A stretch of 64,000 bases of DNA from Paractinoplanes ferrugineus (lineage in GTDB: Bacteria > Actinomycetota > Actinomycetes > Mycobacteriales > Micromonosporaceae), in NCBI RefSeq assembly GCF_016862195.1, contig NZ_BOMM01000028.1, positions 124,001 through 188,000 on the forward strand, in the 5' to 3' direction. The notes under the pieces were generated by a model that saw only the letters and a list, made by a program, of their open reading frames with translations, ran no database searches and had not been told where the DNA came from. Both the position numbers and the translations under genes were made by a program. Shown here in pieces: positions 1 to 64,000 of the stretch; within the stretch, counting starts at the first letter, position 1, and each line of letters opens with the position of its first letter.

Positions 1-1
1 G

Positions 2-3000
2 ACCGACCCGCTGGGCCGTGGTGCCGCCGCGCAGTCGGAGCGGTCCAGATCGCTGACCGCGCGCACCGAGACCGCCGACCGGGTGGCCAAGTCGGTGTGC
101 CCCTACTGCGCGGTCGGTTGCGGGCAGCGCATCTTCGTCAAGGACGAGAAGGTCGTGCAGATCGAGGGCGACCCCGACAGCCCGGTCTCGCGCGGGCGGC
201 TGTGCCCCAAGGGTTCGGCCAGCCTGAGCCTGGTCACCTCGCCGCGCCGGCAGCAGCACGTCCTCTATCGCAAGCCGTTCGGCACCGACTGGGAGAAGCT
301 CGACCTCGAGACGGCGATGGACATGATCGCCGAGCGGGTGCTCAAGGCACGCGAGCAGACCTGGGAAGACGCCGATGACGAGGGCCGCCCGCTCAATCGC
401 ACGCTGGGCATCTCCAGCCTGGGCGGGGCGACGCTCGACAACGAAGAGAACTATCTGATCAAGAAGCTGTTCACCGCGATGGGCGCCATCCAGATCGAGA
501 ACCAGGCGCGCATTTGACACTCCGCCACCGTTCCCGGTCTGGGAACCTCTTTCGGCCGTGGCGGGGCCACCAGCTTCCTGCAGGATCTGGTCAACGCTGA
601 CTGCATCGTCATCCAGGGCTCGAACATGGCCGAGGCACACCCGGTCGGCTTCCAGTGGGTGGTCGAGGCCAAGAACCGGGGCGCCAAGGTCATTCACGTC
701 GACCCGCGGTTCAGCCGGACGAGTGCGCTGGCGAACACCCACGTGCCGGTCCGGGCGGGGGCCGACATCGCGTTCCTGGGCGGGATCGTCAACTACATCC
801 TCGGCAACGAGAAGGACTTCCGCGACTACGTCCTGGCCTACACGAACGCGTCGATGATCGTCAGCGCGAAGTACCGGGACACCGAGGACCTGGACGGGTT
901 GTTCAGCGGGTTCGACCCGGGGACCAACACCTACGACCAGACCAGCTGGATGTACGCCGGGTCGGAGGAGCACGCCGGGGACAGCGCCGACTCGGCGGCC
1001 GGGCGGGAGACCGCGAGCGGCCTGCGGCACGAGTCGCACGGGGTGCCGGTGCCCGCCGACGTGCCGCGCGACGAGACGCTGCAGGACCCGAACTGCGTCT
1101 ACCAGATCCTCAAACGGCACTACGCCCGCTACACCCCCGAGGTCGTCGAGCAGGTCTGCGGCGTACCCCGGGAGAAGTTCCTCGAGGTCTGCGAGGCCTG
1201 GACGGCGAACTCGGGGCGGGAGCGGACGACCTGTCTGGTCTATTCGGTCGGGTGGACGCAGCACAGCGTGGGCGTGCAGTACATCCGCACCGGCGCGATC
1301 ATCCAGCTGCTGCTGGGCAACATGGGCCGGCCCGGCGGGGGTGTGCTGGCGCTGCGCGGGCACGCCAGCATCCAGGGGTCGACCGACATCCCGACGCTGT
1401 TCAACCTGCTGCCGGGCTACCTGCCGATGCCGCATCACGCGCAGCACCCGACGTTCGGCGAGTGGGTCGACGAGATCCGGCATCCGGGTCAGAAGGGCTT
1501 CTGGGCGAACGCCGAGTCCTATGCGGTGAGCCTGCTCAAGGCCTACTTCGGCGACGCCGCGACCAGGGACAACGACTGGGGGTACGGCTGGCTGCCGCGA
1601 CTGACCGGCGATCACGGTACGTACCGGCAGGCGCTCGACATGATCGACGGGAAGATCAAGGGTTACTTCCTGCTCGGCCAGAACCCGGCGGTCGGGTCGG
1701 CGCACGGCCGGGCCCAGCGGCTCGGCATGGCCAACCTGGACTGGCTGGTGGTGCGCGACCTCTACATGATCGAGAGCGCGACGTTCTGGAAGAACGGCCC
1801 CGAGGTGGAGACCGGCGAGATCACCCCGGAGAGCTGCCGCACCGAGGTGTTCTTCTTCCCGGCCGCCTCGCACGCCGAGAAGGAGGGCACGTTCACCCAG
1901 ACCCAGCGGATGCTGCAGTGGCGCGAGAAGGCGGTCGAGCCGCCCGGCGACGCGCGCAGCGACCTGTGGTTCTTCTACCACCTCGGCCGGCGGCTGAAGG
2001 CGCGGCTGGCCTCCTCCCCGCTGCCGCGGGACGCGGCGATCCAGAACCTGACCTGGGAGTACGGGGCGGACGAGCCCAGCGGCGAGCGGGTGCTGCAGGA
2101 GATCAACGGTTTCGACCTGTCCACCGGCAAGTTGCTGAGCTCGTTCACCGAGATGAAGCCGGACGGCACCACCTCGGGCGGCTGCTGGATCTACACCGGG
2201 GTGTTCGCCGACGGCGTCAACCAGGCCGCCCGCCGCAAGCCGGGCAGCGAGCAGAACTGGGTGGCGCCGGAGTGGGGCTGGGCGTGGCCGGCCAACCGGC
2301 GCACCCTCTACAACCGTGCCTCCGCCGACCCCGACGGCAAGCCGTGGTCGGAGCGCAAGAAGTACGTCTGGTGGGACCCCGAGAAGGGTGAGTGGACCGG
2401 GGCGGACGTGCCCGACTTCGAGAGGACCAAGCCCCCGACGTACGAGCCGCCCGAGGGTGCCTCCGGGGTGGCGGCGCTCTCCGGCCGGGACGCGTTCATC
2501 ATGCAGGGCGACGGCAAGGGCTGGCTGTACGTCCCGTCGGGGCTGATCGACGGTCCGCTGCCGACGCACTACGAGCCGGCCGAGTCGATGGTGCGCAACC
2601 CGCTCTACGGCCAGCAGGCCAACCCCACTCGCAAGGTCTACGACCGGGACGACAACCCGACCAACCCGAGCCCGCCGCGACAGCACGCCGACGTCTTCCC
2701 GTACGTCTTCAGCACCAGCCGCCTCACCGAGCACCACACCGCCGGCGGCATGAGCCGGCAGCTGGCGTACCTCTCGGAACTGCAGCCGGAGATGTTCGTC
2801 GAGGTCTCCCCCGCGCTGGCGGCGGAACGCGGCCTCGAGCATCTCGGCTGGGCGCACATCGTCACCGCGCGCGCCGCCATCGAGGCGCGGGTGCTGGTCA
2901 CCGAGCGGCTGACCCCGCTGCGCATCGACGGCCGGGTCGTGCACCAGCTCTGGCTGCCCTACCACTGGGGCTCGGAGGGCCTGGTCACCGGCGACTCGGC

Positions 3001-3202
3001 GAACGACCTCATCGGCATCACGCTGGATCCGAACGTCCTGATCCAGGAGAGCAAGGTCGGCACGTGCGACATCCAGCCGGGGCGGCGGCCGGTCGGCAAG
3101 GCACTGCTGGCGTACGTTGCCGACTATCGCCGCCGGGCCGGGCTCGCACCCGGGTCCCGCCCACCGACCGTGACCACGAAGGACGCTGATGGGGATCAAT
3201 AG
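2..3202 (+). CDS. fdhA: Selenocysteine-containing formate dehydrogenase, molybdopterin catalytic subunit (5' partial)
   Basis: Catalytic subunit of a membrane-associated formate dehydrogenase that oxidises formate to CO2 at a molybdenum or tungsten bis-MGD centre. The frame is open from base 2, so the true start lies upstream; 1,066 codons are visible. The N-terminus carries a CxxC-x3-C 4Fe-4S motif (VCPYCAVGCG) closed by RLCPKG. An in-frame TGA at 515-517 falls in the context ARI-U-HSATVPGLG, exactly where formate dehydrogenases carry the metal-ligating Sec or Cys followed by His. The frame continues without a break into NADCIVIQGSNMAEAHPVG and the C-terminal molybdopterin-dinucleotide-binding part. 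A SECIS hairpin follows the TGA. Standard gene calling would split this into 83-517 and 626-3202. It overlaps fdhB by 14 bp. Confidence 0.96.
523..563 (+). promoter_or_regulatory. Bacterial SECIS element directing UGA-to-Sec recoding
   Basis: Hairpin starting 5 nt after the UGA at 515-517. The lower stem is CGCCAC (523-528) with GTGGCG (558-563). The upper stem is GTTCCC (530-535) with GGGAAC (541-546), closing a five-base apical loop GGTCT (536-540). A GGUCU apical loop carrying the critical G-U pair is the feature bound by SelB in the classical E. coli fdhF element, and the apical distance from the UGA is in the usual range. The pairing is read directly; function is inferred by analogy. Confidence 0.9.
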
Positions 3203-4103
3203 CCTGTACGGGCCGCTCGATCCGGCCCCGGACGCGGGTTACCCCGACGCCCCGCCCCGGATGGGTTTCTTCACCGACACCTCGGTCTGCATCGGCTGCA
3301 AGGCCTGCGAGGTGGCCTGCAAGACGTGGAACGCCATCCCGGACGACGGCTTCAACCTGCTCGGCCACTCCTACGACAACACCGGCGGGCTGAGCGCCGA
3401 CTCGTGGCGGCACGTCGCGTTCATCGAGCAGCCGGCGGTGGACGCCCTGGCCGCGGCCGGCCGGCCCGAGCCGCAGTTCCTCGGCATGCCGGGCACCACC
3501 CTTCCCGGCGAGTCGGTGCCGGCCGGCTCCCGCACCGATTTCCGCTGGCTGATGATGTCGAACGTGTGCAAGCACTGCACCCACGCCGGCTGCCTCGACG
3601 TCTGTCCGACCGGGTCACTGTTCCGCACCGAGTTCGGCACCGTGGTGGTGCAGGAGGACATCTGCAACGGCTGCGGCTACTGCGTGGCGGCCTGCCCCTA
3701 CGGCGTCATCGACCGGCGCGAGGACGACGGCCGGGCCTGGAAGTGCACGCTCTGCTACGACCGGCTCGGCGACGGGCTGACCCCGGCGTGCGCGCAGGCG
3801 TGCCCGACCGAGTCGATCGTCTTCGGTGAGCTGTCCGAACTGCACGCCCGCGCCGACGAGCGGGTCGCGAAACTGCACGCCGACGGCGTCGGGTCGGCCC
3901 GGCTCTACGGCCACGACCAGGACGACGGGGTGGGCGGGGACGGCGCGTTCTTCCTGCTGCTGGACGAGCCCGAGGTGTACGGCCTGCCGCCCGACCCGAT
4001 CGTGACCACCCGGGACCTGCCGGACATGTGGAAACGGGCCGGTCTGGCCGCCCTCGCCATGGCCGCCTCGGTGGCGGTGTCGTTCCTGGGCCGGCGCGGA
4101 TGA
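3189..4103 (+). CDS. fdhB: Formate dehydrogenase iron-sulfur (beta) subunit
   Basis: Electron-transfer subunit that carries electrons from the formate-oxidising subunit to the membrane anchor. Four ferredoxin-type cysteine groups are visible: CIGCKACEVAC near residue 36, CKHCTHAGCLDVCP near 125, CNGCGYCVAACP near 160 and CTLCYDR with CAQACP near 185-205, consistent with four 4Fe-4S clusters as in FdnH/FdoH-type subunits. The C-terminus ends in a single hydrophobic segment (AGLAALAMAASVAVSFLG) that could anchor it. The ATG at 3189 lies inside the end of fdhA and the stop overlaps the next start by ATGA, so fdhA, fdhB and the NrfD gene are one translationally coupled operon. 304 residues. Confidence 0.95.
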   Translation: MGINSLYGPLDPAPDAGYPDAPPRMGFFTDTSVCIGCKACEVACKTWNAIPDDGFNLLGHSYDNTGGLSADSWRHVAFIEQPAVDALAAAGRPEPQFLGMPGTTLPGESVPAGSRTDFRWLMMSNVCKHCTHAGCLDVCPTGSLFRTEFGTVVVQEDICNGCGYCVAACPYGVIDRREDDGRAWKCTLCYDRLGDGLTPACAQACPTESIVFGELSELHARADERVAKLHADGVGSARLYGHDQDDGVGGDGAFFLLLDEPEVYGLPPDPIVTTRDLPDMWKRAGLAALAMAASVAVSFLGRRG

Positions 4104-5053
4104 GCCGGCGCGGCGACCGGCCGATGGTGCCGCGGGCGGAGTTCCGCTCCTACTACGGGCAGCCGATCGTGCGGCCCGCCCCGTGGACCCACGACATCGC
4201 GTCGTACCTGTTCACCGGCGGGCTCGCGGCCGGGTCGGCGCTGCTCGCCGCCGGCGGTCAGCTCACCCGGCGGCCCCGGCTGCGGCGGACCGGCCGGGTG
4301 GCGGCGCTCGGCGCGGTCGCGGCCAGCGGCTACTTCCTGGTCGCCGACCTGGGCCGGCCGGAACGGTTCCTCAACATGCTGCGGGTCGCCAAGCCGACCT
4401 CGCCGATGTCGATGGGCACGTGGATCTTCTCGGCGTTCAGCGGGGCGGCCGGGGTGGCGGCCGTCGCCGAGGTCGCGCCGCTGCTGCCGGCCTCGTTCCT
4501 GCGGCGGGTGCTGCCACCGGCCGGTGCGGTGGCCGGGCTGGGGGCCGCGGCGGTCGCGCCCGCGCTGGCCACCTACACCGCGGTCCTGCTCGCCGACACG
4601 GCCACCCCGAGCTGGCACGTGGCGTACCCGGAACTGCCGTTCGTCTTCGCCGGAAGCGCCCTCGCCAGCGGGGCCGGGGTCGGGCTGATCGCCGATCCGG
4701 TCCCGGCGACCCGGCGGATGGCGGTGCTGGGCGCGGCCCTCGAGCTCTACGGCGCCCATCGGATCGAGACCACCAAGGGCATTCTCAGCGAGCCGTACGC
4801 GACCGGCCGCGCCGGGCGGCTGCTGCGGGTGGGCCGGGCGCTGACCGCCGCCGGGGTCGCCGGGGCCGTCCTCGGGCGCCGCAGCCGGGTCGTCTCGGCG
4901 CTGTCCGGACTGTCCCTGCTGGCCGCGTCGGCGGTCACCCGGTTCGGCATCTTCGAAGGCGGCATGGCGTCGGCGCGCGACCCCAAATACACGGTGCTCC
5001 CCCAGCGCGAACGCCTGGCCGGACGGGTTCCGGACGGTCCGCCACCCGACTGA
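4100..5053 (+). CDS. NrfD/PsrC-family membrane subunit of formate dehydrogenase
   Basis: Polytopic membrane protein of the NrfD/polysulfide-reductase family, the usual quinone-linked anchor for this type of actinobacterial formate dehydrogenase. The product has 317 residues. The N-terminus (PRAEFRSYYGQPIVRPAPW) is followed by about eight hydrophobic segments, beginning with IASYLFTGGLAAGSALLAA and including the typical ADLGRPERFLNMLRV loop. I chose the ATG at 4100, which overlaps the fdhB stop by ATGA; a longer open frame from 4028 would run inside fdhB. The gene ends 16 bp before the convergent selD, with a shared hairpin at the stops. Family confident; exact electron acceptor inferred. Confidence 0.9.
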   Translation: MSRRGDRPMVPRAEFRSYYGQPIVRPAPWTHDIASYLFTGGLAAGSALLAAGGQLTRRPRLRRTGRVAALGAVAASGYFLVADLGRPERFLNMLRVAKPTSPMSMGTWIFSAFSGAAGVAAVAEVAPLLPASFLRRVLPPAGAVAGLGAAAVAPALATYTAVLLADTATPSWHVAYPELPFVFAGSALASGAGVGLIADPVPATRRMAVLGAALELYGAHRIETTKGILSEPYATGRAGRLLRVGRALTAAGVAGAVLGRRSRVVSALSGLSLLAASAVTRFGIFEGGMASARDPKYTVLPQRERLAGRVPDGPPPD

Positions 5054-5073
5054 CCCCGGCGCGCGCCCGTCAG
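5050..5073. terminator. Short hairpin between convergent nrfD-type gene and selD
   Basis: CTGAC (5050-5054) pairs with GTCAG (5069-5073) around a GGC/GCC-rich core. It overlaps the stop codons of both converging genes, so it could act on both strands. No U-tract follows, as is common in high-GC actinobacteria. Confidence 0.5.
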
Positions 5074-6071
5074 GCCACCTCGACCGTCCGGCCGGTGCTC
5101 GGCACCAACTCCCCGACGACCGGGTAACCCGGGACCTCCCCCACCACGAGCAGTCCGCCGGAGGTCTGCGCGTCGGCGAGGAGCAGCAGCTCGTCCTCGC
5201 CCACGGCCGACCGCAGGTGCGGCCGCACCCAGTCGAGGTTCCGCCTGGTCCCCCCGCTGACGAAGCCGTCGGCGAGCGCCTGCCGGGCCCCGTCGAGGTA
5301 CGGGACGGCGGCGGCGTCGAGCCGGGCGGTGACCCCGCTGGCCCGCGCGAGCTTGTGCAGATGCCCGAGCAGCCCGAACCCGGTCACGTCGGTGGCCGCC
5401 TCCACACCCGCCCGCAGGGCCGCCCCGGCCGCGTCCCGGTTGAGCGTCGTCATGGCCTGCACGGCCTGCGGAAAGACCTCACCGGTGGACTTGTGCCGGC
5501 TGTTGAGGACCCCGACGCCCAGCGGCTTGGTGAGGGTCAACGCGAGCCCGGCCCGCCCGGCGTCGTTCCGCATCAACCTCTGCGGGTCGGCGATGCCGGT
5601 GACCGCCATCCCGTACTTCGGCTCCGGATCGTCCACACTGTGCCCGCCGGCCAGGTGGCAGCCGGCCTCCCGGGCGATGTCGAGCCCACCCCGCAGCACC
5701 TCCGCCGCCAACTCCATCGGCAGCAGCTCCCGGGGCCAGCAGAGCAGGTTGACCGCCACCACCGGCGTACCACCCATCGCGTACACATCGGACAGCGCGT
5801 TGGCCGCCGCGATCCGCCCCCAGTCGTAGGCGTCGTCGACGACCGGCGTGAAGAAATCCGCTGTCGCGACCACGGCCTGCCCGTTCGCGATCCGCACCAC
5901 CGCCGCGTCGTCCCCGTCGTCGAGCCCGACGAGCAACTCCCCCGGCCCCCGCGGAAGCTCCCCACCGACCAGGCCCGCCACCACCGCCTCCAGCTCACCG
6001 GGCGGAATCTTGCAGGCGCATCCCCCACCATGGGCGTACGAGGTGAGCCGCCGAACCGAGGTAGTCGTCAC
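5070..6071 (-). CDS. selD: Selenide, water dikinase (selenophosphate synthetase)
   Basis: Makes selenophosphate, the selenium donor for Sec-tRNA synthesis, from selenide and ATP. The product has 333 residues. The N-terminal signature YAHGGGCACKI holds the catalytic Cys at residue 18 and Lys at 21 (equivalents of E. coli Cys17 and Lys20), so this SelD uses Cys rather than Sec. Further family motifs are visible: ATADFFTPVVDDAYDWGRIAA, the metal/ATP region NALSDVYAMGG, AGGHSVDDPEPKYG, and TDVTGFGLLGH and DAQTSGGLL in the C-terminal half. I chose the GTG at 6071 because the frame upstream runs into the tRNA-Sec gene and has no family similarity. It is convergent to the fdh operon and next to tRNA-Sec, so it clearly serves FdhA. 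Confidence 0.96.
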   Translation of the reverse strand: MTTTSVRRLTSYAHGGGCACKIPPGELEAVVAGLVGGELPRGPGELLVGLDDGDDAAVVRIANGQAVVATADFFTPVVDDAYDWGRIAAANALSDVYAMGGTPVVAVNLLCWPRELLPMELAAEVLRGGLDIAREAGCHLAGGHSVDDPEPKYGMAVTGIADPQRLMRNDAGRAGLALTLTKPLGVGVLNSRHKSTGEVFPQAVQAMTTLNRDAAGAALRAGVEAATDVTGFGLLGHLHKLARASGVTARLDAAAVPYLDGARQALADGFVSGGTRRNLDWVRPHLRSAVGEDELLLLADAQTSGGLLVVGEVPGYPVVGELVPSTGRTVEVA

Positions 6072-6132
6072 CCCACCCACTCTGGCACGCCGCCGCCGTC
6101 CCGTCGCGACACCCCGGCTAGGGTGGTCGGCG

Positions 6133-6224
6133 GAGGCGTTAGGGCGGCTGGTGCCCCTCCCGGTCTTCAACACCGGTGTGGCCCGGCATCCGGGCCAGGC
6201 GGGTTCGATTCCCGTCCGCCTCCG
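6133..6224 (+). tRNA. selC: tRNA-Sec, anticodon UCA
   Basis: The acceptor arms GGAGGCG (6133-6139) and CGCCTCC (6217-6223) pair perfectly, with G6224 as discriminator; CCA is not encoded. The anticodon stem CCGGT (6161-6165) with ACCGG (6173-6177) closes the loop CTTCAAC, giving anticodon TCA at 6168-6170, which reads UGA. The very long variable arm (TGGCCCGG with CCGGGCCA, about 6179-6197) and the T-loop GGGTTCGATTCCC are typical of selenocysteine tRNA. About 92 nt long, as expected for the largest tRNA. selA and selB do not follow within the window. Confidence 0.95.
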
Positions 6225-6255
6225 CTCCCTCCTGCCCGCCGCGCCGGCTCTCGAC

Positions 6256-6321
6256 CGCAACTTCCTTGGGCTTGAAAAAGGGCCTCCGCGCCTTCGGAGA
6301 CCCCTCTTCAGTGGAGTTGCG
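6256..6321. other. Structured intergenic element after tRNA-Sec
   Basis: CGCAACT (6256-6262) can pair with AGTTGCG (6315-6321), enclosing an inner hairpin CTCCG/CGGAG (about 6283-6298). The strand and role are unknown. It could be a terminator for tRNA-Sec or for the regulator gene downstream on the other strand. The rest of 6225-6492 shows no recognisable gene; a short GTG frame at about 6396-6480 has no family features. Confidence 0.35.
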
Positions 6322-6492
6322 ATGTCTCGGCCTTGAAGCGGGCGACGGAGAGCCCTCGAGCCGGTCCCAAAGCACCCGCCGGCCGGACATGCGGTGACCA
6401 CGGCGGTGGCCGGCGCGCGGCCGAGGCCGGTCGAGCAGCCGGTGCTGAGCCAGGTGGCGGTGCTGGCGGACTCTCCTTGAACAGGTCGCGGC

Positions 6493-7353
6493 TCAGCGGG
6501 CGTGCTCAGGGGCGTTCCAGCTGGCCAGCAGGCGCAGGGCGTCGTGTTCGGGGGTGCCGGGCCGGGCGTGGTAGGCGTTCAGGCGCAGGCCGGTGTCGGC
6601 GGTCAGCTCGAGCGACTCGTAACCGAGCGTCAGGTCGCCGACCTCGGGATGGTGCAGGCGTTTGACGCCGGACACGTGCAGGCGCACGTCGTGCGCCGCC
6701 CACCAGGTGCGGAAGACCTCGCTGCGGGTGCTGAGCTCGCCCACCAGGTCGGTCAGCTTCCGGTCGTACGGGTCCCGCCCGGCCTCGGCCCGCAGCAGCG
6801 CGACCACGTCGCCCGCGAGTTGCGCCCAGTCGAGGTAGAACTCCTGGGCGGCGGGATCGAGGAAGATGAACCGCGCGAGGTTGGGGGTGGCGGCGGTGCC
6901 GTTGAGGGCCGGGGCGAAGACGGCGCGGCCGAGGGCGTTGACGGCGAGGACGTCGAGCCGGCCGTTGCGCACGTAGGCCGGGGCCATCGTCATCGCGTCG
7001 AGCACGTACTGCACGCCCGGGCGCACGGTGGCCGAGGGGCGCCGCCGGCCGCGGACGGTGGCGATGGTGGCGTTGGCGGTGCGGGCGAGGTCGAGCAGGT
7101 GGGCGCGCTCGGCGTCGTCGAGTTGCAGGGCGCGGGCCAGCGCCGCCAGCACGCTGTCCGAGACGCCGTTGAGGTTGCCGCGTTCGAGCCGCGTGTAGTA
7201 GTCGACGCTGACCCCGGCGAGCAGCGCGACCTCCTCCCGCCGCAGGCCGCTGACCCGTCGCCGCGACCCGAAGTCGGGCAGACCGGCCCGCGCCGGAGTG
7301 ATCTTCGCCCGCCGGCTGGTCAGGAAGTCGCGGATCTCCGCCCGGTTGTCCAT
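6493..7353 (-). CDS. XRE-family transcriptional regulator with MmyB-like ligand domain
   Basis: DNA-binding regulator of 286 residues. An N-terminal helix-turn-helix (about residues 25-85) includes VSGLRREEVALLAGVSVDYYTRLERG, the hallmark of the large actinobacterial MmyB/XRE group. It is followed by a C-terminal MmyB-type domain (about 110-275) with ARFIFLDPAAQEFYLDW and an L-x-D-LVGELSTRSEVFRTWW stretch. Members of this group usually control a divergent neighbour and may bind a fatty-acid-like ligand. The gene is divergent from the 70-residue zinc-ribbon protein, and the 74-bp gap holds GGTAC/GTACC arms around 7393 that could be its operator. Regulated gene unknown. Confidence 0.85.
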   Translation of the reverse strand: MDNRAEIRDFLTSRRAKITPARAGLPDFGSRRRVSGLRREEVALLAGVSVDYYTRLERGNLNGVSDSVLAALARALQLDDAERAHLLDLARTANATIATVRGRRRPSATVRPGVQYVLDAMTMAPAYVRNGRLDVLAVNALGRAVFAPALNGTAATPNLARFIFLDPAAQEFYLDWAQLAGDVVALLRAEAGRDPYDRKLTDLVGELSTRSEVFRTWWAAHDVRLHVSGVKRLHHPEVGDLTLGYESLELTADTGLRLNAYHARPGTPEHDALRLLASWNAPEHAR

Positions 7354-7427
7354 GTCTCGACGCTACTTCGGGGGCCGCGAAGCAGGGAGGTACTGGTGGT
7401 ACCGGTAAGCCGTAATACGCTGCGGGA

Positions 7428-7640
7428 GTGGCGGAGATGAGGCGGTGCCCGCGGTGCGGCCATCCGACCCGGGCCGACCGCATGGTCAAGGGCTTCGGGC
7501 GGGAGTGCGCCGCCCAGCTGGGCCTGATCGGCGGTTCGGTCGACGTCGGCCACGCCGGACCGGACCTGTTCGACGTGCTCGACGAGATGACCGACGACGC
7601 GTGCGACGGTTTCGACAGGCCGGCCGACCGAGGCTTCTAG
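7428..7640 (+). CDS. Small DUF6011-like zinc-ribbon protein
   Basis: A 70-residue protein starting at a GTG. The N-terminal half has a CPRCG knuckle and a second Cys about 17 residues on (GFGRECAAQLG), resembling the short treble-clef/zinc-ribbon DUF6011 fragments common in actinobacteria and their phages. The C-terminal half is acidic (DVLDEMTDDACDGFD). It is divergent from the XRE regulator and its stop overlaps the end of the convergent histidine kinase gene by 4 bp. Function unknown; a nucleic-acid-binding role is only a guess from the fold. Confidence 0.6.
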   Translation: MAEMRRCPRCGHPTRADRMVKGFGRECAAQLGLIGGSVDVGHAGPDLFDVLDEMTDDACDGFDRPADRGF

Positions 7641-9370
7641 GAACCGGTCAGAAGCGGCAGATGCACGGTGAACGTCGTCCCGACGTGTGGCCGGGACGAC
7701 ACCTCGATCCGGCCGCCGTGGTCGGTCACGATGCGGTGCGCGATGGTCAGGCCCAGGCCGGTGCCGCCGGTCGCGCGCTGGCGTGCCGGGTCGGCCCGCC
7801 AGAAGCGGTCGAAGACCCGATGCAGGTCACCGGAGTCGATGCCGACGCCCGAGTCGTGCACGCTCAGGACCGCCCGGCCGCCGTCGGCGTACGCGTGCAC
7901 CAGCACCTGACCGCCCGCGTCGGTGTAGCGGATCGCGTTGGTGAGCAGGTTGCCGAGCACCTGCCGGAGGCGGTCGTTGTCACCGTCCACCCACACCGGG
8001 GCGGGCGCCTCGACGGTCAGGGTCAGCCCGGCCTCGGCGGCCACCGCCCGGTGCGCGGTCGCGCTCGTCGTGGCCAGGTCGGCGAGGTCGAGCGGGGCCT
8101 TGGTGTAGCCGAGTTCGCCCGCCTCGGCCAGGGCGAGGACCTGCAGGTCGTCGAGGATGCGCCGCTGGAGCAGGGTCTCCTCGTGCAGCGAGACGAACAG
8201 TTCACGGCTGGGCTCGACCACCCCGTCGGACAGCCCCTCGAGGTAGCCGCGCAGGTTCGACAACGGCGTACGCATCTCGTGGGCGACGTCGGCGATGAGC
8301 CGGCGCTGGCGCTCCTCGCTGCGTTGCACCGCCTCGGCCATCTGGTTGAACGACTCGGAGAGGCGGCTGAGCTCGTCGCTGCCGCGGGTGGGCACCCGCA
8401 CGTCGAGGTGGCCGCCGGCGAGCTGACGCGACGCGAGGGTGAGGCGCCGCACGGGCCGGCTGACGCGGCGGGCGATCCACGCGGTGCCGAGGGTCGCCAC
8501 CACCAGCAGACCGGCCAGGCCGAACAGCGCCGGCCGACTGAGTTCCCCGAGGTCGAGGTCGTCGCGGCCGCCGAGATAGAGCTGCAGGGGTACGGCCGAG
8601 ATGGTGGAGACCGCGTTGCCGAAGCTGGAGTCGAGGCAGATGTCGCCCTGGCCGGAGTAGAGCAGCACCCGTTTGGCGGTGCACGCGTAGAAGTTGGCGT
8701 TGACGTCGGACTGCCACGCCGTGTCGGTCAGGACCCTGGTGGTGGCCTGCCGCAGGCATCCCGGGTCGTCCTTCATCTGGGTCACCGTCAAGTAGGGCGC
8801 GGTGCTGATGAGCAGACCCGGATCACCCTTCGTCCGGGCCGCGTGGCAGCGCACCGTGTCGAGCGCCGCGCGGTACTGGGAGACCTGGCGGACGGCCAGG
8901 GCGGGGGCGCCGCCGTAGATCGGGTCGGTCGGCGCCGGTCCGAAGATGTCGGACGGGACGATCTTCTTGATCACGCCGTAGGCCCGGGGGTCGTTCGCCG
9001 CCCCCGCGATCGACTTGTCGAGCACCGGGCGCGGGTCGATCGGCAGGGACGCCCCGCGCACCCCGCCGGACGGGCGGTTCTGCAGGGTGTCGGAGTCGAC
9101 GAGGACCTCGCCGGCGTCGGTGCGCAACTGGATGTGCAGGTCGGTGCGCTCGGCCAGGCCGGCGACCACCCGGTCGACGCCCGGCCAGGCGCCGTGTCGC
9201 AGCCCGTACGCCCGGATCGTCTCGGTTATCTCGTCCTGGTGGCGTACCTGGGCCTCGCGGGAGCGGATCACCTCGCCCGCGGTCAGGCGCAGGGTGAGCC
9301 AGGCGGTGGCCCCGATCGCGCTCACCGCGACCAGCATGACGAGCATGAAGACGCGCAGGCGGAAGCTCAC
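7637..9370 (-). CDS. HAMP-domain sensor histidine kinase
   Basis: Membrane sensor kinase of 577 residues. An N-terminal transmembrane segment (about 7-27) precedes a long extracellular sensor region to about residue 255 with several Cys. A second membrane helix (LFGLAGLLVVATLGTAW) follows, then HAMP, the dimerisation/phosphoacceptor H-box ADVAHEMRTPLSNLRGYLEG with its His, and the ATP-binding N-box LLTNAIRYTD, G1 DSGVGI and G2 GTGLGLTI. The GTG start overlaps the stop of the response regulator (GTGA), so the pair is one operon with the regulator first. The signal is unknown; the large extracytoplasmic loop suggests an envelope or environmental cue. Confidence 0.93.
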   Translation of the reverse strand: MSFRLRVFMLVMLVAVSAIGATAWLTLRLTAGEVIRSREAQVRHQDEITETIRAYGLRHGAWPGVDRVVAGLAERTDLHIQLRTDAGEVLVDSDTLQNRPSGGVRGASLPIDPRPVLDKSIAGAANDPRAYGVIKKIVPSDIFGPAPTDPIYGGAPALAVRQVSQYRAALDTVRCHAARTKGDPGLLISTAPYLTVTQMKDDPGCLRQATTRVLTDTAWQSDVNANFYACTAKRVLLYSGQGDICLDSSFGNAVSTISAVPLQLYLGGRDDLDLGELSRPALFGLAGLLVVATLGTAWIARRVSRPVRRLTLASRQLAGGHLDVRVPTRGSDELSRLSESFNQMAEAVQRSEERQRRLIADVAHEMRTPLSNLRGYLEGLSDGVVEPSRELFVSLHEETLLQRRILDDLQVLALAEAGELGYTKAPLDLADLATTSATAHRAVAAEAGLTLTVEAPAPVWVDGDNDRLRQVLGNLLTNAIRYTDAGGQVLVHAYADGGRAVLSVHDSGVGIDSGDLHRVFDRFWRADPARQRATGGTGLGLTIAHRIVTDHGGRIEVSSRPHVGTTFTVHLPLLTGS

Positions 9371-10050
9371 CTGTCGGCCAGCCGGTAACCGCGGCCGTAG
9401 ACGGTCTGCACGTAGCGCGGCTCGGCCGGGTTGGCCTCGATCTTGCGGCGCAGGTTGACGACGTGGGCGTCGACGGTGCGTTCGGAGACCTCCTGCTCGA
9501 AGCCGAACGTCTTGTCGATGATCTCGCCACGGGTGAAGACCCGGCCGGGTTCGCGGGCGAGCTGTTCGAGGATGCCGAACTCCTTGGCGGTGAGGCCGAC
9601 CGGCACGCCGTCCACCCGCACCTCGAAACGGCCGGGGTCGACCTCGATGCCGCCGACCCGGATGACCTGGGCCGACGCGTCGCCGGCGCCGACCCGGCGC
9701 AGCAGTGCCCGCACGCGCGCGGTGAGCTCACGCGGGCTCACCGGTTTCGCCATGTAGTCGTCGGCCCCGATGTCGAGGCCGAGCAGCATGTCGTTCTCCG
9801 ACGAGCGGGCGGTGACCAGCAGGATCGCCACCCTCGACTCGGCCCGCAGGATCCGGCACACGTCGAGGCCGTCGACCAGCGGCATCATCACATCGAGGAC
9901 GATCAGGTCGGGTTTGCGCGCCCGGGCCTGATCGAGCGCCGCCCGGCCGTCACCGACGGTGAGCACCTGGTGGCCCTCCCGCTCCAGATACAAGCGGATG
10001 AGCTGCGCGTGCTTGGGGTCGTCGTCGGCCACGAGGATACGTGCGGTCAC
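9367..10050 (-). CDS. OmpR-family response regulator
   Basis: DNA-binding response regulator of 227 residues. The receiver domain (about 1-120) shows the acidic pocket ADDDPKH, the phosphoacceptor Asp in VLDVMMPLVDG, the switch Thr in LLVTARSSENDM and the conserved Lys in DYMAKPVSPREL. The C-terminal winged helix (about 130-225) ends in YVQTVYGRGYRLADR, typical of the OmpR/PhoB group. I chose the GTG at 10050 (VTARILVADDD) rather than the longer frame, which would start in the asnB promoter region. It is translationally coupled to the kinase gene downstream and divergent from asnB. Confidence 0.94.
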   Translation of the reverse strand: MTARILVADDDPKHAQLIRLYLEREGHQVLTVGDGRAALDQARARKPDLIVLDVMMPLVDGLDVCRILRAESRVAILLVTARSSENDMLLGLDIGADDYMAKPVSPRELTARVRALLRRVGAGDASAQVIRVGGIEVDPGRFEVRVDGVPVGLTAKEFGILEQLAREPGRVFTRGEIIDKTFGFEQEVSERTVDAHVVNLRRKIEANPAEPRYVQTVYGRGYRLADR

Positions 10051-10191
10051 GCGCAGATAATGACTCAGCATTTCAAGCCCGGCCAAGAATTGTCCGGAAC
10101 CTGTGAAGATCAAGCCGGGTTTCCGTGCCCGTCCGAATCTTGGCCGGATCTGCACAAGTTCCGCACAGGTGCGGCCCTAGCGTCCCCCGGC

Positions 10192-12102
10192 ATGTGTGGT
10201 TTGAGTGTCTTCGTGAGCAGCCGGGCGCAGGCAGGCCCGCCCGATCCGGCAACGGTCGCCGCCTTCTCCAGCGCTCTGGAGTCCATGCACCATCGCGGTC
10301 CCGACGACACCAGGATCGAATACACCGACGGCATGGCGTACGGGTTCAAGCGCCTCGCCGTCGTCGATCTCGAGGAGTCCGCCCAGCCGTTGCACTACCA
10401 CCAGGGGCGGTGGACCGTGGTTTTCAACGGCGAGATCTACAACTATCGCGAGCTGCGGGCAGAACTCCTGCGTGCCGGAGCTACGTTCGAGACCAGCGGC
10501 GATACAGAAGTCCTGGCCGCCGCGTTCCACCACTGGGGGCCGGCCGCTCTGCAACGGTTGCGGGGCATGTTCGCCTTCGTCGCCTACGACCACTGGACCG
10601 GCACCCTGCACGCGGCCCGCGACCAGTTCGGCATCAAACCGCTCTACGTCCTCGAGACCACCGACGGGATCTTCCTGGCCAGCGAGCGCAAGGCCCTGCT
10701 GCCGTTCAGCGGCGACCCGGCGGCCTCGCTCGACACCGACGCGCTCGCCCACTACCTGACCTTCCAGTACGTGCCGGAGCCGATGACCCTCGACCGGCAG
10801 GTACGCCGCCTCGCCCCCGGCCACCGGCTCACCTGGACACCGAGCGGCGGTCAGCGGATCGAGCGCTACTTCCGGGCGTCGTTGCGCCCGCTGAACCTGC
10901 AGCCCGAGGTCGCCTACCAGGCCGTCCAGGACGCGTTGCGCGGCAGCGTGCGGGCGCATCTGCGGGCCGACGTGCCGGTCGGGGCGTTCCTGTCCAGCGG
11001 CGTCGACTCGTCGGCGGTGGTGGCGCTGGCCCGCGAGGTCCACCCCGACCTGCACGTCTTCACCGCCGGGTTCGCCCAGGAGGGCTACTCGGAGATCGAG
11101 ATCGCCACCGACACGGCGGCCCAGCTCGGCGTGCGCATCACCCCCACGGTGGTCACCGACGACGACGTGATCCGGGAGCTGCCCCGGATCGTCCACCTGC
11201 TCGACGACCCCAGCGCCGACCCGTCGCTCATCCCGCTCTACTTCCTGGCCCGCACCGCCTCCCGCTACGTGACCGTCGCGCTGTCCGGCGAGGGCTCCGA
11301 CGAGTTGTTCGGCGGCTACACGATCTACCGGGAGCCGGCCTCGCTGGCCGGCCTCGACCGGCTGCCCACCGGGATGAAGCGCGGCCTGCGCAACCTGTCC
11401 GAGGTACTGCCGGAGGGCATGCGCGGCCGCAGCTTCCTGCAGCGCGGCACCACCCCGATCGAGGAGCGCTACTACGGCAACGCGCGCATCTTCTCGCCCG
11501 CCGAGAAGGCCGAGCTCATGCGATTCACCGCCGAACCCCACACGGCGATAACCGCGCACCTGTACGCGGAGACCGCCGACGTGGACGACGTGGCCTCGAT
11601 GCAGTACGTCGACCTGCACACCTGGCTGCCCGGCGACATCCTGCAGAAGGCCGACCGGATGTCGATGGCGCACTCGCTCGAACTGCGGGTGCCGTTCCTG
11701 GACCGGGCCGTCTACGCGGCCGCCGCCGGACTCCCGACGGCGCTGAAGCTCCCGCCGCACAGCCGGACCACCAAGCACGCCCTGCGCGAGGCGATGCGCG
11801 GGATCGTGCCCGAGTCGGTGCGGTCCCGCCGCAAACTGGGCTTCCCCACCCCGACCCGGGTCTGGCTGAAGGGCGCGATCGGCGACTGGGTGGGCGGTCT
11901 GCTGGCCGATTCCCGGGCCGGTCACCTGCTCGACCTCGGTTACGCCCAGCGCCTGCTGGCCGACCACCGGGCCGGTGTCGCCGACCACTCCCGCAAGGTG
12001 TGGGCGGTGGCGATGTTCTGCCTGTGGCACGCCATCCACGTGGAGCACTCGATAAAGGTGACCGCCCCGGCCGGCGCGCAGCCGATGAGCATGTCGAACT
12101 AG
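10192..12102 (+). CDS. asnB: Asparagine synthetase (glutamine-hydrolysing)
   Basis: Converts aspartate, glutamine and ATP to asparagine. The product has 636 residues. It begins MCGLSVF, so Cys2, the class II glutaminase nucleophile, is intact once the initiator Met is removed. The N-terminal amidotransferase domain (about 1-210) includes MHHRGPDD, VVFNGEIYNYRELR and GDTEVL; the synthetase domain (about 240-600) includes the ATP-pyrophosphatase loop SSGVDSSAV and ALSGEGSDELFGGY. I placed the start at 10192 because the open frame upstream to 9463 is antisense to the response regulator. It is a single-gene unit divergent from the two-component system. An amidotransferase role in secondary metabolism is less likely given the lack of partner genes. 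Confidence 0.94.
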   Translation: MCGLSVFVSSRAQAGPPDPATVAAFSSALESMHHRGPDDTRIEYTDGMAYGFKRLAVVDLEESAQPLHYHQGRWTVVFNGEIYNYRELRAELLRAGATFETSGDTEVLAAAFHHWGPAALQRLRGMFAFVAYDHWTGTLHAARDQFGIKPLYVLETTDGIFLASERKALLPFSGDPAASLDTDALAHYLTFQYVPEPMTLDRQVRRLAPGHRLTWTPSGGQRIERYFRASLRPLNLQPEVAYQAVQDALRGSVRAHLRADVPVGAFLSSGVDSSAVVALAREVHPDLHVFTAGFAQEGYSEIEIATDTAAQLGVRITPTVVTDDDVIRELPRIVHLLDDPSADPSLIPLYFLARTASRYVTVALSGEGSDELFGGYTIYREPASLAGLDRLPTGMKRGLRNLSEVLPEGMRGRSFLQRGTTPIEERYYGNARIFSPAEKAELMRFTAEPHTAITAHLYAETADVDDVASMQYVDLHTWLPGDILQKADRMSMAHSLELRVPFLDRAVYAAAAGLPTALKLPPHSRTTKHALREAMRGIVPESVRSRRKLGFPTPTRVWLKGAIGDWVGGLLADSRAGHLLDLGYAQRLLADHRAGVADHSRKVWAVAMFCLWHAIHVEHSIKVTAPAGAQPMSMSN

Positions 12103-12157
12103 CGGCGTCCGCTCCGACCTCTGCGGTGGGCGTCCGGCCCGCCGGCGAGGAGCGACG

Positions 12158-12412
12158 ATGAAATACCTGATCCTGGTGCGGGGCGCGGCCTGGAGCGCGG
12201 CCCTCGCCGACGAGATGACCTCGGCCGGCGTGCAGGTGGCCGCGGGCGGCCTCACCGGGACCGAACTGGCCCGGGGCGACCTGGCGAGCCCGCCGGCGAC
12301 CGGCTTCTACCTGCTCGACTGCGCCTCGATCGACGAGGCCTGGGGCTGGGTCGCGCACCTGCGCGACGTCGAGGTCCGGCCGGTGCTGGACCCGGGCGGT
12401 CACGAGTTCTGA
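12158..12412 (+). CDS. Small YCII/DGPF-like protein
   Basis: An 84-residue protein beginning MKYLILVRG, similar in start and size to the ferredoxin-like YCII/DGPF family, whose members begin MKYLLLIY-like. The family's strand-helix pattern continues with DEMTSAGVQVAAGGLTG, but the classical DGPF motif is not present, so the match is weak. A GAGGAG ribosome-binding site lies about 6 bases upstream. It sits 55 bp after asnB on the same strand and ends inside a hairpin shared with the convergent monooxygenase gene. Function unknown. Confidence 0.65.
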   Translation: MKYLILVRGAAWSAALADEMTSAGVQVAAGGLTGTELARGDLASPPATGFYLLDCASIDEAWGWVAHLRDVEVRPVLDPGGHEF

Positions 12413-12431
12413 CCCCGGCGCGCGGGGTCAG
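12409..12431. terminator. Bidirectional terminator overlapping two stop codons
   Basis: Perfect 8-bp stem CTGACCCC (12409-12416) with GGGGTCAG (12424-12431), loop GGCGCGC. It contains the stop codons of both converging genes (12410-12412 on plus, 12428-12430 on minus). Confidence 0.7.
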
Positions 12432-13633
12432 GAAACCTTCGCCGTGTCGCCGAACGGTTCGTTCACCGCCACCGTCGCCGCCTGCTTGGCCGCGGAGCCG
12501 AACGGGACCGCGGACACCGGCCGCTGCCGGGGCGGCGACGGGTGCTGCCACCGGCCGCGCCGGGTCAGTTCGGGCAGCACCCCCTCGCCGAACCGGTAGG
12601 CCTCCTCCAGATGCGGGTAGCCGGAAAGCACGAACTCGGTGACGCCGACCGCCGCGTACTCCTCGAGCAGGTCGGCCACCCGGGTGTGCGAGCCGACGAG
12701 CGCGGTCCCGGCCCCGCCGCGCACCAGGCCGACGCCCGCCCACAGTCCGGGGTAGATCTCCAGGCCGTCCTTGGTGCCGCCGTTGAGCGCCAGCATCCGC
12801 CGCTGCCCCTCCGACTCGCTGCGCCGCAGACCGGCCTGGACCTGGCGGATCTGGTCGGCGGAGATGCCGTCGAGCAGCCGCGCGGCCTCGGCCCACGCCT
12901 CGTCGGCGGTGTCCCGGGTGATGGTGTGCACGCGGAGGCCGTACCGGAGCTCGCGGTCTTGTTTCTCGGCCCGCACCCGCACCCGGTCGATCTTCTCGGC
13001 GACCGCCGCCGGGGGTTCGCCCCAGGTCAGATAGACGTCGGCATGCTCGGCGGCCACGTCGAGGGCGGCCGGCGAGGATCCACCGAAGTAGACGTCGGGC
13101 AGCGGCTCGGGCAGCTGCGCGAGGGTGGCGTCGTCGAGCTGGTAGTGCCGGCCCTCGTGGGTGACCGTCGCGCCCGTCCACAGCGACTTGACCAGATGCA
13201 GGAACTCACCGCAGCGCTCGTAGCGGGCGTCCTTGTCGAGGTAGTCCCCGAACATCCGCTGTTCGTGCGTCTCGCCCCCGGTGACGACGTTGAGCAGCAG
13301 CCGGCCGCCGGAGAGGTTCTGGAAGGTGGCGGCCATCTGGGCGGCCAGGAACGGCGCGATCAGTCCGGGCCGGAACGCGACGAGGAACTTCAGCCGCTCG
13401 CAGGCGCTGCTGAGCATGGCGGTGGTGATCCAGGCGTCCTCGCACCAGGCCCCGGTCGGGGTGAGGGCGGCCTCGAAGCCGAGCTGTTCGGCCGAGCGGG
13501 CGATCTGGCCGAGGTAGCCGACCGAGGCCGGCCGGCCGCCGGTCATGGCGGGGGTGCCGTGCCCGCCACCGACGATGTGCCGCCCGTCGCCCCCGTTGGT
13601 GGGGAGGAACCAGTGGAACTTCAGGTCGGTCAT
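12428..13633 (-). CDS. SsuD-like FMNH2-dependent alkanesulfonate monooxygenase
   Basis: Luciferase-like flavin monooxygenase of 401 residues, closest in style to SsuD, which desulfonates alkanesulfonates using reduced FMN. Visible family features are FHWFLPTNGGDGRH at the N-terminus, the barrel core LKFLVAFRPGLIAPFLAAQMAA, GRLLLNVVTGG, the loop DARYERCGEFLHLVKSLWTG and the C-terminal region GVTEFVLSGYPHLEEAYRFGE. I chose the ATG at 13633 (MTDLKFHWF); a longer frame to 13654 adds seven residues without family similarity. No SsuABC transporter or flavin reductase is adjacent, so the substrate is uncertain. The gene shares a terminator with the convergent small gene. Confidence 0.88.
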   Translation of the reverse strand: MTDLKFHWFLPTNGGDGRHIVGGGHGTPAMTGGRPASVGYLGQIARSAEQLGFEAALTPTGAWCEDAWITTAMLSSACERLKFLVAFRPGLIAPFLAAQMAATFQNLSGGRLLLNVVTGGETHEQRMFGDYLDKDARYERCGEFLHLVKSLWTGATVTHEGRHYQLDDATLAQLPEPLPDVYFGGSSPAALDVAAEHADVYLTWGEPPAAVAEKIDRVRVRAEKQDRELRYGLRVHTITRDTADEAWAEAARLLDGISADQIRQVQAGLRRSESEGQRRMLALNGGTKDGLEIYPGLWAGVGLVRGGAGTALVGSHTRVADLLEEYAAVGVTEFVLSGYPHLEEAYRFGEGVLPELTRRGRWQHPSPPRQRPVSAVPFGSAAKQAATVAVNEPFGDTAKVS

Positions 13634-13720
13634 GACATCCCCATTCAGTCGCATCTCTATCGGAAATATAGGCTTACCGGGGCGGTCCGCCGCAAGGTGT
13701 CCGACGGAAAACGTTTCCGG

Positions 13721-14437
13721 TCAGGCCGGCGCGAGGACGCAGAACTCGTTGCCCTCCGGGTCGGCGAGAACCGTCCACGACACCTCCGCATCGCCCAGAT
13801 CGACGGCGGTGGCGCCGAGCGCCCGCAGCCGGACCGCCTCGGCCCGCATGTCGTCGCCCGGGTAGGGCCGGACGTCGAGATGGACGCGGTTCCAGCCGGT
13901 CTTCTCCTCGGCCGTCCGGACGAAGCGCAGCCAGGGGCCGACCCCCTTGGCGGACCGCAGAACCGCCTCCTGGTCGCCCACCTCGTGCACGATCCAGTCC
14001 GTCGCCGCACCCCAGAACCCGGCCATCGCCCGCGGATCGGCACAGTCGACCACCATCGCGGCGATCGGCCCGGTCGCCGGGCCCGACGAGTCGACCACCC
14101 GGAACTCGTTGCCCTCCGGGTCGACCATCTCCCCCGGCCCGGTCCCGGCCGGCGTGGCGCCGAGCTCGGTCAGCCGCCCGATCAGCTCCGCCCGTTCGGC
14201 CTCCGACGTGGCCGCCAGCTCGAGCCGCACCCGGTTGCGCGTCGTCTTGGGCTCCGCCGAGACGACGAGGTCGATGCAGACCGCTGCCGGGTCCGGGTAG
14301 TCGAACCCCACCGGCTCCAGATTGGTCACCCCCGGCCCCTCACTGGACATCGCCCAGCCGAGCGCCCCCGCCCAGAAACCGCCGAGCGCCGCATCGTCCC
14401 GAGCCTTCATGTTGATCTGCACGAACCGGGTAGCCAT
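13721..14437 (-). CDS. Two-domain VOC (glyoxalase/bleomycin-resistance fold) protein
   Basis: A 238-residue protein with two tandem vicinal-oxygen-chelate domains (about 1-115 and 125-235). Each ends in the same VDPEGNEFRV or ADPEGNEFCV signature and each has an equivalent FWAGALGW/FWGAATDW stretch, so it looks like an internal duplication. The fold covers glyoxalases, dioxygenases and drug-sequestering proteins; nothing here decides between them. It stands alone, 64 bp from the methyltransferase gene on the same strand. A near-palindrome GGAAAACGTTTCC lies just downstream at about 13706-13718. Confidence 0.85.
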   Translation of the reverse strand: MATRFVQINMKARDDAALGGFWAGALGWAMSSEGPGVTNLEPVGFDYPDPAAVCIDLVVSAEPKTTRNRVRLELAATSEAERAELIGRLTELGATPAGTGPGEMVDPEGNEFRVVDSSGPATGPIAAMVVDCADPRAMAGFWGAATDWIVHEVGDQEAVLRSAKGVGPWLRFVRTAEEKTGWNRVHLDVRPYPGDDMRAEAVRLRALGATAVDLGDAEVSWTVLADPEGNEFCVLAPA

Positions 14438-14501
14438 GACAACGATGTTAGGCGCCCGGATCAGGCGAGCTTCACCAGCTCCGACTGTGTCGCGGGCCGG
14501 C

Positions 14502-15275
14502 TCAGGACTCGGCGACGACCAGATAGAACGTGAAGCCGGCGACGACCGGACCGCCCGTCAACCGCCGCAGCCAGGCCCCGGCATCGGACTCGCTCAGCAC
14601 CCCCGCCCGCACCGCCCGGGCCGAGTTGCGCCGCAAGCCGAGGATCTCGTCCGCCGTACCGAAGTCGCGGAACAGCACCGCAACCGGTTCGACGGATCTG
14701 ATGCGGAAGCCGGCTCGGACGCACCGGTGAACCAACTCCCGCCCGATGGTCGGATTACGCACCCGGCCCGCGACGAAGCGAGCGAACTGCCGGCTGGTGT
14801 CGACATCCGGATCGGCGACCGCCAGGGTGTCCCAATCCGGTTCCGCCATGCCGAAAAGCCCTCCGCGGCGAAGCACCCGGCGCACTTCGCCCACCGCCCC
14901 CGCCGGGTCGGGCACGTGCTGCAGGACTCGATCCGTCCGCGCGCGGTCGACGCTGCCGTCAGGTAAGGGCAGGCCAAGGACATCGCCCTGGAGCAACTGC
15001 ACGTTCGACCGGCCGGCCGTCCGGAACCGCGCTTCCGCCAGCATCCGGGTATCGCGGTCGACGCCGATGACCTTCCCTTCCCCGCCTACCGCATCGGCAA
15101 GGTGAGCCAGGTCCGTCGCCGGGCCGCATCCGGCGTCCAGCACTGTCTGTCCGGGGCCGACGTCCAGAGCGGCGGCGAATCGCTGCTTGTAGTCCATGCC
15201 GACCGCCGTGCCGGCAGCCGCGTCCATGTAGGCGATCTGATCAGGTGCGGCCGTAGCCGCCGGGAGTCCAACCAT
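14502..15275 (-). CDS. Class I SAM-dependent methyltransferase
   Basis: Methyltransferase of 257 residues with the Rossmann motif I VLDAGCGPATDLAHLA, the acidic end of strand 2 in VIGVDRDTRML, and a motif-IV-like stretch SVDRARTDRVLQHVPDP, which places it in the UbiE/methyltransferase-11 group. I chose the ATG at 15275 (MVGLPAATA); a GTG six codons upstream is also open. Substrate unknown. The 170 bp between its start and the GGDEF-EAL gene hold no gene I can support, although the minus-strand frame reading ADRIAANVATVAQAEI has coding-like character and may be a gene remnant. Confidence 0.85.
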   Translation of the reverse strand: MVGLPAATAAPDQIAYMDAAAGTAVGMDYKQRFAAALDVGPGQTVLDAGCGPATDLAHLADAVGGEGKVIGVDRDTRMLAEARFRTAGRSNVQLLQGDVLGLPLPDGSVDRARTDRVLQHVPDPAGAVGEVRRVLRRGGLFGMAEPDWDTLAVADPDVDTSRQFARFVAGRVRNPTIGRELVHRCVRAGFRIRSVEPVAVLFRDFGTADEILGLRRNSARAVRAGVLSESDAGAWLRRLTGGPVVAGFTFYLVVAES

Positions 15276-15444
15276 CCGCTCACCGAAGCACAAGAGCGGG
15301 TGTGGCTGGTGGGGAAGTTGTGGAGATCTCGGCCTGCGCGACGGTGGCGACGTTCGCGGCGATCCGGTCGGCCGGCACCGCGGCGCCCACCACGGCGGTG
15401 GCGGCGGATCGAGGTTCGGCGGGGACCGGCCAGGACCGCCGGGC

Positions 15445-17766
15445 TCAGATGATGCCGGCCGGCTGCTGGCGGGCCAGCAGGGTGGAGACGTCGGCGGCGG
15501 TCATCGGCTGGGCGAGGTGGTAGCCCTGGCCGACGGTGTAGCCGAGTTCGCGCAGCACCGTCACCTGCTCGGGGCACTCCACCCCCTCGGCGACGGTGTC
15601 CAGGCCCAGTGCGTCGGCCAGCTGGATCACGGCGCGGGCCACGGCCTGGCGGGCGTCGGCGGCGGCCGGGCGGCCGTCGTCGATCTCGATGCCGTCCACG
15701 AAGGACTTGTCGAGTTTGATGATCGCCGCCGGGAACGCGCGCAGCAGGCTCAACGAGGACTCGCCGGTGCCGAAGTCGTCCAGGGCCAGGCGGATGCCCA
15801 TCCGGTCGAGTTCGTACAGAGCGCGGGAGACCTGCTGGCCGCGCAGCACCGCCGACTCGGTCACCTCGAGCACCAGGCGTTCGCAGGGCAGACCGCTGTC
15901 GGTGAGCGCGCTGGTCACCTCGGCGACGAAGTCGGGGTCGTGGAGCTGGCGGGCGGAGACGTTGAGGCCTGCCTCACGCAGCGCGTCCGGGCCGAACTCG
16001 GCCAGCCAGGCGGCCGCCTGCCGGCACGTCTCGCGCAGCACGAACCGGCCCAGCGGCACGATCAGGCCGGTACGCTCCGCGGCCGGGATGAATTCCGCCG
16101 GGCCGACCACCCCGCGCGCCGGGTGGTCCCAGCGGACCAGGGCCTCCACGCCGATGAGCCGGTAGTCGTCGAGCCGCATGATCGGCTGGTAGACGACCCG
16201 GAACTCGTCGTTCTCCAGGGCCCGGCGCAGCTCACCACCGAGCCGCATGTGGGCCAGGACAGGCTCGCGCATACCGTCCACGTAGCGTACGAAACCGGCT
16301 TTGCCCTGCTGTTTCGCCGTGTACATGGCGACGTCGGCGTTCAGCAGCACCGAGTCGACGGTGGCGCGCGGCGCGGCGACCGCGATGCCGATGCTGGCCT
16401 GCATGAGCAGCCGGTGCTCGCTTATCGGGCGGGTGAGCGCGGCCAGCAGCCGGCCGGCCAGTTCCTCGGGATCGGCGCCGGGCGCGGTGAGCAGCACCGC
16501 GAACTCGTCGCCGCCGACCCGCACCGGCAGGCCGTCCGTCCCGGCCTCGGCCCGCAGCAGCCGGGCGACCGAGACGAGCAGGCGGTCGCCGACGCCGTGG
16601 CCGAGCAGGTCGTTGACGGTCTTGAAGTCGTCCAGGTCGACCAGCAGCACCGACACCGGGCCGCCGGTGGCCAGGGCGGCCGCGAGCCGGTCGCGGAACA
16701 GCGCCCGGTTGGCCAGTCCGGTGAGGCCGTCGTGGCTGACCTCGTACTGCAGGCGTTCCTCCTGCACCCGGGTGTTGCGCAGGAGCCGGGCGTTCTCCCG
16801 GTGGGCCAGGTATTGCCGGGCCGTGACCAGGGCGGTCACCGCGACCGTGGCGAGCAGCGCGAACCGCAGCGGCCAGGTCAGCGGCGCCCCGAACGCGACC
16901 GCGATCAGCGGCACGTCGACGGCCACGATCGCCAGGTAGGGCAATATCGCGCCGGGACGTTCCGGGGCGCGGCGCGGGGCCCGGTCGGCGCGGCCCTGGG
17001 CGGCGACACCGAGCGTGATCAGCAGGGGGGTCAGCGGCATCACGATCGCCTGGGCGGGGATGCTGGCCACGTAGCCGAACCGCACCGCGAGCACGGCGAC
17101 GAGCGCGGCCGGGACACCGCCGCCGGCCGCGACGAACCGGATCGCCGTCCGGTCGACCGGTCCGCCCAGGATGTACGACACCTTCGCCGCCGACCCGGCC
17201 GCGCCCAGCAGGCACAGCCCGACGAGCACCATGGCCTGCCGGCTCCAGGGCTCGCGGGCGGACAGCATCGGGGCCAGCCCGACGTACCACAACAGGGCGC
17301 CGCAGCCGAGGAACGCGATCGTCCGGTCGAGCCGGACCCGCCATCGCTCGGCTCCGCTCGCCGTGGCCACCGGCACCCGCCCCAGCGTCCAGATGGCGAG
17401 CAGGAAGCCGAGCGCCACCCAGACCGCCGCCGGCACCGGCATGCTGCGGGTGCGGGCCTCGGCCTCGTGCCCGAACATGTCGACGGCCAGCCAGGTGTAG
17501 CCGACGGTGGCCGCCGCGACGGCGACGAGCAGCGACCGCCAGAACCACCGGGCGTCGGGGGCGAGGCCGCCGCGGCACAACCGGAAGATGGCGGCGCCGG
17601 CGAGCACCCCACCGATCGGCACGAAGACGTACGCGATGGCCTCGGTGCCCGCGCCGACGGTCAGGTACGCCACGCACCACAGCGTGCCCACGAGCGCGAC
17701 AGCGGCGGTGGCCAGCACGCACCGGCCCAGGGGGCCATCCGTGAACCGATCGACCGTCCGCGTCAC
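15445..17766 (-). CDS. Membrane-anchored GGDEF-EAL cyclic-di-GMP enzyme
   Basis: A 773-residue protein. The N-terminal third (about 1-330) is a chain of roughly nine to ten hydrophobic helices. A GGDEF domain follows, with HDGLTGLANRALF and an intact VRVGGDEFAVLL active site, and then an EAL domain with GVEALVRWDHP, the loop DDFGTGESSLSLL and LKLDKSF-like IIKLDKSFVDG. Both catalytic signatures look intact, so it could make or break down c-di-GMP; many such proteins keep only one activity. I chose the GTG at 17766. The open frame upstream to 21528 is antisense-style noise over the CHAT gene. c-di-GMP controls development in Streptomyces, so a developmental role is plausible here. Confidence 0.92.
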   Translation of the reverse strand: MTRTVDRFTDGPLGRCVLATAAVALVGTLWCVAYLTVGAGTEAIAYVFVPIGGVLAGAAIFRLCRGGLAPDARWFWRSLLVAVAAATVGYTWLAVDMFGHEAEARTRSMPVPAAVWVALGFLLAIWTLGRVPVATASGAERWRVRLDRTIAFLGCGALLWYVGLAPMLSAREPWSRQAMVLVGLCLLGAAGSAAKVSYILGGPVDRTAIRFVAAGGGVPAALVAVLAVRFGYVASIPAQAIVMPLTPLLITLGVAAQGRADRAPRRAPERPGAILPYLAIVAVDVPLIAVAFGAPLTWPLRFALLATVAVTALVTARQYLAHRENARLLRNTRVQEERLQYEVSHDGLTGLANRALFRDRLAAALATGGPVSVLLVDLDDFKTVNDLLGHGVGDRLLVSVARLLRAEAGTDGLPVRVGGDEFAVLLTAPGADPEELAGRLLAALTRPISEHRLLMQASIGIAVAAPRATVDSVLLNADVAMYTAKQQGKAGFVRYVDGMREPVLAHMRLGGELRRALENDEFRVVYQPIMRLDDYRLIGVEALVRWDHPARGVVGPAEFIPAAERTGLIVPLGRFVLRETCRQAAAWLAEFGPDALREAGLNVSARQLHDPDFVAEVTSALTDSGLPCERLVLEVTESAVLRGQQVSRALYELDRMGIRLALDDFGTGESSLSLLRAFPAAIIKLDKSFVDGIEIDDGRPAAADARQAVARAVIQLADALGLDTVAEGVECPEQVTVLRELGYTVGQGYHLAQPMTAADVSTLLARQQPAGII

Positions 17767-17840
17767 GGGCCCGACACTATCGGTCTTGATCAGTGGTTGA
17801 TCTCCCCCGAACGTTCCACATTCACCGGACAGGTGACGGG

Positions 17841-18356
17841 TCAGGGCGCGGCGTCGGCCGGGACCAGGGTCAGCATCAGCGTGCTCGTCTCGGCGTCGGA
17901 CAGGTCGCCCTCGCCGAGCAGGGTGATCGAGCCGGTGTCGGTGATCGCGAACACCAGTGTCACGGTGCTCTGCTCCAGCACGAACGGGTCGTCCCCGCCG
18001 AGGCCGGCGGCCACCGCCGCCCGGACCGTGCGGATCGCGTCGACAAGCGACTCCTCGACGTCGCCGGAGCGCACCTCGGCGCCCGCCGCGCCGGGCGGGA
18101 CCAGGGTCACCTGGACGGTCTGGGTCGACGACGTGCCGTGCCTGTACCGGCCGCCCAGTTTCAGGCCGATGACCGGGACCTTCATCTCCAGGCCGGCGCC
18201 GCCGCCGTGGGACGCCACGACCGACAGGGTGAGGTCGATCCGGCTCACCCGGATGTCCCGGTCGGCGTCCACCTGCGAGATGCCGGCCTCGCGGACCGCG
18301 TCCTTGACGGCGCCGATCAGGTCGGCGATGCGTACGCCGTCGTCGGTGATCTTCAT
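17841..18356 (-). CDS. Trypco2-like protein partner of the CHAT protease
   Basis: A 171-residue protein that reads as a trypsin-co-occurring domain (trypco2): an N-terminal helix RIADLIGAVKDAVREAG, then amphipathic strands (RVSRIDLTLSVVASHGGGAGLEMKVP). The second half (about 90-165) repeats a helix-plus-strand pattern (VEESLVDAIRTVRAAVAAG, then VTLVFAITDTGSITLLGEG), so the protein may be a duplication. Such domains have been described beside trypsin-like, caspase-like and CHAT effectors in actinobacterial conflict systems. It starts 12 bp after the CHAT gene's stop on the same strand, so the two are almost certainly co-transcribed. The assignment rests on pattern recognition and context. Confidence 0.6.
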   Translation of the reverse strand: MKITDDGVRIADLIGAVKDAVREAGISQVDADRDIRVSRIDLTLSVVASHGGGAGLEMKVPVIGLKLGGRYRHGTSSTQTVQVTLVPPGAAGAEVRSGDVEESLVDAIRTVRAAVAAGLGGDDPFVLEQSTVTLVFAITDTGSITLLGEGDLSDAETSTLMLTLVPADAAP

Positions 18357-18368
18357 GGTCGGCCTCTC

Positions 18369-21300
18369 TCAACCGAGGTACGCGTGGGCGTTCGGATCGC
18401 CGTACACGGTATAGGCGAGCCACGTCGGGTCCATGTCGTCCTGGATGGCCTGGCGGGCGGCCAGGGTGGCCTGGCCGAGGGTCTCGCCCGCCATCAGCCC
18501 GGCGTAGAACTCCTCGGCGAACGCCTGGGCGGTGCTGCTGCGGACGTCCCAGAGGGTGCCCACGAACGCGCCCGCCCCGGCCGGCAGGAACTGTTGCGCC
18601 CAGCCCATCATCTGGGTGAAGTGGGGCACCGCACCGGCCGACTGGCACGCGTTGATGAAGACCAGCGGGCGGTTCGCGGCCAGCAGTTCCTTGGCCTTCA
18701 CCGCCTCGAGCATGAGCGGCGAGAACTCGCCGCCGAGCATCGGGATGGCGCCGCCCGAGCCGTCGTCGCGGTAGGTGGCGTGGCAGGCGAAGTGGGTCAG
18801 CCCGGCCTGCCCGCTGTCGAGCAGGTCGAGCAGGTCGCCGATGTCGGTCACCAGCAGCGGCTCGGCCTGCGCCGACACGATCCGGTGGATGGCCCGGAAC
18901 TCGGCGTCGGCGTTGGCCGGCGCCCGGTTGCCCTGCACGAACCGGGCGTGCCCGAGGTTGATCTCGCGGGAGCGGTCGGTGTTGAACACGGTACGGGTCA
19001 CCGGGAACTGGCTGACCAGGAAGCCGGCGTCGTGGTCGCGGGTCATCGGGTAGAGCAGCTCCCACGGCAGGTTGTCGTTGCCGGTGGCGATCGAGAACGT
19101 CCGGATGGTGCCGTGCAGGCGGAGGTACTGCTCCCGGATCGCCTCGGGCACGATACCCAGCCACAGCGAGACCCCCACGCTGCGCAGCCACTCGCGGGCG
19201 ATCGGCGGGGTGTACGCGGGCGGCGACGCGTCCCGGGCGAAGCGCCGCAACATGCTCAGCGCCCGCTCGAGGACGCCGCTCGCGTCGGCGGCCACGGTCA
19301 CCGTCACCGGGTCGTACACGCATTGGTTGTTGTGCAGCTGGAAGCTGTAGCGCCCCTCCGAGCGCCGCACCTGCAGGGTCACCGCGCCGTCGTCGGGTCG
19401 CACGCCGTCGAGACCGGCCGACTTGGTCGCCGCCCCCAGGTTGGGTCCCCGGTCGGTGACCGACACCTCGAAGACGAGCTTGCCGAGGTACGTTCCCCCG
19501 GCCCAGGCCGTGACCTGGACGGTACGGACGTCGACGCCGGTCGCCCGGAACACGAACCGCACCGGTTCCGAGTCGGCCGCCGCCGGGACCCGGAGCACCT
19601 GCTGCTCCGGCCCGAGCGGGACCAGGCCGGTGGAGGCGTGCGCGACGATCGTCACCGGGGAGCCGTCGGCCGGGATCGGCCACGGCTTCATCGGCGCGCT
19701 CCGGGTAGCCTCGTCGGCCGGGGCGGCCAGCGCGACGTAGACGATCAGGCTGACCTCGGTGTCCTCGCGCACCTGGGCCGGCATCTGGCCGACGAGCACC
19801 CGATGCGGATCGGCTTGCCGCTCCGGCTCGGCCCCGCCGCCGGTGACGGCCGGCTCGAGAACCGTGGTGCCGGGGGTCGACTCCGGCGGAATCGCCTCGT
19901 CGGGCGGGGCGGCGTAGGCCAGGCCGCCGACCGTCACCGGCGGCTCGACCCGCACCTTGATCCCGCTGTAGGTGGCGAGCAGGGAGATCAGCGCGGGGGC
20001 GTCGATCAGCTCGAGCGGCTGGCCGGCGGTCGCCTCGTAGGCCTCCGGCTCGATGCCGCCCAGCGAGATCAGGATGCCCTTGGTGGCGCCGGCGGCGGCG
20101 ACCGCGGCGGCCAACCGGCGGACCGCCCGGGGGCCGGCGGGCAGCGTGCGCGTCGCGTGGACCACCACCGGGCCGCCGAAGATCGGCCGTGGGTCGGTGG
20201 CCCGCCACGTCGTGCCGGCAGCGGTGCGGGTGGCCGCCTCCATCTCCAGGCCCATCACCCCGAACAGGTCGCTGAGCTGCCGCTCCCACGCCTCGTCGCT
20301 GATCGTCATCAGGTTGGGCCGCTCGTCGAGGTCGGCGAGGACGTTGAACTCCTCGGCGAAGTCGAGGTCGGCCTCCCGGTCGAAGTCGATCTTCGCGTCG
20401 ACCGCGATCAGCTCGTCGGGGGCCGGCGACAGCGCGCCGTGCAGGTAGGTCAGGCAGGCCACCGGGTCGACCCGGCGCAGCTTGATGCCGGCGAACGTGT
20501 CCCGGTCGGTCTGCACCGAGACGAGCACCGGCCGCACGAACCGGCCGGTGCGCCGGTCGACCGCCTCGACGATGCCGTTCAACGACACCCGCCGCACGAG
20601 CCCGCCCCGGTCGGCCTCGATGATCTCGTGCACCGTCCGCAGGGCGACCTGGGCGATCACCCCGCAGTAGCGGCGGCGGATCTCGGCCTCCTCGCGCGGC
20701 ACCACGGCCAGGTCGTCGCGGGCCCGGTCGTAGCGGTACTCCCTGACCACCGGGATCACCTCGACCGGCGGCAGGTGGTACTCGACCAGCAGATGCTTCT
20801 GGTGGGGCAGGTAGGCCAGCCGGAAGTGCTGCGGGAAGTCGTCGGGATAGACGGAGTTGCCGAGCACCATCGCGAAGTACTCCACCACCGACGCCGGTTC
20901 GGCGGCGGCGACCGCGGCCGCGAACCGGTCGACCTCGGCGTTGTAGGCGGCCACCTTGGCCTCGTGCTTGCCGACCCGCTCGTCGTACGCCCGGCGGCGC
21001 TGCGCCAGTTGCCGCTTGCGCCGCTCCTCGGCCTGTTCCCACCGGCTGACCGCGTCCTCGAAGGCCCGCCGGGCGCTTGCCGTGTGCTGCTGGTGCAGCC
21101 GCTCCCGGCCGAGGATCTTGCCGACGCCGCGCGGCAGCGGCGGCAGGAAGCTGTCCCAGCTGGGGCGCGGATGGGCCCGGCCGAGCGGCCCCGGGTCGAA
21201 CGGCGGCACGGTCAGCGGCTTCTTGAACAACTGCAGGTCGATGTGGTCGTCGACGTCCAGGGTGGACAGCAGCAGCGCGTCGAGGTCGGCGAGCCGGGCC

Positions 21301-21524
21301 TGGATCTCGGCGTTGGCCGCGGCCGCGTCGGCGGTGCGGGCCTGCGCGTACAACCGGCGGTGCTCGCGCTGCCGGTCCGCCTCGGAGGCGGCGTGGTGCG
21401 CGGCGGCGATGGCCAGGTCGGCGTTGCGGCGATTCAGTGCCCACCGCCGCGCCGCGTTGTCGGCCCGCTGGTCGTCGGCGGCCAGTCGGGCCTGCTCGCG
21501 CTGCATGTCCCGGATGATGCTCAT
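18369..21524 (-). CDS. CHAT-domain protease with N-terminal coiled coil and degenerate Mrr-like domain
   Basis: A 1,051-residue multidomain protein. Residues 1-90 and 140-205 are Arg/Ala/Glu-rich and likely coiled coil. Residues about 412-525 match the Mrr-type restriction endonuclease fold (WERQLSDLFGVMGLEME, ATDPRPIFGG, GATKGILISLGG, PLELIDAPALISLL), but the catalytic Asp and QxK positions read GTT and HAT, so the nuclease looks dead. Residues about 590-690 look like a beta-sandwich. The C-terminal CHAT domain keeps the protease His (HFACHA, near 915) and Cys (FINACQSAG, near 960). I chose the ATG at 21524. It likely acts as an inducible effector with the trypco2 partner downstream and the 2H phosphoesterase gene upstream. 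Confidence 0.8.
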   Translation of the reverse strand: MSIIRDMQREQARLAADDQRADNAARRWALNRRNADLAIAAAHHAASEADRQREHRRLYAQARTADAAAANAEIQARLADLDALLLSTLDVDDHIDLQLFKKPLTVPPFDPGPLGRAHPRPSWDSFLPPLPRGVGKILGRERLHQQHTASARRAFEDAVSRWEQAEERRKRQLAQRRRAYDERVGKHEAKVAAYNAEVDRFAAAVAAAEPASVVEYFAMVLGNSVYPDDFPQHFRLAYLPHQKHLLVEYHLPPVEVIPVVREYRYDRARDDLAVVPREEAEIRRRYCGVIAQVALRTVHEIIEADRGGLVRRVSLNGIVEAVDRRTGRFVRPVLVSVQTDRDTFAGIKLRRVDPVACLTYLHGALSPAPDELIAVDAKIDFDREADLDFAEEFNVLADLDERPNLMTISDEAWERQLSDLFGVMGLEMEAATRTAAGTTWRATDPRPIFGGPVVVHATRTLPAGPRAVRRLAAAVAAAGATKGILISLGGIEPEAYEATAGQPLELIDAPALISLLATYSGIKVRVEPPVTVGGLAYAAPPDEAIPPESTPGTTVLEPAVTGGGAEPERQADPHRVLVGQMPAQVREDTEVSLIVYVALAAPADEATRSAPMKPWPIPADGSPVTIVAHASTGLVPLGPEQQVLRVPAAADSEPVRFVFRATGVDVRTVQVTAWAGGTYLGKLVFEVSVTDRGPNLGAATKSAGLDGVRPDDGAVTLQVRRSEGRYSFQLHNNQCVYDPVTVTVAADASGVLERALSMLRRFARDASPPAYTPPIAREWLRSVGVSLWLGIVPEAIREQYLRLHGTIRTFSIATGNDNLPWELLYPMTRDHDAGFLVSQFPVTRTVFNTDRSREINLGHARFVQGNRAPANADAEFRAIHRIVSAQAEPLLVTDIGDLLDLLDSGQAGLTHFACHATYRDDGSGGAIPMLGGEFSPLMLEAVKAKELLAANRPLVFINACQSAGAVPHFTQMMGWAQQFLPAGAGAFVGTLWDVRSSTAQAFAEEFYAGLMAGETLGQATLAARQAIQDDMDPTWLAYTVYGDPNAHAYLG

Positions 21525-21583
21525 GCACGTCCCCGCCCGTCGGTGGAGACTACGACTGTATCCACCGACGACAACGGCACCGT

Positions 21584-22051
21584 CTACTGAAGATCCACGA
21601 CGGTCCGGGTCAGCGAGTCGTAGCTGCGCGCGGATTCGCACCGCCCGGCCGCCGGCGCCAGGCCGGTCAAGGCCTCGAGCAGGGCCGGGCGGTGCCCGGG
21701 CGGGACCTTCAGGGCGAGGCTGACGTGCGGCATCCAGTCGGCCGGGGACGGCCACGGATTGCGCAGCGCCGACCAGGCGGTGGCGTGGATGTCGCGCAGC
21801 GCGGCGGTCGGGGTGACCGCCCAGATCAGGGCGCGGCCGAGGAACCGCACCACGCCGAGCTCGATCGGCACCGGCAGCGGCAGTGGCGGCAGACCGTCGA
21901 TCGAGGCGGCGGTGACCACCGTCAGGTGCGGCCGGTTGGTCGGGTGCGGGTGGCCGGCCAGGCTGGGCAGGCCGGCGGCGCGCAGGCGGCCCCACACCTC
22001 GCGTACGTCGTGCTCGAGCTCCGGGTCGAGCAGCAGTTCAACGGTACGCAC
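21584..22051 (-). CDS. 2H phosphoesterase (2'-5' RNA ligase/LigT-like) protein
   Basis: A 155-residue protein with the two His motifs of the 2H phosphoesterase superfamily: RPHLTVV near residue 41 and MPHVSLAL near residue 108, symmetrically placed as the fold requires. Family members open cyclic phosphodiesters in RNA or small nucleotides, or ligate RNA. It ends 59 bp before the CHAT gene on the same strand, so it may be part of the same locus, and an RNA- or cyclic-nucleotide-processing role in a conflict system would fit. The context is suggestive only. The 100 bp upstream to the broken permease hold nothing recognisable. Confidence 0.82.
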   Translation of the reverse strand: MRTVELLLDPELEHDVREVWGRLRAAGLPSLAGHPHPTNRPHLTVVTAASIDGLPPLPLPVPIELGVVRFLGRALIWAVTPTAALRDIHATAWSALRNPWPSPADWMPHVSLALKVPPGHRPALLEALTGLAPAAGRCESARSYDSLTRTVVDLQ

Positions 22052-22153
22052 GTCAGAACGCGTACCGGACGCGGCGGAGGTCGAGAAGGCGGTGAACAGG
22101 GAGCCGGTCGTTCAGGGGTGAAGTTTCCATACGATTACGAGCATATCCGGCTC

Positions 22154-22688
22154 TCAGTTGCCGGCGCTCTCGTAGCGACGCAGGCCACGCTGGAAGATCC
22201 AAATTGCCGTGCCCGCGCAGTACACCGCCACCAGCGGGGTCAGCAGTCCCAGCCGACGGGACGGCCCGGTGTCCAGCAGGTAGGCGATCGGGAAGAAGCT
22301 GATGAACGCGAACGGCAGGGCCAGGCCCAGCACCGCCTTGAGGGGCGATCGGGTAGATCGACAGCGGGAAGCGGGCCAGGTCGCCGACCTGGTGCAGGGC
22401 GAAGGCGAACATCGGGCTCGGGCTGGCCAGCCAGAAACTCGCCATGCCGTCGAAGAACAACGAGCCGACCCCCTCGGCCAGCGCGACGATGCCGAACATC
22501 AGCACCACCGACCAGAACGTCCAGCCGTTGAGGTGCGGCACCTTCGCGAACAGGGCGGCCAGGAACACGACGTTGACGACCCGCATCAGCACGGTGGCGG
22601 CGGCCAGGATCGCGAAGTCGGCCTCGTACTCGAGCATCGACCGGACGTGGGCACCCAGCAGCCGCGGGTAGAGCCGGAGCGTACGCAC
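22154..22688 (-). pseudogene. ABC-2 (DUF990-type) permease, frameshifted
   Basis: Permease subunit of an ABC exporter. The first frame reads a normal membrane protein (MLEYEADFAILAAATVLM to GDLARFPLSIYPIA) and then derails. From about 22345 downward the next frame continues the family sequence (LKAVLGLALPFAFISFFPIAY to GLRRYESAG) to a stop at 22154-22156. One extra base in the run at about 22341-22347 explains the break. Joined, it would be about 178 residues, short for this roughly 260-residue family. It starts 2 bp from the end of the previous permease remnant. It could be an assembly indel, but the neighbouring deletion argues for real decay. Confidence 0.75.
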
Positions 22689-22689
22689 G

Positions 22690-22999
22690 TCAGCCGCCGT
22701 TCACGGTGAGCCGCCGGACCGCCACGCCCCACAGTCCGCGGGCGCCGAACCACAGCGCGAGCACCCAGCCCAGCTGCACCGCCACCAGGACCAGCGCCTC
22801 GCGCCCGCCGACCCGGCCCAGGAAGATCAGCGCCGGGGTGGAGGTGAGCCCGGCGAACGGCGACCACTGCGCCGCCGTCGCGAGCCGGCCCGGCAGGTAG
22901 GCCAGCGGGATGAGCGCCCCGGACAGCAGGTTGACCACCGCCAGCCGGGCCCACTGCACACCCATGAAGTTCTGCGTCCAGAAACAGGCGAGCGTGCTG
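22690..22999 (-). pseudogene. Remnant of first ABC-2 (DUF990-type) permease, C-terminal part only
   Basis: Only the last about 100 residues survive, from TLACFWTQNFMGVQWARLAV through AQWSPFAGLTSTPALIFLGRV to VRRLTVNGG. They carry two or three hydrophobic helices and end at 22690, 2 bp before the next permease's GTG. The 5' side is joined directly to the Walker A region of the ATPase gene at about 23000, so the N-terminal half of this permease is gone. A short open frame from the internal ATG at 22965 exists, but it is unlikely to be functional. Confidence 0.72.
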
Positions 23000-23189
23000 A
23001 CTTGCCGGCCCCGTTGGGCCCGACGTAGGCCACCGCCTCACCGGCCTCGATGAACAGATCGATGTGGTCGACCGCCACCTTGTCGGTGTAGCGCCGGGCG
23101 AACAGCTGCCGCACCGACCCCTTGAGCCCGGCGCCCTTGTCCGGCCGCCGGAAGACCTTGGTGAGGCCGTGCGCCTCGACGATCGGCAT
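23000..23189 (-). pseudogene. Remnant of ABC transporter ATP-binding subunit, N-terminal part only
   Basis: The first about 63 residues of an ABC ATPase: MPIVEAHGLTKVFRRPDKG, DHIDLFIEAGEAVAYVG and an intact Walker A GPNGAGKS, after which the sequence switches at about 23000 into permease coding. The Q-loop, signature LSGGQ and Walker B are absent. In this exporter family the ATPase is about 320 residues and is followed by two permeases, so roughly 1.2 kb has been lost. The gene order ATPase, permease 1, permease 2 is kept by the remnants. Confidence 0.75.
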
Positions 23190-23308
23190 GCTGACGCCAC
23201 CCCCGCGTGTTGACCGCAAGTCACCCTGCGGAGCACCGACGGGACAGCAAACCGAATTGACAGAGGCGCCGGAAACCACTCCGGCGGCCCGGTTCCGCGG
23301 GGCCGGGC

Positions 23309-23917
23309 TCAGTCCAGCCGGCCGTCGTAGTCGGGGAGCTTGAACGTCCGCTCGGCGTGGCCGCCGCCCAGGTCGCTCGCGCTGTTGCCGACGTTCGCGA
23401 CGATCGTGTAGCCGCGGCGTTCGATGTCGGTGCGGGCCTTGGTCTTCAGCGTCTGATTGTCGCTGAAGTCGAACGTGGGCCGGGTGTAGATGTCGGTCCA
23501 GGTGTAGCCGACCGCGCTGAGGTTGACGGCGGTGACGCCCTCGATGATGCCGGGCCGGGCGGTCACGAAGAAGATCGCCGCACCCGCCGCCTTGGCCTGC
23601 CTGGCCAGCGCCAGCACGGTCGGGGTGGCGTCGTAGGGCTTGTACTTGCTCTGCAACGCCGTGTTGTCGATGTCGAGCACGAGGGCCGGCTTGCTGCCGC
23701 TCGCCGGCAGCCGGGTGCCGAGGTAGGCCGACGCCTGGTCGGTCACGGTCTTGACGTCGGCGAGCCAGGTCTCGTACGACGGGAGCGCCGGCGCCGCGAC
23801 AGCGCTGACCGGTTTTGCGCTGACCGGGGCCGCGTTCGCGGGCGCGGCGGCGACGCCGGTGGCGAGTGCGGAGCCGGCGGCGGCGAGCATGAGGCCGCGC
23901 AGGATTACGGTACGCAT
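23309..23917 (-). CDS. Secreted HAD-family acid phosphatase
   Basis: A 202-residue phosphatase of the HAD IIIB (class B/C acid phosphatase-like) group. A signal peptide covers about residues 1-30 (MRTVILRGLMLAAAGSALATG, ending AAPANAA), so it is exported. The catalytic motif LVLDIDNTAL carries both Asp residues, FFVTARPG supplies motif II, and GYTIVANVGNSASDLGGG gives the C-terminal Asp motif. It probably releases phosphate from extracellular monoesters; phosphate control is not visible. I chose the ATG at 23917 because the signal peptide begins there. It lies alone between the broken exporter and a large membrane protein gene. Confidence 0.87.
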   Translation of the reverse strand: MRTVILRGLMLAAAGSALATGVAAAPANAAPVSAKPVSAVAAPALPSYETWLADVKTVTDQASAYLGTRLPASGSKPALVLDIDNTALQSKYKPYDATPTVLALARQAKAAGAAIFFVTARPGIIEGVTAVNLSAVGYTWTDIYTRPTFDFSDNQTLKTKARTDIERRGYTIVANVGNSASDLGGGHAERTFKLPDYDGRLD

Positions 23918-24354
23918 GGGTGTTCCCCTCGAGGATGCGGACGGACGAGCCGGTGACAGTCCATCGGCAGTCGTTGACCGCGGGGAGGCGCCCAAGTGAT
24001 CGATGCCGATCGATCAGGTTACTCGGCGGTAACGTCGTTTCTCAACAGGTGAGCGCGATCCGGTCGAACCGGGCCCGGAACGGACGCTGGTCGGGCATCG
24101 GGCCGTGCACCCACCGATCGGGGCCACCGTTGCGCCACGCCTAACCCACCGAGCCGGCCGAGCCGAAACCCCGTTCCATCCGTCCGTAACCGGCCGGGCC
24201 GTTCCCCGGCAGCAGCCTCGGCGCCGTCGGGTTCGAGCGCCGCGCTTGCCCGGCAGCACAGCGGCGGTCACCTCGGCCGGCGGCGCAGCGACAACCTCGG
24301 GCAGCACGGGCGTCCTACCATCATGGACACCCGCCACCGCACCGTGAGGAACTC
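23918..24354. other. 437-bp intergenic region
   Basis: No gene I can support. A minus-strand open frame (about 24014-24337) is Arg/Gly/Pro-rich without family features. The region must hold the divergent promoters of the phosphatase and of the membrane protein at 24355; I see no clear boxes. Confidence 0.4.
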
Positions 24355-26607
24355 ATGACCGAGGGTAAAGATCAGCCGAAGCCGAGGCTGGGTGAACGGC
24401 TACGTCCCGCGTTCAACGTGATCGCCTTCGTCCTGGTCGCCGCCGGCCTGCTCACCGTCCTGCTGGGCGGGCTGGTCGCGGGCGCCGTCACGATCGGGGG
24501 CGTCGCCGCCGTCGCGGCGGTGACCTGGGGGATCCACCGTCGGCGCGACTCCTTGAAGGCTCGGCTGACGCGCGGGCGGGCCTGGACCCGGGACCGGGTC
24601 GACCGGTCCGCCCGGATCGGGTGGGTCGCCCGGTGGGCGTCGTCGCTGGCCAAGCACGCGGCGCTGACCACCCTCCTGGCCCTGCTGGTGGTGGTGATCC
24701 ACATCGCGGTCACCGGCCGGTTCACCCTGGGGGTCGCCGCGGTGGCCGCCCTGCTCGGCCTGTTCGGGGCGCTGACCAGCAAGGATTCGGTGGCTTGGCT
24801 GATCGTCTGCGGGCTCGCGGTCGTCCTGGCGGTGGTCACCGTCTTCGCCGCCGACATGTTCCGGGGCGGGTCGGACGCGCGCAGCCTGGCCATCTCGGCG
24901 GCCGCCGTGGTGCTGCCGGTGGTGATCTCCAATCCGCTGTTCAAGCAGCTCAACGAGCGGGTGTTCACCAAGAAGGACGACCGCGGCGCCGAGCTCACGC
25001 TGCGGCACCAGGCCGTACTCGTGGTCCTGACGCTCCTGCTCGGCACGCTCGGCGTGGCCCGCGCCACCTGGCTGCCCGGCGTCGTGCACGGCTGTTACAC
25101 GCTTCCCCGGGCCGGCGGCATCACGATGCTGCGCACCGACGCGCAGGGCCGTTGTTACGGGCTGCTCGACGACAGCGGCACCGGGGTGTTCACGCCCGAC
25201 GCGTTCGGCATCGACCCGGTCACCCGCGGTCTGCAGCAACGGCTGCTGCGCAACAACCGGCCGTTCCGCGACGGTGATCTCACCGTCGTCTGGCTGGGCT
25301 CGCTGTCCTGCGACACCGTGCCGGCCGACCCCAACCGGTGCGCCGACGGACGCGACTACCCGGCCGAACGCGACCAGCTCCGCGGGCTGCTGTTCGCCCA
25401 GACCCAGCTCGCCGCCGTCCGCAGCGGTCACCGCCTGCACGTGGTCATCGGGGACGCGGCCCAGGACGTCCGCCATATCGAGGACGTCGCCCGGATGATC
25501 ATCGCCCGGCGGGGTTCGCTGCACCGGGTCGTCGTCATCGGCGGCGGCGACAGCCGGGACAGCACCCAGCGGGCCATCAACAAACTGCTCGACGCCGGTC
25601 TGCCGTTCATCGCCCCGAACCTGCTCGCCGACCTCGGCGCCGCCGGCCGGCCGTTCGTCGACCGTCCCGGTTACCTCCAACTGGGCGCGCCGAACATGGA
25701 TTTCGCCACCGACGCCGCGGCCCGGCTGACCGGGCGGTTCCCCAAGGGGTTCCGGCTCGACATCTACCAGCATCCCGACCCCACCGATCAGTACACGACA
25801 TCGCTGGTCAACGACCTGCTCACGGCGCTTCGGAGCACTCCGGGGGCGAGCGGGCGGCGGGTGCCCGACCTCGCCGGGCTGGACGACTCGATCTGTGCGG
25901 CGCCGACCGCCGGGCCGCCCACGGTGCTGTTCTTCGCCGACCGGTGGACGCGGTTCGGCGAGTTCGTCCAGCGGGTCGACGACCTGTGCGGCCACCGCAG
26001 GCCGGGCCTGGTCGTCGCGGACAGCTCGGTGAGCCGGTTCATGGCCGATTACCAGCTGCGGGCGGTCACCAACGCGAACTGGCCGGTCGACTACTACGCG
26101 AGCGGACCGGCTTGCGCCGATCTCACCCCCGGGGCGTACGGAGTTCTGACCGCCCAGGCGCGGGAGTCGGCCGGCCTGCTCAGGCTCCCCGCGGACTTCG
26201 CCTGTGCCGACCGCGCCGAGAGCGCAAGCGCGGGCGAGCTGCTGCGCGCCTGCACCCTCGACGCCGCCGCCAAACAGACGAGCCGCCCGTGCGCCGCCAA
26301 CGACCTCGGCTCGTTCCTGGTCCCGGCCTACGACGCGGTGATGATCGCCGACGCCCTGCCCGGGGGCCCGCTGGCCGACCTGGACATCCCCTCGATCACA
26401 CTGGCCGCCGGCAAGGTGGCCGCGGTGCACGGCGGTCGCCTGCTGACGCCGACGATCGCCGTGCGGATGTGGCACGTGGACCCGCTGTACGACCCGACCC
26501 GCATCTGGGAACAGCCCAGCGCCGACCTCGCCCGCGCTACGGCGTGCGATCCACCGAACGGCGGAACATCGTCAGCACCGTCGTGCCCACCGGCTCGGCC
26601 ACGGTGA
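24355..26607 (+). CDS. Membrane protein with extracytoplasmic periplasmic-binding-like (receptor) domain
   Basis: A 750-residue protein I do not recognise as a named family. The first about 240 residues are basic with six or seven hydrophobic helices (AFVLVAAGLLTVLLGGLVAG, AALTTLLALLVVVIHIAV, AWLIVCGLAVVLAVVTVFAA and others). Residues about 240-730 form a long soluble part whose pattern (LHVVIGDAAQDV, IIARRGSLHRVVVIGGGDSR, LDAGLPFIAPNLL, PTVLFFADRWTRFGEF) resembles type 1 periplasmic-binding or branched-chain amino-acid receptor folds. Several Cys pairs suggest an oxidising compartment. It has no kinase or output domain. The last 24 codons overlap the convergent reductase-like gene by 71 bp, so the true C-terminus is uncertain. 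Confidence 0.7.
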   Translation: MTEGKDQPKPRLGERLRPAFNVIAFVLVAAGLLTVLLGGLVAGAVTIGGVAAVAAVTWGIHRRRDSLKARLTRGRAWTRDRVDRSARIGWVARWASSLAKHAALTTLLALLVVVIHIAVTGRFTLGVAAVAALLGLFGALTSKDSVAWLIVCGLAVVLAVVTVFAADMFRGGSDARSLAISAAAVVLPVVISNPLFKQLNERVFTKKDDRGAELTLRHQAVLVVLTLLLGTLGVARATWLPGVVHGCYTLPRAGGITMLRTDAQGRCYGLLDDSGTGVFTPDAFGIDPVTRGLQQRLLRNNRPFRDGDLTVVWLGSLSCDTVPADPNRCADGRDYPAERDQLRGLLFAQTQLAAVRSGHRLHVVIGDAAQDVRHIEDVARMIIARRGSLHRVVVIGGGDSRDSTQRAINKLLDAGLPFIAPNLLADLGAAGRPFVDRPGYLQLGAPNMDFATDAAARLTGRFPKGFRLDIYQHPDPTDQYTTSLVNDLLTALRSTPGASGRRVPDLAGLDDSICAAPTAGPPTVLFFADRWTRFGEFVQRVDDLCGHRRPGLVVADSSVSRFMADYQLRAVTNANWPVDYYASGPACADLTPGAYGVLTAQARESAGLLRLPADFACADRAESASAGELLRACTLDAAAKQTSRPCAANDLGSFLVPAYDAVMIADALPGGPLADLDIPSITLAAGKVAAVHGGRLLTPTIAVRMWHVDPLYDPTRIWEQPSADLARATACDPPNGGTSSAPSCPPARPR

Positions 26608-27079
26608 AGCGGAACTCGGCGGGCGGGCCGGCGGCGAACAGGCGGTCGCCCGCGCCGACCACGGCCGGGAAGGTGATCACCCGGTACTCGTCGACGAGGT
26701 CGGCCGCGGCCAGCGCCCGCACCACGCTCAGGCTGCCGATCACGACGATGTCGCGCCGTTCGCGCTCCGCCGTCACCCAGCCGGCGAGATCGCCCTCGAC
26801 GGCGGCCGAGTTGGCCCACGCGGTCGTGTCGACGCCGGTCCGGGTGGCGACCCGCTTCGGCACGGTGTTCATCAGCCGGGCGTAATCGCTGTCCCGGCCC
26901 GGCCACAGTTTTGCGAACTGCTCCCAGGTGTGCCGCCCGTACAGCTGAACGCCCGTCGCCATCCGCTCCCCCAGCCGGAACTTGTCCTCGGTGACCGGCC
27001 CGGCGCCGAACGCCCAGCTGTTCGGGTCCGAGACCACGCCGTCGAGCGTGCTGAACTGGATGACAATGACGTCGCCCAT
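26537..27079 (-). CDS. RibD/dihydrofolate-reductase-like protein
   Basis: A 180-residue protein of the bacterial bifunctional deaminase-reductase C-terminal (RibD_C/DHFR-like) family: VIVIQFSTLDGVVSDPNSWAF at the N-terminus, GRHTWEQFA, RDIVVIGSLSVVRALAAADLVDEYRV and FPAVVGAGDRLFAAG. Family members bind NADPH; few have known substrates, and this is not necessarily a folate enzyme. I chose the ATG at 27079 (MGDVIVIQF). It is divergent from the ECF sigma factor with an 83-bp shared control region, a pairing often seen in actinobacteria, so it may be a target of that factor. It overlaps the convergent membrane protein gene by 71 bp. Confidence 0.86.
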   Translation of the reverse strand: MGDVIVIQFSTLDGVVSDPNSWAFGAGPVTEDKFRLGERMATGVQLYGRHTWEQFAKLWPGRDSDYARLMNTVPKRVATRTGVDTTAWANSAAVEGDLAGWVTAERERRDIVVIGSLSVVRALAAADLVDEYRVITFPAVVGAGDRLFAAGPPAEFRFTVAEPVGTTVLTMFRRSVDRTP

Positions 27080-27162
27080 GGTGGGCTCCTCTCCACGTTG
27101 ACTTCGCGGACACCTACCGCCGGCGGGCCGTGAACTCATCGGTGCGGGGCTAATCTTCTCCG

Positions 27163-28107
27163 GTGACCACTCCGGAGTGGGACGAGCGGCACGAGATCTA
27201 CCGCGCCGACCTGCTCGCCCACTGCTATCGCCTGCTCGGCTCGTTCGACGAGGCCGAGGACCTCGTGCAGGAGACGTTCCTGCGGGCCTGGCGGGCGGCC
27301 GACCGCTACGATCCGGCCCTGGCCTCGGTCCGCACGTGGCTGCACCGGATCGCGACGAACGTCTGCCTGACCGCGCTGCGCGGGCGGGCCCGCCGTCCGC
27401 TGCCCAGCGGCCTCGGCCCGGCCGGCGGCGATCCGGGGGCACCGCTGACGCCGAGCCTCGACATCCCGTGGCTCCAGCCGTTCCCGGACGCCCGCCTCGG
27501 CGATCCCGCCGCCACCGTCGAGCAGCGCGCCGGGCTGCGGCTGGCCCTGATCGCCGCCCTGCAGACGCTGCCCGCCCGGCAACGGGCCGCGCTCGTGCTC
27601 CGCGAGGTGCTTCAGCTGCCCGCCACCGAGGTGGCCTACGCCCTCGACAGCACGGTGGCCTCGGTGAACAGCAGCCTCCAGCGCGCCCGCGCGACCCTGC
27701 GCGAGAGCGGTCCGTCGGTCGAGGAGCTGCGCGAGCCGGCCGATCCGGGCGAGCGCGCGGTCGTCGAGCGTTACCTGGTGGCGTTCGAGGCGGCCGACAT
27801 CGCGGGCCTGACCCGCCTGCTGGCCGACGACGTGGCCCTGGAGATGCCGCCGGTCGACCTGTGGCTCGCCGGTCGCGCCCACTACCGCGAGTTCATCGAG
27901 CGGGTGTTCGCCATGCGTGGCGTCGGCTGGCGCCTGCTGCCGGTGCCGGCCAACGGGGGTCCGGCCCTGGCCGCCTACGCCCCCGGGATGCGGCCGCACT
28001 CGGTCCAGCTCTTCGAGGTGGCGGGCGGCCTGATCCGGCGTTGCGTGTCGTTCGTCGACCCGGCGCTGGTCGAGCGGTTCGAGGGCGCGAAGTCGTACCG
28101 CTCGTAG
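27163..28107 (+). CDS. ECF sigma factor with C-terminal SnoaL-like domain
   Basis: A 314-residue RNA polymerase sigma factor. Region 2 is in residues about 15-85 (LLAHCYRLLGSFDEAEDLVQETFLRAWRA, SVRTWLHRIATNVCL) and region 4 in about 140-190 (ALQTLPARQRAALVLREVLQ, AYALDSTVASVNSSLQRARA). A SnoaL-like domain follows at about 205-310 (ERYLVAFEAADIAGLTRLLADDVALEMPP). Such fused tails are proposed to replace an anti-sigma factor as regulator, and the layout matches the SigJ/TIGR02960-type ECF factors. GTG start. It is divergent from the reductase-like gene, a likely target. The stress signal is unknown. Confidence 0.9.
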   Translation: MTTPEWDERHEIYRADLLAHCYRLLGSFDEAEDLVQETFLRAWRAADRYDPALASVRTWLHRIATNVCLTALRGRARRPLPSGLGPAGGDPGAPLTPSLDIPWLQPFPDARLGDPAATVEQRAGLRLALIAALQTLPARQRAALVLREVLQLPATEVAYALDSTVASVNSSLQRARATLRESGPSVEELREPADPGERAVVERYLVAFEAADIAGLTRLLADDVALEMPPVDLWLAGRAHYREFIERVFAMRGVGWRLLPVPANGGPALAAYAPGMRPHSVQLFEVAGGLIRRCVSFVDPALVERFEGAKSYRS

Positions 28108-28122
28108 CTCGCCGCCGCCCTC

Positions 28123-30849
28123 CTACGCGCCGCCGGTGCCCGACGTCTCCCCCTTCCCGCTGGAGGGAGCGACGCCCGGGCCGGAGGGTTCGCCGGCGCC
28201 GGGGGACGGCGCCCCGGTGGAGCCCGACGGGGTCGGCGTGGACTCCGGCGACGCCCCCGCCGACCCGGCCGGCGACGGCGTCGGGGAGCCCGCCGGCGAA
28301 GGCGGGACCGACGGCCCGGCCGCCGGTTTCGCCTTGCTGGTCGTCTCCGGGAAGTCGAAGGTCCAGCCCTCGGCGAGCAGCTGCGGGATCAGCTTCTCGA
28401 GGGCCTGGACGGTCTGCTTGCGCACCCCGCCGCCGTCGTGCACCAGTACCACCGCCCGCGGCGTGAGCTGCTGGTGGATCCGGGTCGCGATGGTGTCGGC
28501 GCCGGGCAGCATCCAGTCGTCCGGGTCGACCACCCAGCCCAGCGGCGTGTGCCCGGCCAGCGCACCCACCTTCGCCGACGGGCCGAAGTCGCCGTACGGG
28601 GCGCGGTAGTAGGTGACCGTCGACCCCGGTGCGGCGGCCGCGATGGCGGTGTCGGTCTCGGCGATGTCGGCCCGGCTCCTCGCCTCCGACACGATGCCGA
28701 GGTCGTCGTGGTGCATCGAGTGGTTGCACAGGCGGTGGCCGTCGGCGACGATCCGCCGCACCAGCTGCGGGTACCAGGTCACGTTCTCGCCGACCATGCA
28801 GAAGGTGGCCTTGACGTGGTATTTCGCCAGCAGGTCGAGGACCGCCGGGGTGTCGTCGGACGGGCCGTCGTCGAAGGTCAGCGCGAGCCGCTTGCCGGTG
28901 TGCTCGGTGTGCACCACCGGCTCGTACCCGGCGGCGGGGGCCTGCAGGCCGGCGGCCTTGTCCGGGTTCTTGCCGGTGTCGTGCGAGCGTCCGGCGTCGC
29001 CGGTGTCGACCCGTCCCACGTGGGCCGGCGCGGGCAACTTCCGGACCGGCTGCCCGGTCAGGGCCGACCGGGTGAAGCTCTGCCAGAGGTGGGCGGGCAT
29101 GGTGTCGCCTTCGATGCGTACGCCATGGGCGTCGCGAAGCGGCCCGGGTTTCGCCTTGCCGATCCAGATGACGCTGGCCAGCTCGGGGGTGTAACCGGCC
29201 ATCCACGCGTCCTGGTTCTCCGGGGTGTCGCGCCACTGCTGGGTGCCGGTCTTGCCGGCGGCCGGGCGGCCCGGGGTGAAGCCGTTCTCCGACACGACGC
29301 TCTGCAGCACCGTGGTGACGTCGGCGGCGATCCTCGGGTCGAGTGCGGTGGTGCCCCCGACGGCCACGGTCGCCCCGGTCACCGACTGCACGAAATGCCG
29401 CTCATGACGTACGCCTCCGGCCGCCAGCGTCGCATAGACCGTGGCCAGGTCGGACGGGGTGACCGGGTAGCGCCCGAGGGCGATGTCGCCCCGGGTGCGG
29501 CCGGGCGCCGGGTCGCCCTTGACGTCGACCAGCGACCGCCGGCCGTCGTACTTGTCCGGCACCCCCAGACGGACCGCCATGTCCCGCACCCGATCGGCGC
29601 CGATCTCCGCGGTCACCGCGTAGAACGGGGTGTTCAGCGAGTCGACCATCGCCTGCTGCAGCGTGCAGTCGGCGCAGTGCAGGCCGTCGTGGTTGCGCAG
29701 CGGCACCCCGCGGTCCGGGAACAGCCGGGGCGAGCTGCCGTCCCAGCGCGAGCGGTAGGAGATCCCCTGGCGCAGCGCGGCGGCGAGCACTATCGGCTTG
29801 AACGTGGACGCGGCCGGGTGCAGCGCGTCGGCGTCGTCGAAGTAGCCGCTGCCGTGCTCCCCGCCGTAGTAGGCGCGTACCCCGCCGGTCGCCGGGTCGA
29901 GCGCGACGAGCGCCGCCTGCAACCCGGCCGGCTGGCCGCGCAGCTGCGCCGCCACGGTGGTCTCGGCGGCCCGCTGCGCGGTGGCGTCCAGGGTGGTGAC
30001 CACCGTCAGGCCCGCGGTGTGCAGTTGCTGCGAGGTGATGCCCCGGCCGGACAGCTCCCGCTCGACCTGGTCGACGACGAGGCCGAGCGGGCCGCCGATC
30101 GGCGAGCCGGCCGGCTGCACCTTCGGGTAGGCCAGCCCGCGCCGGTCGGCCGCGGCGACGATCCAGTTCCAGCGGCGCCGGGCGGCGGTGGCGTCGTGCG
30201 CCGGGTCGAACCCCCACGGGTCCTTGACGGCGGCGGCGATGACCGCGCTCTGGGCGAAGTCCAGCCGGTCCGGCGTGACTCCGAAGTAGGCGTTCGCGGC
30301 GGCCGCGATCCCGTACGCGCCGCGCCCGTAGTAGATCGTGTTCAGGTACCGCTCGAGGATGACGTCCTTGGTGTACTGGCGTTCCAGGTTCACCGCGAGG
30401 GCCAGCTCGTGCATCTTCCGGTCGACGGTCACCTCCCGGTCGAGGAACGCGTTGCGGACGTACTGCTGGGTGATCGTCGAAGCACCCTGGTGCTCGCCGG
30501 ACGCGTCGGCCACGATCGCCCGCGCCACCCCGCGCAGCGACACCCCGGCATGGTCGTAGAAGTCCCGGTCCTCGGCGGCCAGCACGGCCCGGCGAAGGTC
30601 CGGGGAGACCGCCGAGAGGGGTACGTCGCTGTGGTCGGTCGCGCCGAGGCGGGCCAGGATGGTGCGGCCGTCGCGGTAGTAGAGGACCGACGCCTGCGGC
30701 TGGCGGGCCGCCCCGGGCACCGGCACCGATTCGACGTACGCCTCGGCGGCGCCGACCCCGGCACAGGACCAGAACGTCAGCAGGACCAGGACGGTGGCCG
30801 CCGCCCGGCGCCATCGGACGGTTCGCTTCTGCGGAATTTTCACCAGCAC
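28123..30849 (-). CDS. Class A penicillin-binding protein fused to NodB-type polysaccharide deacetylase
   Basis: A 908-residue three-catalytic-domain cell-wall enzyme. A signal-anchor (about 14-34) is followed by a GT51 glycosyltransferase (about 70-240) with catalytic Glu93 in AAEDRDFYDH and STITQQYVRN. The transpeptidase (about 290-600) has Ser348 in STFK, S404-L-N and K533-T-G-T. A NodB deacetylase (about 650-835) has LTFDDGPSDD (Asp660/661), the metal-binding His710 and His714 in NHSMHH, RAPYG at 749-753 and the VHD His804-Asp805. A 65-residue Pro/Ser/Gly tail ends the protein. All catalytic motifs look intact. It would polymerise, cross-link and deacetylate peptidoglycan or another glycan outside the membrane. 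One continuous frame, so the fusion is real in this sequence. Confidence 0.92.
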   Translation of the reverse strand: MLVKIPQKRTVRWRRAAATVLVLLTFWSCAGVGAAEAYVESVPVPGAARQPQASVLYYRDGRTILARLGATDHSDVPLSAVSPDLRRAVLAAEDRDFYDHAGVSLRGVARAIVADASGEHQGASTITQQYVRNAFLDREVTVDRKMHELALAVNLERQYTKDVILERYLNTIYYGRGAYGIAAAANAYFGVTPDRLDFAQSAVIAAAVKDPWGFDPAHDATAARRRWNWIVAAADRRGLAYPKVQPAGSPIGGPLGLVVDQVERELSGRGITSQQLHTAGLTVVTTLDATAQRAAETTVAAQLRGQPAGLQAALVALDPATGGVRAYYGGEHGSGYFDDADALHPAASTFKPIVLAAALRQGISYRSRWDGSSPRLFPDRGVPLRNHDGLHCADCTLQQAMVDSLNTPFYAVTAEIGADRVRDMAVRLGVPDKYDGRRSLVDVKGDPAPGRTRGDIALGRYPVTPSDLATVYATLAAGGVRHERHFVQSVTGATVAVGGTTALDPRIAADVTTVLQSVVSENGFTPGRPAAGKTGTQQWRDTPENQDAWMAGYTPELASVIWIGKAKPGPLRDAHGVRIEGDTMPAHLWQSFTRSALTGQPVRKLPAPAHVGRVDTGDAGRSHDTGKNPDKAAGLQAPAAGYEPVVHTEHTGKRLALTFDDGPSDDTPAVLDLLAKYHVKATFCMVGENVTWYPQLVRRIVADGHRLCNHSMHHDDLGIVSEARSRADIAETDTAIAAAAPGSTVTYYRAPYGDFGPSAKVGALAGHTPLGWVVDPDDWMLPGADTIATRIHQQLTPRAVVLVHDGGGVRKQTVQALEKLIPQLLAEGWTFDFPETTSKAKPAAGPSVPPSPAGSPTPSPAGSAGASPESTPTPSGSTGAPSPGAGEPSGPGVAPSSGKGETSGTGGA

Positions 30850-30968
30850 ACCCGGTTAGACGGGGCGGCGGCGTGGTTTGTGGACAGGTAATCTTGGGTA
30901 ACCGGACGATCACTCTGATTACCGGCATGTTGACCAGCCGTTTCGGCGTGGTTGCGACCATCGACGAT

Positions 30969-30978
30969 GACATATGTC
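30969..30978. promoter_or_regulatory. Perfect 10-bp palindrome upstream of mycothiol-family gene
   Basis: GACATATGTC, ending 15 bp before the ATG at 30994. An AT-rich palindrome is unusual in this GC-rich DNA and could be a repressor site or overlap a -10 region. No matching copy was noticed elsewhere in the window. Confidence 0.3.
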
Positions 30979-30993
30979 GCAAACTTAGGGGTT

Positions 30994-31767
30994 ATGACAA
31001 CCCTTGCTGACCGTACGATCGCGGCCCTGCGCGCCGAGCACGACGCGCTGCCCGCCCTCTCCGCCGAGCAGTTGACCGGCCCGTCCGGCGCCGCCGACTG
31101 GACCGTCGCGCAGGTCTACTCCCACCTGGGCAGCGGCGCCGAGATCATGCTGGCCGGCCTGCGCGCCGGAACCGGCGAGGCGGCCGCGCCGGAACCCGGC
31201 TTCAACGAGAGCGTGTGGGACCGCTGGAACGCGCTGAGCCCGCAGGACCAGGCAAGCGGCGCGATCGAGTCGGACGCCGCGCTGGTGGCCGCGTTCGAGG
31301 CCCTGACCCCGGAGCAACGCGACTCGGTCGAGATCACCGGGATCTTCCCGATGCCGCTGTCGCTGGAGGCGTTCGCGGCCCTGCGGCTCAGCGAGGTCAC
31401 CCACCACAGCTGGGACATCCGCGTCGCCGCCGACCCCGCCGCCGGACTGCCGGCCGCCACCGCGGAGGTGCTCGCCGAGCACCTCGCCGGCGGGCTGAGC
31501 TTCTTCCTCGGCTTCATCACCAAGGCCGAGGCGATCAAGGAACCGGCCGTCGTCGCGATCAGCGGCACCCCGTACGCCGTCGTCCTCGGCGAGAAGAACA
31601 GCTTCACCGCCGACGCCGGCACCCCCACCGCGACCTTCGAAGGCCCGCTCGAGGCCGCGCTGCGGCTGCTGGTGGGCCGCCTGGGTCCGGGCCACACCCC
31701 GGCCACCGTCGGGGTGACCGGCAACGTCACCCTCGACGACCTGCGGGCGGTCTTCCCCGGCTTCTGA
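30994..31767 (+). CDS. Mycothiol-dependent maleylpyruvate isomerase-family protein
   Basis: A 257-residue protein of the actinobacterial mycothiol-dependent/DinB-like family. The N-terminal four-helix domain has the metal-binding pattern AQVYSHLGSGAEIM with further His residues in LSEVTHHSWDIRVA; the C-terminal part (about 170-255) resembles the MDMPI_C domain (FEGPLEAALRLLVGRLG). Family members use the thiol mycothiol in isomerisation, transfer or detoxification. I chose the ATG at 30994 (MTTLADRTIAAL); the open frame starting at 30952 lies over the palindrome. It stands alone and ends before a strong hairpin. Substrate unknown. Confidence 0.86.
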   Translation: MTTLADRTIAALRAEHDALPALSAEQLTGPSGAADWTVAQVYSHLGSGAEIMLAGLRAGTGEAAAPEPGFNESVWDRWNALSPQDQASGAIESDAALVAAFEALTPEQRDSVEITGIFPMPLSLEAFAALRLSEVTHHSWDIRVAADPAAGLPAATAEVLAEHLAGGLSFFLGFITKAEAIKEPAVVAISGTPYAVVLGEKNSFTADAGTPTATFEGPLEAALRLLVGRLGPGHTPATVGVTGNVTLDDLRAVFPGF

Positions 31768-31776
31768 TCGGCGACC

Positions 31777-31819
31777 GTCCCCTTCGGCCGGCACCGATGC
31801 GGTGCCGGCCGAAGGGGAC
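31777..31819. terminator. Strong 19-bp perfect hairpin after mycothiol-family gene
   Basis: Arms 31777-31795 and 31801-31819 pair without a mismatch around the loop GATGC. It begins 9 bp after the stop at 31767. No U-tract follows, as is usual for high-GC actinobacterial terminators. Confidence 0.8.
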
Positions 31820-31890
31820 GAGAAATGTCGGCGGCCGATGTTAACCTCCTGGAGCTCGGCTCGGCAGAGTCGAGGAACGGGGGGAACACC

Positions 31891-34836
31891 ATGCCGCACA
31901 ACAGATTTCGTCGTGTCCACAGTGTCTTGACCGCCCTCTCGCTGGGCGCCGCCTCGGCCGTCGGGCTCGCGCAGCCCGCCCAGGCGATGAACTACACGGC
32001 CGCCACCCTCAGCACGTGGACCGTCACCGACTCGGCCACGCCCACCACGCCCTCGGTCCAGCCGGCCGGCGACGTTCCGCTCGGCACCACGGTCGACGCC
32101 GCCGGCACCCGGCACACCAACCGTGCCTACTTCACCTTCGACGTCTCGGCCTACCGGGGTCAGGCGGTCCACGTCGCCGGCCTGTGGACGAGCGAGGCCA
32201 AGGTCGCCGACTGTGCCACCGCCGCCCCGATCGAGGTCTGGCGCACCGGCAAGGTCACCGCCAAGTCGACCTGGCGCACGCCGCCGAAGGACCTGGAGCT
32301 CGTCGACCGGCGCACCCTGGGCAACGGGTCCACCTGCCCGGCGCACCTCGACGTCGACGTGGCCCGCTACGTCACCGAGGCGCTGGCGCGCAAGGAGAAG
32401 ACGATAACCTTCGGCATACGCGTCTCGCCCGCCGCCGAGAGCGACCCACGGGCTGCCCGTACCCTGCAGCCGGCGCGCCTGAGCATGTCGACCAACCACG
32501 TGCCGACGGTGCGCGGCCCGCACCTGAAGAACCCGGACCGGCCCTGCGGCACGCTCACCGAGCACCCGACCGCCGGCGACCTCACCTACTTCACGGCCAC
32601 CACGACCGACGCCGACCCGAACTCGTACCCCGGCGCGACCTTCGAGCTGTGGCCGGTCGACCGGCCCGACCAGCGCACCCGGATCGGGACCGGCGGCGGC
32701 GCCGAACCGGTGGCCTCCACCTATCTGCGGTCCTTCGCCGACGGCACGGTCCTCGGCTGGAGCGTCCAGCCCGCCGACCACGACGACGTCGGCGCGTGGG
32801 CCAAGACGTGTTACCTGACCGTCGACAACACCGCACCGGCCGCCGCGCCGCTGATCGTCCCGCGCAAATACACCGAGACGTCCTACCCGGGGGCCGGCGG
32901 CCCGGGCGTGGCCGGCGCGTTCATCCTCGACGCGCAGGGCGACCAGGACGTCGTCGGCTTCGAATACACCGAGCAGGGCCGGTCGATCCCGACCCGGGTC
33001 AAGGCCGGCCACCCGGGCGGCCACGCGAAGATCAGTGTGACTCCGCAGGCCTCCGGTCCCTTCCAGCTCAAGGTCCGGTCGCTCGACCGGGCCGGCAACG
33101 GCAGCCCCTGGCAGACCTACACGTTCTACGTCCGGGACACCGCGCCCGCCCTCGAGGTCGACGTGACCGGAGTCGGCACGACGAGCACGATCACGCTGAC
33201 CGCACCGGCGGCCGAGGTCACCTCGTTCGGCTACACCGTCGACGGCGGGGCCGAGACCCGGGTGCCGGCCGTCGCCGGCGTGGGCACCAGCCACATCGTG
33301 TTCACCAGCAAGGGCGTCAAGACCGTCGTCAGCCGCAGCTACGCCGGCACCAAGATGATCGGCTCGGGCTCCAGGACGTTCACCGTCGACGACGCCCCGA
33401 AGGTCACCTCACCCGAGTTCCTGTCCTCGCCCCAACCGCTGCTCGGCACCGAGGGCACGTTCGCCTTCGCCCCGCGCACCACCGGTGTCGTCGGCTATCT
33501 CTACCGGTTCGCCGACGAGACCGGCAGCGGTGCGGAGCAGCGGGTGGAGGCCGCCGCCGACGGCACGGCCACGCTGCGGTGGACCGCCGAGACACCCGGC
33601 TACCACGGCCTCACGGTCGTCTCGGTGACCGCCGACGGCACCCGGTCGTCGGCCGACGTCGAGCAGTTCTGGGTCACCGACACCCGGCCGTACGTCTACT
33701 CCGAGGCCGGCACGTGCTGCCCGGTGCTCGACGCGGTGGGCCGCCCGCTGACCGTCTGGCTCAGCAGCGACCTGCCCGACGTCGACCACTTCGTCTACAG
33801 CTTCGACGGCGGCCCCGAGCAGACCAGCGACCAGGGCCAGTCGTTGAGCGTCACGGTCACGCCGACGCACGTCGGCAACAGCTCCTTCACGGCCCGTGCC
33901 GTCCGCGCCGACGGCACGAAGTCGCCGGCCACCACCATCGACATCTACATCACCAACGCGCCGCTGGTCACCACCAAGGGGCCATACGCGGATTACGCCG
34001 TGCTCGGCCGGGAGTCCACGCTCACCTTCAAGCCTGAGACGCCCGACGTGGTCGGCTACCGCTACTACTGGGGCTTCGAGCCGGAGACGGCCCGGACGGT
34101 CGACGCCGCCGCGAACGGTTCGGCCACGGTCACCTGGACGCCCACCGAGGAGGGCACCGACATCCTCAACGTGCGCGCGGTCTCCCGGGACGGCACCGAG
34201 TCCGACCTGCGCCAGATCTATGTCGAGACCTACGACCCGGTGGTCGACTACACCGGCACCTGGACCGCCGGAACGCCCAGTGGCGGCATCGGGGTGGCCG
34301 GCCAACTCGGCTTCTTCGCCGACCGGGGCGGCATGCTCGACGCGACGGTGAAATACCTGTGGCACGTCGACGGCGGCCCGGTCCAGGAGACCACCCGCAT
34401 CGAGGACACCCTGGTCACCTACACCCCGTACACCCCCGAGCGCAGCGGCGCGAACACCCTCTACGTGCAGCGCCAGTTCACCGACGGCGTGCTCTCGCCG
34501 GTCCGTCAGTTCCAGCTGATGGTCGGCACCGAGCCGGCCGTGCGATCGGCCGAATACCCGAAGGGCCTGTGGTCGGGCGGCGCCGGCGTGCCCGGCACCT
34601 TCCACTTCAGCGGCGGGACCGCCGGGATCGTCTCGTACGACTACCGGTTCGGTGACAACGTCACCGGCACCCTGGTCACGGGCACCGTGGCCGCCGACGC
34701 GACCGGCGCCGCCGACGTCGTCTTCACCCCGCCGCAGAACTACACCTGGTACACCGTCAACGTGACCGGCCGCCGGGCCGACGGAACGACGACCGCCACG
34801 TCGATCTCCTACAGCTTCGGCACCGCGGCGGGCTGA
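31891..34836 (+). CDS. Large secreted multi-domain beta-sandwich protein
   Basis: A 981-residue exported protein. A signal peptide covers about residues 1-32 (basic HNRFRRVHS, hydrophobic core, AQPAQA). Residues about 33-190 resemble a DNRLRE-type domain (RAYFTFDVSAYRGQAVHVAGLWT). The rest is a series of immunoglobulin-like repeats of about 85-100 residues, each with a VVGYRYYWG/VVGFEYTEQG/VVGYLYRFAD strand followed by a T-W-T or T-P-x-x-x-G turn. No catalytic motif is visible, so an adhesive or surface-layer role is inferred. I chose the ATG at 31891, preceded by a GGGGG ribosome-binding site. It ends just before a 14-bp terminator hairpin. Confidence 0.82.
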   Translation: MPHNRFRRVHSVLTALSLGAASAVGLAQPAQAMNYTAATLSTWTVTDSATPTTPSVQPAGDVPLGTTVDAAGTRHTNRAYFTFDVSAYRGQAVHVAGLWTSEAKVADCATAAPIEVWRTGKVTAKSTWRTPPKDLELVDRRTLGNGSTCPAHLDVDVARYVTEALARKEKTITFGIRVSPAAESDPRAARTLQPARLSMSTNHVPTVRGPHLKNPDRPCGTLTEHPTAGDLTYFTATTTDADPNSYPGATFELWPVDRPDQRTRIGTGGGAEPVASTYLRSFADGTVLGWSVQPADHDDVGAWAKTCYLTVDNTAPAAAPLIVPRKYTETSYPGAGGPGVAGAFILDAQGDQDVVGFEYTEQGRSIPTRVKAGHPGGHAKISVTPQASGPFQLKVRSLDRAGNGSPWQTYTFYVRDTAPALEVDVTGVGTTSTITLTAPAAEVTSFGYTVDGGAETRVPAVAGVGTSHIVFTSKGVKTVVSRSYAGTKMIGSGSRTFTVDDAPKVTSPEFLSSPQPLLGTEGTFAFAPRTTGVVGYLYRFADETGSGAEQRVEAAADGTATLRWTAETPGYHGLTVVSVTADGTRSSADVEQFWVTDTRPYVYSEAGTCCPVLDAVGRPLTVWLSSDLPDVDHFVYSFDGGPEQTSDQGQSLSVTVTPTHVGNSSFTARAVRADGTKSPATTIDIYITNAPLVTTKGPYADYAVLGRESTLTFKPETPDVVGYRYYWGFEPETARTVDAAANGSATVTWTPTEEGTDILNVRAVSRDGTESDLRQIYVETYDPVVDYTGTWTAGTPSGGIGVAGQLGFFADRGGMLDATVKYLWHVDGGPVQETTRIEDTLVTYTPYTPERSGANTLYVQRQFTDGVLSPVRQFQLMVGTEPAVRSAEYPKGLWSGGAGVPGTFHFSGGTAGIVSYDYRFGDNVTGTLVTGTVAADATGAADVVFTPPQNYTWYTVNVTGRRADGTTTATSISYSFGTAAG

Positions 34837-34843
34837 CCGCCGA

Positions 34844-34878
34844 CCGCACCGGCCGGCACTTCACGCCGGCCGGTGCGG
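34844..34878. terminator. 14-bp perfect hairpin after the secreted protein gene
   Basis: Arms CCGCACCGGCCGGC (34844-34857) and GCCGGCCGGTGCGG (34865-34878), loop ACTTCAC, 8 bp after the stop at 34836. Confidence 0.78.
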
Positions 34879-34912
34879 CTTAACCGCGGCCCCACGGGGC
34901 ATCCTCTTGCGC

Positions 34913-35305
34913 GTGACCGACCTGGATGAAGAGACGATCGCGTACGCGCACCGGATGTTCGACCTGGCCCGCGCCGGCGACACCGACGAGCTGATCGCCA
35001 ACGTAGCGGCCGGCCTGCCACCCAACCTGACGAACGACAGGGGCGACACCCTCCTGATCCTCGCCGCCTACCGCAACCATCCCGCCACCGTCGCCGCCCT
35101 CCTGGCCCACGGCGCCGACCCCGGCCGCGTCAACGACCGTGGCCAGTCCGCCCTGTCCGCCGCCGTCTTCCGCCAGAACCCGGACTCCGTCCGCTCCCTG
35201 CTGACCGCCGGCGCCGACCCGCACGGCGGCTCCCCCTCCGCCATCGCCACCGCCGAGTTCTTCAAACTCCCGGAGATGACCGCCCTCCTGACCGCCCCCT
35301 CCTGA
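34913..35305 (+). CDS. Ankyrin-repeat protein
   Basis: A 130-residue protein with about three ankyrin repeats: AHRMFDLARAGDTDELIANVAAGLPPN, then DRGDTLLILAAYRNHPATVAALLAHGADP and DRGQSALSAAVFRQNPDSVRSLLTAGADP, with the repeats' hairpin-helix consensus clear. It is a small cytoplasmic protein-protein interaction module. I chose the GTG at 34913 (VTDLDEETIA); a TTG two codons upstream is also in frame. It lies 34 bp after the terminator of the secreted protein and directly before a long low-complexity region. Partner unknown. Confidence 0.85.
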   Translation: MTDLDEETIAYAHRMFDLARAGDTDELIANVAAGLPPNLTNDRGDTLLILAAYRNHPATVAALLAHGADPGRVNDRGQSALSAAVFRQNPDSVRSLLTAGADPHGGSPSAIATAEFFKLPEMTALLTAPS

Positions 35306-35562
35306 CCGCCCCCGCTCCACTCCTCCCAGCCCCGCTCCACTCCTCCCGACCCCCGCCCGACTTCCCCCCCGCCCCTTTGCCGCCGACCGGCACCCTTTCC
35401 TGCCGCCGCCCGTCCGCTGCCCTTCCCCTGCCGCCACCCTGACCTTCTGCCACCGCCCCTGCCCCCTCCCCCTGCCGGTGCCTTCCTCCTGCCACCGCCC
35501 CTCCCCCTGCCGGTGCCTTCCCCCTGCCCCTGCCCCTGCCGCCGCCCCTGCCGCCGCCCCTG

Positions 35563-35640
35563 CCGGTGCCGGTGCCGGTGCCGGTGCCGGTGCCGGTGCT
35601 GGTGCCGGTGCCGGTGCTGGTGCCGGTGCCGGTGCCGGTG
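35563..35640. repeat. Tandem hexamer array, 13 units of CCGGTG
   Basis: Thirteen consecutive 6-bp units, eleven CCGGTG and two CTGGTG (units 7 and 10). It is a microsatellite-like array that would be prone to slippage. Each strand could encode a two-residue repeat, but no gene context supports translation. Confidence 0.88.
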
Positions 35641-36080
35641 CTGTCGGAGAGGGTCGGGCTCCCGAGACGGCCGCGCCGCGTTCTCCGGCTTCATGTGCAC
35701 GCCGCGATTCGCCACGAAAAGGTCATTTCCCCTCCTGCCGGGCCGCGTCCGGCGCTGGATTCTCGGCGATCTGAGGCTCCCGAGGCGGACCGAGTCGCCA
35801 TGATCGGCCAAGCCGCGCCCGCCAGACCCCTTCTTCAAGCAAAATGCGCTGACTCGGGCCCGCCGTGGCCCGATCCCGGCGCTCTTGCATCCGGCCATGG
35901 GTCAAGCCCTCCGGCGCGCCCGCCACAAAGGTCCGGCAACCCCAGGATCACCGCGCCACGGAGATCGACAGCTGCCCGTTGCGCCACGCCAGCCCCCGCG
36001 CCGCACCCGACCGGGCCCTCGCGTACCGCGCGCCACACCAGCCCTTCGCGCGCCGCCCCACACCAGCCCCTCGCGCGCCG

Positions 36081-36188
36081 CGCCAAACCTGGCCGGCGCG
36101 GGCCTCGCCAAACCTGGCCGGCGCGGGCCTCGCCAGACCTGGCCGGCGCGGGCCTCGCCAGGCCTGGCCGCGGGCCTCGCCAGACCTG
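36081..36188. repeat. 25-bp tandem repeat, four units plus a partial
   Basis: Units begin at 36081, 36106, 36131 and 36156 with the core CGCCARACCTGGCCGGCGCG. The fourth unit lacks 3 bp and a partial fifth follows at 36178. An isolated similar core recurs near 36224. Units are directly adjacent with no spacers, so this is not a CRISPR array. Confidence 0.85.
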
Positions 36189-36391
36189 CGGTCGCCCGTG
36201 CGCCTGGCAACACCTCGCGTGCCGCGCCAAACCTGGCCGGCGCCGCCACGGCCGAGCCGGCGTCGCACCCGCCGGCGCTCCCCCGGGCGAGGGCGAAGGG
36301 CGGGCCCAGGGCGGACCCAGGGCAGGCCCAGGGCGGGCTGTGATGGGGGACGCAGGGGTGGGGCGGGGACGTCGACGGATGGCATGATTCA

Positions 36392-37658
36392 TTGAATCGT
36401 CAAGCATCTAGCGTACGGAGTCGACCCATTAGCGGCATTTACCCGGTTGCGCGGCGCCGGCCGTACGGGAAACTGATGCTCCTGATCCTTGCCGTCGTGG
36501 TGGTCGCGGTGGGGGCTGTGGTGGCGGTGCAGATGGCGCGGCGGCCGGCGTCGACCCCGGCGGGGCGCAGCATCGCCGGGGTGGCGGTCGGCGGGATGGA
36601 CGAGAAGCAGGTGCGGGCGGCGGTTTCCGGGGCGGTGCGGGCCCGGGTGGAGCAACCGATGAACGTGACCGTGCGCGGGGCCGACGCCACGTTCGCTCTG
36701 GTACCGGCCGAGGCGGGCCTGACGCTCGATGTCGACGCGACGGTTCGGGCGGCCTTCGACGGAGGATCGAAAGCGGTCATCGCGACTGATGACGCGAAGC
36801 TCGCGGCAGCGCTGGCGGCACACCAGCGGGCGGCTTCCGACACTGTGGTGAAGCTGGCCACGCCGGTCCCCCGCCTCGAGGCCAAGGGGGACACGTCGTT
36901 CACTGCCTCGACCGCGGGCGTCACGCGGAGCGAGGGTAAGGCCGGGTGGGCGATCGACGCCGGGACGGCGGGACCCGCGCTGGTGGCGGCGGTGGCGTCC
37001 GGGCAGGCGGCGGTGACCTTGGAGGGTACGACGTCGAAGCCGGGTGGCGCGCTGGCCGGGGTGGACCAGCTGATCGGGACATTCACCACGTACCATCCAT
37101 GTTGTGCGCCGCGGGTGACCAAATATCCACCTGATCGCGAAGATCGTGGACGGCGCCGTGATCGCGCCCGGCACCAAGTTCTCGCTCAACGAGAAGGTCG
37201 GCGAACGCACCCGGGAGCGCGGCTTCGTCGCCGCGCCGGCCATCGTCGGCGGCGAGCTCGAGGATCAGCTCGGCGGCGGGATCTCGCAGTTCTCGACCAC
37301 ACTGTTCAACTCGGCGTGGTTCGCGGGGCTGCCGATCCTGGAGCACCAGCCGCACAGCAAGTACATCTCGCGGTACCCGCCCGGCCGCGAGGCGACGCTC
37401 GACTGGGGCAACATCGACCAGGTCATCCGCAACGACACCGACGCGCCGGTGGTGATCCGGGTCGCGACCACCGGCACGTCGGTGACGGTCGCGCTCTACG
37501 GCAGCACCGGCAACCGCAAGGTCGTCTCGGAGACCGGGCCGCGCAGTGCGAGCGGTGCGGACGGCGGCTTCCGCATCCGGGTGACCCGGACCGTGTACGA
37601 CGACGGCAGGAAGACCGGCACGAACACGTTGCGCTGGACCTACACCGGACTGGACTGA
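36392..37658 (+). pseudogene. VanW-family protein, interrupted by a frameshift
   Basis: Envelope protein of the VanW/YoaR type. The first frame (from a TTG at 36392, or an ATG at 36476) gives a membrane anchor (LMLLILAVVVVAVGAVVAV) and two YoaR-like domains (IAGVAVGGMDEKQVRAAVSG and related), reaching GTFTTYHPCCAPRVT. The VanW core then continues one base on: IHLIAKIVDGAVIAPGTKFSLN, GGGISQFSTTLFNSAWFAGL to TYTGLD at 37658. One extra A in the AAA run at 37121-37123 explains the shift. Repaired, it would be about 421 residues, normal for the family. It could be decay or a sequencing indel. Confidence 0.82.
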
Positions 37659-37699
37659 GCGCCCCGGCGGCGGTCGATGTCGCACAGGACCTCCGGGTC

Positions 37700-37880
37700 T
37701 CACGTGCTCGCGTCCCAGTCGTCGCCGGTGATCAGTTCCGGCCGGGCGCCGAGGTCGGGGCGACCGGTCACGGCACCCAGCCGGGAGCGCACCAGCAGCG
37801 CTCCACCGATCAGGACGACGAGACCGCCGATGCGCAGCGCGCCCTCGACGAGACTGACGGCCCATCTCCGCGTAGGTCAC
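37700..37880 (-). pseudogene. Possible small membrane protein, frameshifted
   Basis: A GTG at 37880 opens VTYAEMG, while the frame that looks coding downstream reads AVSLVEGALRIGGLVVLIGGAL, then RSRLGAVTGRPDLGARPEL to a stop at 37700-37702. The two are in different frames, and no start serves the second. A one-base indel near 37860 would join them into a roughly 60-residue single-helix protein. I do not recognise the family. The rest of 37659-38003 holds only the terminator of the dehydrogenase gene. Confidence 0.35.
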
Positions 37881-37961
37881 GCTGCCCCGCGATGACTTCG
37901 GCGGTCGGCCGATCGAGCGGTATCCCAGGCCGGCCGGCGCGCGCCGGAAAAGGGACTCGGC

Positions 37962-37993
37962 CTGAGGCCGGCGGTGGATCGCGCCGGCCTCAG
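37962..37993 (-). terminator. 12-bp perfect hairpin after alcohol dehydrogenase gene
   Basis: CTGAGGCCGGCG (37962-37973) with CGCCGGCCTCAG (37982-37993), loop GTGGATCG. It lies 10 bp beyond the minus-strand stop at 38004. Confidence 0.75.
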
Positions 37994-38003
37994 ATCGGGC
38001 GGG

Positions 38004-39131
38004 TCAGCGCAGGGTGTCGATGTCGATGACGAAGCGGTAGCGCACGTCGGACTTCAGCACCCGCTCGTAGGCCTCGTCGACCTGGTCGGCGGTGATGACC
38101 TCGACCTCCGAAGCGATGCCGCGCTCGGCGCAGAAGTCGAGCATCTCCTGGGTCTCCGCGATGCCGCCGATGCTCGAGCCGGCGAACGAGCGCCGGTTGT
38201 TGAACAGCGAGAACACCTGCACCGGCAGCGGCTCGGGCGGCGCGCCCACGCTGACGAAGGTGCCGTCGAGGCGCAGCATGCCCAGGTAGGCGGCCATGTC
38301 GATGGGGGCGCTCACCGTGTTGACGATCAGGTCGAAGGTGTTCGCCAGGGTCTTGAACGTCTCCTTGTCACTGGTCGCGTAGTAGCTCTCGGCACCGAAG
38401 GCGAGTCCGTCGTCCTTCTTGCTGAGCGTCTGCGACAGCACCGTCACGTCGGCGCCCATCGCCGCGGCGATCTTGACGGCCATGTGCCCGAGGCCGCCCA
38501 TGCCGACCACCGCGACCTTGGTGCCCGGACCCGCTTTCCAGTGCGAGAGCGGAGAGTACGTCGTGATCCCCGCACACAGCAGCGGAGCGGCCTTCTCGTA
38601 CGGGATCGACTCCGGCACCCGCAGCACGAAGTCCTCGTCCACGACCACGTGCGTCGAATAACCACCCTGCGTGACCGTGCCGTCCCGGTCGACCGAGGCG
38701 TACGTTCCGGTGTTGCCCGTCAGGCAGTACTGCTCCTGGCCGGCCTTGCAGTTGTCGCACTCCCGGCACGAGTTGACCATGCAGCCGACACCCACCCGGT
38801 CGCCTGTCTGGTGCCGGGTCACCGAGGCGCCTACCTCGGTGACGACTCCGACGATTTCGTGGCCGACCGTCAGGGGGTAGGGGACTTTCCCCCATTCTCC
38901 CCGCACGGTGTGGATGTCGGAGTGGCAGATCCCGGCGTACCGGATCTCGATCAGGACGTCGCGCGGCCCGACATCCCGGCGCTCGACTGTGGTGCGCACG
39001 AGCGGATCGGTGGCCGAGGTCGCCGCGACAGCGTTGACGGTGAGAATGATTTCCTCCGGGGACAGCTGGTGATCTTTGCTTCCCCAGTTTGCCCGCTCAG
39101 CGGCGATCGGAACCAACCGCCCGGAAAACAT
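38004..39131 (-). CDS. Zinc-dependent NAD(P) alcohol dehydrogenase
   Basis: Medium-chain dehydrogenase of the YahK/AdhC (cinnamyl-alcohol/aldehyde reductase) group. The catalytic zinc ligands are in [15 protein letters not shown] and VGHEIVG, and the structural zinc Cys cluster is in [15 protein letters not shown]. The nucleotide-binding fold is [17 protein letters not shown], and [11 protein letters not shown] and [16 protein letters not shown] are typical of this subgroup. It probably reduces aldehydes with NADPH. The start is uncertain: the ATG at 39131 adds about 28 residues unlike the family, while a strong GGAGG (39053-39057) precedes an in-frame ATT at 39047, where homologues would begin (TVNAVAA). 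It is convergent to the VanW remnant. Confidence 0.9.
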
Positions 39132-39146
39132 CACCGCCAGGGTCGC

Positions 39147-40007
39147 TCAGCGGCGGATCACCGGCCGGCCGAACCCGGGCAGCAACCGGTCGGTCAGCAC
39201 CCGGTCGGCCACCAGCCGGGCCGTCGACCGGCGGCGGCGCTCGGCCAGGACGGCCGACAGGACCAGCCAGGGCGGGGCGCCGGGCGGCGGGGGCGGGGCC
39301 ACCCGGGCGGCCACCTCGGCGTACAGCATGCGGTGCAATGATCCGGCCTGCGGTTCGCTGAACCGGGGCGCCCGGGTCAGGAACTGACCGACGGCCCCGG
39401 CCAACTCCTCGTCGATCGCCGACAGGTCGGCCGCCGCCGCCCAGCGGGCCAGGTCCATCGGGGTGCCGGGCAGCGGCCGCGGCTCGACCGGGCGCCGCTC
39501 GTGGATCACCAGCGTGCCCGCGGCCAGGTCACCGAGCCGGCGGCCGCGCTCCGAGGCGATCATCGTGGTCAGGCTCCCGGCCCAGGTCAGGAACGGCAGG
39601 AGCAGGCCCGGCCACTCCACCGCGAAGCCGACCAGCGAACGGGTGAACGCGTGCCGCAACCGGATCGGCCCGCCGTCCTCGCGGATCACCCGCAGGCCCA
39701 TCGCCGCCTTGCCCGCGCTCCGGCCGTTCGTCCAGGTCTCGACGATCATCGGGTACGCCAGCAGCACCACCGCGAACAGGATGATCCGCAGCGCCTCGAA
39801 CAGGGCCGAGTCGACCAGGTCACCGGGCAGCAGCGGCAGGACCACCAGCAGCAGGATCAGCAGGATGCCGGCGAGCACGACCTCGAGCACGATGTCGATC
39901 AGCAGGGCCACCGCGCGGGACCCGAGCCGGGCCGGGCGCACGTCCAGAGCGACCGCCTCGGCGGTCACCAGGCCAGTGGAGGGCACGTTCACCCGGACAG
40001 TCTCCAC
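39147..40007 (-). CDS. RDD-family membrane protein
   Basis: A 286-residue membrane protein with the RDD signature: RLGSRAVALLIDIVLEVVLAG at the first helix, the second helix IILFAVVLLAYPMIVETWTNG, then RSAGKAAMGLRVIREDGGPI. Additional helices follow to about residue 150 and a soluble, Pro-rich C-terminal region (about 175-286) is cytoplasmic. Some RDD proteins are transporters, but in actinobacteria the gene is typically found with SpoIIM, DUF58 and MoxR genes, as here. It starts at a GTG 30 bp from the divergent SpoIIM-family gene. Role in the cluster unknown. Confidence 0.88.
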   Translation of the reverse strand: METVRVNVPSTGLVTAEAVALDVRPARLGSRAVALLIDIVLEVVLAGILLILLLVVLPLLPGDLVDSALFEALRIILFAVVLLAYPMIVETWTNGRSAGKAAMGLRVIREDGGPIRLRHAFTRSLVGFAVEWPGLLLPFLTWAGSLTTMIASERGRRLGDLAAGTLVIHERRPVEPRPLPGTPMDLARWAAAADLSAIDEELAGAVGQFLTRAPRFSEPQAGSLHRMLYAEVAARVAPPPPPGAPPWLVLSAVLAERRRRSTARLVADRVLTDRLLPGFGRPVIRR

Positions 40008-40036
40008 TAAGCTGCGCTCGACAGGGGGGCAGCGGG

Positions 40037-41023
40037 GTGATCGATCTCGACGCGTACATCGCCGAGCGCGGTGGCGAATGGCAGCGGCTGCGCATGCTGG
40101 CCAGGCGGTCGAAACTGACCGCGGCCGAGGCCGACGAACTGGTCCTGCTCTACCAGCGGGCGTCCACCCACTTGTCCGCCCTGCGCGGCCGCCACACCGA
40201 CCCGGTGCTGCTGGCCGACCTGTCGCAGCTGGTGCTGACCGGGCGGGCGGCGGTCACCCGGCGCAGCGGCCACTTCTCCTGGCAACCGGTGAAGGACTTC
40301 TTCGCGTACGGCCTGCCGGGTGCTCTTTATCGGACACGCCGCTGGTGGGGGATCCTCGCGCTGCTGATGGTCGCGGCCGGGGTGGCCCTGGTCTGGTACC
40401 TGTCGAACGAGCCCGCCGCCCTCAACGCGTTCCTCTCCGAGGACCAGATGCGGGAGCTGGTCGACAAGGAGTTCGTCGGCTACTACAGCGAATACCGGGC
40501 GCAGAACTTCGCCCTCGAGGTGTGGACCAACAACGCCGTCCTGACCGCCCAGTGCCTCGCCTCCGGCGTACTGATCCTGCCGGTGATCTACCTCCTCGCC
40601 GGCAACCTGCTCAACACCGGCGTGGTCGGCGGCGCCATGGTCCGCGACGGCGCCACCGACACCCTCCTGACCTACCTCGCCCCGCACGGCCTGCTCGAGC
40701 TGACCTGCCTGTTCATCGGCGCCGGCGTGGGCCTGCGCCTCGGCTGGGCCTGGATCGCCCCCGGCCCCTTGCGCACCCGCCGCGAGTCCTTGGTGGCGTG
40801 GGTCCGCGAAGGCATGGTGATCGCCGTCGGCCTGGTGGTCGCCCTCGCCGTCGCCGGCCTGCTCGAGGCCTTCATAACCCCGTCGCCGCTGCCGGCGCCG
40901 TTCCGCGTGGGCATCGGCGCCGCGGTCTGGCTGGCCTTCCTTGCGTACGCGCTGAGCTGGGGCAAAGTGGCCGACGCCCGCCGCCCGCCGACCCGCGACG
41001 ACGCCGACGTCCCCACCGCCTGA
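40037..41023 (+). CDS. SpoIIM-family (stage II sporulation protein M) membrane protein
   Basis: A 328-residue polytopic membrane protein. A cytoplasmic helical N-terminus (DLDAYIAERGGEWQRLRMLARR, LVLLYQRASTHLSALR) is followed by helices at about 110-130, 175-200, 220-250 and 270-310, with NNAVLTAQCLASGVLILPVIYLL and APHGLLELTCLFIGAGVGLRLG matching the SpoIIM core. In Bacillus, SpoIIM works in engulfment; the actinobacterial paralogues form a conserved cluster with RDD, DUF58 and MoxR proteins whose job is undefined. GTG start with GGGG before it. It is divergent from the RDD gene and convergent to the DUF58 operon. Confidence 0.88.
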   Translation: MIDLDAYIAERGGEWQRLRMLARRSKLTAAEADELVLLYQRASTHLSALRGRHTDPVLLADLSQLVLTGRAAVTRRSGHFSWQPVKDFFAYGLPGALYRTRRWWGILALLMVAAGVALVWYLSNEPAALNAFLSEDQMRELVDKEFVGYYSEYRAQNFALEVWTNNAVLTAQCLASGVLILPVIYLLAGNLLNTGVVGGAMVRDGATDTLLTYLAPHGLLELTCLFIGAGVGLRLGWAWIAPGPLRTRRESLVAWVREGMVIAVGLVVALAVAGLLEAFITPSPLPAPFRVGIGAAVWLAFLAYALSWGKVADARRPPTRDDADVPTA

Positions 41024-41412
41024 CCCGCCCGTCGCGCCCGCCCTTTCCCACCCGCCCGGCCGCCCTCGACGCGGCGAGCGGGTCGCCTTGGAGAGGACAA
41101 GCGCTCGAGTGCCCCCTCTTTCGAGAAAAGCGGGGTCTCAGCCGGCGGCGGAGACCCCTTCGCCGAGGAAAGAGGGCCCTCGGCGGAGGGCGGGCTCAAC
41201 GGAGTGACGTCGCATATGGCCGAGAAGTACTTTCCCAGCAGATCGGTCCCCGCGACCCGGCCGTGGAGCGCCCTCCGTCCCGAAAAAGGGCGGCCACCCT
41301 GCTGCTACGAAGGCGTAGACGCGGAGCTTCCGCGCGCGAGACCGCACCTTCGCTGAAGTTGTGGTCTCGCGCGGCGCGGGCGGCCGGGGCGGCGCCGGCG
41401 GCGGACCGAGGT
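41024..41412. other. 389-bp intergenic region with hairpins between convergent genes
   Basis: No gene I can support. It holds a compound hairpin at 41114-41176 (CCCTCTTTC with GAAAGAGGG outside, GGGGTCTC at 41132-41139 with GAGACCCC at 41151-41158 inside), a small GCCCTC/GAGGGC hairpin at about 41176-41191, and the terminator at 41333-41373. The GGAGACCCCT core also occurs in the element after tRNA-Sec (6296-6305). Confidence 0.55.
41333..41373 (-). terminator. 11-bp hairpin downstream of the DUF58 operon
   Basis: CGCGCGAGACC (41333-41343) pairs with GGTCTCGCGCG (41363-41373). It lies 40 bp past the stop of the last operon gene (41413, minus strand). Confidence 0.65.
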
Positions 41413-42725
41413 CTAGAGGCGGCCGGCTGCCTTGAGCAGCAGGTACACGTCGCTGACGCGGCCGGCGAAGTCGGGCAGGTCGGCGTCGATCACGGTGGCG
41501 CCGGAGCGGGTCAGCAGTTCGCGCAGGCGGTCGCGCTGGGTGAGGACCCGCTCGACGGCGGCGGCGGTGTGCACGTCGGTGGCGGTGGGCCGGGGTGGCA
41601 GGGCGGTCAGGTGGGCCAGTTGGGGGTCTCGGACGCTGGCCACGAGCACCTTGTGGCGGGCGGCCAAGCGGGGCAGGACCGGCAGCAGGCCTTCGAGCAT
41701 GGGGGCGATGTCGAGGGCGGTGAAGATGACCACCAAGGATCGTTTCCGGTCCCGGCGTAGCAGTTCGCGGGCCAGCAGCGAGAAGTCGGTCTCGGCCAGG
41801 GCCGGCTGCAGGGAGGCCATCCCGTCGATCACGAGGGGCAGCTGGGTGTGGTGGCTGCCGCCGCCGGCCCGGACCCGCACCTCGCTGTCCAGGCCGAGCA
41901 GGTCGACGCGGTCGCCGGCCCGGGTGGCCAGCACCGACAGCAGCAGGGCGGCGTCGATGGCGGCGTCCAGGCGGGGCACGTCGCCGATCCGGGCGGCCGA
42001 GGTGCGGCCGGTGTCGAGCACGCAGAGGACCCGGCGGTCGCGTTCCGGGCGCCAGGTTCGCACGACCACGTCGTGGTGGCGGGCGCTGGCGCGCCAGTCG
42101 ATGGAGCGTACGTCGTCGCCGATCACATATTCGCGGAGCACGTCGAACTCGGTGCCGTGGCCACGGCCGCGGGTGACCACGGCACCGTCGAGGACCCGGA
42201 TGCGGGACAGTTTCTCGGGCAGGATCCGCCGGGACGGGAAGCGAGGCAGCACGCGCAGGTTCCAGGCGGGCGTGAGCTGGTCGTCGAAGGTGCGGCGGCG
42301 CTGCCGGTAGGCGAGCCCGAGCGGGCCGAGGGAGCGCAGGGTCACCCGGACGGCCGGCCGGTCGCCGTGGCGGGTCGGGACCAGGGTGGTGCTGAGGTCG
42401 TGCGAGGTGTCGGGCGGGAGCACGGCGTCGTGCGAGAGGGGCGTGGCCCCGGCCGACGGGACCCAGCTGTCGCGCAGCCGCAGGCGTACCTCCCGGTCCG
42501 CGGTGTTGGTGACGGTGAGGGTGACCGTCGCGGTCTGCCCGAGCCACACCTGGCGGTCGCCGGCGCGGCGCAGCCGCAGGCCGGTCAGCGGGCCGGCCGC
42601 GGCCAGGTCGATCAGCGCGAGCAGCACGACGACGCCGACGACGCCGCCCGCCGCGAGCCACGGGGCCGGCAGCAGCGCGGGCAGCGGCAGGCCCACGGCG
42701 AGCAGCGCGGCGAACCGCCGAGTGA

Positions 42726-42729
<4 letters not shown>
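41413..42729 (-). CDS. DUF58-domain protein
   Basis: A 438-residue protein. Two hydrophobic helices at the N-terminus (about 5-50) are followed by a beta-rich region and the DUF58 core at about 195-280 (GTEFDVLREYVIGDDVRSIDWRASAR). This leads into a von Willebrand A-like fold (VLCVLDTGRTSA, DAAIDAALLLSVLATRAGDRVDLLGLD, SLVVIFTALD). DUF58 proteins regularly pair with MoxR ATPases, which are thought to help insert cofactors into or assemble VWA-type partners. It is the last gene of the operon, overlapping the moxR stop by 4 bp. The substrate of the complex is unknown. Confidence 0.92.
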
Positions 42730-43684
<955 letters not shown>

Positions 43685-43688
<4 letters not shown>

Positions 43689-44860
43689 GGCTGCTCTCCT
43701 TTGATCGCACGTTCCAGGGCTTGCACGGCGGCGGCCGCGGCGACCAGCTCGTCGTCGTCGTCCGGGTGGCCGGGGCCGAGGATCTGGTAGATGTCCGCCG
43801 AGGGGTAGCCGGTGGCGGCGGCGATGTCGTCGACGCCCGCGCCGGGCGGCAGGCCGAGATGGTCGGCGATCCGGCGCGTCGCGGCCGCGCGCAGGAGGTC
43901 GAGGGACTCGCCGCGGGCCCCGGCGCGCTGATAGAGGCGGGCGTGGCCGAGCACCGTCTCGAACGCCGGCACCCGGGACGGCAGCGGCTCGGGCACCGGG
44001 GTGCCGAGCCGGCGGGCGGCCGCGCCGGCCAGCGCCAGCAGGGCGAGGGCCAGCAGGGCGAGGGTGGCCCACAGCGCGGCCGGGAACGCGTCGGCCAGCG
44101 GGTTGGCGCGGCCGGCGTCGGACCGGCCACCGCCGTCCTGCTGGGGCGGCAGGGTCGGCCGGGTGGTGGGCGGCCGCGACGGCGGAGCCGGCGGCTTCTC
44201 ACGCTCGTGCACGTCGAGCCAGACCAGCTGCTTGGTGGCGCTGAGCAGGCCGGTGGCCAGGGCGGCGTTGCCGTGTTCGGCGATCCGGTCGTTGCGGAAC
44301 GGGTCGGCGGCGCCGACGACGGTCACGGTGGCTGCGCCCGACGCGACGGTGATCAGGGCGCCGTCGTAGCAGCTGCCGTCGTCCGGCATGTAGGTGAGGT
44401 CGCGGACGGCGGCCGGGCCGGCGGCGGTCGCGGTGGCGTCGGCGCAGCCGGGGTCGGCGGTGGCCGGCGCCCAGCGGTCCGACCGCACGGCGATCGGCCA
44501 GTCCGAGCGGGTCAGCGCCGCCCGGTCGGGGGCGACCAGGACGATCCGGGTGCCGGCCGGGACGGAGTCGAGTTTGTCCGTGTCGACCAGTCCGGGGGTG
44601 GTGACGAGCAGCGTGCCGGAACCGCCGCGCAGCGCGGTGAGCGCGTCGTCGGAGCTGGTCACCCGGGTGACGGTCACGCCCTGCCCGCGCAGCCGTCCGG
44701 CGAGGGTGGCGGAGCCGATGCCTGCGTCGCTGACCGGGGAGAGGTAGGCGTCGTCGCCGGGGTCGGGCGACTCGATCGCGTGCACGATCAGGGTCCCGGT
44801 GATCAGGGCGAGAAGGGCGGCGAAGGGTACGGCCGCGCGCAGCCACCGCCGGCTCCTCAT
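43685..44860 (-). CDS. DUF4350-domain membrane protein
   Basis: A 391-residue protein with a signal-anchor helix (about 9-28, FAALLALITGTLIVHAI). An extracytoplasmic DUF4350 region (about 35-210) follows, with SPVSDAGIGSATLAGRLRGQGVTV, GTLLVTTPGLVD and ADPFRNDRIAEHGNAALATGLL, a fold related to glutamine-amidotransferase-like domains without a clear active Cys. A Pro-rich linker leads to a second helix (FPAALWATLALLALALLALAG), and a cytoplasmic tail follows. I chose the ATG at 44860, overlapping the DUF4129 stop by ATGA. Part of the MoxR-DUF58 operon; molecular role unknown. Confidence 0.85.
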
Positions 44861-45456
44861 GACGGCCGTCCCAGGGTCGCCCGGACCTCGGTGGTCAGCG
44901 CCCGCATCCGCTCGTCGTGGCCGGGTGACGCCTCCCGCCGGCCGTACCAGATCTCGGAGAAGATCTCGGTGGCTCCGCTCAGCGGTCCGCCGATGACCGG
45001 CTGCCGGGCCGCGGCGGCGCGGCTGATCTCGTCCGCGGTGCTGCCCGGCACCGGCGCGATCACCCCGGCCCGGGTCAGGTCGGTCACGGTGTCCCGCAGC
45101 CGCTGGCGGATCGCCTCGGCGTACCGGCCCTCGGCGGCGAGCCGGTCGGCAAGCGTCGGGTCGACCGCCGCGTCCGGCTGCACCAGGTCGTCGTCCCCGA
45201 GGTCGGCGGGTGCCGGGTCGGGCTTGTCCGGCGAGCGGCGCCGGCGCGGCAGCCTGACCTTCGGGAACCGCCACCGCGGCCACCGGAACCGCAGGCGGGG
45301 AAAACGCAGACGCGGCATCCGCCGCGGGACCCAGGCCGGGAACCAGTACCACAGGGCGGCGATCAGCGCGGTCAGGAGAAGGAGCAGCAGGAGTACGGTC
45401 CCCGCACCGACCCGCTCGAACACGGCGGCCACGAACTCGTCGTACGCGCGGGTCAT
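44857..45456 (-). CDS. DUF4129-domain membrane protein
   Basis: A 199-residue protein with one strong helix (VLLLLLLLTALIAALWYWF, about 20-42), then a very basic stretch with repeated RFPRLRF-like units (about 45-75). The DUF4129 domain lies near the C-terminus (LAAEGRYAEAIRQRLRDTVTDLTRAGVI, GATEIFSEIWYGRREASPGHDERM). It is related to the DUF4129 tail of some transglutaminase-like operon proteins. The ATG at 45456 overlaps the stop of the preceding membrane protein by 4 bp. Found in the same conserved MoxR cluster in many actinobacteria; function unknown. Confidence 0.85.
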   Translation of the reverse strand: MTRAYDEFVAAVFERVGAGTVLLLLLLLTALIAALWYWFPAWVPRRMPRLRFPRLRFRWPRWRFPKVRLPRRRRSPDKPDPAPADLGDDDLVQPDAAVDPTLADRLAAEGRYAEAIRQRLRDTVTDLTRAGVIAPVPGSTADEISRAAAARQPVIGGPLSGATEIFSEIWYGRREASPGHDERMRALTTEVRATLGRPS

Positions 45457-46337
45457 CGACCGGCCCCCAGCATCGCCGTCTCGTCCTCGCCACGCGCCCG
45501 GCTCCGGCGCACCCCGATGTCCAGCCCTTCGGTGCGGATCCGCGACTCCACCAGCAGCACCGCGTCGAGGCAGGCCAGCGCCGCGTAGGCGACCGTGTTG
45601 GCGAGGCCCCACGCGACCGGGGTCGCCCACCGCACCCACCCGGAACCGGCGCCGGCGAGGCCGAGGACGGTGTCGGCGACCGCGAGCCACGCGGCGCCGA
45701 GGGCGAACCGGATCGCCAGCCAGGTCAGGTAGCCGAGGAAGCGGACCCGGGCGACCCGCAGGCCACCCCGCACGGACAGCGCGGCGGAGCGGCCGAGCGC
45801 CCGCAGCGGGTTGCCGGTCCGCTCCATCGCCAGGATCGGGGTGGCGAGGCCGAACAGCGCGCACAGTGCGAGCAGCCCGACCACGCCGCCCCAGGCGAGC
45901 GGCCAGGCGGCGACGGCCAGCAGCAGCGCCACCGGCAGGGTGCGGCCGAGCCGGGCGCGCCGCCACAGCGACCAGCCCCCGGCCGGCCGGCCGAGCAGGG
46001 CGGGCCCGGCGGCCGCGCCGGCGTAGGCGCCGAGCACCGCGACGATGCCGACCTCGAGGGCGAACCCGGTGGCGAGGATCTGCCACCAGTCACCCCATTG
46101 GTGGAGTCGGGCGTGTGGTTCGTAGTAGGGCGGGAGGAGGCCGGCCCCCGCGCGCAGCACGCCGAGCAGCCACTGCTCCCCCGCTGCCAGCACCGCCGAG
46201 ACGACGAGCAGCGGCACGGCACGCTGTCGCAACAGCACGACCGCGCAGTCCAGCGACTCGCCCACGGTCGTCACGCGTAACGGCAGGACAGCCGGCGCCC
46301 GGCTCGATCCCCCGTCTCCCCGCATGGCGGGCAGCAT
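45453..46337 (-). CDS. Polytopic membrane protein, first gene of the MoxR-DUF58 operon
   Basis: A 294-residue protein with about six hydrophobic helices, for example AVPLLVVSAVLAAGEQWLLGVL, WWQILATGFALEVGIVAVLGAYAGAAAG and VALLLAVAAWPLAWGGVVGLLALCAL. It resembles glycerophosphoryl-diester-phosphodiesterase-type membrane domain proteins but has no catalytic motif. It ends in a charged cytoplasmic tail. Starts at 46337 (MLPAMRGDGG) or 46325 are both possible. It heads an operon of five genes linked by 4-bp overlaps, so all are made in fixed order. Function unknown. Confidence 0.78.
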   Translation of the reverse strand: MLPAMRGDGGSSRAPAVLPLRVTTVGESLDCAVVLLRQRAVPLLVVSAVLAAGEQWLLGVLRAGAGLLPPYYEPHARLHQWGDWWQILATGFALEVGIVAVLGAYAGAAAGPALLGRPAGGWSLWRRARLGRTLPVALLLAVAAWPLAWGGVVGLLALCALFGLATPILAMERTGNPLRALGRSAALSVRGGLRVARVRFLGYLTWLAIRFALGAAWLAVADTVLGLAGAGSGWVRWATPVAWGLANTVAYAALACLDAVLLVESRIRTEGLDIGVRRSRARGEDETAMLGAGR

Positions 46338-46362
46338 AGAAGATCACCGGGCGCCGGCGCTG

Positions 46363-46390
46363 CCCGGCGGCCTCGATCGGGGCCGCCGGG
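46363..46390 (-). terminator. 10-bp hairpin after the SEC-C protein gene
   Basis: CCCGGCGGCC (46363-46372) with GGCCGCCGGG (46381-46390), loop TCGATCGG. It lies 21 bp past the minus-strand stop at 46412, just before the membrane-protein operon. Confidence 0.65.
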
Positions 46391-46411
46391 CCGGCGGGTT
46401 CGCCCGCCGGC

Positions 46412-47275
46412 TCAGCCGCGCGAGCGCGGCAGGCAGCACTTCTTGTATTTGAGGCCGGAACCGCACCAGCAGGCCGCGTTGCGCTCCGGCGGCCAGCTGA
46501 TCCGCGCGCCCGAGGCGGTGTGCAGCTCCCGTCCGGCCACCGCGCCCTTCTCCAGGACGGCGCGGTGCTCGTCCCAGTTCTCGCCGAGCTCCGGCCGGGA
46601 CGCCTTCGCCTCGTCGAACTCGGCCCGCGGGTAGAACACGAGATCGGCGAGGGCGGGCTGCTCGGCGGTGTCGGCCAGCCGGGTCTCGAGCCGTTCGGCC
46701 AGGTTGTCGTGCGAGTCGTGCGGCAGCCCGAGCACGTGCCGCAGCCGGTGCCGTTGCTGGAGCAGGAAGAAGAGCAGCCCGGCGTCGTCGGCGTCGCGCG
46801 GCTCCCCGTCGCGGGTGCCGAGCGTCTCCTTGACCGCCTCGGTCAGCCACTGCTCGGCCACCTGGTTGCGGCCGCCGACGGCGAGGCCGGCACCGATGTA
46901 GGCGGCGGCGTCGGCGTGCTGGGTGAGCAGCGGGCGCAGCGCCTCCAGCTCGGCCATCGCCTCGTCGGCGCGACCGACCCGGAACAGGACGCGGGCCCGC
47001 AGCGCGCGGGCGGCACCGGCCTCGCTGTCGTCCCGGTCGCCGTTGGCCTCGACGGCGCGGTCGGCGTAACGAAGCGCGGCGTCGAGCTTGCCACGGCTCT
47101 CGGCGATCTCGGCGGCGAGGGCGAACGCGTAGCCCGCCTCCTGCTCGTCGGCGAGGTGTTTGGCATCGACGGCGTCGGCGAGCTCGGCCGCGACGCCCAG
47201 CGGGTCGGCCGCGCCCAGCGCGGAACGCCGGATCTCGGTGAGATCGGCCCTGGTGAGTTCGGTTTTCAACGGCAC
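46412..47275 (-). CDS. SEC-C zinc-binding protein with TPR-like repeats
   Basis: A 287-residue cytoplasmic protein. Residues about 20-200 are helical with TPR-like units (AGYAFALAAEIAESRGKLDAALRYADRAVE, ARALRARVLFRVGRADEAMAELEAL). The extreme C-terminus carries an intact SEC-C zinc knuckle, CWCGSGLKYKKCC (about residues 269-281), as found at the end of SecA, where it contacts SecB and ribosomes. A role as an adaptor in protein handling is plausible but not shown. It is a single gene with its own terminator. Confidence 0.88.
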   Translation of the reverse strand: MPLKTELTRADLTEIRRSALGAADPLGVAAELADAVDAKHLADEQEAGYAFALAAEIAESRGKLDAALRYADRAVEANGDRDDSEAGAARALRARVLFRVGRADEAMAELEALRPLLTQHADAAAYIGAGLAVGGRNQVAEQWLTEAVKETLGTRDGEPRDADDAGLLFFLLQQRHRLRHVLGLPHDSHDNLAERLETRLADTAEQPALADLVFYPRAEFDEAKASRPELGENWDEHRAVLEKGAVAGRELHTASGARISWPPERNAACWCGSGLKYKKCCLPRSRG

Positions 47276-47322
47276 GCCGTCACAGTACTGCGGTCACCCC
47301 CCGGCAACCGTTGATCTGGATC

Positions 47323-48153
47323 TCATCCGATGCCCGCGTCGTCGAGCGCCCGGGCGGCCAGCTCCCGGCCGAGCGCGACCATCTCCCCCGCCCGGTGGAA
47401 CTCCAGCGCCCCGCACGCGGTCACCGGCACCGAGATGTGCACGTCCGGCGGCAGTCCGGCCATCCGGTAGCGGGCGATCATGTCCTGCATCGCGTCGAGC
47501 GAGCTGACCAGCACGTCGCTGAGGCGCAGCTCGGCCTCCGCCTTCCTGCGGCGCAGCCGGCGGTGCGCGACGGTGCGGATCGGTGCGGCGGACTCGTGCC
47601 CGGGTCGGCGCCCGACAAGCGACACCGCCACGGTGAGATCGGTCGGCACCGCCGCGGTCGGCTCGATCGGCACCGGGTTGAGCAGGCCACCGTCGGCCAG
47701 CACCCGGCCGTCCGCCACCACCGGCGTGATCAGCCCAGGGATGGCGATCGAGGCCCGGATCGCCGATCGCAGCAGCCCTTTCTGGAACCACACCTCGCGC
47801 CGGCTGGTGATGTCGGTGGCCACCGCGGTGTACGGAACGGGCAGTTCCTCGATCATCGCCTCGGCGAGGAAGCCGTCCAGGTGGTCGATCAGCCGGTCGG
47901 CCGCCAGCACCCCCGGCAGCGCCCACTTCGGATCGAGCAGGAACAGCACGTCTCGCTGCTTGAGCCCGACCGCCCACTCGGTGAACTCGGCCAGCCGCCC
48001 GGCCGCGGTCACCCCGCCGACCAGCGCGCCCATCGAGGAACCGGCGACCGCCGCGACCTCGAAGCCCCGCTCGGCGAGCACCTCGATCACGCCGATGTGC
48101 GCGAATCCGCGCGCCCCACCGGACCCCAACGCCAACGCGACCCGTCCTGCCAC
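47323..48153 (-). CDS. Patatin-like phospholipase (RssA-type)
   Basis: A 276-residue serine hydrolase. The oxyanion motif LGSGGARGFAHIG, the nucleophile elbow GSSMGAL (Ser near residue 40) and the catalytic DGGLLNPVPI (Asp near 155) form the complete patatin catalytic dyad. The length and compact form match the RssA/NTE-like single-domain group, so it probably hydrolyses membrane lipids or lysophospholipids in the cytoplasm. No signal peptide. The ATG at 48153 is followed at once by the family sequence. It is divergent from the substrate-binding/VWA gene. Confidence 0.92.
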   Translation of the reverse strand: MAGRVALALGSGGARGFAHIGVIEVLAERGFEVAAVAGSSMGALVGGVTAAGRLAEFTEWAVGLKQRDVLFLLDPKWALPGVLAADRLIDHLDGFLAEAMIEELPVPYTAVATDITSRREVWFQKGLLRSAIRASIAIPGLITPVVADGRVLADGGLLNPVPIEPTAAVPTDLTVAVSLVGRRPGHESAAPIRTVAHRRLRRRKAEAELRLSDVLVSSLDAMQDMIARYRMAGLPPDVHISVPVTACGALEFHRAGEMVALGRELAARALDDAGIG

Positions 48154-48204
48154 GTGCGAATGCTATGCGCGATGCCGGTCGCCGTCCCGCTCCATCGAGG
48201 CCTA

Positions 48205-48210
48205 TATATT
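48205..48210 (+). promoter_or_regulatory. Candidate -10 box of the substrate-binding/VWA gene
   Basis: TATATT sits in a short AT-rich island, rare in this window, 12 bp before the GTG at 48223. If it is a -10 element, the message would be nearly leaderless. No convincing -35 was seen. Confidence 0.35.
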
Positions 48211-48222
48211 TGCAGTACCGGT

Positions 48223-49944
48223 GTGAATATCAGCCGTTCGGTCGTGGTCAACCGCGCCGGCACCGACCAGGATGGGTCGGTGCCCGGACGCCATCGTCAA
48301 CTTCAGCGCACCGGCCTCGTGGCCACCGCCGCGGCGCTCTCCGTCGCCGTGCTCGCCGGTGGGGCGTGGGCCGGCTATCAGGAGCTGTCCGGTGCGGACT
48401 GCCCGGCGACGAGCAGGCTGCGGATCGCCGCCGCCGCCGAGATCGCCCCCGCCGTCAGCGCCACCGCCGCCGCCTGGTCGAACCAGGAGGGCACCTGCGT
48501 GGCCGTGACGGTGCTCGCCACCGACCCGGCCGGCACGGCCGCGGCCATCGGCGGCCGGCACGGGGTCAACCTGGGCGGGGTCGGCGCCGGCAAACCCGAC
48601 CCGGACGTCGACGTGTGGATTCCCGACTCCAGCACCTGGCTGGTGCGGATCGCCTCCGAGGCACCCGGGTTCCAGCCCACCGACCTCGGTTCGATCGCGC
48701 GCAGCCCGCTCGTGCTGGCCGCGCCCGAACCGGCGGCGAAGGCGCTCGGCTGGCCCGCCCGTACCCCGCGGATGAAGGACCTCGTCCGGCGGATCGCCAC
48801 CGATCGCGCCCTGCGCGCGGGGATCGTCGATCCGGCGCGCGACGCGGCCGGGCTCGCCGGCCTGCTCGCGCTGGCCGGCGCGGCCGGCACCGACGCCGCC
48901 CTCAAGGTCGGGGTGATGCGCGCGCTCGCGGCCAACAGCTCCAGCATCCGCACCGACCTGGAGCAGAAGTTCGGTACGACGGTGGGCCTCGCCCCGATGT
49001 CCGAGGCGGACGTGCTCGCCTACAACGCGGGCGGGCCACCGACCCGGCTGGCCGCGCTCTACCCGGACCCGGCGTCGGTGGTGCTCGACTATCCGTTCGC
49101 GGTGATGCCGGGCGTCGACCCGCAGAAAGCCGGCGCGGCGGTCGAGCTGCGGGCCGCGCTGCGCCGCACCGAGTTCACCGACGAGCTGGCCAAGGCCGGG
49201 GTCCGCGGCGCGGCCGGGGAGCCCGGCGCCGGGTTCGCGGCCCCGCCGGGCGCCCCCGCCGCCGTCGCGTCGCTGGTGCCCAAGGATCCGGCGGCGATCG
49301 CCCAGCTGCTCGGCAGCTGGACCGCGATCACCCAGCCGGGCCGGATGCTCGCGGTCTTCGACGTGTCCGAGTCGATGAAGGCGAAGGTGCCGACCGCCGG
49401 TGGCCTGACCCGGGCCCAGCTCACCCAGGGTGTCGCGCGGCAGGGCCTGGCGCTGCTCGACGACCGCTGGTCGGTGGGCAACTGGACGTTCTCCACCGAC
49501 ATGGTGGGCAACCGGCCGTGGGTCGAGAACCTGCCGATCTCGCCGTGCGCCACCGAGCGGCCGGCCATGCTCGCCGCCATCGACCGGATCGTGCCGCGGG
49601 CCGGCGGCGACACCGGGCTGTTCGACACCGCGCTCGCCGCCTACGAGCGGGTCCAGCAGGGCTGGCAGCCGGGCGTCTCGAACTCGGTGGTGATCTACAC
49701 CGACGGCCGCAACGACAACCCCGGCGGTCTGACCATCGAGCAGCTGGTGGCGAAGATGACCAAGGCGCGCGACCCCGGACGCCCGGTCCGCATGATCATT
49801 ATCGGGATGGGCACGGCCATCGACCGCAACGAGCTCGAGTCGATCGCCAGGGCGGCCGGTTCCGGCGGGGTCTTCATCGCCACCGACCCGGCCAAGATCG
49901 GCGAGATCTTCCTCGAGGCGATCGCCAGCCGCCGGGGCGCCTAA
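48223..49944 (+). CDS. Secreted substrate-binding-like and VWA domain protein
   Basis: A 573-residue protein. A hydrophobic helix (LVATAAALSVAVLAGGAWAGY, about 29-49) acts as signal or anchor. Residues about 58-330 resemble a type 2 periplasmic-binding protein (LRIAAAAEIAPAVSATAAAW, DVWIPDSSTWLVRIA, SVVLDYPFAVMPG). Residues about 380-570 form a von Willebrand A domain whose MIDAS-like motif reads FDVSESMKA in place of DxSxS, with DGRNDNPGG later; metal binding is likely. The GTG at 48223 (or 48244) is my start; the frame upstream is antisense to the patatin gene. Ligand unknown; an extracellular complex-assembly or adhesion role is inferred. Confidence 0.8.
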   Translation: MNISRSVVVNRAGTDQDGSVPGRHRQLQRTGLVATAAALSVAVLAGGAWAGYQELSGADCPATSRLRIAAAAEIAPAVSATAAAWSNQEGTCVAVTVLATDPAGTAAAIGGRHGVNLGGVGAGKPDPDVDVWIPDSSTWLVRIASEAPGFQPTDLGSIARSPLVLAAPEPAAKALGWPARTPRMKDLVRRIATDRALRAGIVDPARDAAGLAGLLALAGAAGTDAALKVGVMRALAANSSSIRTDLEQKFGTTVGLAPMSEADVLAYNAGGPPTRLAALYPDPASVVLDYPFAVMPGVDPQKAGAAVELRAALRRTEFTDELAKAGVRGAAGEPGAGFAAPPGAPAAVASLVPKDPAAIAQLLGSWTAITQPGRMLAVFDVSESMKAKVPTAGGLTRAQLTQGVARQGLALLDDRWSVGNWTFSTDMVGNRPWVENLPISPCATERPAMLAAIDRIVPRAGGDTGLFDTALAAYERVQQGWQPGVSNSVVIYTDGRNDNPGGLTIEQLVAKMTKARDPGRPVRMIIIGMGTAIDRNELESIARAAGSGGVFIATDPAKIGEIFLEAIASRRGA

Positions 49945-49954
49945 GATCTCAGCG

Positions 49955-50260
49955 ATGAACCCGCTTCGCCCGCTTCGTTGGTACGCCGGACTGGCCGTTC
50001 TCTTCTTCGGCCTCATCCCCGCCACCATGCTGACCCTGCTGGTGGCGCGGGGTGACACCCCGGGACAGGTCGGTTTCCTGCTGATCGGTGGCATCCCGCT
50101 CGTGCTCGCCGCGCTTGTCCTGGCCGGCCGCGGGATGACCGGCTCGGCGGAGCCGGAGGTGGCGGCCCGGCGCCTGCACCTGAGCATGGCGCTGGTCGCC
50201 GGGGCAGACGTGCTGATGCTCGGCGGCAACGCCCTGCTCCGGATGACCTCCGGCAGCTAG
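49955..50260 (+). CDS. Small three-helix membrane protein
   Basis: A 101-residue protein with hydrophobic helices at about 10-31 (AGLAVLFFGLIPATMLTLLVA), 39-57 (VGFLLIGGIPLVLAALVLAG) and 76-95 (LSMALVAGADVLMLGGNALL). It starts 10 bp after the substrate-binding/VWA gene, so the two are probably one transcript. Its stop overlaps that of the convergent Acg-family gene by 4 bp. I do not recognise the family. Confidence 0.7.
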   Translation: MNPLRPLRWYAGLAVLFFGLIPATMLTLLVARGDTPGQVGFLLIGGIPLVLAALVLAGRGMTGSAEPEVAARRLHLSMALVAGADVLMLGGNALLRMTSGS

Positions 50261-51225
50261 GGTGCCTCGTCGATGACCTGGTCGACCGGCAGGCGCGGGG
50301 TGCCCGACGGCTTCGTGCTCGCCTCGTTGAGCACGCCGAGACGCAGCACCAGATAGGGAGCGCCGAGGTCGCCGATCAGGCGGCGCAGCTCGAGCCGGGT
50401 GTAACCGACCTCGATCGGGCTGCTCAGCGGCAACACCCCGGCGCCGTGCGCGGTCGCGGCCACCCAGAGCGCGTTGAGCGCCTCCCCCGCCCTCAACCAC
50501 TCGACGCGGTCGTCGCCGGTGCCGTAGAGAACCGCGTAGGTCGCCGCCGAGTCGTGCCCCTCGCCCACCGGGAGCGTGCCGGCCGTGCCGAAGTCACGCT
50601 CCTGCACGGTGGTCAGCGGCAGGCCGGCGGGCAGGTTGGCGGCCGGGATGCCGGTGCCGCCGGAGCGTTCCCCGCCGACCCACTCGGCGATCTCCTCCTG
50701 CAGGCGCTCGTCGGCGCTCTCGGTCTTCTGCGCCCGTTCGACGATCACCGCGAGGTCGATGAGCTGGTCCCGGCCGACCAGGTGCAGCCGGGCCCCCGCG
50801 CGCTCGGTGGCCGCGACGAGGTCGTCGAGCACCGCCGGGGCCAGCGGGGTGTCCCCGACCGTACGCCGATCGGTATGTCTGGCCTTGACCTGCTCGAAAA
50901 GCTCGACGGCGGCGGGGTCGGCGGCGCCCTGCCGGTCGGCGTGCAGCACCGCGAGCGGGTCGCCGGCGGGCCGCTCGACCCGCACCTGCCAGCCCGCCGC
51001 GGCCAGCGCGACCCGGGCGTGGTGCAGGGCCGCACCACAGCTCAGCAGCAACATGTGCCCGTCCGGGTCCTGCACCGCGAGCTGGCGGCCGGTCACCGCG
51101 TGCAACTCCAGCCGGTCCGGATGAACGGTCCACTTCCAGGGCTGGGTGTTGTGGATGGAGGGGGCGTACCGGGCGGCGTCCGCGGCATCCCGGAGGGCCG
51201 GACGGCGGTCGATCTCGGCGGTCAT
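50257..51225 (-). CDS. Acg-family FMN-binding oxidoreductase
   Basis: A 322-residue protein of the nitroreductase-like Acg family, named for M. tuberculosis Rv2032, a DevR/DosR dormancy-regulon member. Visible features: AARYAPSIHNTQPWKW near the N-terminus, LLLSCGAALHHARVALAAAGW, HTDRRTVGDTPL and PYLVLRLG at the C-terminus. Family members are thought to bind FMN; Acg itself has been proposed to sequester FMN. I chose the ATG at 51225 (MTAEIDRRP), preceded by GGAGAGGAAC. It is divergent from a second, diverged Acg-family gene with a possible DevR box between them. Confidence 0.88.
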   Translation of the reverse strand: MTAEIDRRPALRDAADAARYAPSIHNTQPWKWTVHPDRLELHAVTGRQLAVQDPDGHMLLLSCGAALHHARVALAAAGWQVRVERPAGDPLAVLHADRQGAADPAAVELFEQVKARHTDRRTVGDTPLAPAVLDDLVAATERAGARLHLVGRDQLIDLAVIVERAQKTESADERLQEEIAEWVGGERSGGTGIPAANLPAGLPLTTVQERDFGTAGTLPVGEGHDSAATYAVLYGTGDDRVEWLRAGEALNALWVAATAHGAGVLPLSSPIEVGYTRLELRRLIGDLGAPYLVLRLGVLNEASTKPSGTPRLPVDQVIDEAP

Positions 51226-51285
51226 GGCGTTCCTCTCCTGAGTCACCCACTCGATCTAACCAGGCTCGCGCGGCGCCCGCTCCGG

Positions 51286-51308
51286 TTCCGGGACCTCCGG
51301 CCCTGGGT
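51286..51308. promoter_or_regulatory. Candidate DevR/DosR-type box between divergent Acg-family genes
   Basis: GGGACCTCCGGCCCT (51290-51304) matches about 10 of 14 core positions of the GGGACTWWAGTCCC DevR consensus, with both outer arms kept and a GC-rich centre. It lies 36 bp upstream of the plus-strand ATG (51340) and 64 bp upstream of the minus-strand ATG (51225). Acg-family genes are DevR targets in mycobacteria. The match is moderate in GC-rich DNA. Confidence 0.35.
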
Positions 51309-51339
51309 GTGTCGAACACCTGGCTGCGAAGGTCGTGGC

Positions 51340-52320
51340 ATGGATGGCCAAGTTCGTGACGCTCTCGAGGCCGCCGCCCGGGCGTCGCTGCGCGCACCCT
51401 CGGTGTTCAACACCCAGCCGTGGTCGTGGCGGGTCGACGGCCGGTTCATGGAACTGCGCGGCGACCGCACCCGCCGGCTCGCGGTGACCGACCCGGAGAG
51501 CCGGCTGCTGCTGCTCAGCTGCGGCACGGCGCTCCACCACGCCCGGGTCGCGCTGGCCGCGGCCGGCTGGACCGCCGACGTGGAGCGCCTGCCCGACGCC
51601 CGGCAACCGGACGTGCTCGCCCGGATCCGGATGACCGGGCGCGGCGACGCCGACCCGTTCGCGGTGCGGCTCGCCGACGCGATCATCCGGCGGCGGACCG
51701 ACCGGCGGGCGTACGGCGAACGGCGGGTCCCGCCGCAGACCCTCACCCGGCTCGCCTTCCTGGTCGAGGCGGAGGGCGCGCACCTGCACGTGGTGCCCGA
51801 CGAGCGGGTGCCGGAGCTGGCCGTCGCGGTGGACGAGGCGGCCGACGTCGAGTACTTCGATCCGGCCTACCGCGGCGAGCTCAACCGCTGGACGCACCGG
51901 CCCGCCTGGACCGGTGACGGCGTGCCCCCGTCGACGGCGGTGCGGCCGAGCCTGCGGCGGGTGCCGGCGCGCAACCACCTGCCGGGCGGAACGGCCGGGC
52001 TGCCCGCCGGGCCGGGCGGCGACGAGGGAGCGGTGTACGCCGTGCTGCACGGCCACGACTCGTCGCCGCTGCACCTGCTGCGCGGCGGCGAGGCCCTCTC
52101 GGCGGTTCTGCTGTACGCCACCGACCAGCAGATCTCGACCTGCCCGAGCAGCGAGGCCGTCGAGGTGCCGTGGCCGCGCCGGCTGCTGCGCAGGCTGCTC
52201 GCGGACGCCGGCGAGCCCTACCTGATCGTGCGGCTCGGCTATGTGGACTCGGGTGCGGCGCCACCGCCGTCCCCCCGCCGCCCGGCCCGCGAGACCGTCG
52301 AGCTGACCGGCTGGCAGTGA
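51340..52320 (+). CDS. Second Acg-family FMN-binding oxidoreductase
   Basis: A 326-residue paralogue of the divergent gene: RASLRAPSVFNTQPWSWRV, LLLSCGTALHHARVALAAAGW and RRRTDRRAYGERRVPP correspond to the same family motifs, followed by AGEPYLIVRLGYVD at the C-terminus. The His of the SIHNTQPW motif is Phe here (SVFNTQPW), so flavin or substrate contacts may differ. I chose the ATG at 51340 (MDGQVRDAL). Probably shares control with its divergent partner. Whether it is an enzyme or a flavin-binding protein is unknown. Confidence 0.87.
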   Translation: MDGQVRDALEAAARASLRAPSVFNTQPWSWRVDGRFMELRGDRTRRLAVTDPESRLLLLSCGTALHHARVALAAAGWTADVERLPDARQPDVLARIRMTGRGDADPFAVRLADAIIRRRTDRRAYGERRVPPQTLTRLAFLVEAEGAHLHVVPDERVPELAVAVDEAADVEYFDPAYRGELNRWTHRPAWTGDGVPPSTAVRPSLRRVPARNHLPGGTAGLPAGPGGDEGAVYAVLHGHDSSPLHLLRGGEALSAVLLYATDQQISTCPSSEAVEVPWPRRLLRRLLADAGEPYLIVRLGYVDSGAAPPPSPRRPARETVELTGWQ

Positions 52321-52351
52321 CCCGTGGCATCGCCTCGCTAGGGTCGCGGGC

Positions 52352-53131
52352 ATGACCTTGCCGGCACCCGTGACCGAGCTGACCGCCGCCTTCCTCGCCG
52401 AGGTCGACGAGCGGGTCCCGGGCCGGTTGACGGGCCTGTTCCTGCACGGCTCGCTCTGCTGGGGCGAGTTCTTCCCGATGAGCGACATCGATTTCGTGGC
52501 CGTCTGGGCGGAACTCCCGCCGGCCGCCGAGCTGGCGGCGGCCCACCAGGCGACCAAGGCCCGCTTCCCGGAGCGGGCCTTCGACGGCTTCCACTGCACG
52601 GCCGCCGACCTGGCCGCGCCGCCGGCCGAGGCGGCCGGGCACCGCCCGGTGTGGTTCCGCGACGAGTTCGACCCGGACGGGACCCTCGACCTCAACCTGG
52701 TGACGTGGCACGAGCTGGCCGAACGAGCCGTCACGATCCGGGGTGTGCTGCCGAGTGTCTACACCAGCCGGTCCGAGCTGCGCGAGTTCACCCGCAACAA
52801 CCTGGACACCTACTGGCGGCTCATCGCCGACCAGATCGGCGACGGTGACCTGGAGGCGCTGGGCAAGCACGACGACTCGGTGGCCTTCCTCGGCCTCGGC
52901 CCGGCGCGCCTGCACCACCTGCTGACCACCGGCGAACTGACCTCGAAGAGCGGCGCCGGCCGTTACCTGCTGGCCGGCCCGGACCGGCGCTGGCACCGGA
53001 TCGCCCGGGAGGCCCTGCGCCTGCGCGAGAATCCCGGCTCCGCCGGCCTCTACGACGATCCGGTCCGGCGCGGTGCGGACGCCACCGCCCTCCTGCGCCG
53101 GATGATCGCCGACGGCCTGGCGGCTCAGTAG
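52352..53131 (+). CDS. Nucleotidyltransferase-fold protein (aminoglycoside adenylyltransferase-like)
   Basis: A 259-residue protein with a pol-beta-type nucleotidyltransferase core: LFLHGSLCWGEFFPMSDIDFVAV carries the GS motif and the two metal-binding Asp (SDID, near residue 46), and LDLNLVTW may supply the third acidic position. The C-terminal half (about 140-255) resembles the helical DUF4111 domain of AadA-type enzymes. It could adenylylate a small molecule such as an aminoglycoside, but resistance cannot be concluded from sequence. It follows the Acg-family gene by 31 bp, and its end overlaps the convergent HTH-nucleotidyltransferase gene by 7 bp. Confidence 0.82.
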   Translation: MTLPAPVTELTAAFLAEVDERVPGRLTGLFLHGSLCWGEFFPMSDIDFVAVWAELPPAAELAAAHQATKARFPERAFDGFHCTAADLAAPPAEAAGHRPVWFRDEFDPDGTLDLNLVTWHELAERAVTIRGVLPSVYTSRSELREFTRNNLDTYWRLIADQIGDGDLEALGKHDDSVAFLGLGPARLHHLLTTGELTSKSGAGRYLLAGPDRRWHRIAREALRLRENPGSAGLYDDPVRRGADATALLRRMIADGLAAQ

Positions 53132-53724
53132 CGGCGGGTGACCAGCGCGCAGATCGGCCGGGCCCGCACCGACTCGAGGAACGGATCACGGCTCGCCGAA
53201 CGCCAGTGGCCGAGCGGCACCCGGTGGATGTTCACCTGCCGCCCCAGCTGGCGCTCGGCGACCCGCGCCGCCCCGCCCAGCGCACCGTCGTCGGCCTCGC
53301 CGACCACCAGCACGTCGACGTCTCGGGGCGGCGGACCGCCCACACCGGCGTAGCGCGCCGCCCACGAACCGAACAGGTACGCCTCGTCGACCCCCGGCAC
53401 CGGCGGGATCACGTCGGTCAGCACCGCGATCGGCCCGTAGGTCAGCTCCAGCACCTCGGTGAGCGGCCGGGTCAACGGCGTGGCGAGTTCCGCCCGCAGC
53501 AGCCGGATGTTGCCGCGCAGCTCGCACCGGACGAGCCCGGCCTCGGCCAGCTGGTCCACCTCCCGCCCGACCGAGCGGTGCGACGCGCCGAACCGCTGGG
53601 CCAGCTCCGCGACCGAGTAGTTGAGCTCCGGGTGCAGGTAGATCCAGGCGAGGATCTCACCGACCAGCGCGGACCGCAGCAGCGGCAGCAGGTGCGGCCG
53701 GGCGACCGAACGAGGGATAGTCAT
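53125..53724 (-). CDS. Winged-helix protein fused to a minimal nucleotidyltransferase domain
   Basis: A 199-residue protein. The N-terminal winged helix (about 10-80) has SALVGEILAWIYLHPELNYSV and ELAQRFGASHRSVGREVDQLAEAGLV, an ArsR/MarR-like arrangement. The C-terminal half (about 95-195) holds a MNT-type core, EAYLFGSWAARY with PPRDVDVLVVG (GS and DxD). Such HTH-MNT fusions resemble toxin-antitoxin-related or self-regulating modules in actinobacteria, and a DNA-binding sensor is plausible. I chose the ATG at 53724 (MTIPRSVARP). It is convergent to another nucleotidyltransferase-fold gene. Confidence 0.8.
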   Translation of the reverse strand: MTIPRSVARPHLLPLLRSALVGEILAWIYLHPELNYSVAELAQRFGASHRSVGREVDQLAEAGLVRCELRGNIRLLRAELATPLTRPLTEVLELTYGPIAVLTDVIPPVPGVDEAYLFGSWAARYAGVGGPPPRDVDVLVVGEADDGALGGAARVAERQLGRQVNIHRVPLGHWRSASRDPFLESVRARPICALVTRRY

Positions 53725-53773
53725 TCGACTACCCTGACCCGCCGTCGTCATCCATCGACGGACCACCGGTCCG

Positions 53774-56062
53774 TCAGCGCTCCCGCCAGACCTCCCGCGT
53801 CTCGATCCGGACCGAGTCGAGGGCGAGGAGCTGACCGTCCACCCCCGCCAGCCGGTCCGCCGCGTCCCCCGGCAGCGAGATCGTGGAGCCCGCCGCCAGC
53901 GGCAACAGGTGCACAGTGACCTCGGCGCCGTCCTCGGCCCCGATGTCGCGCAGGCTGACGGTCCAGTCGGAGCCGTCCCAGAACCGGTCGGTGACCACCC
54001 GCCCGTCGACCCGGACCTGCCCGACGTCCCCCGCCCAGCGGATCCGCAGACAGCTGTCCACCTCCGGGGCCAGCACCCAGCCCGGCACCCCGACCCGCCA
54101 CACCGCGGCGAGCTCGTCGAAGGTTTCCGCCGCGGGCGCCGACTGCCGTCCCTCGAACTTCGCGTAGGCCACCGGAACCGCGGTCCCGGCCGCCCGCACC
54201 AGCTCCGGGACCACCTCGAGCCCCGGGGAGCCGGGCCGCCCGGCGGCGGGCCGGGGGCCGGGAGCGGGTTCCAGGGGCAGGGGGACGAAGGCGCGCCGGG
54301 CGGGGTCGTAGACCCGGACCTCGGGGGCGGTGGACTCGATCCGGCCGTCCGGGTCCCAGGTCAGCTCGGCCGGCGAGAGCAGCAGCCGGCGGGCCGGGCC
54401 GGCCTCGCACACCCAGACGTCCGGGGCCGTGTCGGCGGGCAGGATCAGCAGGTCGAGTTCGCCGCCGCCGGCTGAGCGCAGCCGGATCGGCGACCTCGAC
54501 GGGACGACGGTGACCGGTTCGCCGGCGACCGAACAGCTGGTGCCGACGCCGGGCGACGCGATCAGCACCAGGGTGGGGATCTCACCCGGCAGGACGGTGA
54601 GCGCGGACGCGGTGGCCCAGTCCAGGAGTACGCCGCCGAGGGTCAGGCGCAGCGGCCAGCGGGCGAGGGTGCCGGCCGGGATGTCGAGCGGTTGCGCCGG
54701 GAGCACCAGCTCCGAGGTGGCGAGTTCCACCCGGAACTGAGCACCCTTGTAGACCTGGAGCGGCACGTGCGGCTGGTGCCAGGCGAGGAACAGGAAACCG
54801 CTCGTCCCGTCGCTGCGCAACGCCCAGCGCAGGGTGGTGGCGTCCTCGACCCCGGCCGGGCGCACCTCGGGCAGGCTCGACGGCATCTCCGCCAGCGCCG
54901 GGCCGAAAGCAGCGAGGAAGGCGTGCTGCTCGCGCAGGGCGGCGTGCGAGGCGGACAGCAGGCCGGCTTCGCCGATCGGGGCGCCGAAGTCGTAGCCCAG
55001 GGCCGGCATGTCGTTCGGGTAGCCGGTGGCGTGTGACTCCTGCAGACCGCCGGGCGGGTTGGTGCCACCGGCGTACATGTAGTAGCCCTGCCAGGCCGAA
55101 CCGTTGCCGATCTTGCAAAGGGCGACGGTGGCGACGTCCAGCGCCGACGGCCGCGGGCGGCGGTGGTAGGCGGTGGCCATGCCGCCGCCGAGCTCGCAGG
55201 TGGCGGGCGGGAAGAGGTCCGACGGGGTACGCGGATGAGCCGTGCCCCGCAACTGCATGCGCCGCACGTCCGCGCCGATACCGGGATCGTCCCAGACGTG
55301 CGAGAAGAAGTAGTGGTCGCGGAACGTCGGGTCCCAGGGGGCGTCGGCGTCGACCCAGAAACCGTCGCCGTACCCGCCGTAGAGCGGCAGCACCTCCTCC
55401 GCCGGCAGGTCGGCGCCGCCCCACGCGGTGGCGGTCCACAGCGGCGCCGACAGGCCGGCCTCGCGGGCCAGGCGTTTGAGCGTGACGAGGTGGCCGGGCT
55501 GGTCGTAGAGCTCGTTCTCGAGCTGGATGCCGAGCACCGGGCCGCCCGGGCCGCAGCGGCCGTCGAGCGCGGTGGCGATCTGCGCGAACCACTCGGCGAC
55601 CAGCTCGAGGTAGCCCGGGTCGTCGGTGCGGTGCCGCACCGGCGCCTGCTGGACCCAGTCGGGGAACCCGCCGTTGCGGGATTCGCCGTGGCACCACGGG
55701 CCGATCCGCAGGATCACGTCGAGCCCCTCGGCGGCGGCCAGGTCGACGAACGCGGCCACGTCGAGGTTGCCCGCGAAGCTCGGGGCACCGCGCCGCGAGA
55801 CGTGGTGCAGCCAGAAGAGGTAGCTGGCGGCGACCGTCACGCCGCCGGCGCGCATCTGGCGCAGCCGGCGACGCCACCGGTTCCGCGGGATCCGGCTGTA
55901 GTGGATCTCCCCGGAGACCGGGACGACCGGGACGCCGTCGCGGATCAGGTAGCGGCTGGTCAGCGAGACCCCCGGCCGGGCGTCCTCGTCGTTGCTCATC
56001 CGGGGCCGGCGCAGCGGCTGCGACCAGGGGTGGTGCCGAACGGCGAGCGGGTCGACAGGCAC
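53774..56062 (-). CDS. GH35 beta-galactosidase
   Basis: A 762-residue glycoside hydrolase of family 35. The barrel (about 30-360) shows VVPVSGEIHYSRIPRNRW, LDVILRIGPWCHGESRNGGFPDW, the acid/base Glu in VLGIQLENELYD and the nucleophile Glu in PATCELGGGMATAYH. The C-terminal half (about 400-760) is beta-sandwich. There is no signal peptide, so it acts in the cytoplasm on imported galacto-oligosaccharides. The GTG at 56062 has a GAGGAG site at good spacing; an ATG at 55999 is an alternative. Its control region holds the LacI-type operators shared with the divergent ABC importer genes. Confidence 0.92.
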   Translation of the reverse strand: MPVDPLAVRHHPWSQPLRRPRMSNDEDARPGVSLTSRYLIRDGVPVVPVSGEIHYSRIPRNRWRRRLRQMRAGGVTVAASYLFWLHHVSRRGAPSFAGNLDVAAFVDLAAAEGLDVILRIGPWCHGESRNGGFPDWVQQAPVRHRTDDPGYLELVAEWFAQIATALDGRCGPGGPVLGIQLENELYDQPGHLVTLKRLAREAGLSAPLWTATAWGGADLPAEEVLPLYGGYGDGFWVDADAPWDPTFRDHYFFSHVWDDPGIGADVRRMQLRGTAHPRTPSDLFPPATCELGGGMATAYHRRPRPSALDVATVALCKIGNGSAWQGYYMYAGGTNPPGGLQESHATGYPNDMPALGYDFGAPIGEAGLLSASHAALREQHAFLAAFGPALAEMPSSLPEVRPAGVEDATTLRWALRSDGTSGFLFLAWHQPHVPLQVYKGAQFRVELATSELVLPAQPLDIPAGTLARWPLRLTLGGVLLDWATASALTVLPGEIPTLVLIASPGVGTSCSVAGEPVTVVPSRSPIRLRSAGGGELDLLILPADTAPDVWVCEAGPARRLLLSPAELTWDPDGRIESTAPEVRVYDPARRAFVPLPLEPAPGPRPAAGRPGSPGLEVVPELVRAAGTAVPVAYAKFEGRQSAPAAETFDELAAVWRVGVPGWVLAPEVDSCLRIRWAGDVGQVRVDGRVVTDRFWDGSDWTVSLRDIGAEDGAEVTVHLLPLAAGSTISLPGDAADRLAGVDGQLLALDSVRIETREVWRER

Positions 56063-56131
56063 AGAGACTCCTCAGGGACGAACGGTTCCAGCGGGCCGCT
56101 TGCTCAACGAGCGACCCCCGAAAGCGACCGA

Positions 56132-56147
56132 CTGTAACCGGTCACAG
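56132..56147. promoter_or_regulatory. LacI-type operator, copy 1
   Basis: CTGTAACCGGTCACAG, a 16-bp near-palindrome (one mismatch) with the central CG typical of LacI-family operators. It is identical to copy 2, 90 bp away. It lies 70 bp upstream of the GH35 start. Confidence 0.78.
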
Positions 56148-56221
56148 GCGTGGCGCTCCGCACGATACCGCGCCTTAACCGGCCAGAAGCAAGCTCTTGA
56201 CAATCGCGAAAACGAGCAGCA

Positions 56222-56237
56222 CTGTAACCGGTCACAG
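56222..56237. promoter_or_regulatory. LacI-type operator, copy 2
   Basis: Identical to copy 1 (CTGTAACCGGTCACAG) and exactly 90 bp away start-to-start. It lies 103 bp upstream of the ATG of the substrate-binding protein gene. Two sites at this distance could allow looping over the divergent promoters. The likely binder is the LacI-type protein at 59537-60574. Confidence 0.78.
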
Positions 56238-56339
56238 GTCCTGTTCGGTGACGCACGTCTCCCCCCGGGCAAACCCCGAGCACCACCCGACCAGGACCCC
56301 GGCCGCGCCTCCTACCCGGCCGACGATCGAGGAGGATCG

Positions 56340-57644
56340 ATGAAAAAGACATTCGCGGGCGTTCTCGCCACCGCGCTTCTGATGACCGGCGCCGCCTGCT
56401 CCAGCTCCGACGACAGCGACGGCGGCACCCCCAAACCCGGCGAGAAGGTCGAGCTGACCTACTGGACCTGGGCGCCGAACATGGACAAGGTGGTGGACGG
56501 CTGGAACACCGCGCACCCCGACATCCACGTGACCGTCAACAAGCAGGACGGCGGCGACCCGGCCGTCACCAAGCTGCTCACCGCGATCAAGGCCGGCTCC
56601 GGCGCCCCCGACGTGATGCAGGCGGAATACCAGAAGATCCCGACCCTGGTCTCGGCGAACGCCCTGGCCGACATCGCCAAGGAGTCGGGCGGCCTCAAGT
56701 CGAAGTTCCCCGAGTCGGCGTGGACCGCGGTCACCCTGGGTGGCGAGGCGCTCTACGGCGTACCGCAGGATTCCGGCCCGATGATGTTCTACTACCGCAC
56801 CGACGTCTTCGCGAAGCTGGGCCTGTCGGCCCCGAAGACCTGGGACGACTACGCGGCCGCCGCCCGCAGGATCCACACCGCCGACCAGAAGCAATATCTG
56901 GGTACGTTCTCGGCGAACGACCCGGGCTGGTTCGCGGGCCTCGCCCAGCAGGCCGGCGCGTCCTGGTGGGGCGTCGACGGCGACACCTGGTCGGTCGCGA
57001 TCAACGACGCCGCCACCCAGAAGGTCGCGAACTACTGGGGTGGCCTGGTGCAGGAGGGCGCCATCGACAACAAGCCGATGTACACCCCCGAGTGGAACGC
57101 CGCGCTCAACGACGGCACCCAGGTCGGCTGGCTCAGCTCGGTGTGGGGCCCGGGCGTGCTCGAAGGCAACGCGGCGAGCACCAAGGGCAAGTGGAAGGCC
57201 GCCCTGCTCCCGCAGTGGGACGCGGCGGCGCCGGCCAACGGCAACTGGGGCGGCTCGGCCACCAGCGTCACCACCCAGAGCAAGCACAAGGCTCAGGCCG
57301 CCGAGTTCATCGCCTGGCTCAACACCGACCCGGCCGGCATCAAGGCCCTGGCCGGCACCGCGAACGTCTACCCGGCCGCGGTCGACTCGTCGGCCGCACT
57401 GACCGCACCGCCCGCGTTCCTGTCCGACCAGAGCGACTTCTACACGGTCGCCGCCGAGGCCGCCAAGATCACCAAGCCGTTCACCTACGGCCCGGACGTC
57501 AACGTGGCCTACTCCGCCTACAACGACGCGTTCGGCAAGGCGGCCGCGTCGAAGAAGTCCGCGGACTTCCCGGCGGCCCTCGCCACCATGCAGCAGACCA
57601 CGGTCGACGACATGAAGAACACCGGCTTCAAGATCGCCGGCTGA
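56340..57644 (+). CDS. Carbohydrate ABC transporter substrate-binding lipoprotein
   Basis: A 434-residue binding protein of the CUT1 (MalE-like) group. The signal peptide ends in a lipobox (MTGAAC, Cys near residue 20) followed by a Ser/Asp-rich linker. The mature part shows VELTYWTWAPN, GDPAVTKLLTAIKAGSGAPDVMQ, LYGVPQDSGPMMFYYRTDVF and AAEFIAWLNTDPAG. It captures sugars at the cell surface, most likely galacto-oligosaccharides given the GH53 and GH35 enzymes. A perfect GAGGAGG site lies 4 bases before the ATG at 56340. It heads the operon with two permeases and the LacI gene; no ATPase is present, so a shared MsiK-type ATPase is likely. Confidence 0.93.
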   Translation: MKKTFAGVLATALLMTGAACSSSDDSDGGTPKPGEKVELTYWTWAPNMDKVVDGWNTAHPDIHVTVNKQDGGDPAVTKLLTAIKAGSGAPDVMQAEYQKIPTLVSANALADIAKESGGLKSKFPESAWTAVTLGGEALYGVPQDSGPMMFYYRTDVFAKLGLSAPKTWDDYAAAARRIHTADQKQYLGTFSANDPGWFAGLAQQAGASWWGVDGDTWSVAINDAATQKVANYWGGLVQEGAIDNKPMYTPEWNAALNDGTQVGWLSSVWGPGVLEGNAASTKGKWKAALLPQWDAAAPANGNWGGSATSVTTQSKHKAQAAEFIAWLNTDPAGIKALAGTANVYPAAVDSSAALTAPPAFLSDQSDFYTVAAEAAKITKPFTYGPDVNVAYSAYNDAFGKAAASKKSADFPAALATMQQTTVDDMKNTGFKIAG

Positions 57645-57653
57645 CCACCCCCC

Positions 57654-57682
57654 GATGCGGCGCGGCCGGGCCGCGCCGCATC
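57654..57682 (+). terminator. Intercistronic 12-bp hairpin between binding-protein and permease genes
   Basis: GATGCGGCGCGG (57654-57665) with CCGCGCCGCATC (57671-57682), loop CCGGG. In sugar ABC operons such a hairpin lets part of the transcripts stop or stabilises the upstream message, giving more binding protein than permease. Confidence 0.7.
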
Positions 57683-57702
57683 ACCCGAGAGAGGTGAGGG
57701 CC

Positions 57703-58644
57703 GTGACGGTCTCCACACGTACGCCCCGGACGGCCTCGCGCCGTGGCCGGCGCGCCGGGGCGCCGTATTCGTTCCTCGCCCCGGCACTGATCCTGTTCAC
57801 GCTGTTCATGGCCGCGCCGATCGCCTACGCCGGCTACCTGAGCCTGCGCCGCGTCAAGATCTCCGGGCTCGGCCTGGGGGCCGGCGCCCGCACCGAGGTG
57901 TGGGCCGGGCTGAGCAACTACGCCCGCTCGCTGTCCGACCCGGACTTCCTGCCCAGCGTCTACCGGGTGGGCCTGTACGGACTCATCGTCGTGCCGGCCA
58001 TGCTCGGGCTCGCGCTGCTGATGGCGCTGCTGCTCGACGCCGGACGCACGAGGGTCGGCACCTTCTCGCGTACGTCGATCTTCCTGCCCTATGCCGTGCC
58101 CGCCGTCGTCGGGTCGCTGCTGTGGGGCTTTCTCTACCTGCCGCGGGTCAGCCCGGTCACCGACGTGCTCGGCAAGCTCGGCGTGACCGCCCCGGACGTG
58201 CTCACCGGCAACTGGACGCTGTGGGCGGTCGCGAACATCGCGGTCTGGGGTGGCACCGGCTTCAACATGATCGTCATCTACACCTCGCTGCGGGCCATCC
58301 CGACCGACCTGTTCGAGGCGGCCCGGCTCGACGGGGCGAGCGACAAGCAGATCGCGTTCCGCATCAAGATCCCGATCGTGACCCCGTCGCTGATCATGAC
58401 CTTCGTCTTCTCGCTCATCGCGACGCTGCAGGTCTTCGCCGAGCCGATGACGCTCAAGCCGCTGTCCAACACGATCTCCAGCACGTGGACGCCGCTGATG
58501 AAGGTCTACCGCGACGCGTTCGTCCGCAACGACGTCTACTCGGCCGCCGCCACCAGCGTGGTCATCGCCGTGGCCACCTTCGCCGTGTCCTTCGGTTTCC
58601 TCAAGCTCGTCGGGAACCGCGCCTTCAACCAGGAGGACGCATGA
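57703..58644 (+). CDS. Carbohydrate ABC transporter permease (MalF-like)
   Basis: A 313-residue inner-membrane permease. It has six helices beginning YSFLAPALILFTLFMAAPIAYAGYLSL and the cytoplasmic EAA loop DLFEAARLDGASDKQIAFRIKIPIVTPSL, which contacts the ATPase. It is the first of two permeases of the CUT1 importer. I chose the GTG at 57703 (VTVSTRTPRT); upstream GTG codons in the same frame are possible. Its stop overlaps the next permease's ATG by 4 bp (ATGA). Confidence 0.93.
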   Translation: MTVSTRTPRTASRRGRRAGAPYSFLAPALILFTLFMAAPIAYAGYLSLRRVKISGLGLGAGARTEVWAGLSNYARSLSDPDFLPSVYRVGLYGLIVVPAMLGLALLMALLLDAGRTRVGTFSRTSIFLPYAVPAVVGSLLWGFLYLPRVSPVTDVLGKLGVTAPDVLTGNWTLWAVANIAVWGGTGFNMIVIYTSLRAIPTDLFEAARLDGASDKQIAFRIKIPIVTPSLIMTFVFSLIATLQVFAEPMTLKPLSNTISSTWTPLMKVYRDAFVRNDVYSAAATSVVIAVATFAVSFGFLKLVGNRAFNQEDA

Positions 58645-59537
58645 GCGTCTCGACCGCCCGGCCGGTCGCGCCGGTCACCGCCGCACCCCCGCCGACGGTC
58701 CGCGGGAAGCGCCGGAGCAGCCCGCTCGCCACCGTCCTGCTGCTCCTCGGCGCGGTGTACGCCCTGTTCCCGGTGGTCTGGGTGCTGATCGCCGCGTCGA
58801 AGAGCTCCGGTGAGCTGTTCTCCACCTTCACCCTCGCCCCCAGCACCCACCTGCTCGACAACATCGGCGATCTGTCCGCCTATCGCGACGGGCTCTACTG
58901 GCGCTGGATGGCCAACACCGCCCTGTACGCCGGGGTCGGCGGCGCCGCCTCCACGGTCGTCTCGGCGATGGCCGGGTTCGCCCTCGCCAAGTACGACTTC
59001 CCGGGCAAGCGGTTCGTGTTCAACGTGATCCTGGCCGGGGTGCTGGTGCCGGGCGTCATCCTGGCCATCCCGCAGTACCTGCTGCTGGCCAAGGTCGGCC
59101 TGACCAACACGTACTGGTCGGTGCTGCTGCCGAGCATGATCACCCCGTACGGGATCTATCTCTGCCGGATCTTCGCGGCCGCCGCCGTGCCGACCGAGGT
59201 GCTGGAGGCCGCCCGGATCGACGGGGCCGGCGACTGGCGCACCTTGGCCCGCGTGGTGCTGCCGATGATGCGAGCCGGGCTGGTCACCGTGTTCCTGTTC
59301 CAGTTCGTAGCGATCTGGAACAATTTCATGCTTCCCTACATCATGCTCGGCGACGACCACCTCTACCCGCTCACGGTCGGCTTGAACGGCCTGCTGAACC
59401 AGGGCGCCAGCCAGCCGGCGATGTACATCACGGTGGTCACCGGGGCATTGATCTCCATCATTCCGCTGGTCGCGCTGTTCCTCGGCCTCCAGCGCTACTG
59501 GCGGGTGGACCTCGGCGCCGGGGCGGTGAAGGCCTGA
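58641..59537 (+). CDS. Carbohydrate ABC transporter permease (MalG-like)
   Basis: A 298-residue permease partner with six helices: LATVLLLLGAVYALFPVVWVLIAASK, TVVSAMAGFALAKYDFPGK and others. The EAA loop is EVLEAARIDGAGDWRTLARVVLPMMRAGL. The C-terminus ends GLQRYWRVDLGAGAVKA, typical of the MalG group. The ATG overlaps the preceding gene's stop, and its own stop TGA overlaps the LacI gene's ATG (TGATG), so importer and regulator are one operon. Confidence 0.93.
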   Translation: MSVSTARPVAPVTAAPPPTVRGKRRSSPLATVLLLLGAVYALFPVVWVLIAASKSSGELFSTFTLAPSTHLLDNIGDLSAYRDGLYWRWMANTALYAGVGGAASTVVSAMAGFALAKYDFPGKRFVFNVILAGVLVPGVILAIPQYLLLAKVGLTNTYWSVLLPSMITPYGIYLCRIFAAAAVPTEVLEAARIDGAGDWRTLARVVLPMMRAGLVTVFLFQFVAIWNNFMLPYIMLGDDHLYPLTVGLNGLLNQGASQPAMYITVVTGALISIIPLVALFLGLQRYWRVDLGAGAVKA

Positions 59538-60574
59538 TGCCGGCGTCTATGATCCCGAACGTGCGTAAGCGGCCCACCATCCGTGATGTGGCACGCGAGG
59601 CCGGGGTCTCCTACGCGACCGTCTCCCGCGTGCTGAACGGCCGGGAGTGGGTCAGCCCCGAGGCCGTGCGCTCGGTGCGCGAGGCGATCGCCCGCACCGG
59701 CTACACCGCCAACCCGCACGCCCGGTCCCTCGCGACCGGCAAATCGGGGTCGATCGCGTTCCTGCTCACCGAACCGCAGCACCTGCTCTTCGAGGACCCG
59801 AACTTCTCGGTCCTGCTCCGCGGGGTGGCGCAGGCGCTGAGCGACCGCGAGCTGACCCTGATCCTGATGATCGCGTCCACCCCGGAGGAGCGCACCCGCA
59901 CCATCGCGTACCTGTCCGGCGGCCACGTCGACGGCGTTCTGCTCGTCTCCCCGCACTCCGGCGACCCGCTGCTGTCGCACCTGGTGCGGGCCGAGGTGCC
60001 GATCGTGGCGTGCGGCCGGGTGCTCGGCTACGAGCAGCAGATCAGCTCGGTGATGGCCGACGACCGGTCGGGCGGGCGCTCCGCGGTCGAGCATCTGGTG
60101 TCACGGGGCTGCCGGCGGATCGCCACCATCGCCGGGCCGCAGGACATGGTCGGCGGGGTCGACCGGCTCCAGGGCTACCGCGACGCGCTGCTGTCGCACG
60201 GCATCCCGGTCGAGCCGGCGCTCGTCGTGAGCGGCGACTGGGGCCGGGCCAGCGGGGCGGCCGCCATGCGCCGGCTGCTCGAGCAGGCTCCGGACCTGGA
60301 CGCGGTCTTCGCCGCCTCGGACGCGATGGCCGCCGGGGCGCTGCCGGTGCTGCGCGAGGCCGGCCGCGCGGTGCCCGGCGACGTACAGGTCGTCGGCTTC
60401 GACGACTCCGGGCTCGCGGCGACGCTCGACCCGCCGCTGACGACCGTGCGGCATCCGCTCGACCGGATCAGCGAGGAGATGGTCCGGCTCCTCAGCGACG
60501 TCGTCAACGGGCGTACCCCGCTCTCGATCACCGTGCCCACCTCCCTGGTCGTCCGGGCCTCCGCACCCGCCTGA
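59537..60574 (+). CDS. LacI-family transcriptional repressor
   Basis: A 345-residue repressor. The HTH (RPTIRDVAREAGVSYATVSRVLNG) and hinge helix (NPHARSLATGKSGSIAFLL, containing the LATGKS variant of the usual LA hinge) lie in residues 1-75. The periplasmic-binding-like sensor domain (about 75-340) contains GGRSAVEHLVSRGCRRIATIAG and VQVVGFDDSGLAATLDPPLTTV. It probably senses a galactose-containing oligosaccharide and binds the two 16-bp operators at 56132 and 56222, so it controls its own operon and the divergent GH35 gene. Confidence 0.93.
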   Translation: MPASMIPNVRKRPTIRDVAREAGVSYATVSRVLNGREWVSPEAVRSVREAIARTGYTANPHARSLATGKSGSIAFLLTEPQHLLFEDPNFSVLLRGVAQALSDRELTLILMIASTPEERTRTIAYLSGGHVDGVLLVSPHSGDPLLSHLVRAEVPIVACGRVLGYEQQISSVMADDRSGGRSAVEHLVSRGCRRIATIAGPQDMVGGVDRLQGYRDALLSHGIPVEPALVVSGDWGRASGAAAMRRLLEQAPDLDAVFAASDAMAAGALPVLREAGRAVPGDVQVVGFDDSGLAATLDPPLTTVRHPLDRISEEMVRLLSDVVNGRTPLSITVPTSLVVRASAPA

Positions 60575-60581
60575 CCACCCA

Positions 60582-60635
60582 GATCCCCGGATGTCCGGTG
60601 GCCGCGCCACCGTCCGGCCGCCGGACCTCCGGATC
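60582..60635 (+). terminator. Compound hairpin after the LacI gene
   Basis: Outer arms GATCC (60582-60586) and GGATC (60631-60635), inner hairpin GGTGGC (60597-60602) with GCCACC (60606-60611), and CCGG-rich pairing between. It starts 7 bp after the stop at 60574 and separates the importer operon from the galactanase gene. No copy of the LacI operator was seen here, so the GH53 gene may have separate control. Confidence 0.65.
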
Positions 60636-60676
60636 GTGAGGCAACACCCCTGTCCCAGTTCCGGTGAAGGAGTGTC

Positions 60677-61789
60677 ATGAAACGGTCCCTCCGAGCAGTA
60701 ATCGCGACAGCAGTCCTCGCTGTCGCGGCCCCGCTCGCACTCACCGCGGTCCCCGCCCACGCCGCCAACACGCTCAGCTACCTCGGCGCCGACGTGTCCA
60801 CCCTGCAGCGCAGCCTCGACCTCGGGGCGAAGTACTACAACAAGTCGGGCACGGCCGCCGACCCCTACGACATCCTCAGGTCGGCGGGCGTCAACTACAC
60901 CCGGCTGCGCATCTGGAACAACCCCGCCAGCGGCTACAACAACAAGGCCAAGGTCCTGCAGCAGGCACGGGCGATCAAGGCCAAGGGGCTGCGCCTGCTG
61001 ATCGACTTCCACTACTCCGACACCTGGGCCGACCCGGGCAAGCAGTATCCGCCGGCGGCCTGGTCGACGCACTCCCTGGCACAGATGCAGACCGACGTCT
61101 ACAACTACACCTACGACGTGTGCACCTCGCTCAAGGCGCAGGGCACCACGCCGGACAGCGTGCAGATCGGCAACGAGATCAACGTCGGCATGCTGTGGCC
61201 CACCGGCAAGGTCACGAACAACAACTTCGCGCCCCTCGCCGCGCTGCTCAAGCAGGGTTACAACGCCACCAAGGCGTGCAACGCGGGGACCCAGGTGTGG
61301 ATCCACACGGCCGACGCGGACAGTGACGCGAACGCCCGCTGGTTCTACGACGGCATCCGGGCCCAGGGCGTGCCCTGGGACGTGACGGCGCTGTCCTACT
61401 ACTGCATGTGGCACGGCACGCTGGCGAACCTCTACAACGTCATCGCCGACGTCAAGTCCCGCTACGGCAAGCCGGTGGTGATCGCCGAGACGGCGTACAT
61501 GTTCACCAAGGCCGACGCCGACGGCACGGCCAACTCGATCCCCGGCACCACCACCTGCGACGGCCAACCGGCGACCTGGACCGGGCAGGCGACCCAGTTC
61601 ACCTACGTGCAGAACACCGCCCGCAACGCCGGCGCGGTGGGCGTCTTCTACTGGGAACCGACCTGGTACGCGATCCCGGGCAACGGCTGGGACCCGGCCA
61701 ACATCAACGGAAGCGGCGACGGCTGGGACAACATGGCGGCCTTCGACTGGACCGGCCACGTGAACCCCAACATCGTCTGGACTCCCTGA
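60677..61789 (+). CDS. Secreted GH53 arabinogalactan endo-beta-1,4-galactanase
   Basis: A 370-residue enzyme. A signal peptide covers about residues 1-29 (MKRSLRAVIATAVLAVAAPLA, ending VPAHA). The GH53 barrel follows: LGADVSTLQRSLDLGAKYYN, NYTRLRIWNNPASGY, LLIDFHYSDTWADPGKQ, the acid/base Glu in VQIGNEINVGMLWP and the nucleophile Glu in PVVIAETAYMF. It cuts beta-1,4-galactan side chains of pectin outside the cell, producing oligosaccharides for the adjacent importer and cytoplasmic GH35 enzyme. A GAAGGAG site precedes the ATG. It ends at a strong terminator hairpin. Complete and probably active. Confidence 0.94.
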   Translation: MKRSLRAVIATAVLAVAAPLALTAVPAHAANTLSYLGADVSTLQRSLDLGAKYYNKSGTAADPYDILRSAGVNYTRLRIWNNPASGYNNKAKVLQQARAIKAKGLRLLIDFHYSDTWADPGKQYPPAAWSTHSLAQMQTDVYNYTYDVCTSLKAQGTTPDSVQIGNEINVGMLWPTGKVTNNNFAPLAALLKQGYNATKACNAGTQVWIHTADADSDANARWFYDGIRAQGVPWDVTALSYYCMWHGTLANLYNVIADVKSRYGKPVVIAETAYMFTKADADGTANSIPGTTTCDGQPATWTGQATQFTYVQNTARNAGAVGVFYWEPTWYAIPGNGWDPANINGSGDGWDNMAAFDWTGHVNPNIVWTP

Positions 61790-61799
61790 CCGCGGCGCC

Positions 61800-61833
61800 G
61801 CGGGGTGCTCGCCGCGACCGGCGAGCACCCCGC
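61800..61833 (+). terminator. 14-bp perfect hairpin after the galactanase gene
   Basis: GCGGGGTGCTCGCC (61800-61813) with GGCGAGCACCCCGC (61820-61833), loop GCGACC, 10 bp after the stop at 61789. Confidence 0.8.
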
Positions 61834-61943
61834 AATGCCCAGCTCGGCGTGATGTTTCTCGCCGGTCGGGCGAACGTGCCGAGGGTCACGGCATAATCAC
61901 CCGGATCGGGGCACTCTACTGAGCGCACGAGATGGGAGCGAAA

Positions 61944-63296
61944 ATGCATCGTGTAGTCGTCATCGGCGCGGGTTTCGGTGGTCTTTTCGCGATCAAGGCA
62001 CTGCGTGACGCCCCGGTCGAGATCACCCTCATCAACGGTACGTCCTACCACCTCTTCCAGCCGCTGCTCTACCAGGTGGCGACCGGGATCCTCTCCGAGG
62101 GCGAGATCGCACCGCCGATCCGCGAGGTGCTCAAGAAGCAGAAGAACGTCGACGTACGCCTCGGCTGGGCCCGCGAGATCGACGCCTCGGCCCGCGTCGT
62201 CAAGGTGTCCGGGCCCGGCATCGACTACGAGGTCGCGTACGACACCCTGATCGTCGCCGCCGGCGCCGCCCAGTCCTACTTCGGCAACGACGGCTTCGCC
62301 GACAACGCGCCCGGCATGAAGAGCATCGACGACGCCCTCGAACTGCGCGCCCGCATCTTCGGCGCGTTCGAGATCGCCGACCTGCAGACCGATCCGCAGG
62401 AGATCGAGCGCTGGCTCACCTTCGTGGTCGTCGGCGCCGGCCCCACCGGCGTCGAGATGGCCGGCCAGATCGCCGAGCTCGCCCACCGCACCCTGCCCGG
62501 TCAGTACAAGCACATCGACCCGCGCGAGGCCCGCATCATCCTGGTCGACGCCCTGCCCGCGGTGCTCAACACGTTCGGCGACCACCTGTCCACCCGCGCC
62601 CTGCGCCAGCTGCACCTGCTCGGCGTCGAGGTGGAACTGAACACCAAGGTCGTCGACGTCGACACCACCGGCATCGAGGTCGACAGCGAACGGGGCCACC
62701 AGCGGATCGGCTCGATGACCAAGGTCTGGGCGGCCGGCGTCGCCGCTCCCCCGCTGGCCCGCAAGATCGCCGAGGTGACCGGCGCCCGGACCGACCGCGC
62801 CGGCCGCCTGTTCGTCGAGAAGGACCTGACCGTCCCCGGCCACCCCGAGATCTTCGTGCTCGGCGACATGATGAACCTGAACGACGAGCACGGCGACCAG
62901 CTCCCCGGCGTCGCCCAGGTGGCCATCCAGGGCGGCCGCTACGCCGCGTCGACCATCAAGAACCGGCTGGCCGGCAAGCCCGCCCCCAAGCCCTTCAAGT
63001 ACTTCGACAAGGGCAGCCTCGCCACCATCTCCCGCTTCTCCGCCGTGGCCAGCATCGGCCGGATCCGGCTGGACGGCTTTCCCGCCTGGGTCATCTGGGT
63101 CGCGGTCCACCTGCTCTACCTGGTCGGCTTCAAGAACCGCGTCACCGCGGTCATGCACTGGGCCGTGAGCTTCGTCGGCCGCGGCCGCTCCGAACGGGTG
63201 TCGACGATCCAGCAGGCCTTCGCCCGCCGGGCCATCCACGAGTACGGCGACCCGTTCGAACGAGCCCGCATCGAAGCCGCCGTCCAGAAGGACTGA
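61944..63296 (+). CDS. ndh: Type II NADH dehydrogenase
   Basis: A 450-residue flavoprotein that oxidises NADH and reduces menaquinone without pumping protons. The FAD-binding fold VVVIGAGFGGLFAIKALRD is at the N-terminus and the second Rossmann fold, for NADH, is FVVVGAGPTGVEMAGQIAE. The quinone-site-type motif GVAQVAIQGGRYAA, the FAD-contacting FVLGDMMNL and a C-terminal amphipathic membrane-associated region (WVIWVAVHLLYLVGFKNR) complete the family. I chose the ATG at 61944 because GGAG at 61934-61937 fits it; an ATG at 61932 would start four residues earlier. It is a single-gene unit. Confidence 0.92.
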   Translation: MHRVVVIGAGFGGLFAIKALRDAPVEITLINGTSYHLFQPLLYQVATGILSEGEIAPPIREVLKKQKNVDVRLGWAREIDASARVVKVSGPGIDYEVAYDTLIVAAGAAQSYFGNDGFADNAPGMKSIDDALELRARIFGAFEIADLQTDPQEIERWLTFVVVGAGPTGVEMAGQIAELAHRTLPGQYKHIDPREARIILVDALPAVLNTFGDHLSTRALRQLHLLGVEVELNTKVVDVDTTGIEVDSERGHQRIGSMTKVWAAGVAAPPLARKIAEVTGARTDRAGRLFVEKDLTVPGHPEIFVLGDMMNLNDEHGDQLPGVAQVAIQGGRYAASTIKNRLAGKPAPKPFKYFDKGSLATISRFSAVASIGRIRLDGFPAWVIWVAVHLLYLVGFKNRVTAVMHWAVSFVGRGRSERVSTIQQAFARRAIHEYGDPFERARIEAAVQKD

Positions 63297-63320
63297 CCCG
63301 GCACCCCGGCAGCCCCACCC

Positions 63321-64000
63321 CTAGCCTCCGACCGTGAGGTGCAGCATCATGCCCGCGTCGGCGTGGGGCAGGTTGTGGCAGTGGTTGGCCCACACGCCCG
63401 GGTTGTCGGCGCGGAAGGTCACCTCCCACACCTCACCCGGGCGGACGTCGAACGAGTCCAGCCACAGTGGACTGCCGGTCGCCCGGACTCCGTTGCGGGA
63501 CAGGACGAGCACGTGGAAACCGTGCAGGTGCCAGGGGTGGACGACCAGGGCACGGTTCACGACGGTGAACTCGACGGTCTCCCCCCGGCGGACGGTCTGG
63601 TTCGGGATGTGCGGGTAGGCGGCCCCGCCGACCGTGTGGGCGTAACGCGGGACGAGGCGGCGCAGGTCGATGCCGCGGTCCAGGACGAGGGTGAATTCGC
63701 GGTCGGCGCGCGGCCAGGGCGCGGGTGCGGCCGAGCCGTAGGTGAGCGGGTCCAGCACCGGCCAGGTCCGGGTCGAAGCGGCGGCGATCGGCGCGGCCGA
63801 GGCGGCGGTGGCGGTGGCGGTGGCGGCGACCGTGGAATAGGTGGCCTTGCCGTCGACGAACAGGGTGATCGGGGTGGCGGGCGCGGTCAGGGTCAGGTCG
63901 TAGCGGCCGCCGGCCGGGATGGCCACGGCGGTGTCGGTCAGGTCGGTGGGTCCGCGCAGGTCCACGCCGTCGATGGCGGCGACGCGGAAGGGTGCGCCGG
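63321..64000 (-). CDS. Multicopper oxidase, C-terminal part (cut by window edge)
   Basis: About 226 residues of a multicopper oxidase; the gene continues beyond base 64000. Visible copper ligands are HPWHLHGFHVL (T1 and T3 centres) and HCHNLPHADAGMM (T3 His, T1 Cys-flanking His, axial Met), so the oxidase is probably active. A Thr/Ala/Ser-rich stretch (about 45-70 of the visible part) interrupts the domain-2/domain-3 junction. Members oxidise phenols or metal ions outside the cell; the substrate here is unknown. It is convergent to ndh, 24 bp apart. Confidence 0.9.
   Translation of the reverse strand, partial: GAPFRVAAIDGVDLRGPTDLTDTAVAIPAGGRYDLTLTAPATPITLFVDGKATYSTVAATATATAASAAPIAAASTRTWPVLDPLTYGSAAPAPWPRADREFTLVLDRGIDLRRLVPRYAHTVGGAAYPHIPNQTVRRGETVEFTVVNRALVVHPWHLHGFHVLVLSRNGVRATGSPLWLDSFDVRPGEVWEVTFRADNPGVWANHCHNLPHADAGMMLHLTVGG

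What the first reader, a model, noticed from the sequence alone, without database searches (positions are those of the whole stretch)
28123..30849. Single-chain fusion of glycosyltransferase, transpeptidase and NodB deacetylase
All catalytic motifs of GT51, the penicillin-binding transpeptidase and the CE4 deacetylase are intact in one 908-residue frame. A class A PBP that also deacetylates would couple synthesis of peptidoglycan with its modification, and could bring lysozyme resistance to the nascent strand. I know of no well-studied enzyme of this architecture.
Basis: partly seen in the sequence, partly recalled or inferred. Interest (0 to 1): 0.75.

Follow-up and report, generated by a model that had tools for sequence, protein, structure and literature searches.

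The report
Cell-wall synthase fused to sugar deacetylase
A soil actinobacterium and its relatives encode one membrane protein that appears able to build cell-wall strands, link them and strip acetyl groups from their sugars; the three-part protein is real and conserved, but I found no report of anyone testing what it does.

Summary
The ORF is on the minus strand (30849 to 28123, 908 codons, GTG start). It joins a GT51 glycosyltransferase, a penicillin-binding transpeptidase and a CE4/NodB deacetylase, all above Pfam cut-offs, with intact catalytic motifs. It is not an assembly error: thirteen other genomes of Micromonosporaceae (Actinoplanes and allies, Dactylosporangium) carry the same fusion at 54-77% identity. 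The deacetylase halves form one clade, which fits one old fusion inherited with its PBP. The CE4 and GT51 catalytic residues are kept in 14 of 14. The transpeptidase motifs are damaged in 2 of 14: Dactylosporangium vinaceum lost the nucleophile Ser and Lys, and a MAG lost the KTG lysine. Two close paralogues lack NodB (L014) or carry a beta-lactamase-like domain in its place (L015); both sit in genomes that also keep a fusion. Best explanation: a membrane-anchored class A PBP that de-N-acetylates GlcNAc of the strand it polymerises, by a tethered CE4 domain. Deacetylation, its substrate and any lysozyme resistance are inferred, not shown. The parts are known; the combination is a new variant. 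Literature searches listed no description. Distribution elsewhere is poorly tested, because the whole-genome search tool did not complete.

The parts
28123..30849 (-). whole fusion gene, 908 codons plus stop, GTG start (possible alternative GTG start at residue 3, base 30843)
   Evidence: homologues in 13 loci
30727..30828 (-). N-terminal membrane helix, residues 8-41 in the model, after a basic stub (topology inferred)
   Evidence: AF2 helix H8-41; sequence
30154..30657 (-). GT51 peptidoglycan glycosyltransferase domain, residues 65-232 (E93, E156 and most motif residues invariant)
   Evidence: PF00912 E 3.1e-56; conservation in 14 rows; solved relatives
29176..29913 (-). penicillin-binding transpeptidase domain, residues 313-558 (S348xxK351, S404xN406, K533TG535)
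   Evidence: PF00905 E 6.2e-26; alignment to PonA1 5crf
28918..29049 (-). junction, residues 601-644; residues 624-640 under pLDDT 50, taken as a flexible tether; G612, G617, D618, G620 invariant in 14 rows
28336..28917 (-). CE4/NodB deacetylase domain, residues 645-838, all five family motifs present
   Evidence: PF01522; NodB-only model pLDDT 89.5 matches CE4 structures
28126..28335 (-). Pro/Ser-rich C-terminal tail, residues 839-908, disordered in the model (845-908 under pLDDT 50) and poorly conserved

Best explanation
It is a class A penicillin-binding protein with a third, C-terminal catalytic domain. The N-terminal helix anchors it in the membrane with all three domains outside. GT51 polymerises lipid II, the transpeptidase cross-links the strand, and the CE4 domain, on a flexible tether, removes N-acetyl groups, most likely from GlcNAc of the strand just made. 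The wall it builds would therefore be partly de-N-acetylated as it is laid down, and less open to muramidases. Shown here: architecture, intact motifs, conservation, shared inheritance. Inferred: topology, activity, GlcNAc as target, timing, protection.
For: Three domains in one frame above Pfam cut-offs. The same architecture in 13 other genomes, 54-77% identity. Catalytic residues of CE4 (D660, D661, H710, H714, R749, D775, D778, W779, H804, D805) and of GT51 (E93, D94, E156 among others) invariant in 14 of 14. NodB halves of all 14 form one clade apart from 23 stand-alone rows (100/100; the stand-alone rows come from the same query-seeded scan); the first splits (L013, then L011) agree with the PBP tree. 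In close pairs NodB dN/dS is near that of the PBP part and well below that of the tail: L005/L006 0.08 v 0.47; L007/L008 0.20 v 1.18. [quoted passage not shown] Nearest solved sequences are PgdA GlcNAc deacetylases. In L011 the transpeptidase has lost its Ser and Lys while GT51 and CE4 residues are kept. Both non-NodB paralogues found (L014, L015) lie in genomes that also keep a fusion (L009, L004).
Against: No activity or wall chemistry was measured. Fold does not fix the substrate: acetylxylan esterase, PgdA, ArCE4 and PdaC lie within about 3 Z units, and by Foldseek the first two hits are an acetylxylan esterase and PdaC. Relative placement of the domains is uncertain (pTM 0.57). The window gene shares no neighbour with the relatives, so context gives no functional support. 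A close paralogue without NodB exists and nests among the fusions (L014), so the module can be lost from a copy. NodB dN/dS is not lower than that of the PBP part in every pair: L001/L002 0.42 v 0.25-0.35, win/L009 0.73 v 0.51-0.53. CE4 rows L009 and L010 read RAPF, not RAPY.
Confidence: 0.55

Rival explanations
1. The CE4 domain acts on another glycan of the envelope (a wall polysaccharide, poly-GlcNAc-like or exogenous chitooligosaccharide); the PBP only places it at growth sites.
For: CE4 fold neighbours include acetylxylan esterases and the chitin-active ArCE4; the best NCBIfam match of this part is NodB chitooligosaccharide deacetylase, below cut-off, 163.6 of 240 bits.
Against: The partner in all 14 members is a peptidoglycan polymerase; nearest solved sequences are PgdA proteins; [quoted passage not shown]
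Confidence: 0.2
2. The CE4 domain deacetylates MurNAc (PdaC-like), for example towards a lactam or another wall form in sporangia.
For: PdaC is among the closest folds.
Against: The PdaA-type signature (second Asp of TFDD missing) is absent. From recall, this family of bacteria carries N-glycolylmuramic acid, which would lower the supply of MurNAc.
Confidence: 0.1
3. The protein is cut in the linker, and a free deacetylase is released; the fusion is only a secretion and dosage device.
For: Residues 624-640 are disordered in the model and variable.
Against: The post-transpeptidase residues G612, G617, D618 and G620 are invariant in 14 of 14, though they lie before the disordered part. No cleavage signal was looked for with a dedicated tool.
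Confidence: 0.1
4. Artefact: mis-assembly or frameshift joining two genes, or a dead NodB remnant.
For: None found.
Against: 13 other species' genomes, including one complete chromosome (L011), carry it; CE4 catalytic residues are intact in 14 of 14; codon periodicity is unbroken.
Confidence: 0.01

Closest known systems
Mycobacterium tuberculosis PonA1 (class A PBP, 5crf/5cxw)
   Same: best solved sequence match (query 253-613), 36-38% identity in the structural alignment; from recall also GT51 then TP
   Different: the solved chain covers the transpeptidase region only; no deacetylase domain in PonA1 (recalled)
PgdA peptidoglycan GlcNAc deacetylases (S. pneumoniae 2c1g, B. cereus BC1960 4l1g/5o6y)
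   Same: CE4 domain; best solved sequence matches of this part; 33-36% identity in structural alignments
   Different: separate proteins of 463 and 275 residues (PMC5855634 Table 2), not joined to a peptidoglycan polymerase
Separate actinobacterial NodB proteins (Thermobifida, Streptomyces, Saccharothrix, Catellatospora and others)
   Same: nearest sequence relatives found of the deacetylase half, 48-54% identity in the 13 rows
   Different: a separate clade; no GT51-TP part in the frame: 201-365 codons between stops, 656 for one frame of L055; not scanned for other domains
L014 and L015: same PBP subfamily without NodB, or with a beta-lactamase-like domain
   Same: PBP part 64% and 56% identical, same Micromonosporaceae clade
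   Different: L014 has no Pfam domain after TP; L015 carries PF13354 Beta-lactamase2 at residues 776-886

Membership tests
Class A penicillin-binding protein | GT51 domain followed by transpeptidase domain in one chain | tested here: met
   PF00912 190 bits (cut-off 27), PF00905 91.7 bits (cut-off 22.1)
Class A penicillin-binding protein | SxxK, SxN and KTG motifs (recalled definition) | tested here: met
   window protein and 11 of 13 relatives complete, counting KSG in L007/L008 as KTG; L011 lacks S and K of SxxK and the S of SxN; L013 has MTG
Class A penicillin-binding protein | N-terminal membrane anchor, catalytic domains outside | tested here: inconclusive
   hydrophobic helix 8-41 after basic residues; no topology tool or experiment
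NCBIfam PBP_1a_fam TIGR02074 and the 22 other NCBIfam models listed | score above the curated cut-off | tested here: not met
   352 v 508.75 bits; 0 of the 23 listed models reach their cut-off
CE4 (NodB) deacetylase | five motifs TFDD, H(S/T)xxH, RxPY, DxxD(W/Y), I(V/I)LxHD as in PMC5855634 | tested here: met
   all five in the window protein (motif 5 reads VVLVHD); RxPF in L009 and L010
CE4 (NodB) deacetylase | metal-dependent deacetylase activity | not testable with these tools
   needs an assay
PgdA-type peptidoglycan GlcNAc deacetylase | acts on GlcNAc of peptidoglycan | not testable with these tools
   sequence nearest to PgdA among solved structures, substrate unproven
PdaA-type MurNAc deacetylase | second Asp of TFDD missing (PMC5855634) | tested here: not met
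   D661 present in 14 of 14
[quoted passage not shown]
   H710-x3-H714 in the window protein, both His in 14 of 14

The most novel reading that the evidence does not exclude
A trifunctional wall synthase that writes de-N-acetylation into each strand as it is polymerised, within a Micromonosporaceae PBP subfamily whose C-terminal catalytic module is exchangeable (NodB, beta-lactamase-like, none). In Dactylosporangium vinaceum it has become a two-activity polymerase-deacetylase with a transpeptidase predicted dead.
Probability: 0.3. Interest if true: 0.72.

Novelty: new variant of a known kind. Interest (0 to 1): 0.52.

Why it matters
The well-studied peptidoglycan deacetylases are separate proteins (PMC5855634 Table 2; otherwise recalled), and as far as I recall it is not settled when and where they act relative to strand synthesis. 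A single chain with both activities would make 'deacetylated while made' directly testable, and the natural variants (transpeptidase predicted dead, NodB missing, beta-lactamase-like replacement) offer ready controls. If active, it would also be a one-step way to install muramidase resistance in newly made wall.

Tried and rejected
Assembly error: rejected (13 other genomes). Dead NodB: unlikely (CE4 catalytic residues intact in 14 of 14). Conserved operon with the window's neighbours: 17 neighbouring window genes (my own codon-bias calls) had no hit at E 1e-8 in any of 15 loci, each holding about 6 kb on either side. Among the relatives, L001-L003 share one context and L004-L009 another; the window, L010, L012 and L013 share none. 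L011's only shared clusters are with L014. Plasmid records: 0 of 820 matching records cover 80% of the query in one place, so the fusion was not found there. One clade of all 14 fusion PBP halves: rejected with L014 counted as an outsider (p-AU 0.0096), not rejected when L014 is added or set aside (p-AU 0.333 each; these two groupings were named after the tree was seen). I read this as loss of NodB in L014; re-gain is not excluded. Promoter, tandem-repeat and RNA tools were not used, as they do not bear on the claim. Whole-genome searches for paralogues and wider distribution failed.

Full report
Observation. The reported span is one open frame on the minus strand, 30849 to 28123, 908 codons with a GTG start. 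Pfam finds Transgly (65-232), Transpeptidase (313-558) and Polysacc_deac_1 (650-759), all above their curated cut-offs. None of the 23 NCBIfam models listed reaches its own cut-off; the best is PBP_1a_fam with 352 of 508.75 bits, so no NCBIfam model names this protein. Codon-position GC runs unbroken across the junction.

Anatomy. A helix at residues 8-41 follows a basic stub, the usual N-terminal anchor of class A PBPs (recalled, not tested). The full model, made from 38 rows (14 fusions, 9 of 44 PBP-only loci, 15 NodB rows), has mean pLDDT 79.9 and pTM 0.57, with residues 624-640 and 845-908 under 50: folded parts, a loose tether before NodB, then a Pro/Ser-rich tail. Relative domain placement cannot be read from it. 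The first 50 of 1226 Foldseek matches of the whole model are PBP or peptidoglycan glycosyltransferase entries. The NodB part modelled alone (25 rows; pLDDT 89.5, pTM 0.88) matches CE4 structures: Z 26.4 acetylxylan esterase 7fbw (rmsd 1.9, 182 aligned), 24.8 BC1960 4l1g (2.3, 189), 23.9 SpPgdA 2c1g (2.5, 188), 23.7 PdaC 6h8l (2.3, 184). Foldseek ranks 7fbw and PdaC first. The fold shows CE4 but not the substrate.

Motifs. The transpeptidase and CE4 catalytic residues are all present in the window protein and align with PonA1, SpPgdA and BC1960. GT51 motif residues (names recalled) align with PBP1A structures. By the descriptions in PMC5855634 (passages; [quoted passage not shown]

Family. A pattern-seeded scan of a collection of 84,980 species genomes found 153 relatives, of which the best 80 (79 loci) were shown; 73 lower ones I did not see, and records of the window's own genome may be left out. 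From I sorted the 79 as 13 fusions, 44 PBP-only and 22 NodB-only loci. All 13 fusions are Micromonosporaceae: Actinoplanes (7), Winogradskya (2), Dactylosporangium (2), Nucisporomicrobium and Symbioplanes (1 each), 54-77% identical to the window protein. The scan needs an exact eight-residue seed, so absence elsewhere is weak evidence. Plasmid records gave 0 of 820 with 80% cover. At the positions listed, GT51 is invariant in 14 rows except F97 to Y in L012 and L013; CE4 is invariant except Y752 to F in L009 and L010 and V803 to L in L013. Transpeptidase motifs are broken in two: L011 has ATFA for STFK and GLN for SLN; L013 has MTG for KTG. L007 and L008 have KSG.

History. The NodB tree (14 fusion rows, 23 stand-alone rows from all 22 NodB-only loci; further copies in L026, L055 and L057 were left out) separates fusions from stand-alone proteins at 100/100. 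The PBP tree (14 fusions, 12 of 44 PBP-only loci) puts fusions, L014 and L015 in one clade (98/98) but needs three label changes. A second tree with 8 of 44 (L021, L022, L025 and L029 dropped as long or distant) again nests L014 among the fusions, and leaves L013 and L015 unresolved. Holding the 14 fusions as one clade is rejected at p-AU 0.0096; with L014 added or set aside it is not (0.333). The simplest reading is one fusion event, later loss of NodB in L014, and L015 as a sister or replacement form with Beta-lactamase2. Both of these paralogues are from genomes that also hold a fusion: L014 with L009, L015 with L004. The order of the first splits, L013 then L011, agrees in both trees; the place of L009 differs. 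dN/dS: the tail exceeds GT51, TP and NodB in seven of seven pairs where it could be computed, of eight tried; the rank of NodB against the PBP part varies.

Context. A sigma factor gene with a SnoaL domain ends 15 bases from the end of the fusion gene, tail to tail, and an MDMPI/DinB-like gene diverges upstream, so the gene seems to stand alone. None of 17 neighbouring window genes has a relative in the 13.8-14.7 kb of 15 loci. Relatives fall into at least two shared contexts. Context therefore does not suggest function.

Mechanism. Most likely it is a PBP that polymerises and cross-links while a tethered CE4 domain de-N-acetylates GlcNAc of the same strand. A published hint that PBPs and deacetylation are linked is that Listeria lacking PBP B1 showed more fully acetylated dimer (PMC4320753, passages). 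The L011 protein, with broken transpeptidase motifs but intact GT51 and CE4 residues, suggests that the polymerase-deacetylase pair is what selection keeps there; one genome is thin evidence. Activity, substrate and benefit remain to be shown.

Literature. Ten searches of the held library were run; five aimed at the architecture, the rest at wall chemistry, deacetylases or beta-lactamase fusions. I read the listings; no title or abstract start shown describes a GT51-transpeptidase-NodB protein, and PF00912 with PF01522 gave no paper. I saw passages only of PMC6767563, PMC12632261, PMC4320753, PMC9146315 and PMC12440217, and passages, outline and two sections of PMC5855634. The library lacks most subscription journals, so this is not proof of absence. 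The relatives' genomes are public, so their proteins are probably in sequence databases already (not checked).

Verdict. It is a new variant of a known kind, worth a bench test.

Noticed in passing
L015:5881-8700: Paralogue of the same PBP subfamily in Nucisporomicrobium flavum carries a Beta-lactamase2 domain (residues 776-886) where the fusions carry NodB; the same strain also has a NodB fusion (L004).
   Followed up: partly
L011:5815-8670: Dactylosporangium vinaceum fusion has lost transpeptidase Ser and Lys (ATFA) and the Ser of SxN, while GT51 and CE4 catalytic residues are intact.
   Followed up: partly
window 18369-21995 (-): 1208-residue protein matches a type IV restriction enzyme model over 165-681 (PADLOC mREase_IV, 1.6e-71) and ends in a CHAT domain 976-1199: a nuclease-protease fusion that looks like phage defence.
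   Followed up: partly
window 30952-30982: Short inverted repeat TTGCGAC/GTCGCAA with 17 bases between, beside the divergent start regions of the fusion gene and the MDMPI-like gene (read by eye); possible operator, possibly chance.
   Followed up: no
L002:5764-6000: The Actinoplanes cyaneus fusion has a long N-terminal stretch of repeated Glu/Pro/Lys units before the membrane helix, not seen in the other 13; the start codon is uncertain.
   Followed up: no
window 27163-28107 (+): Sigma-70-family factor (regions 2 and 4, ECF-like) with C-terminal SnoaL-like domain, ending 15 bases from the end of the fusion gene, tail to tail; not found near the relatives.
   Followed up: partly
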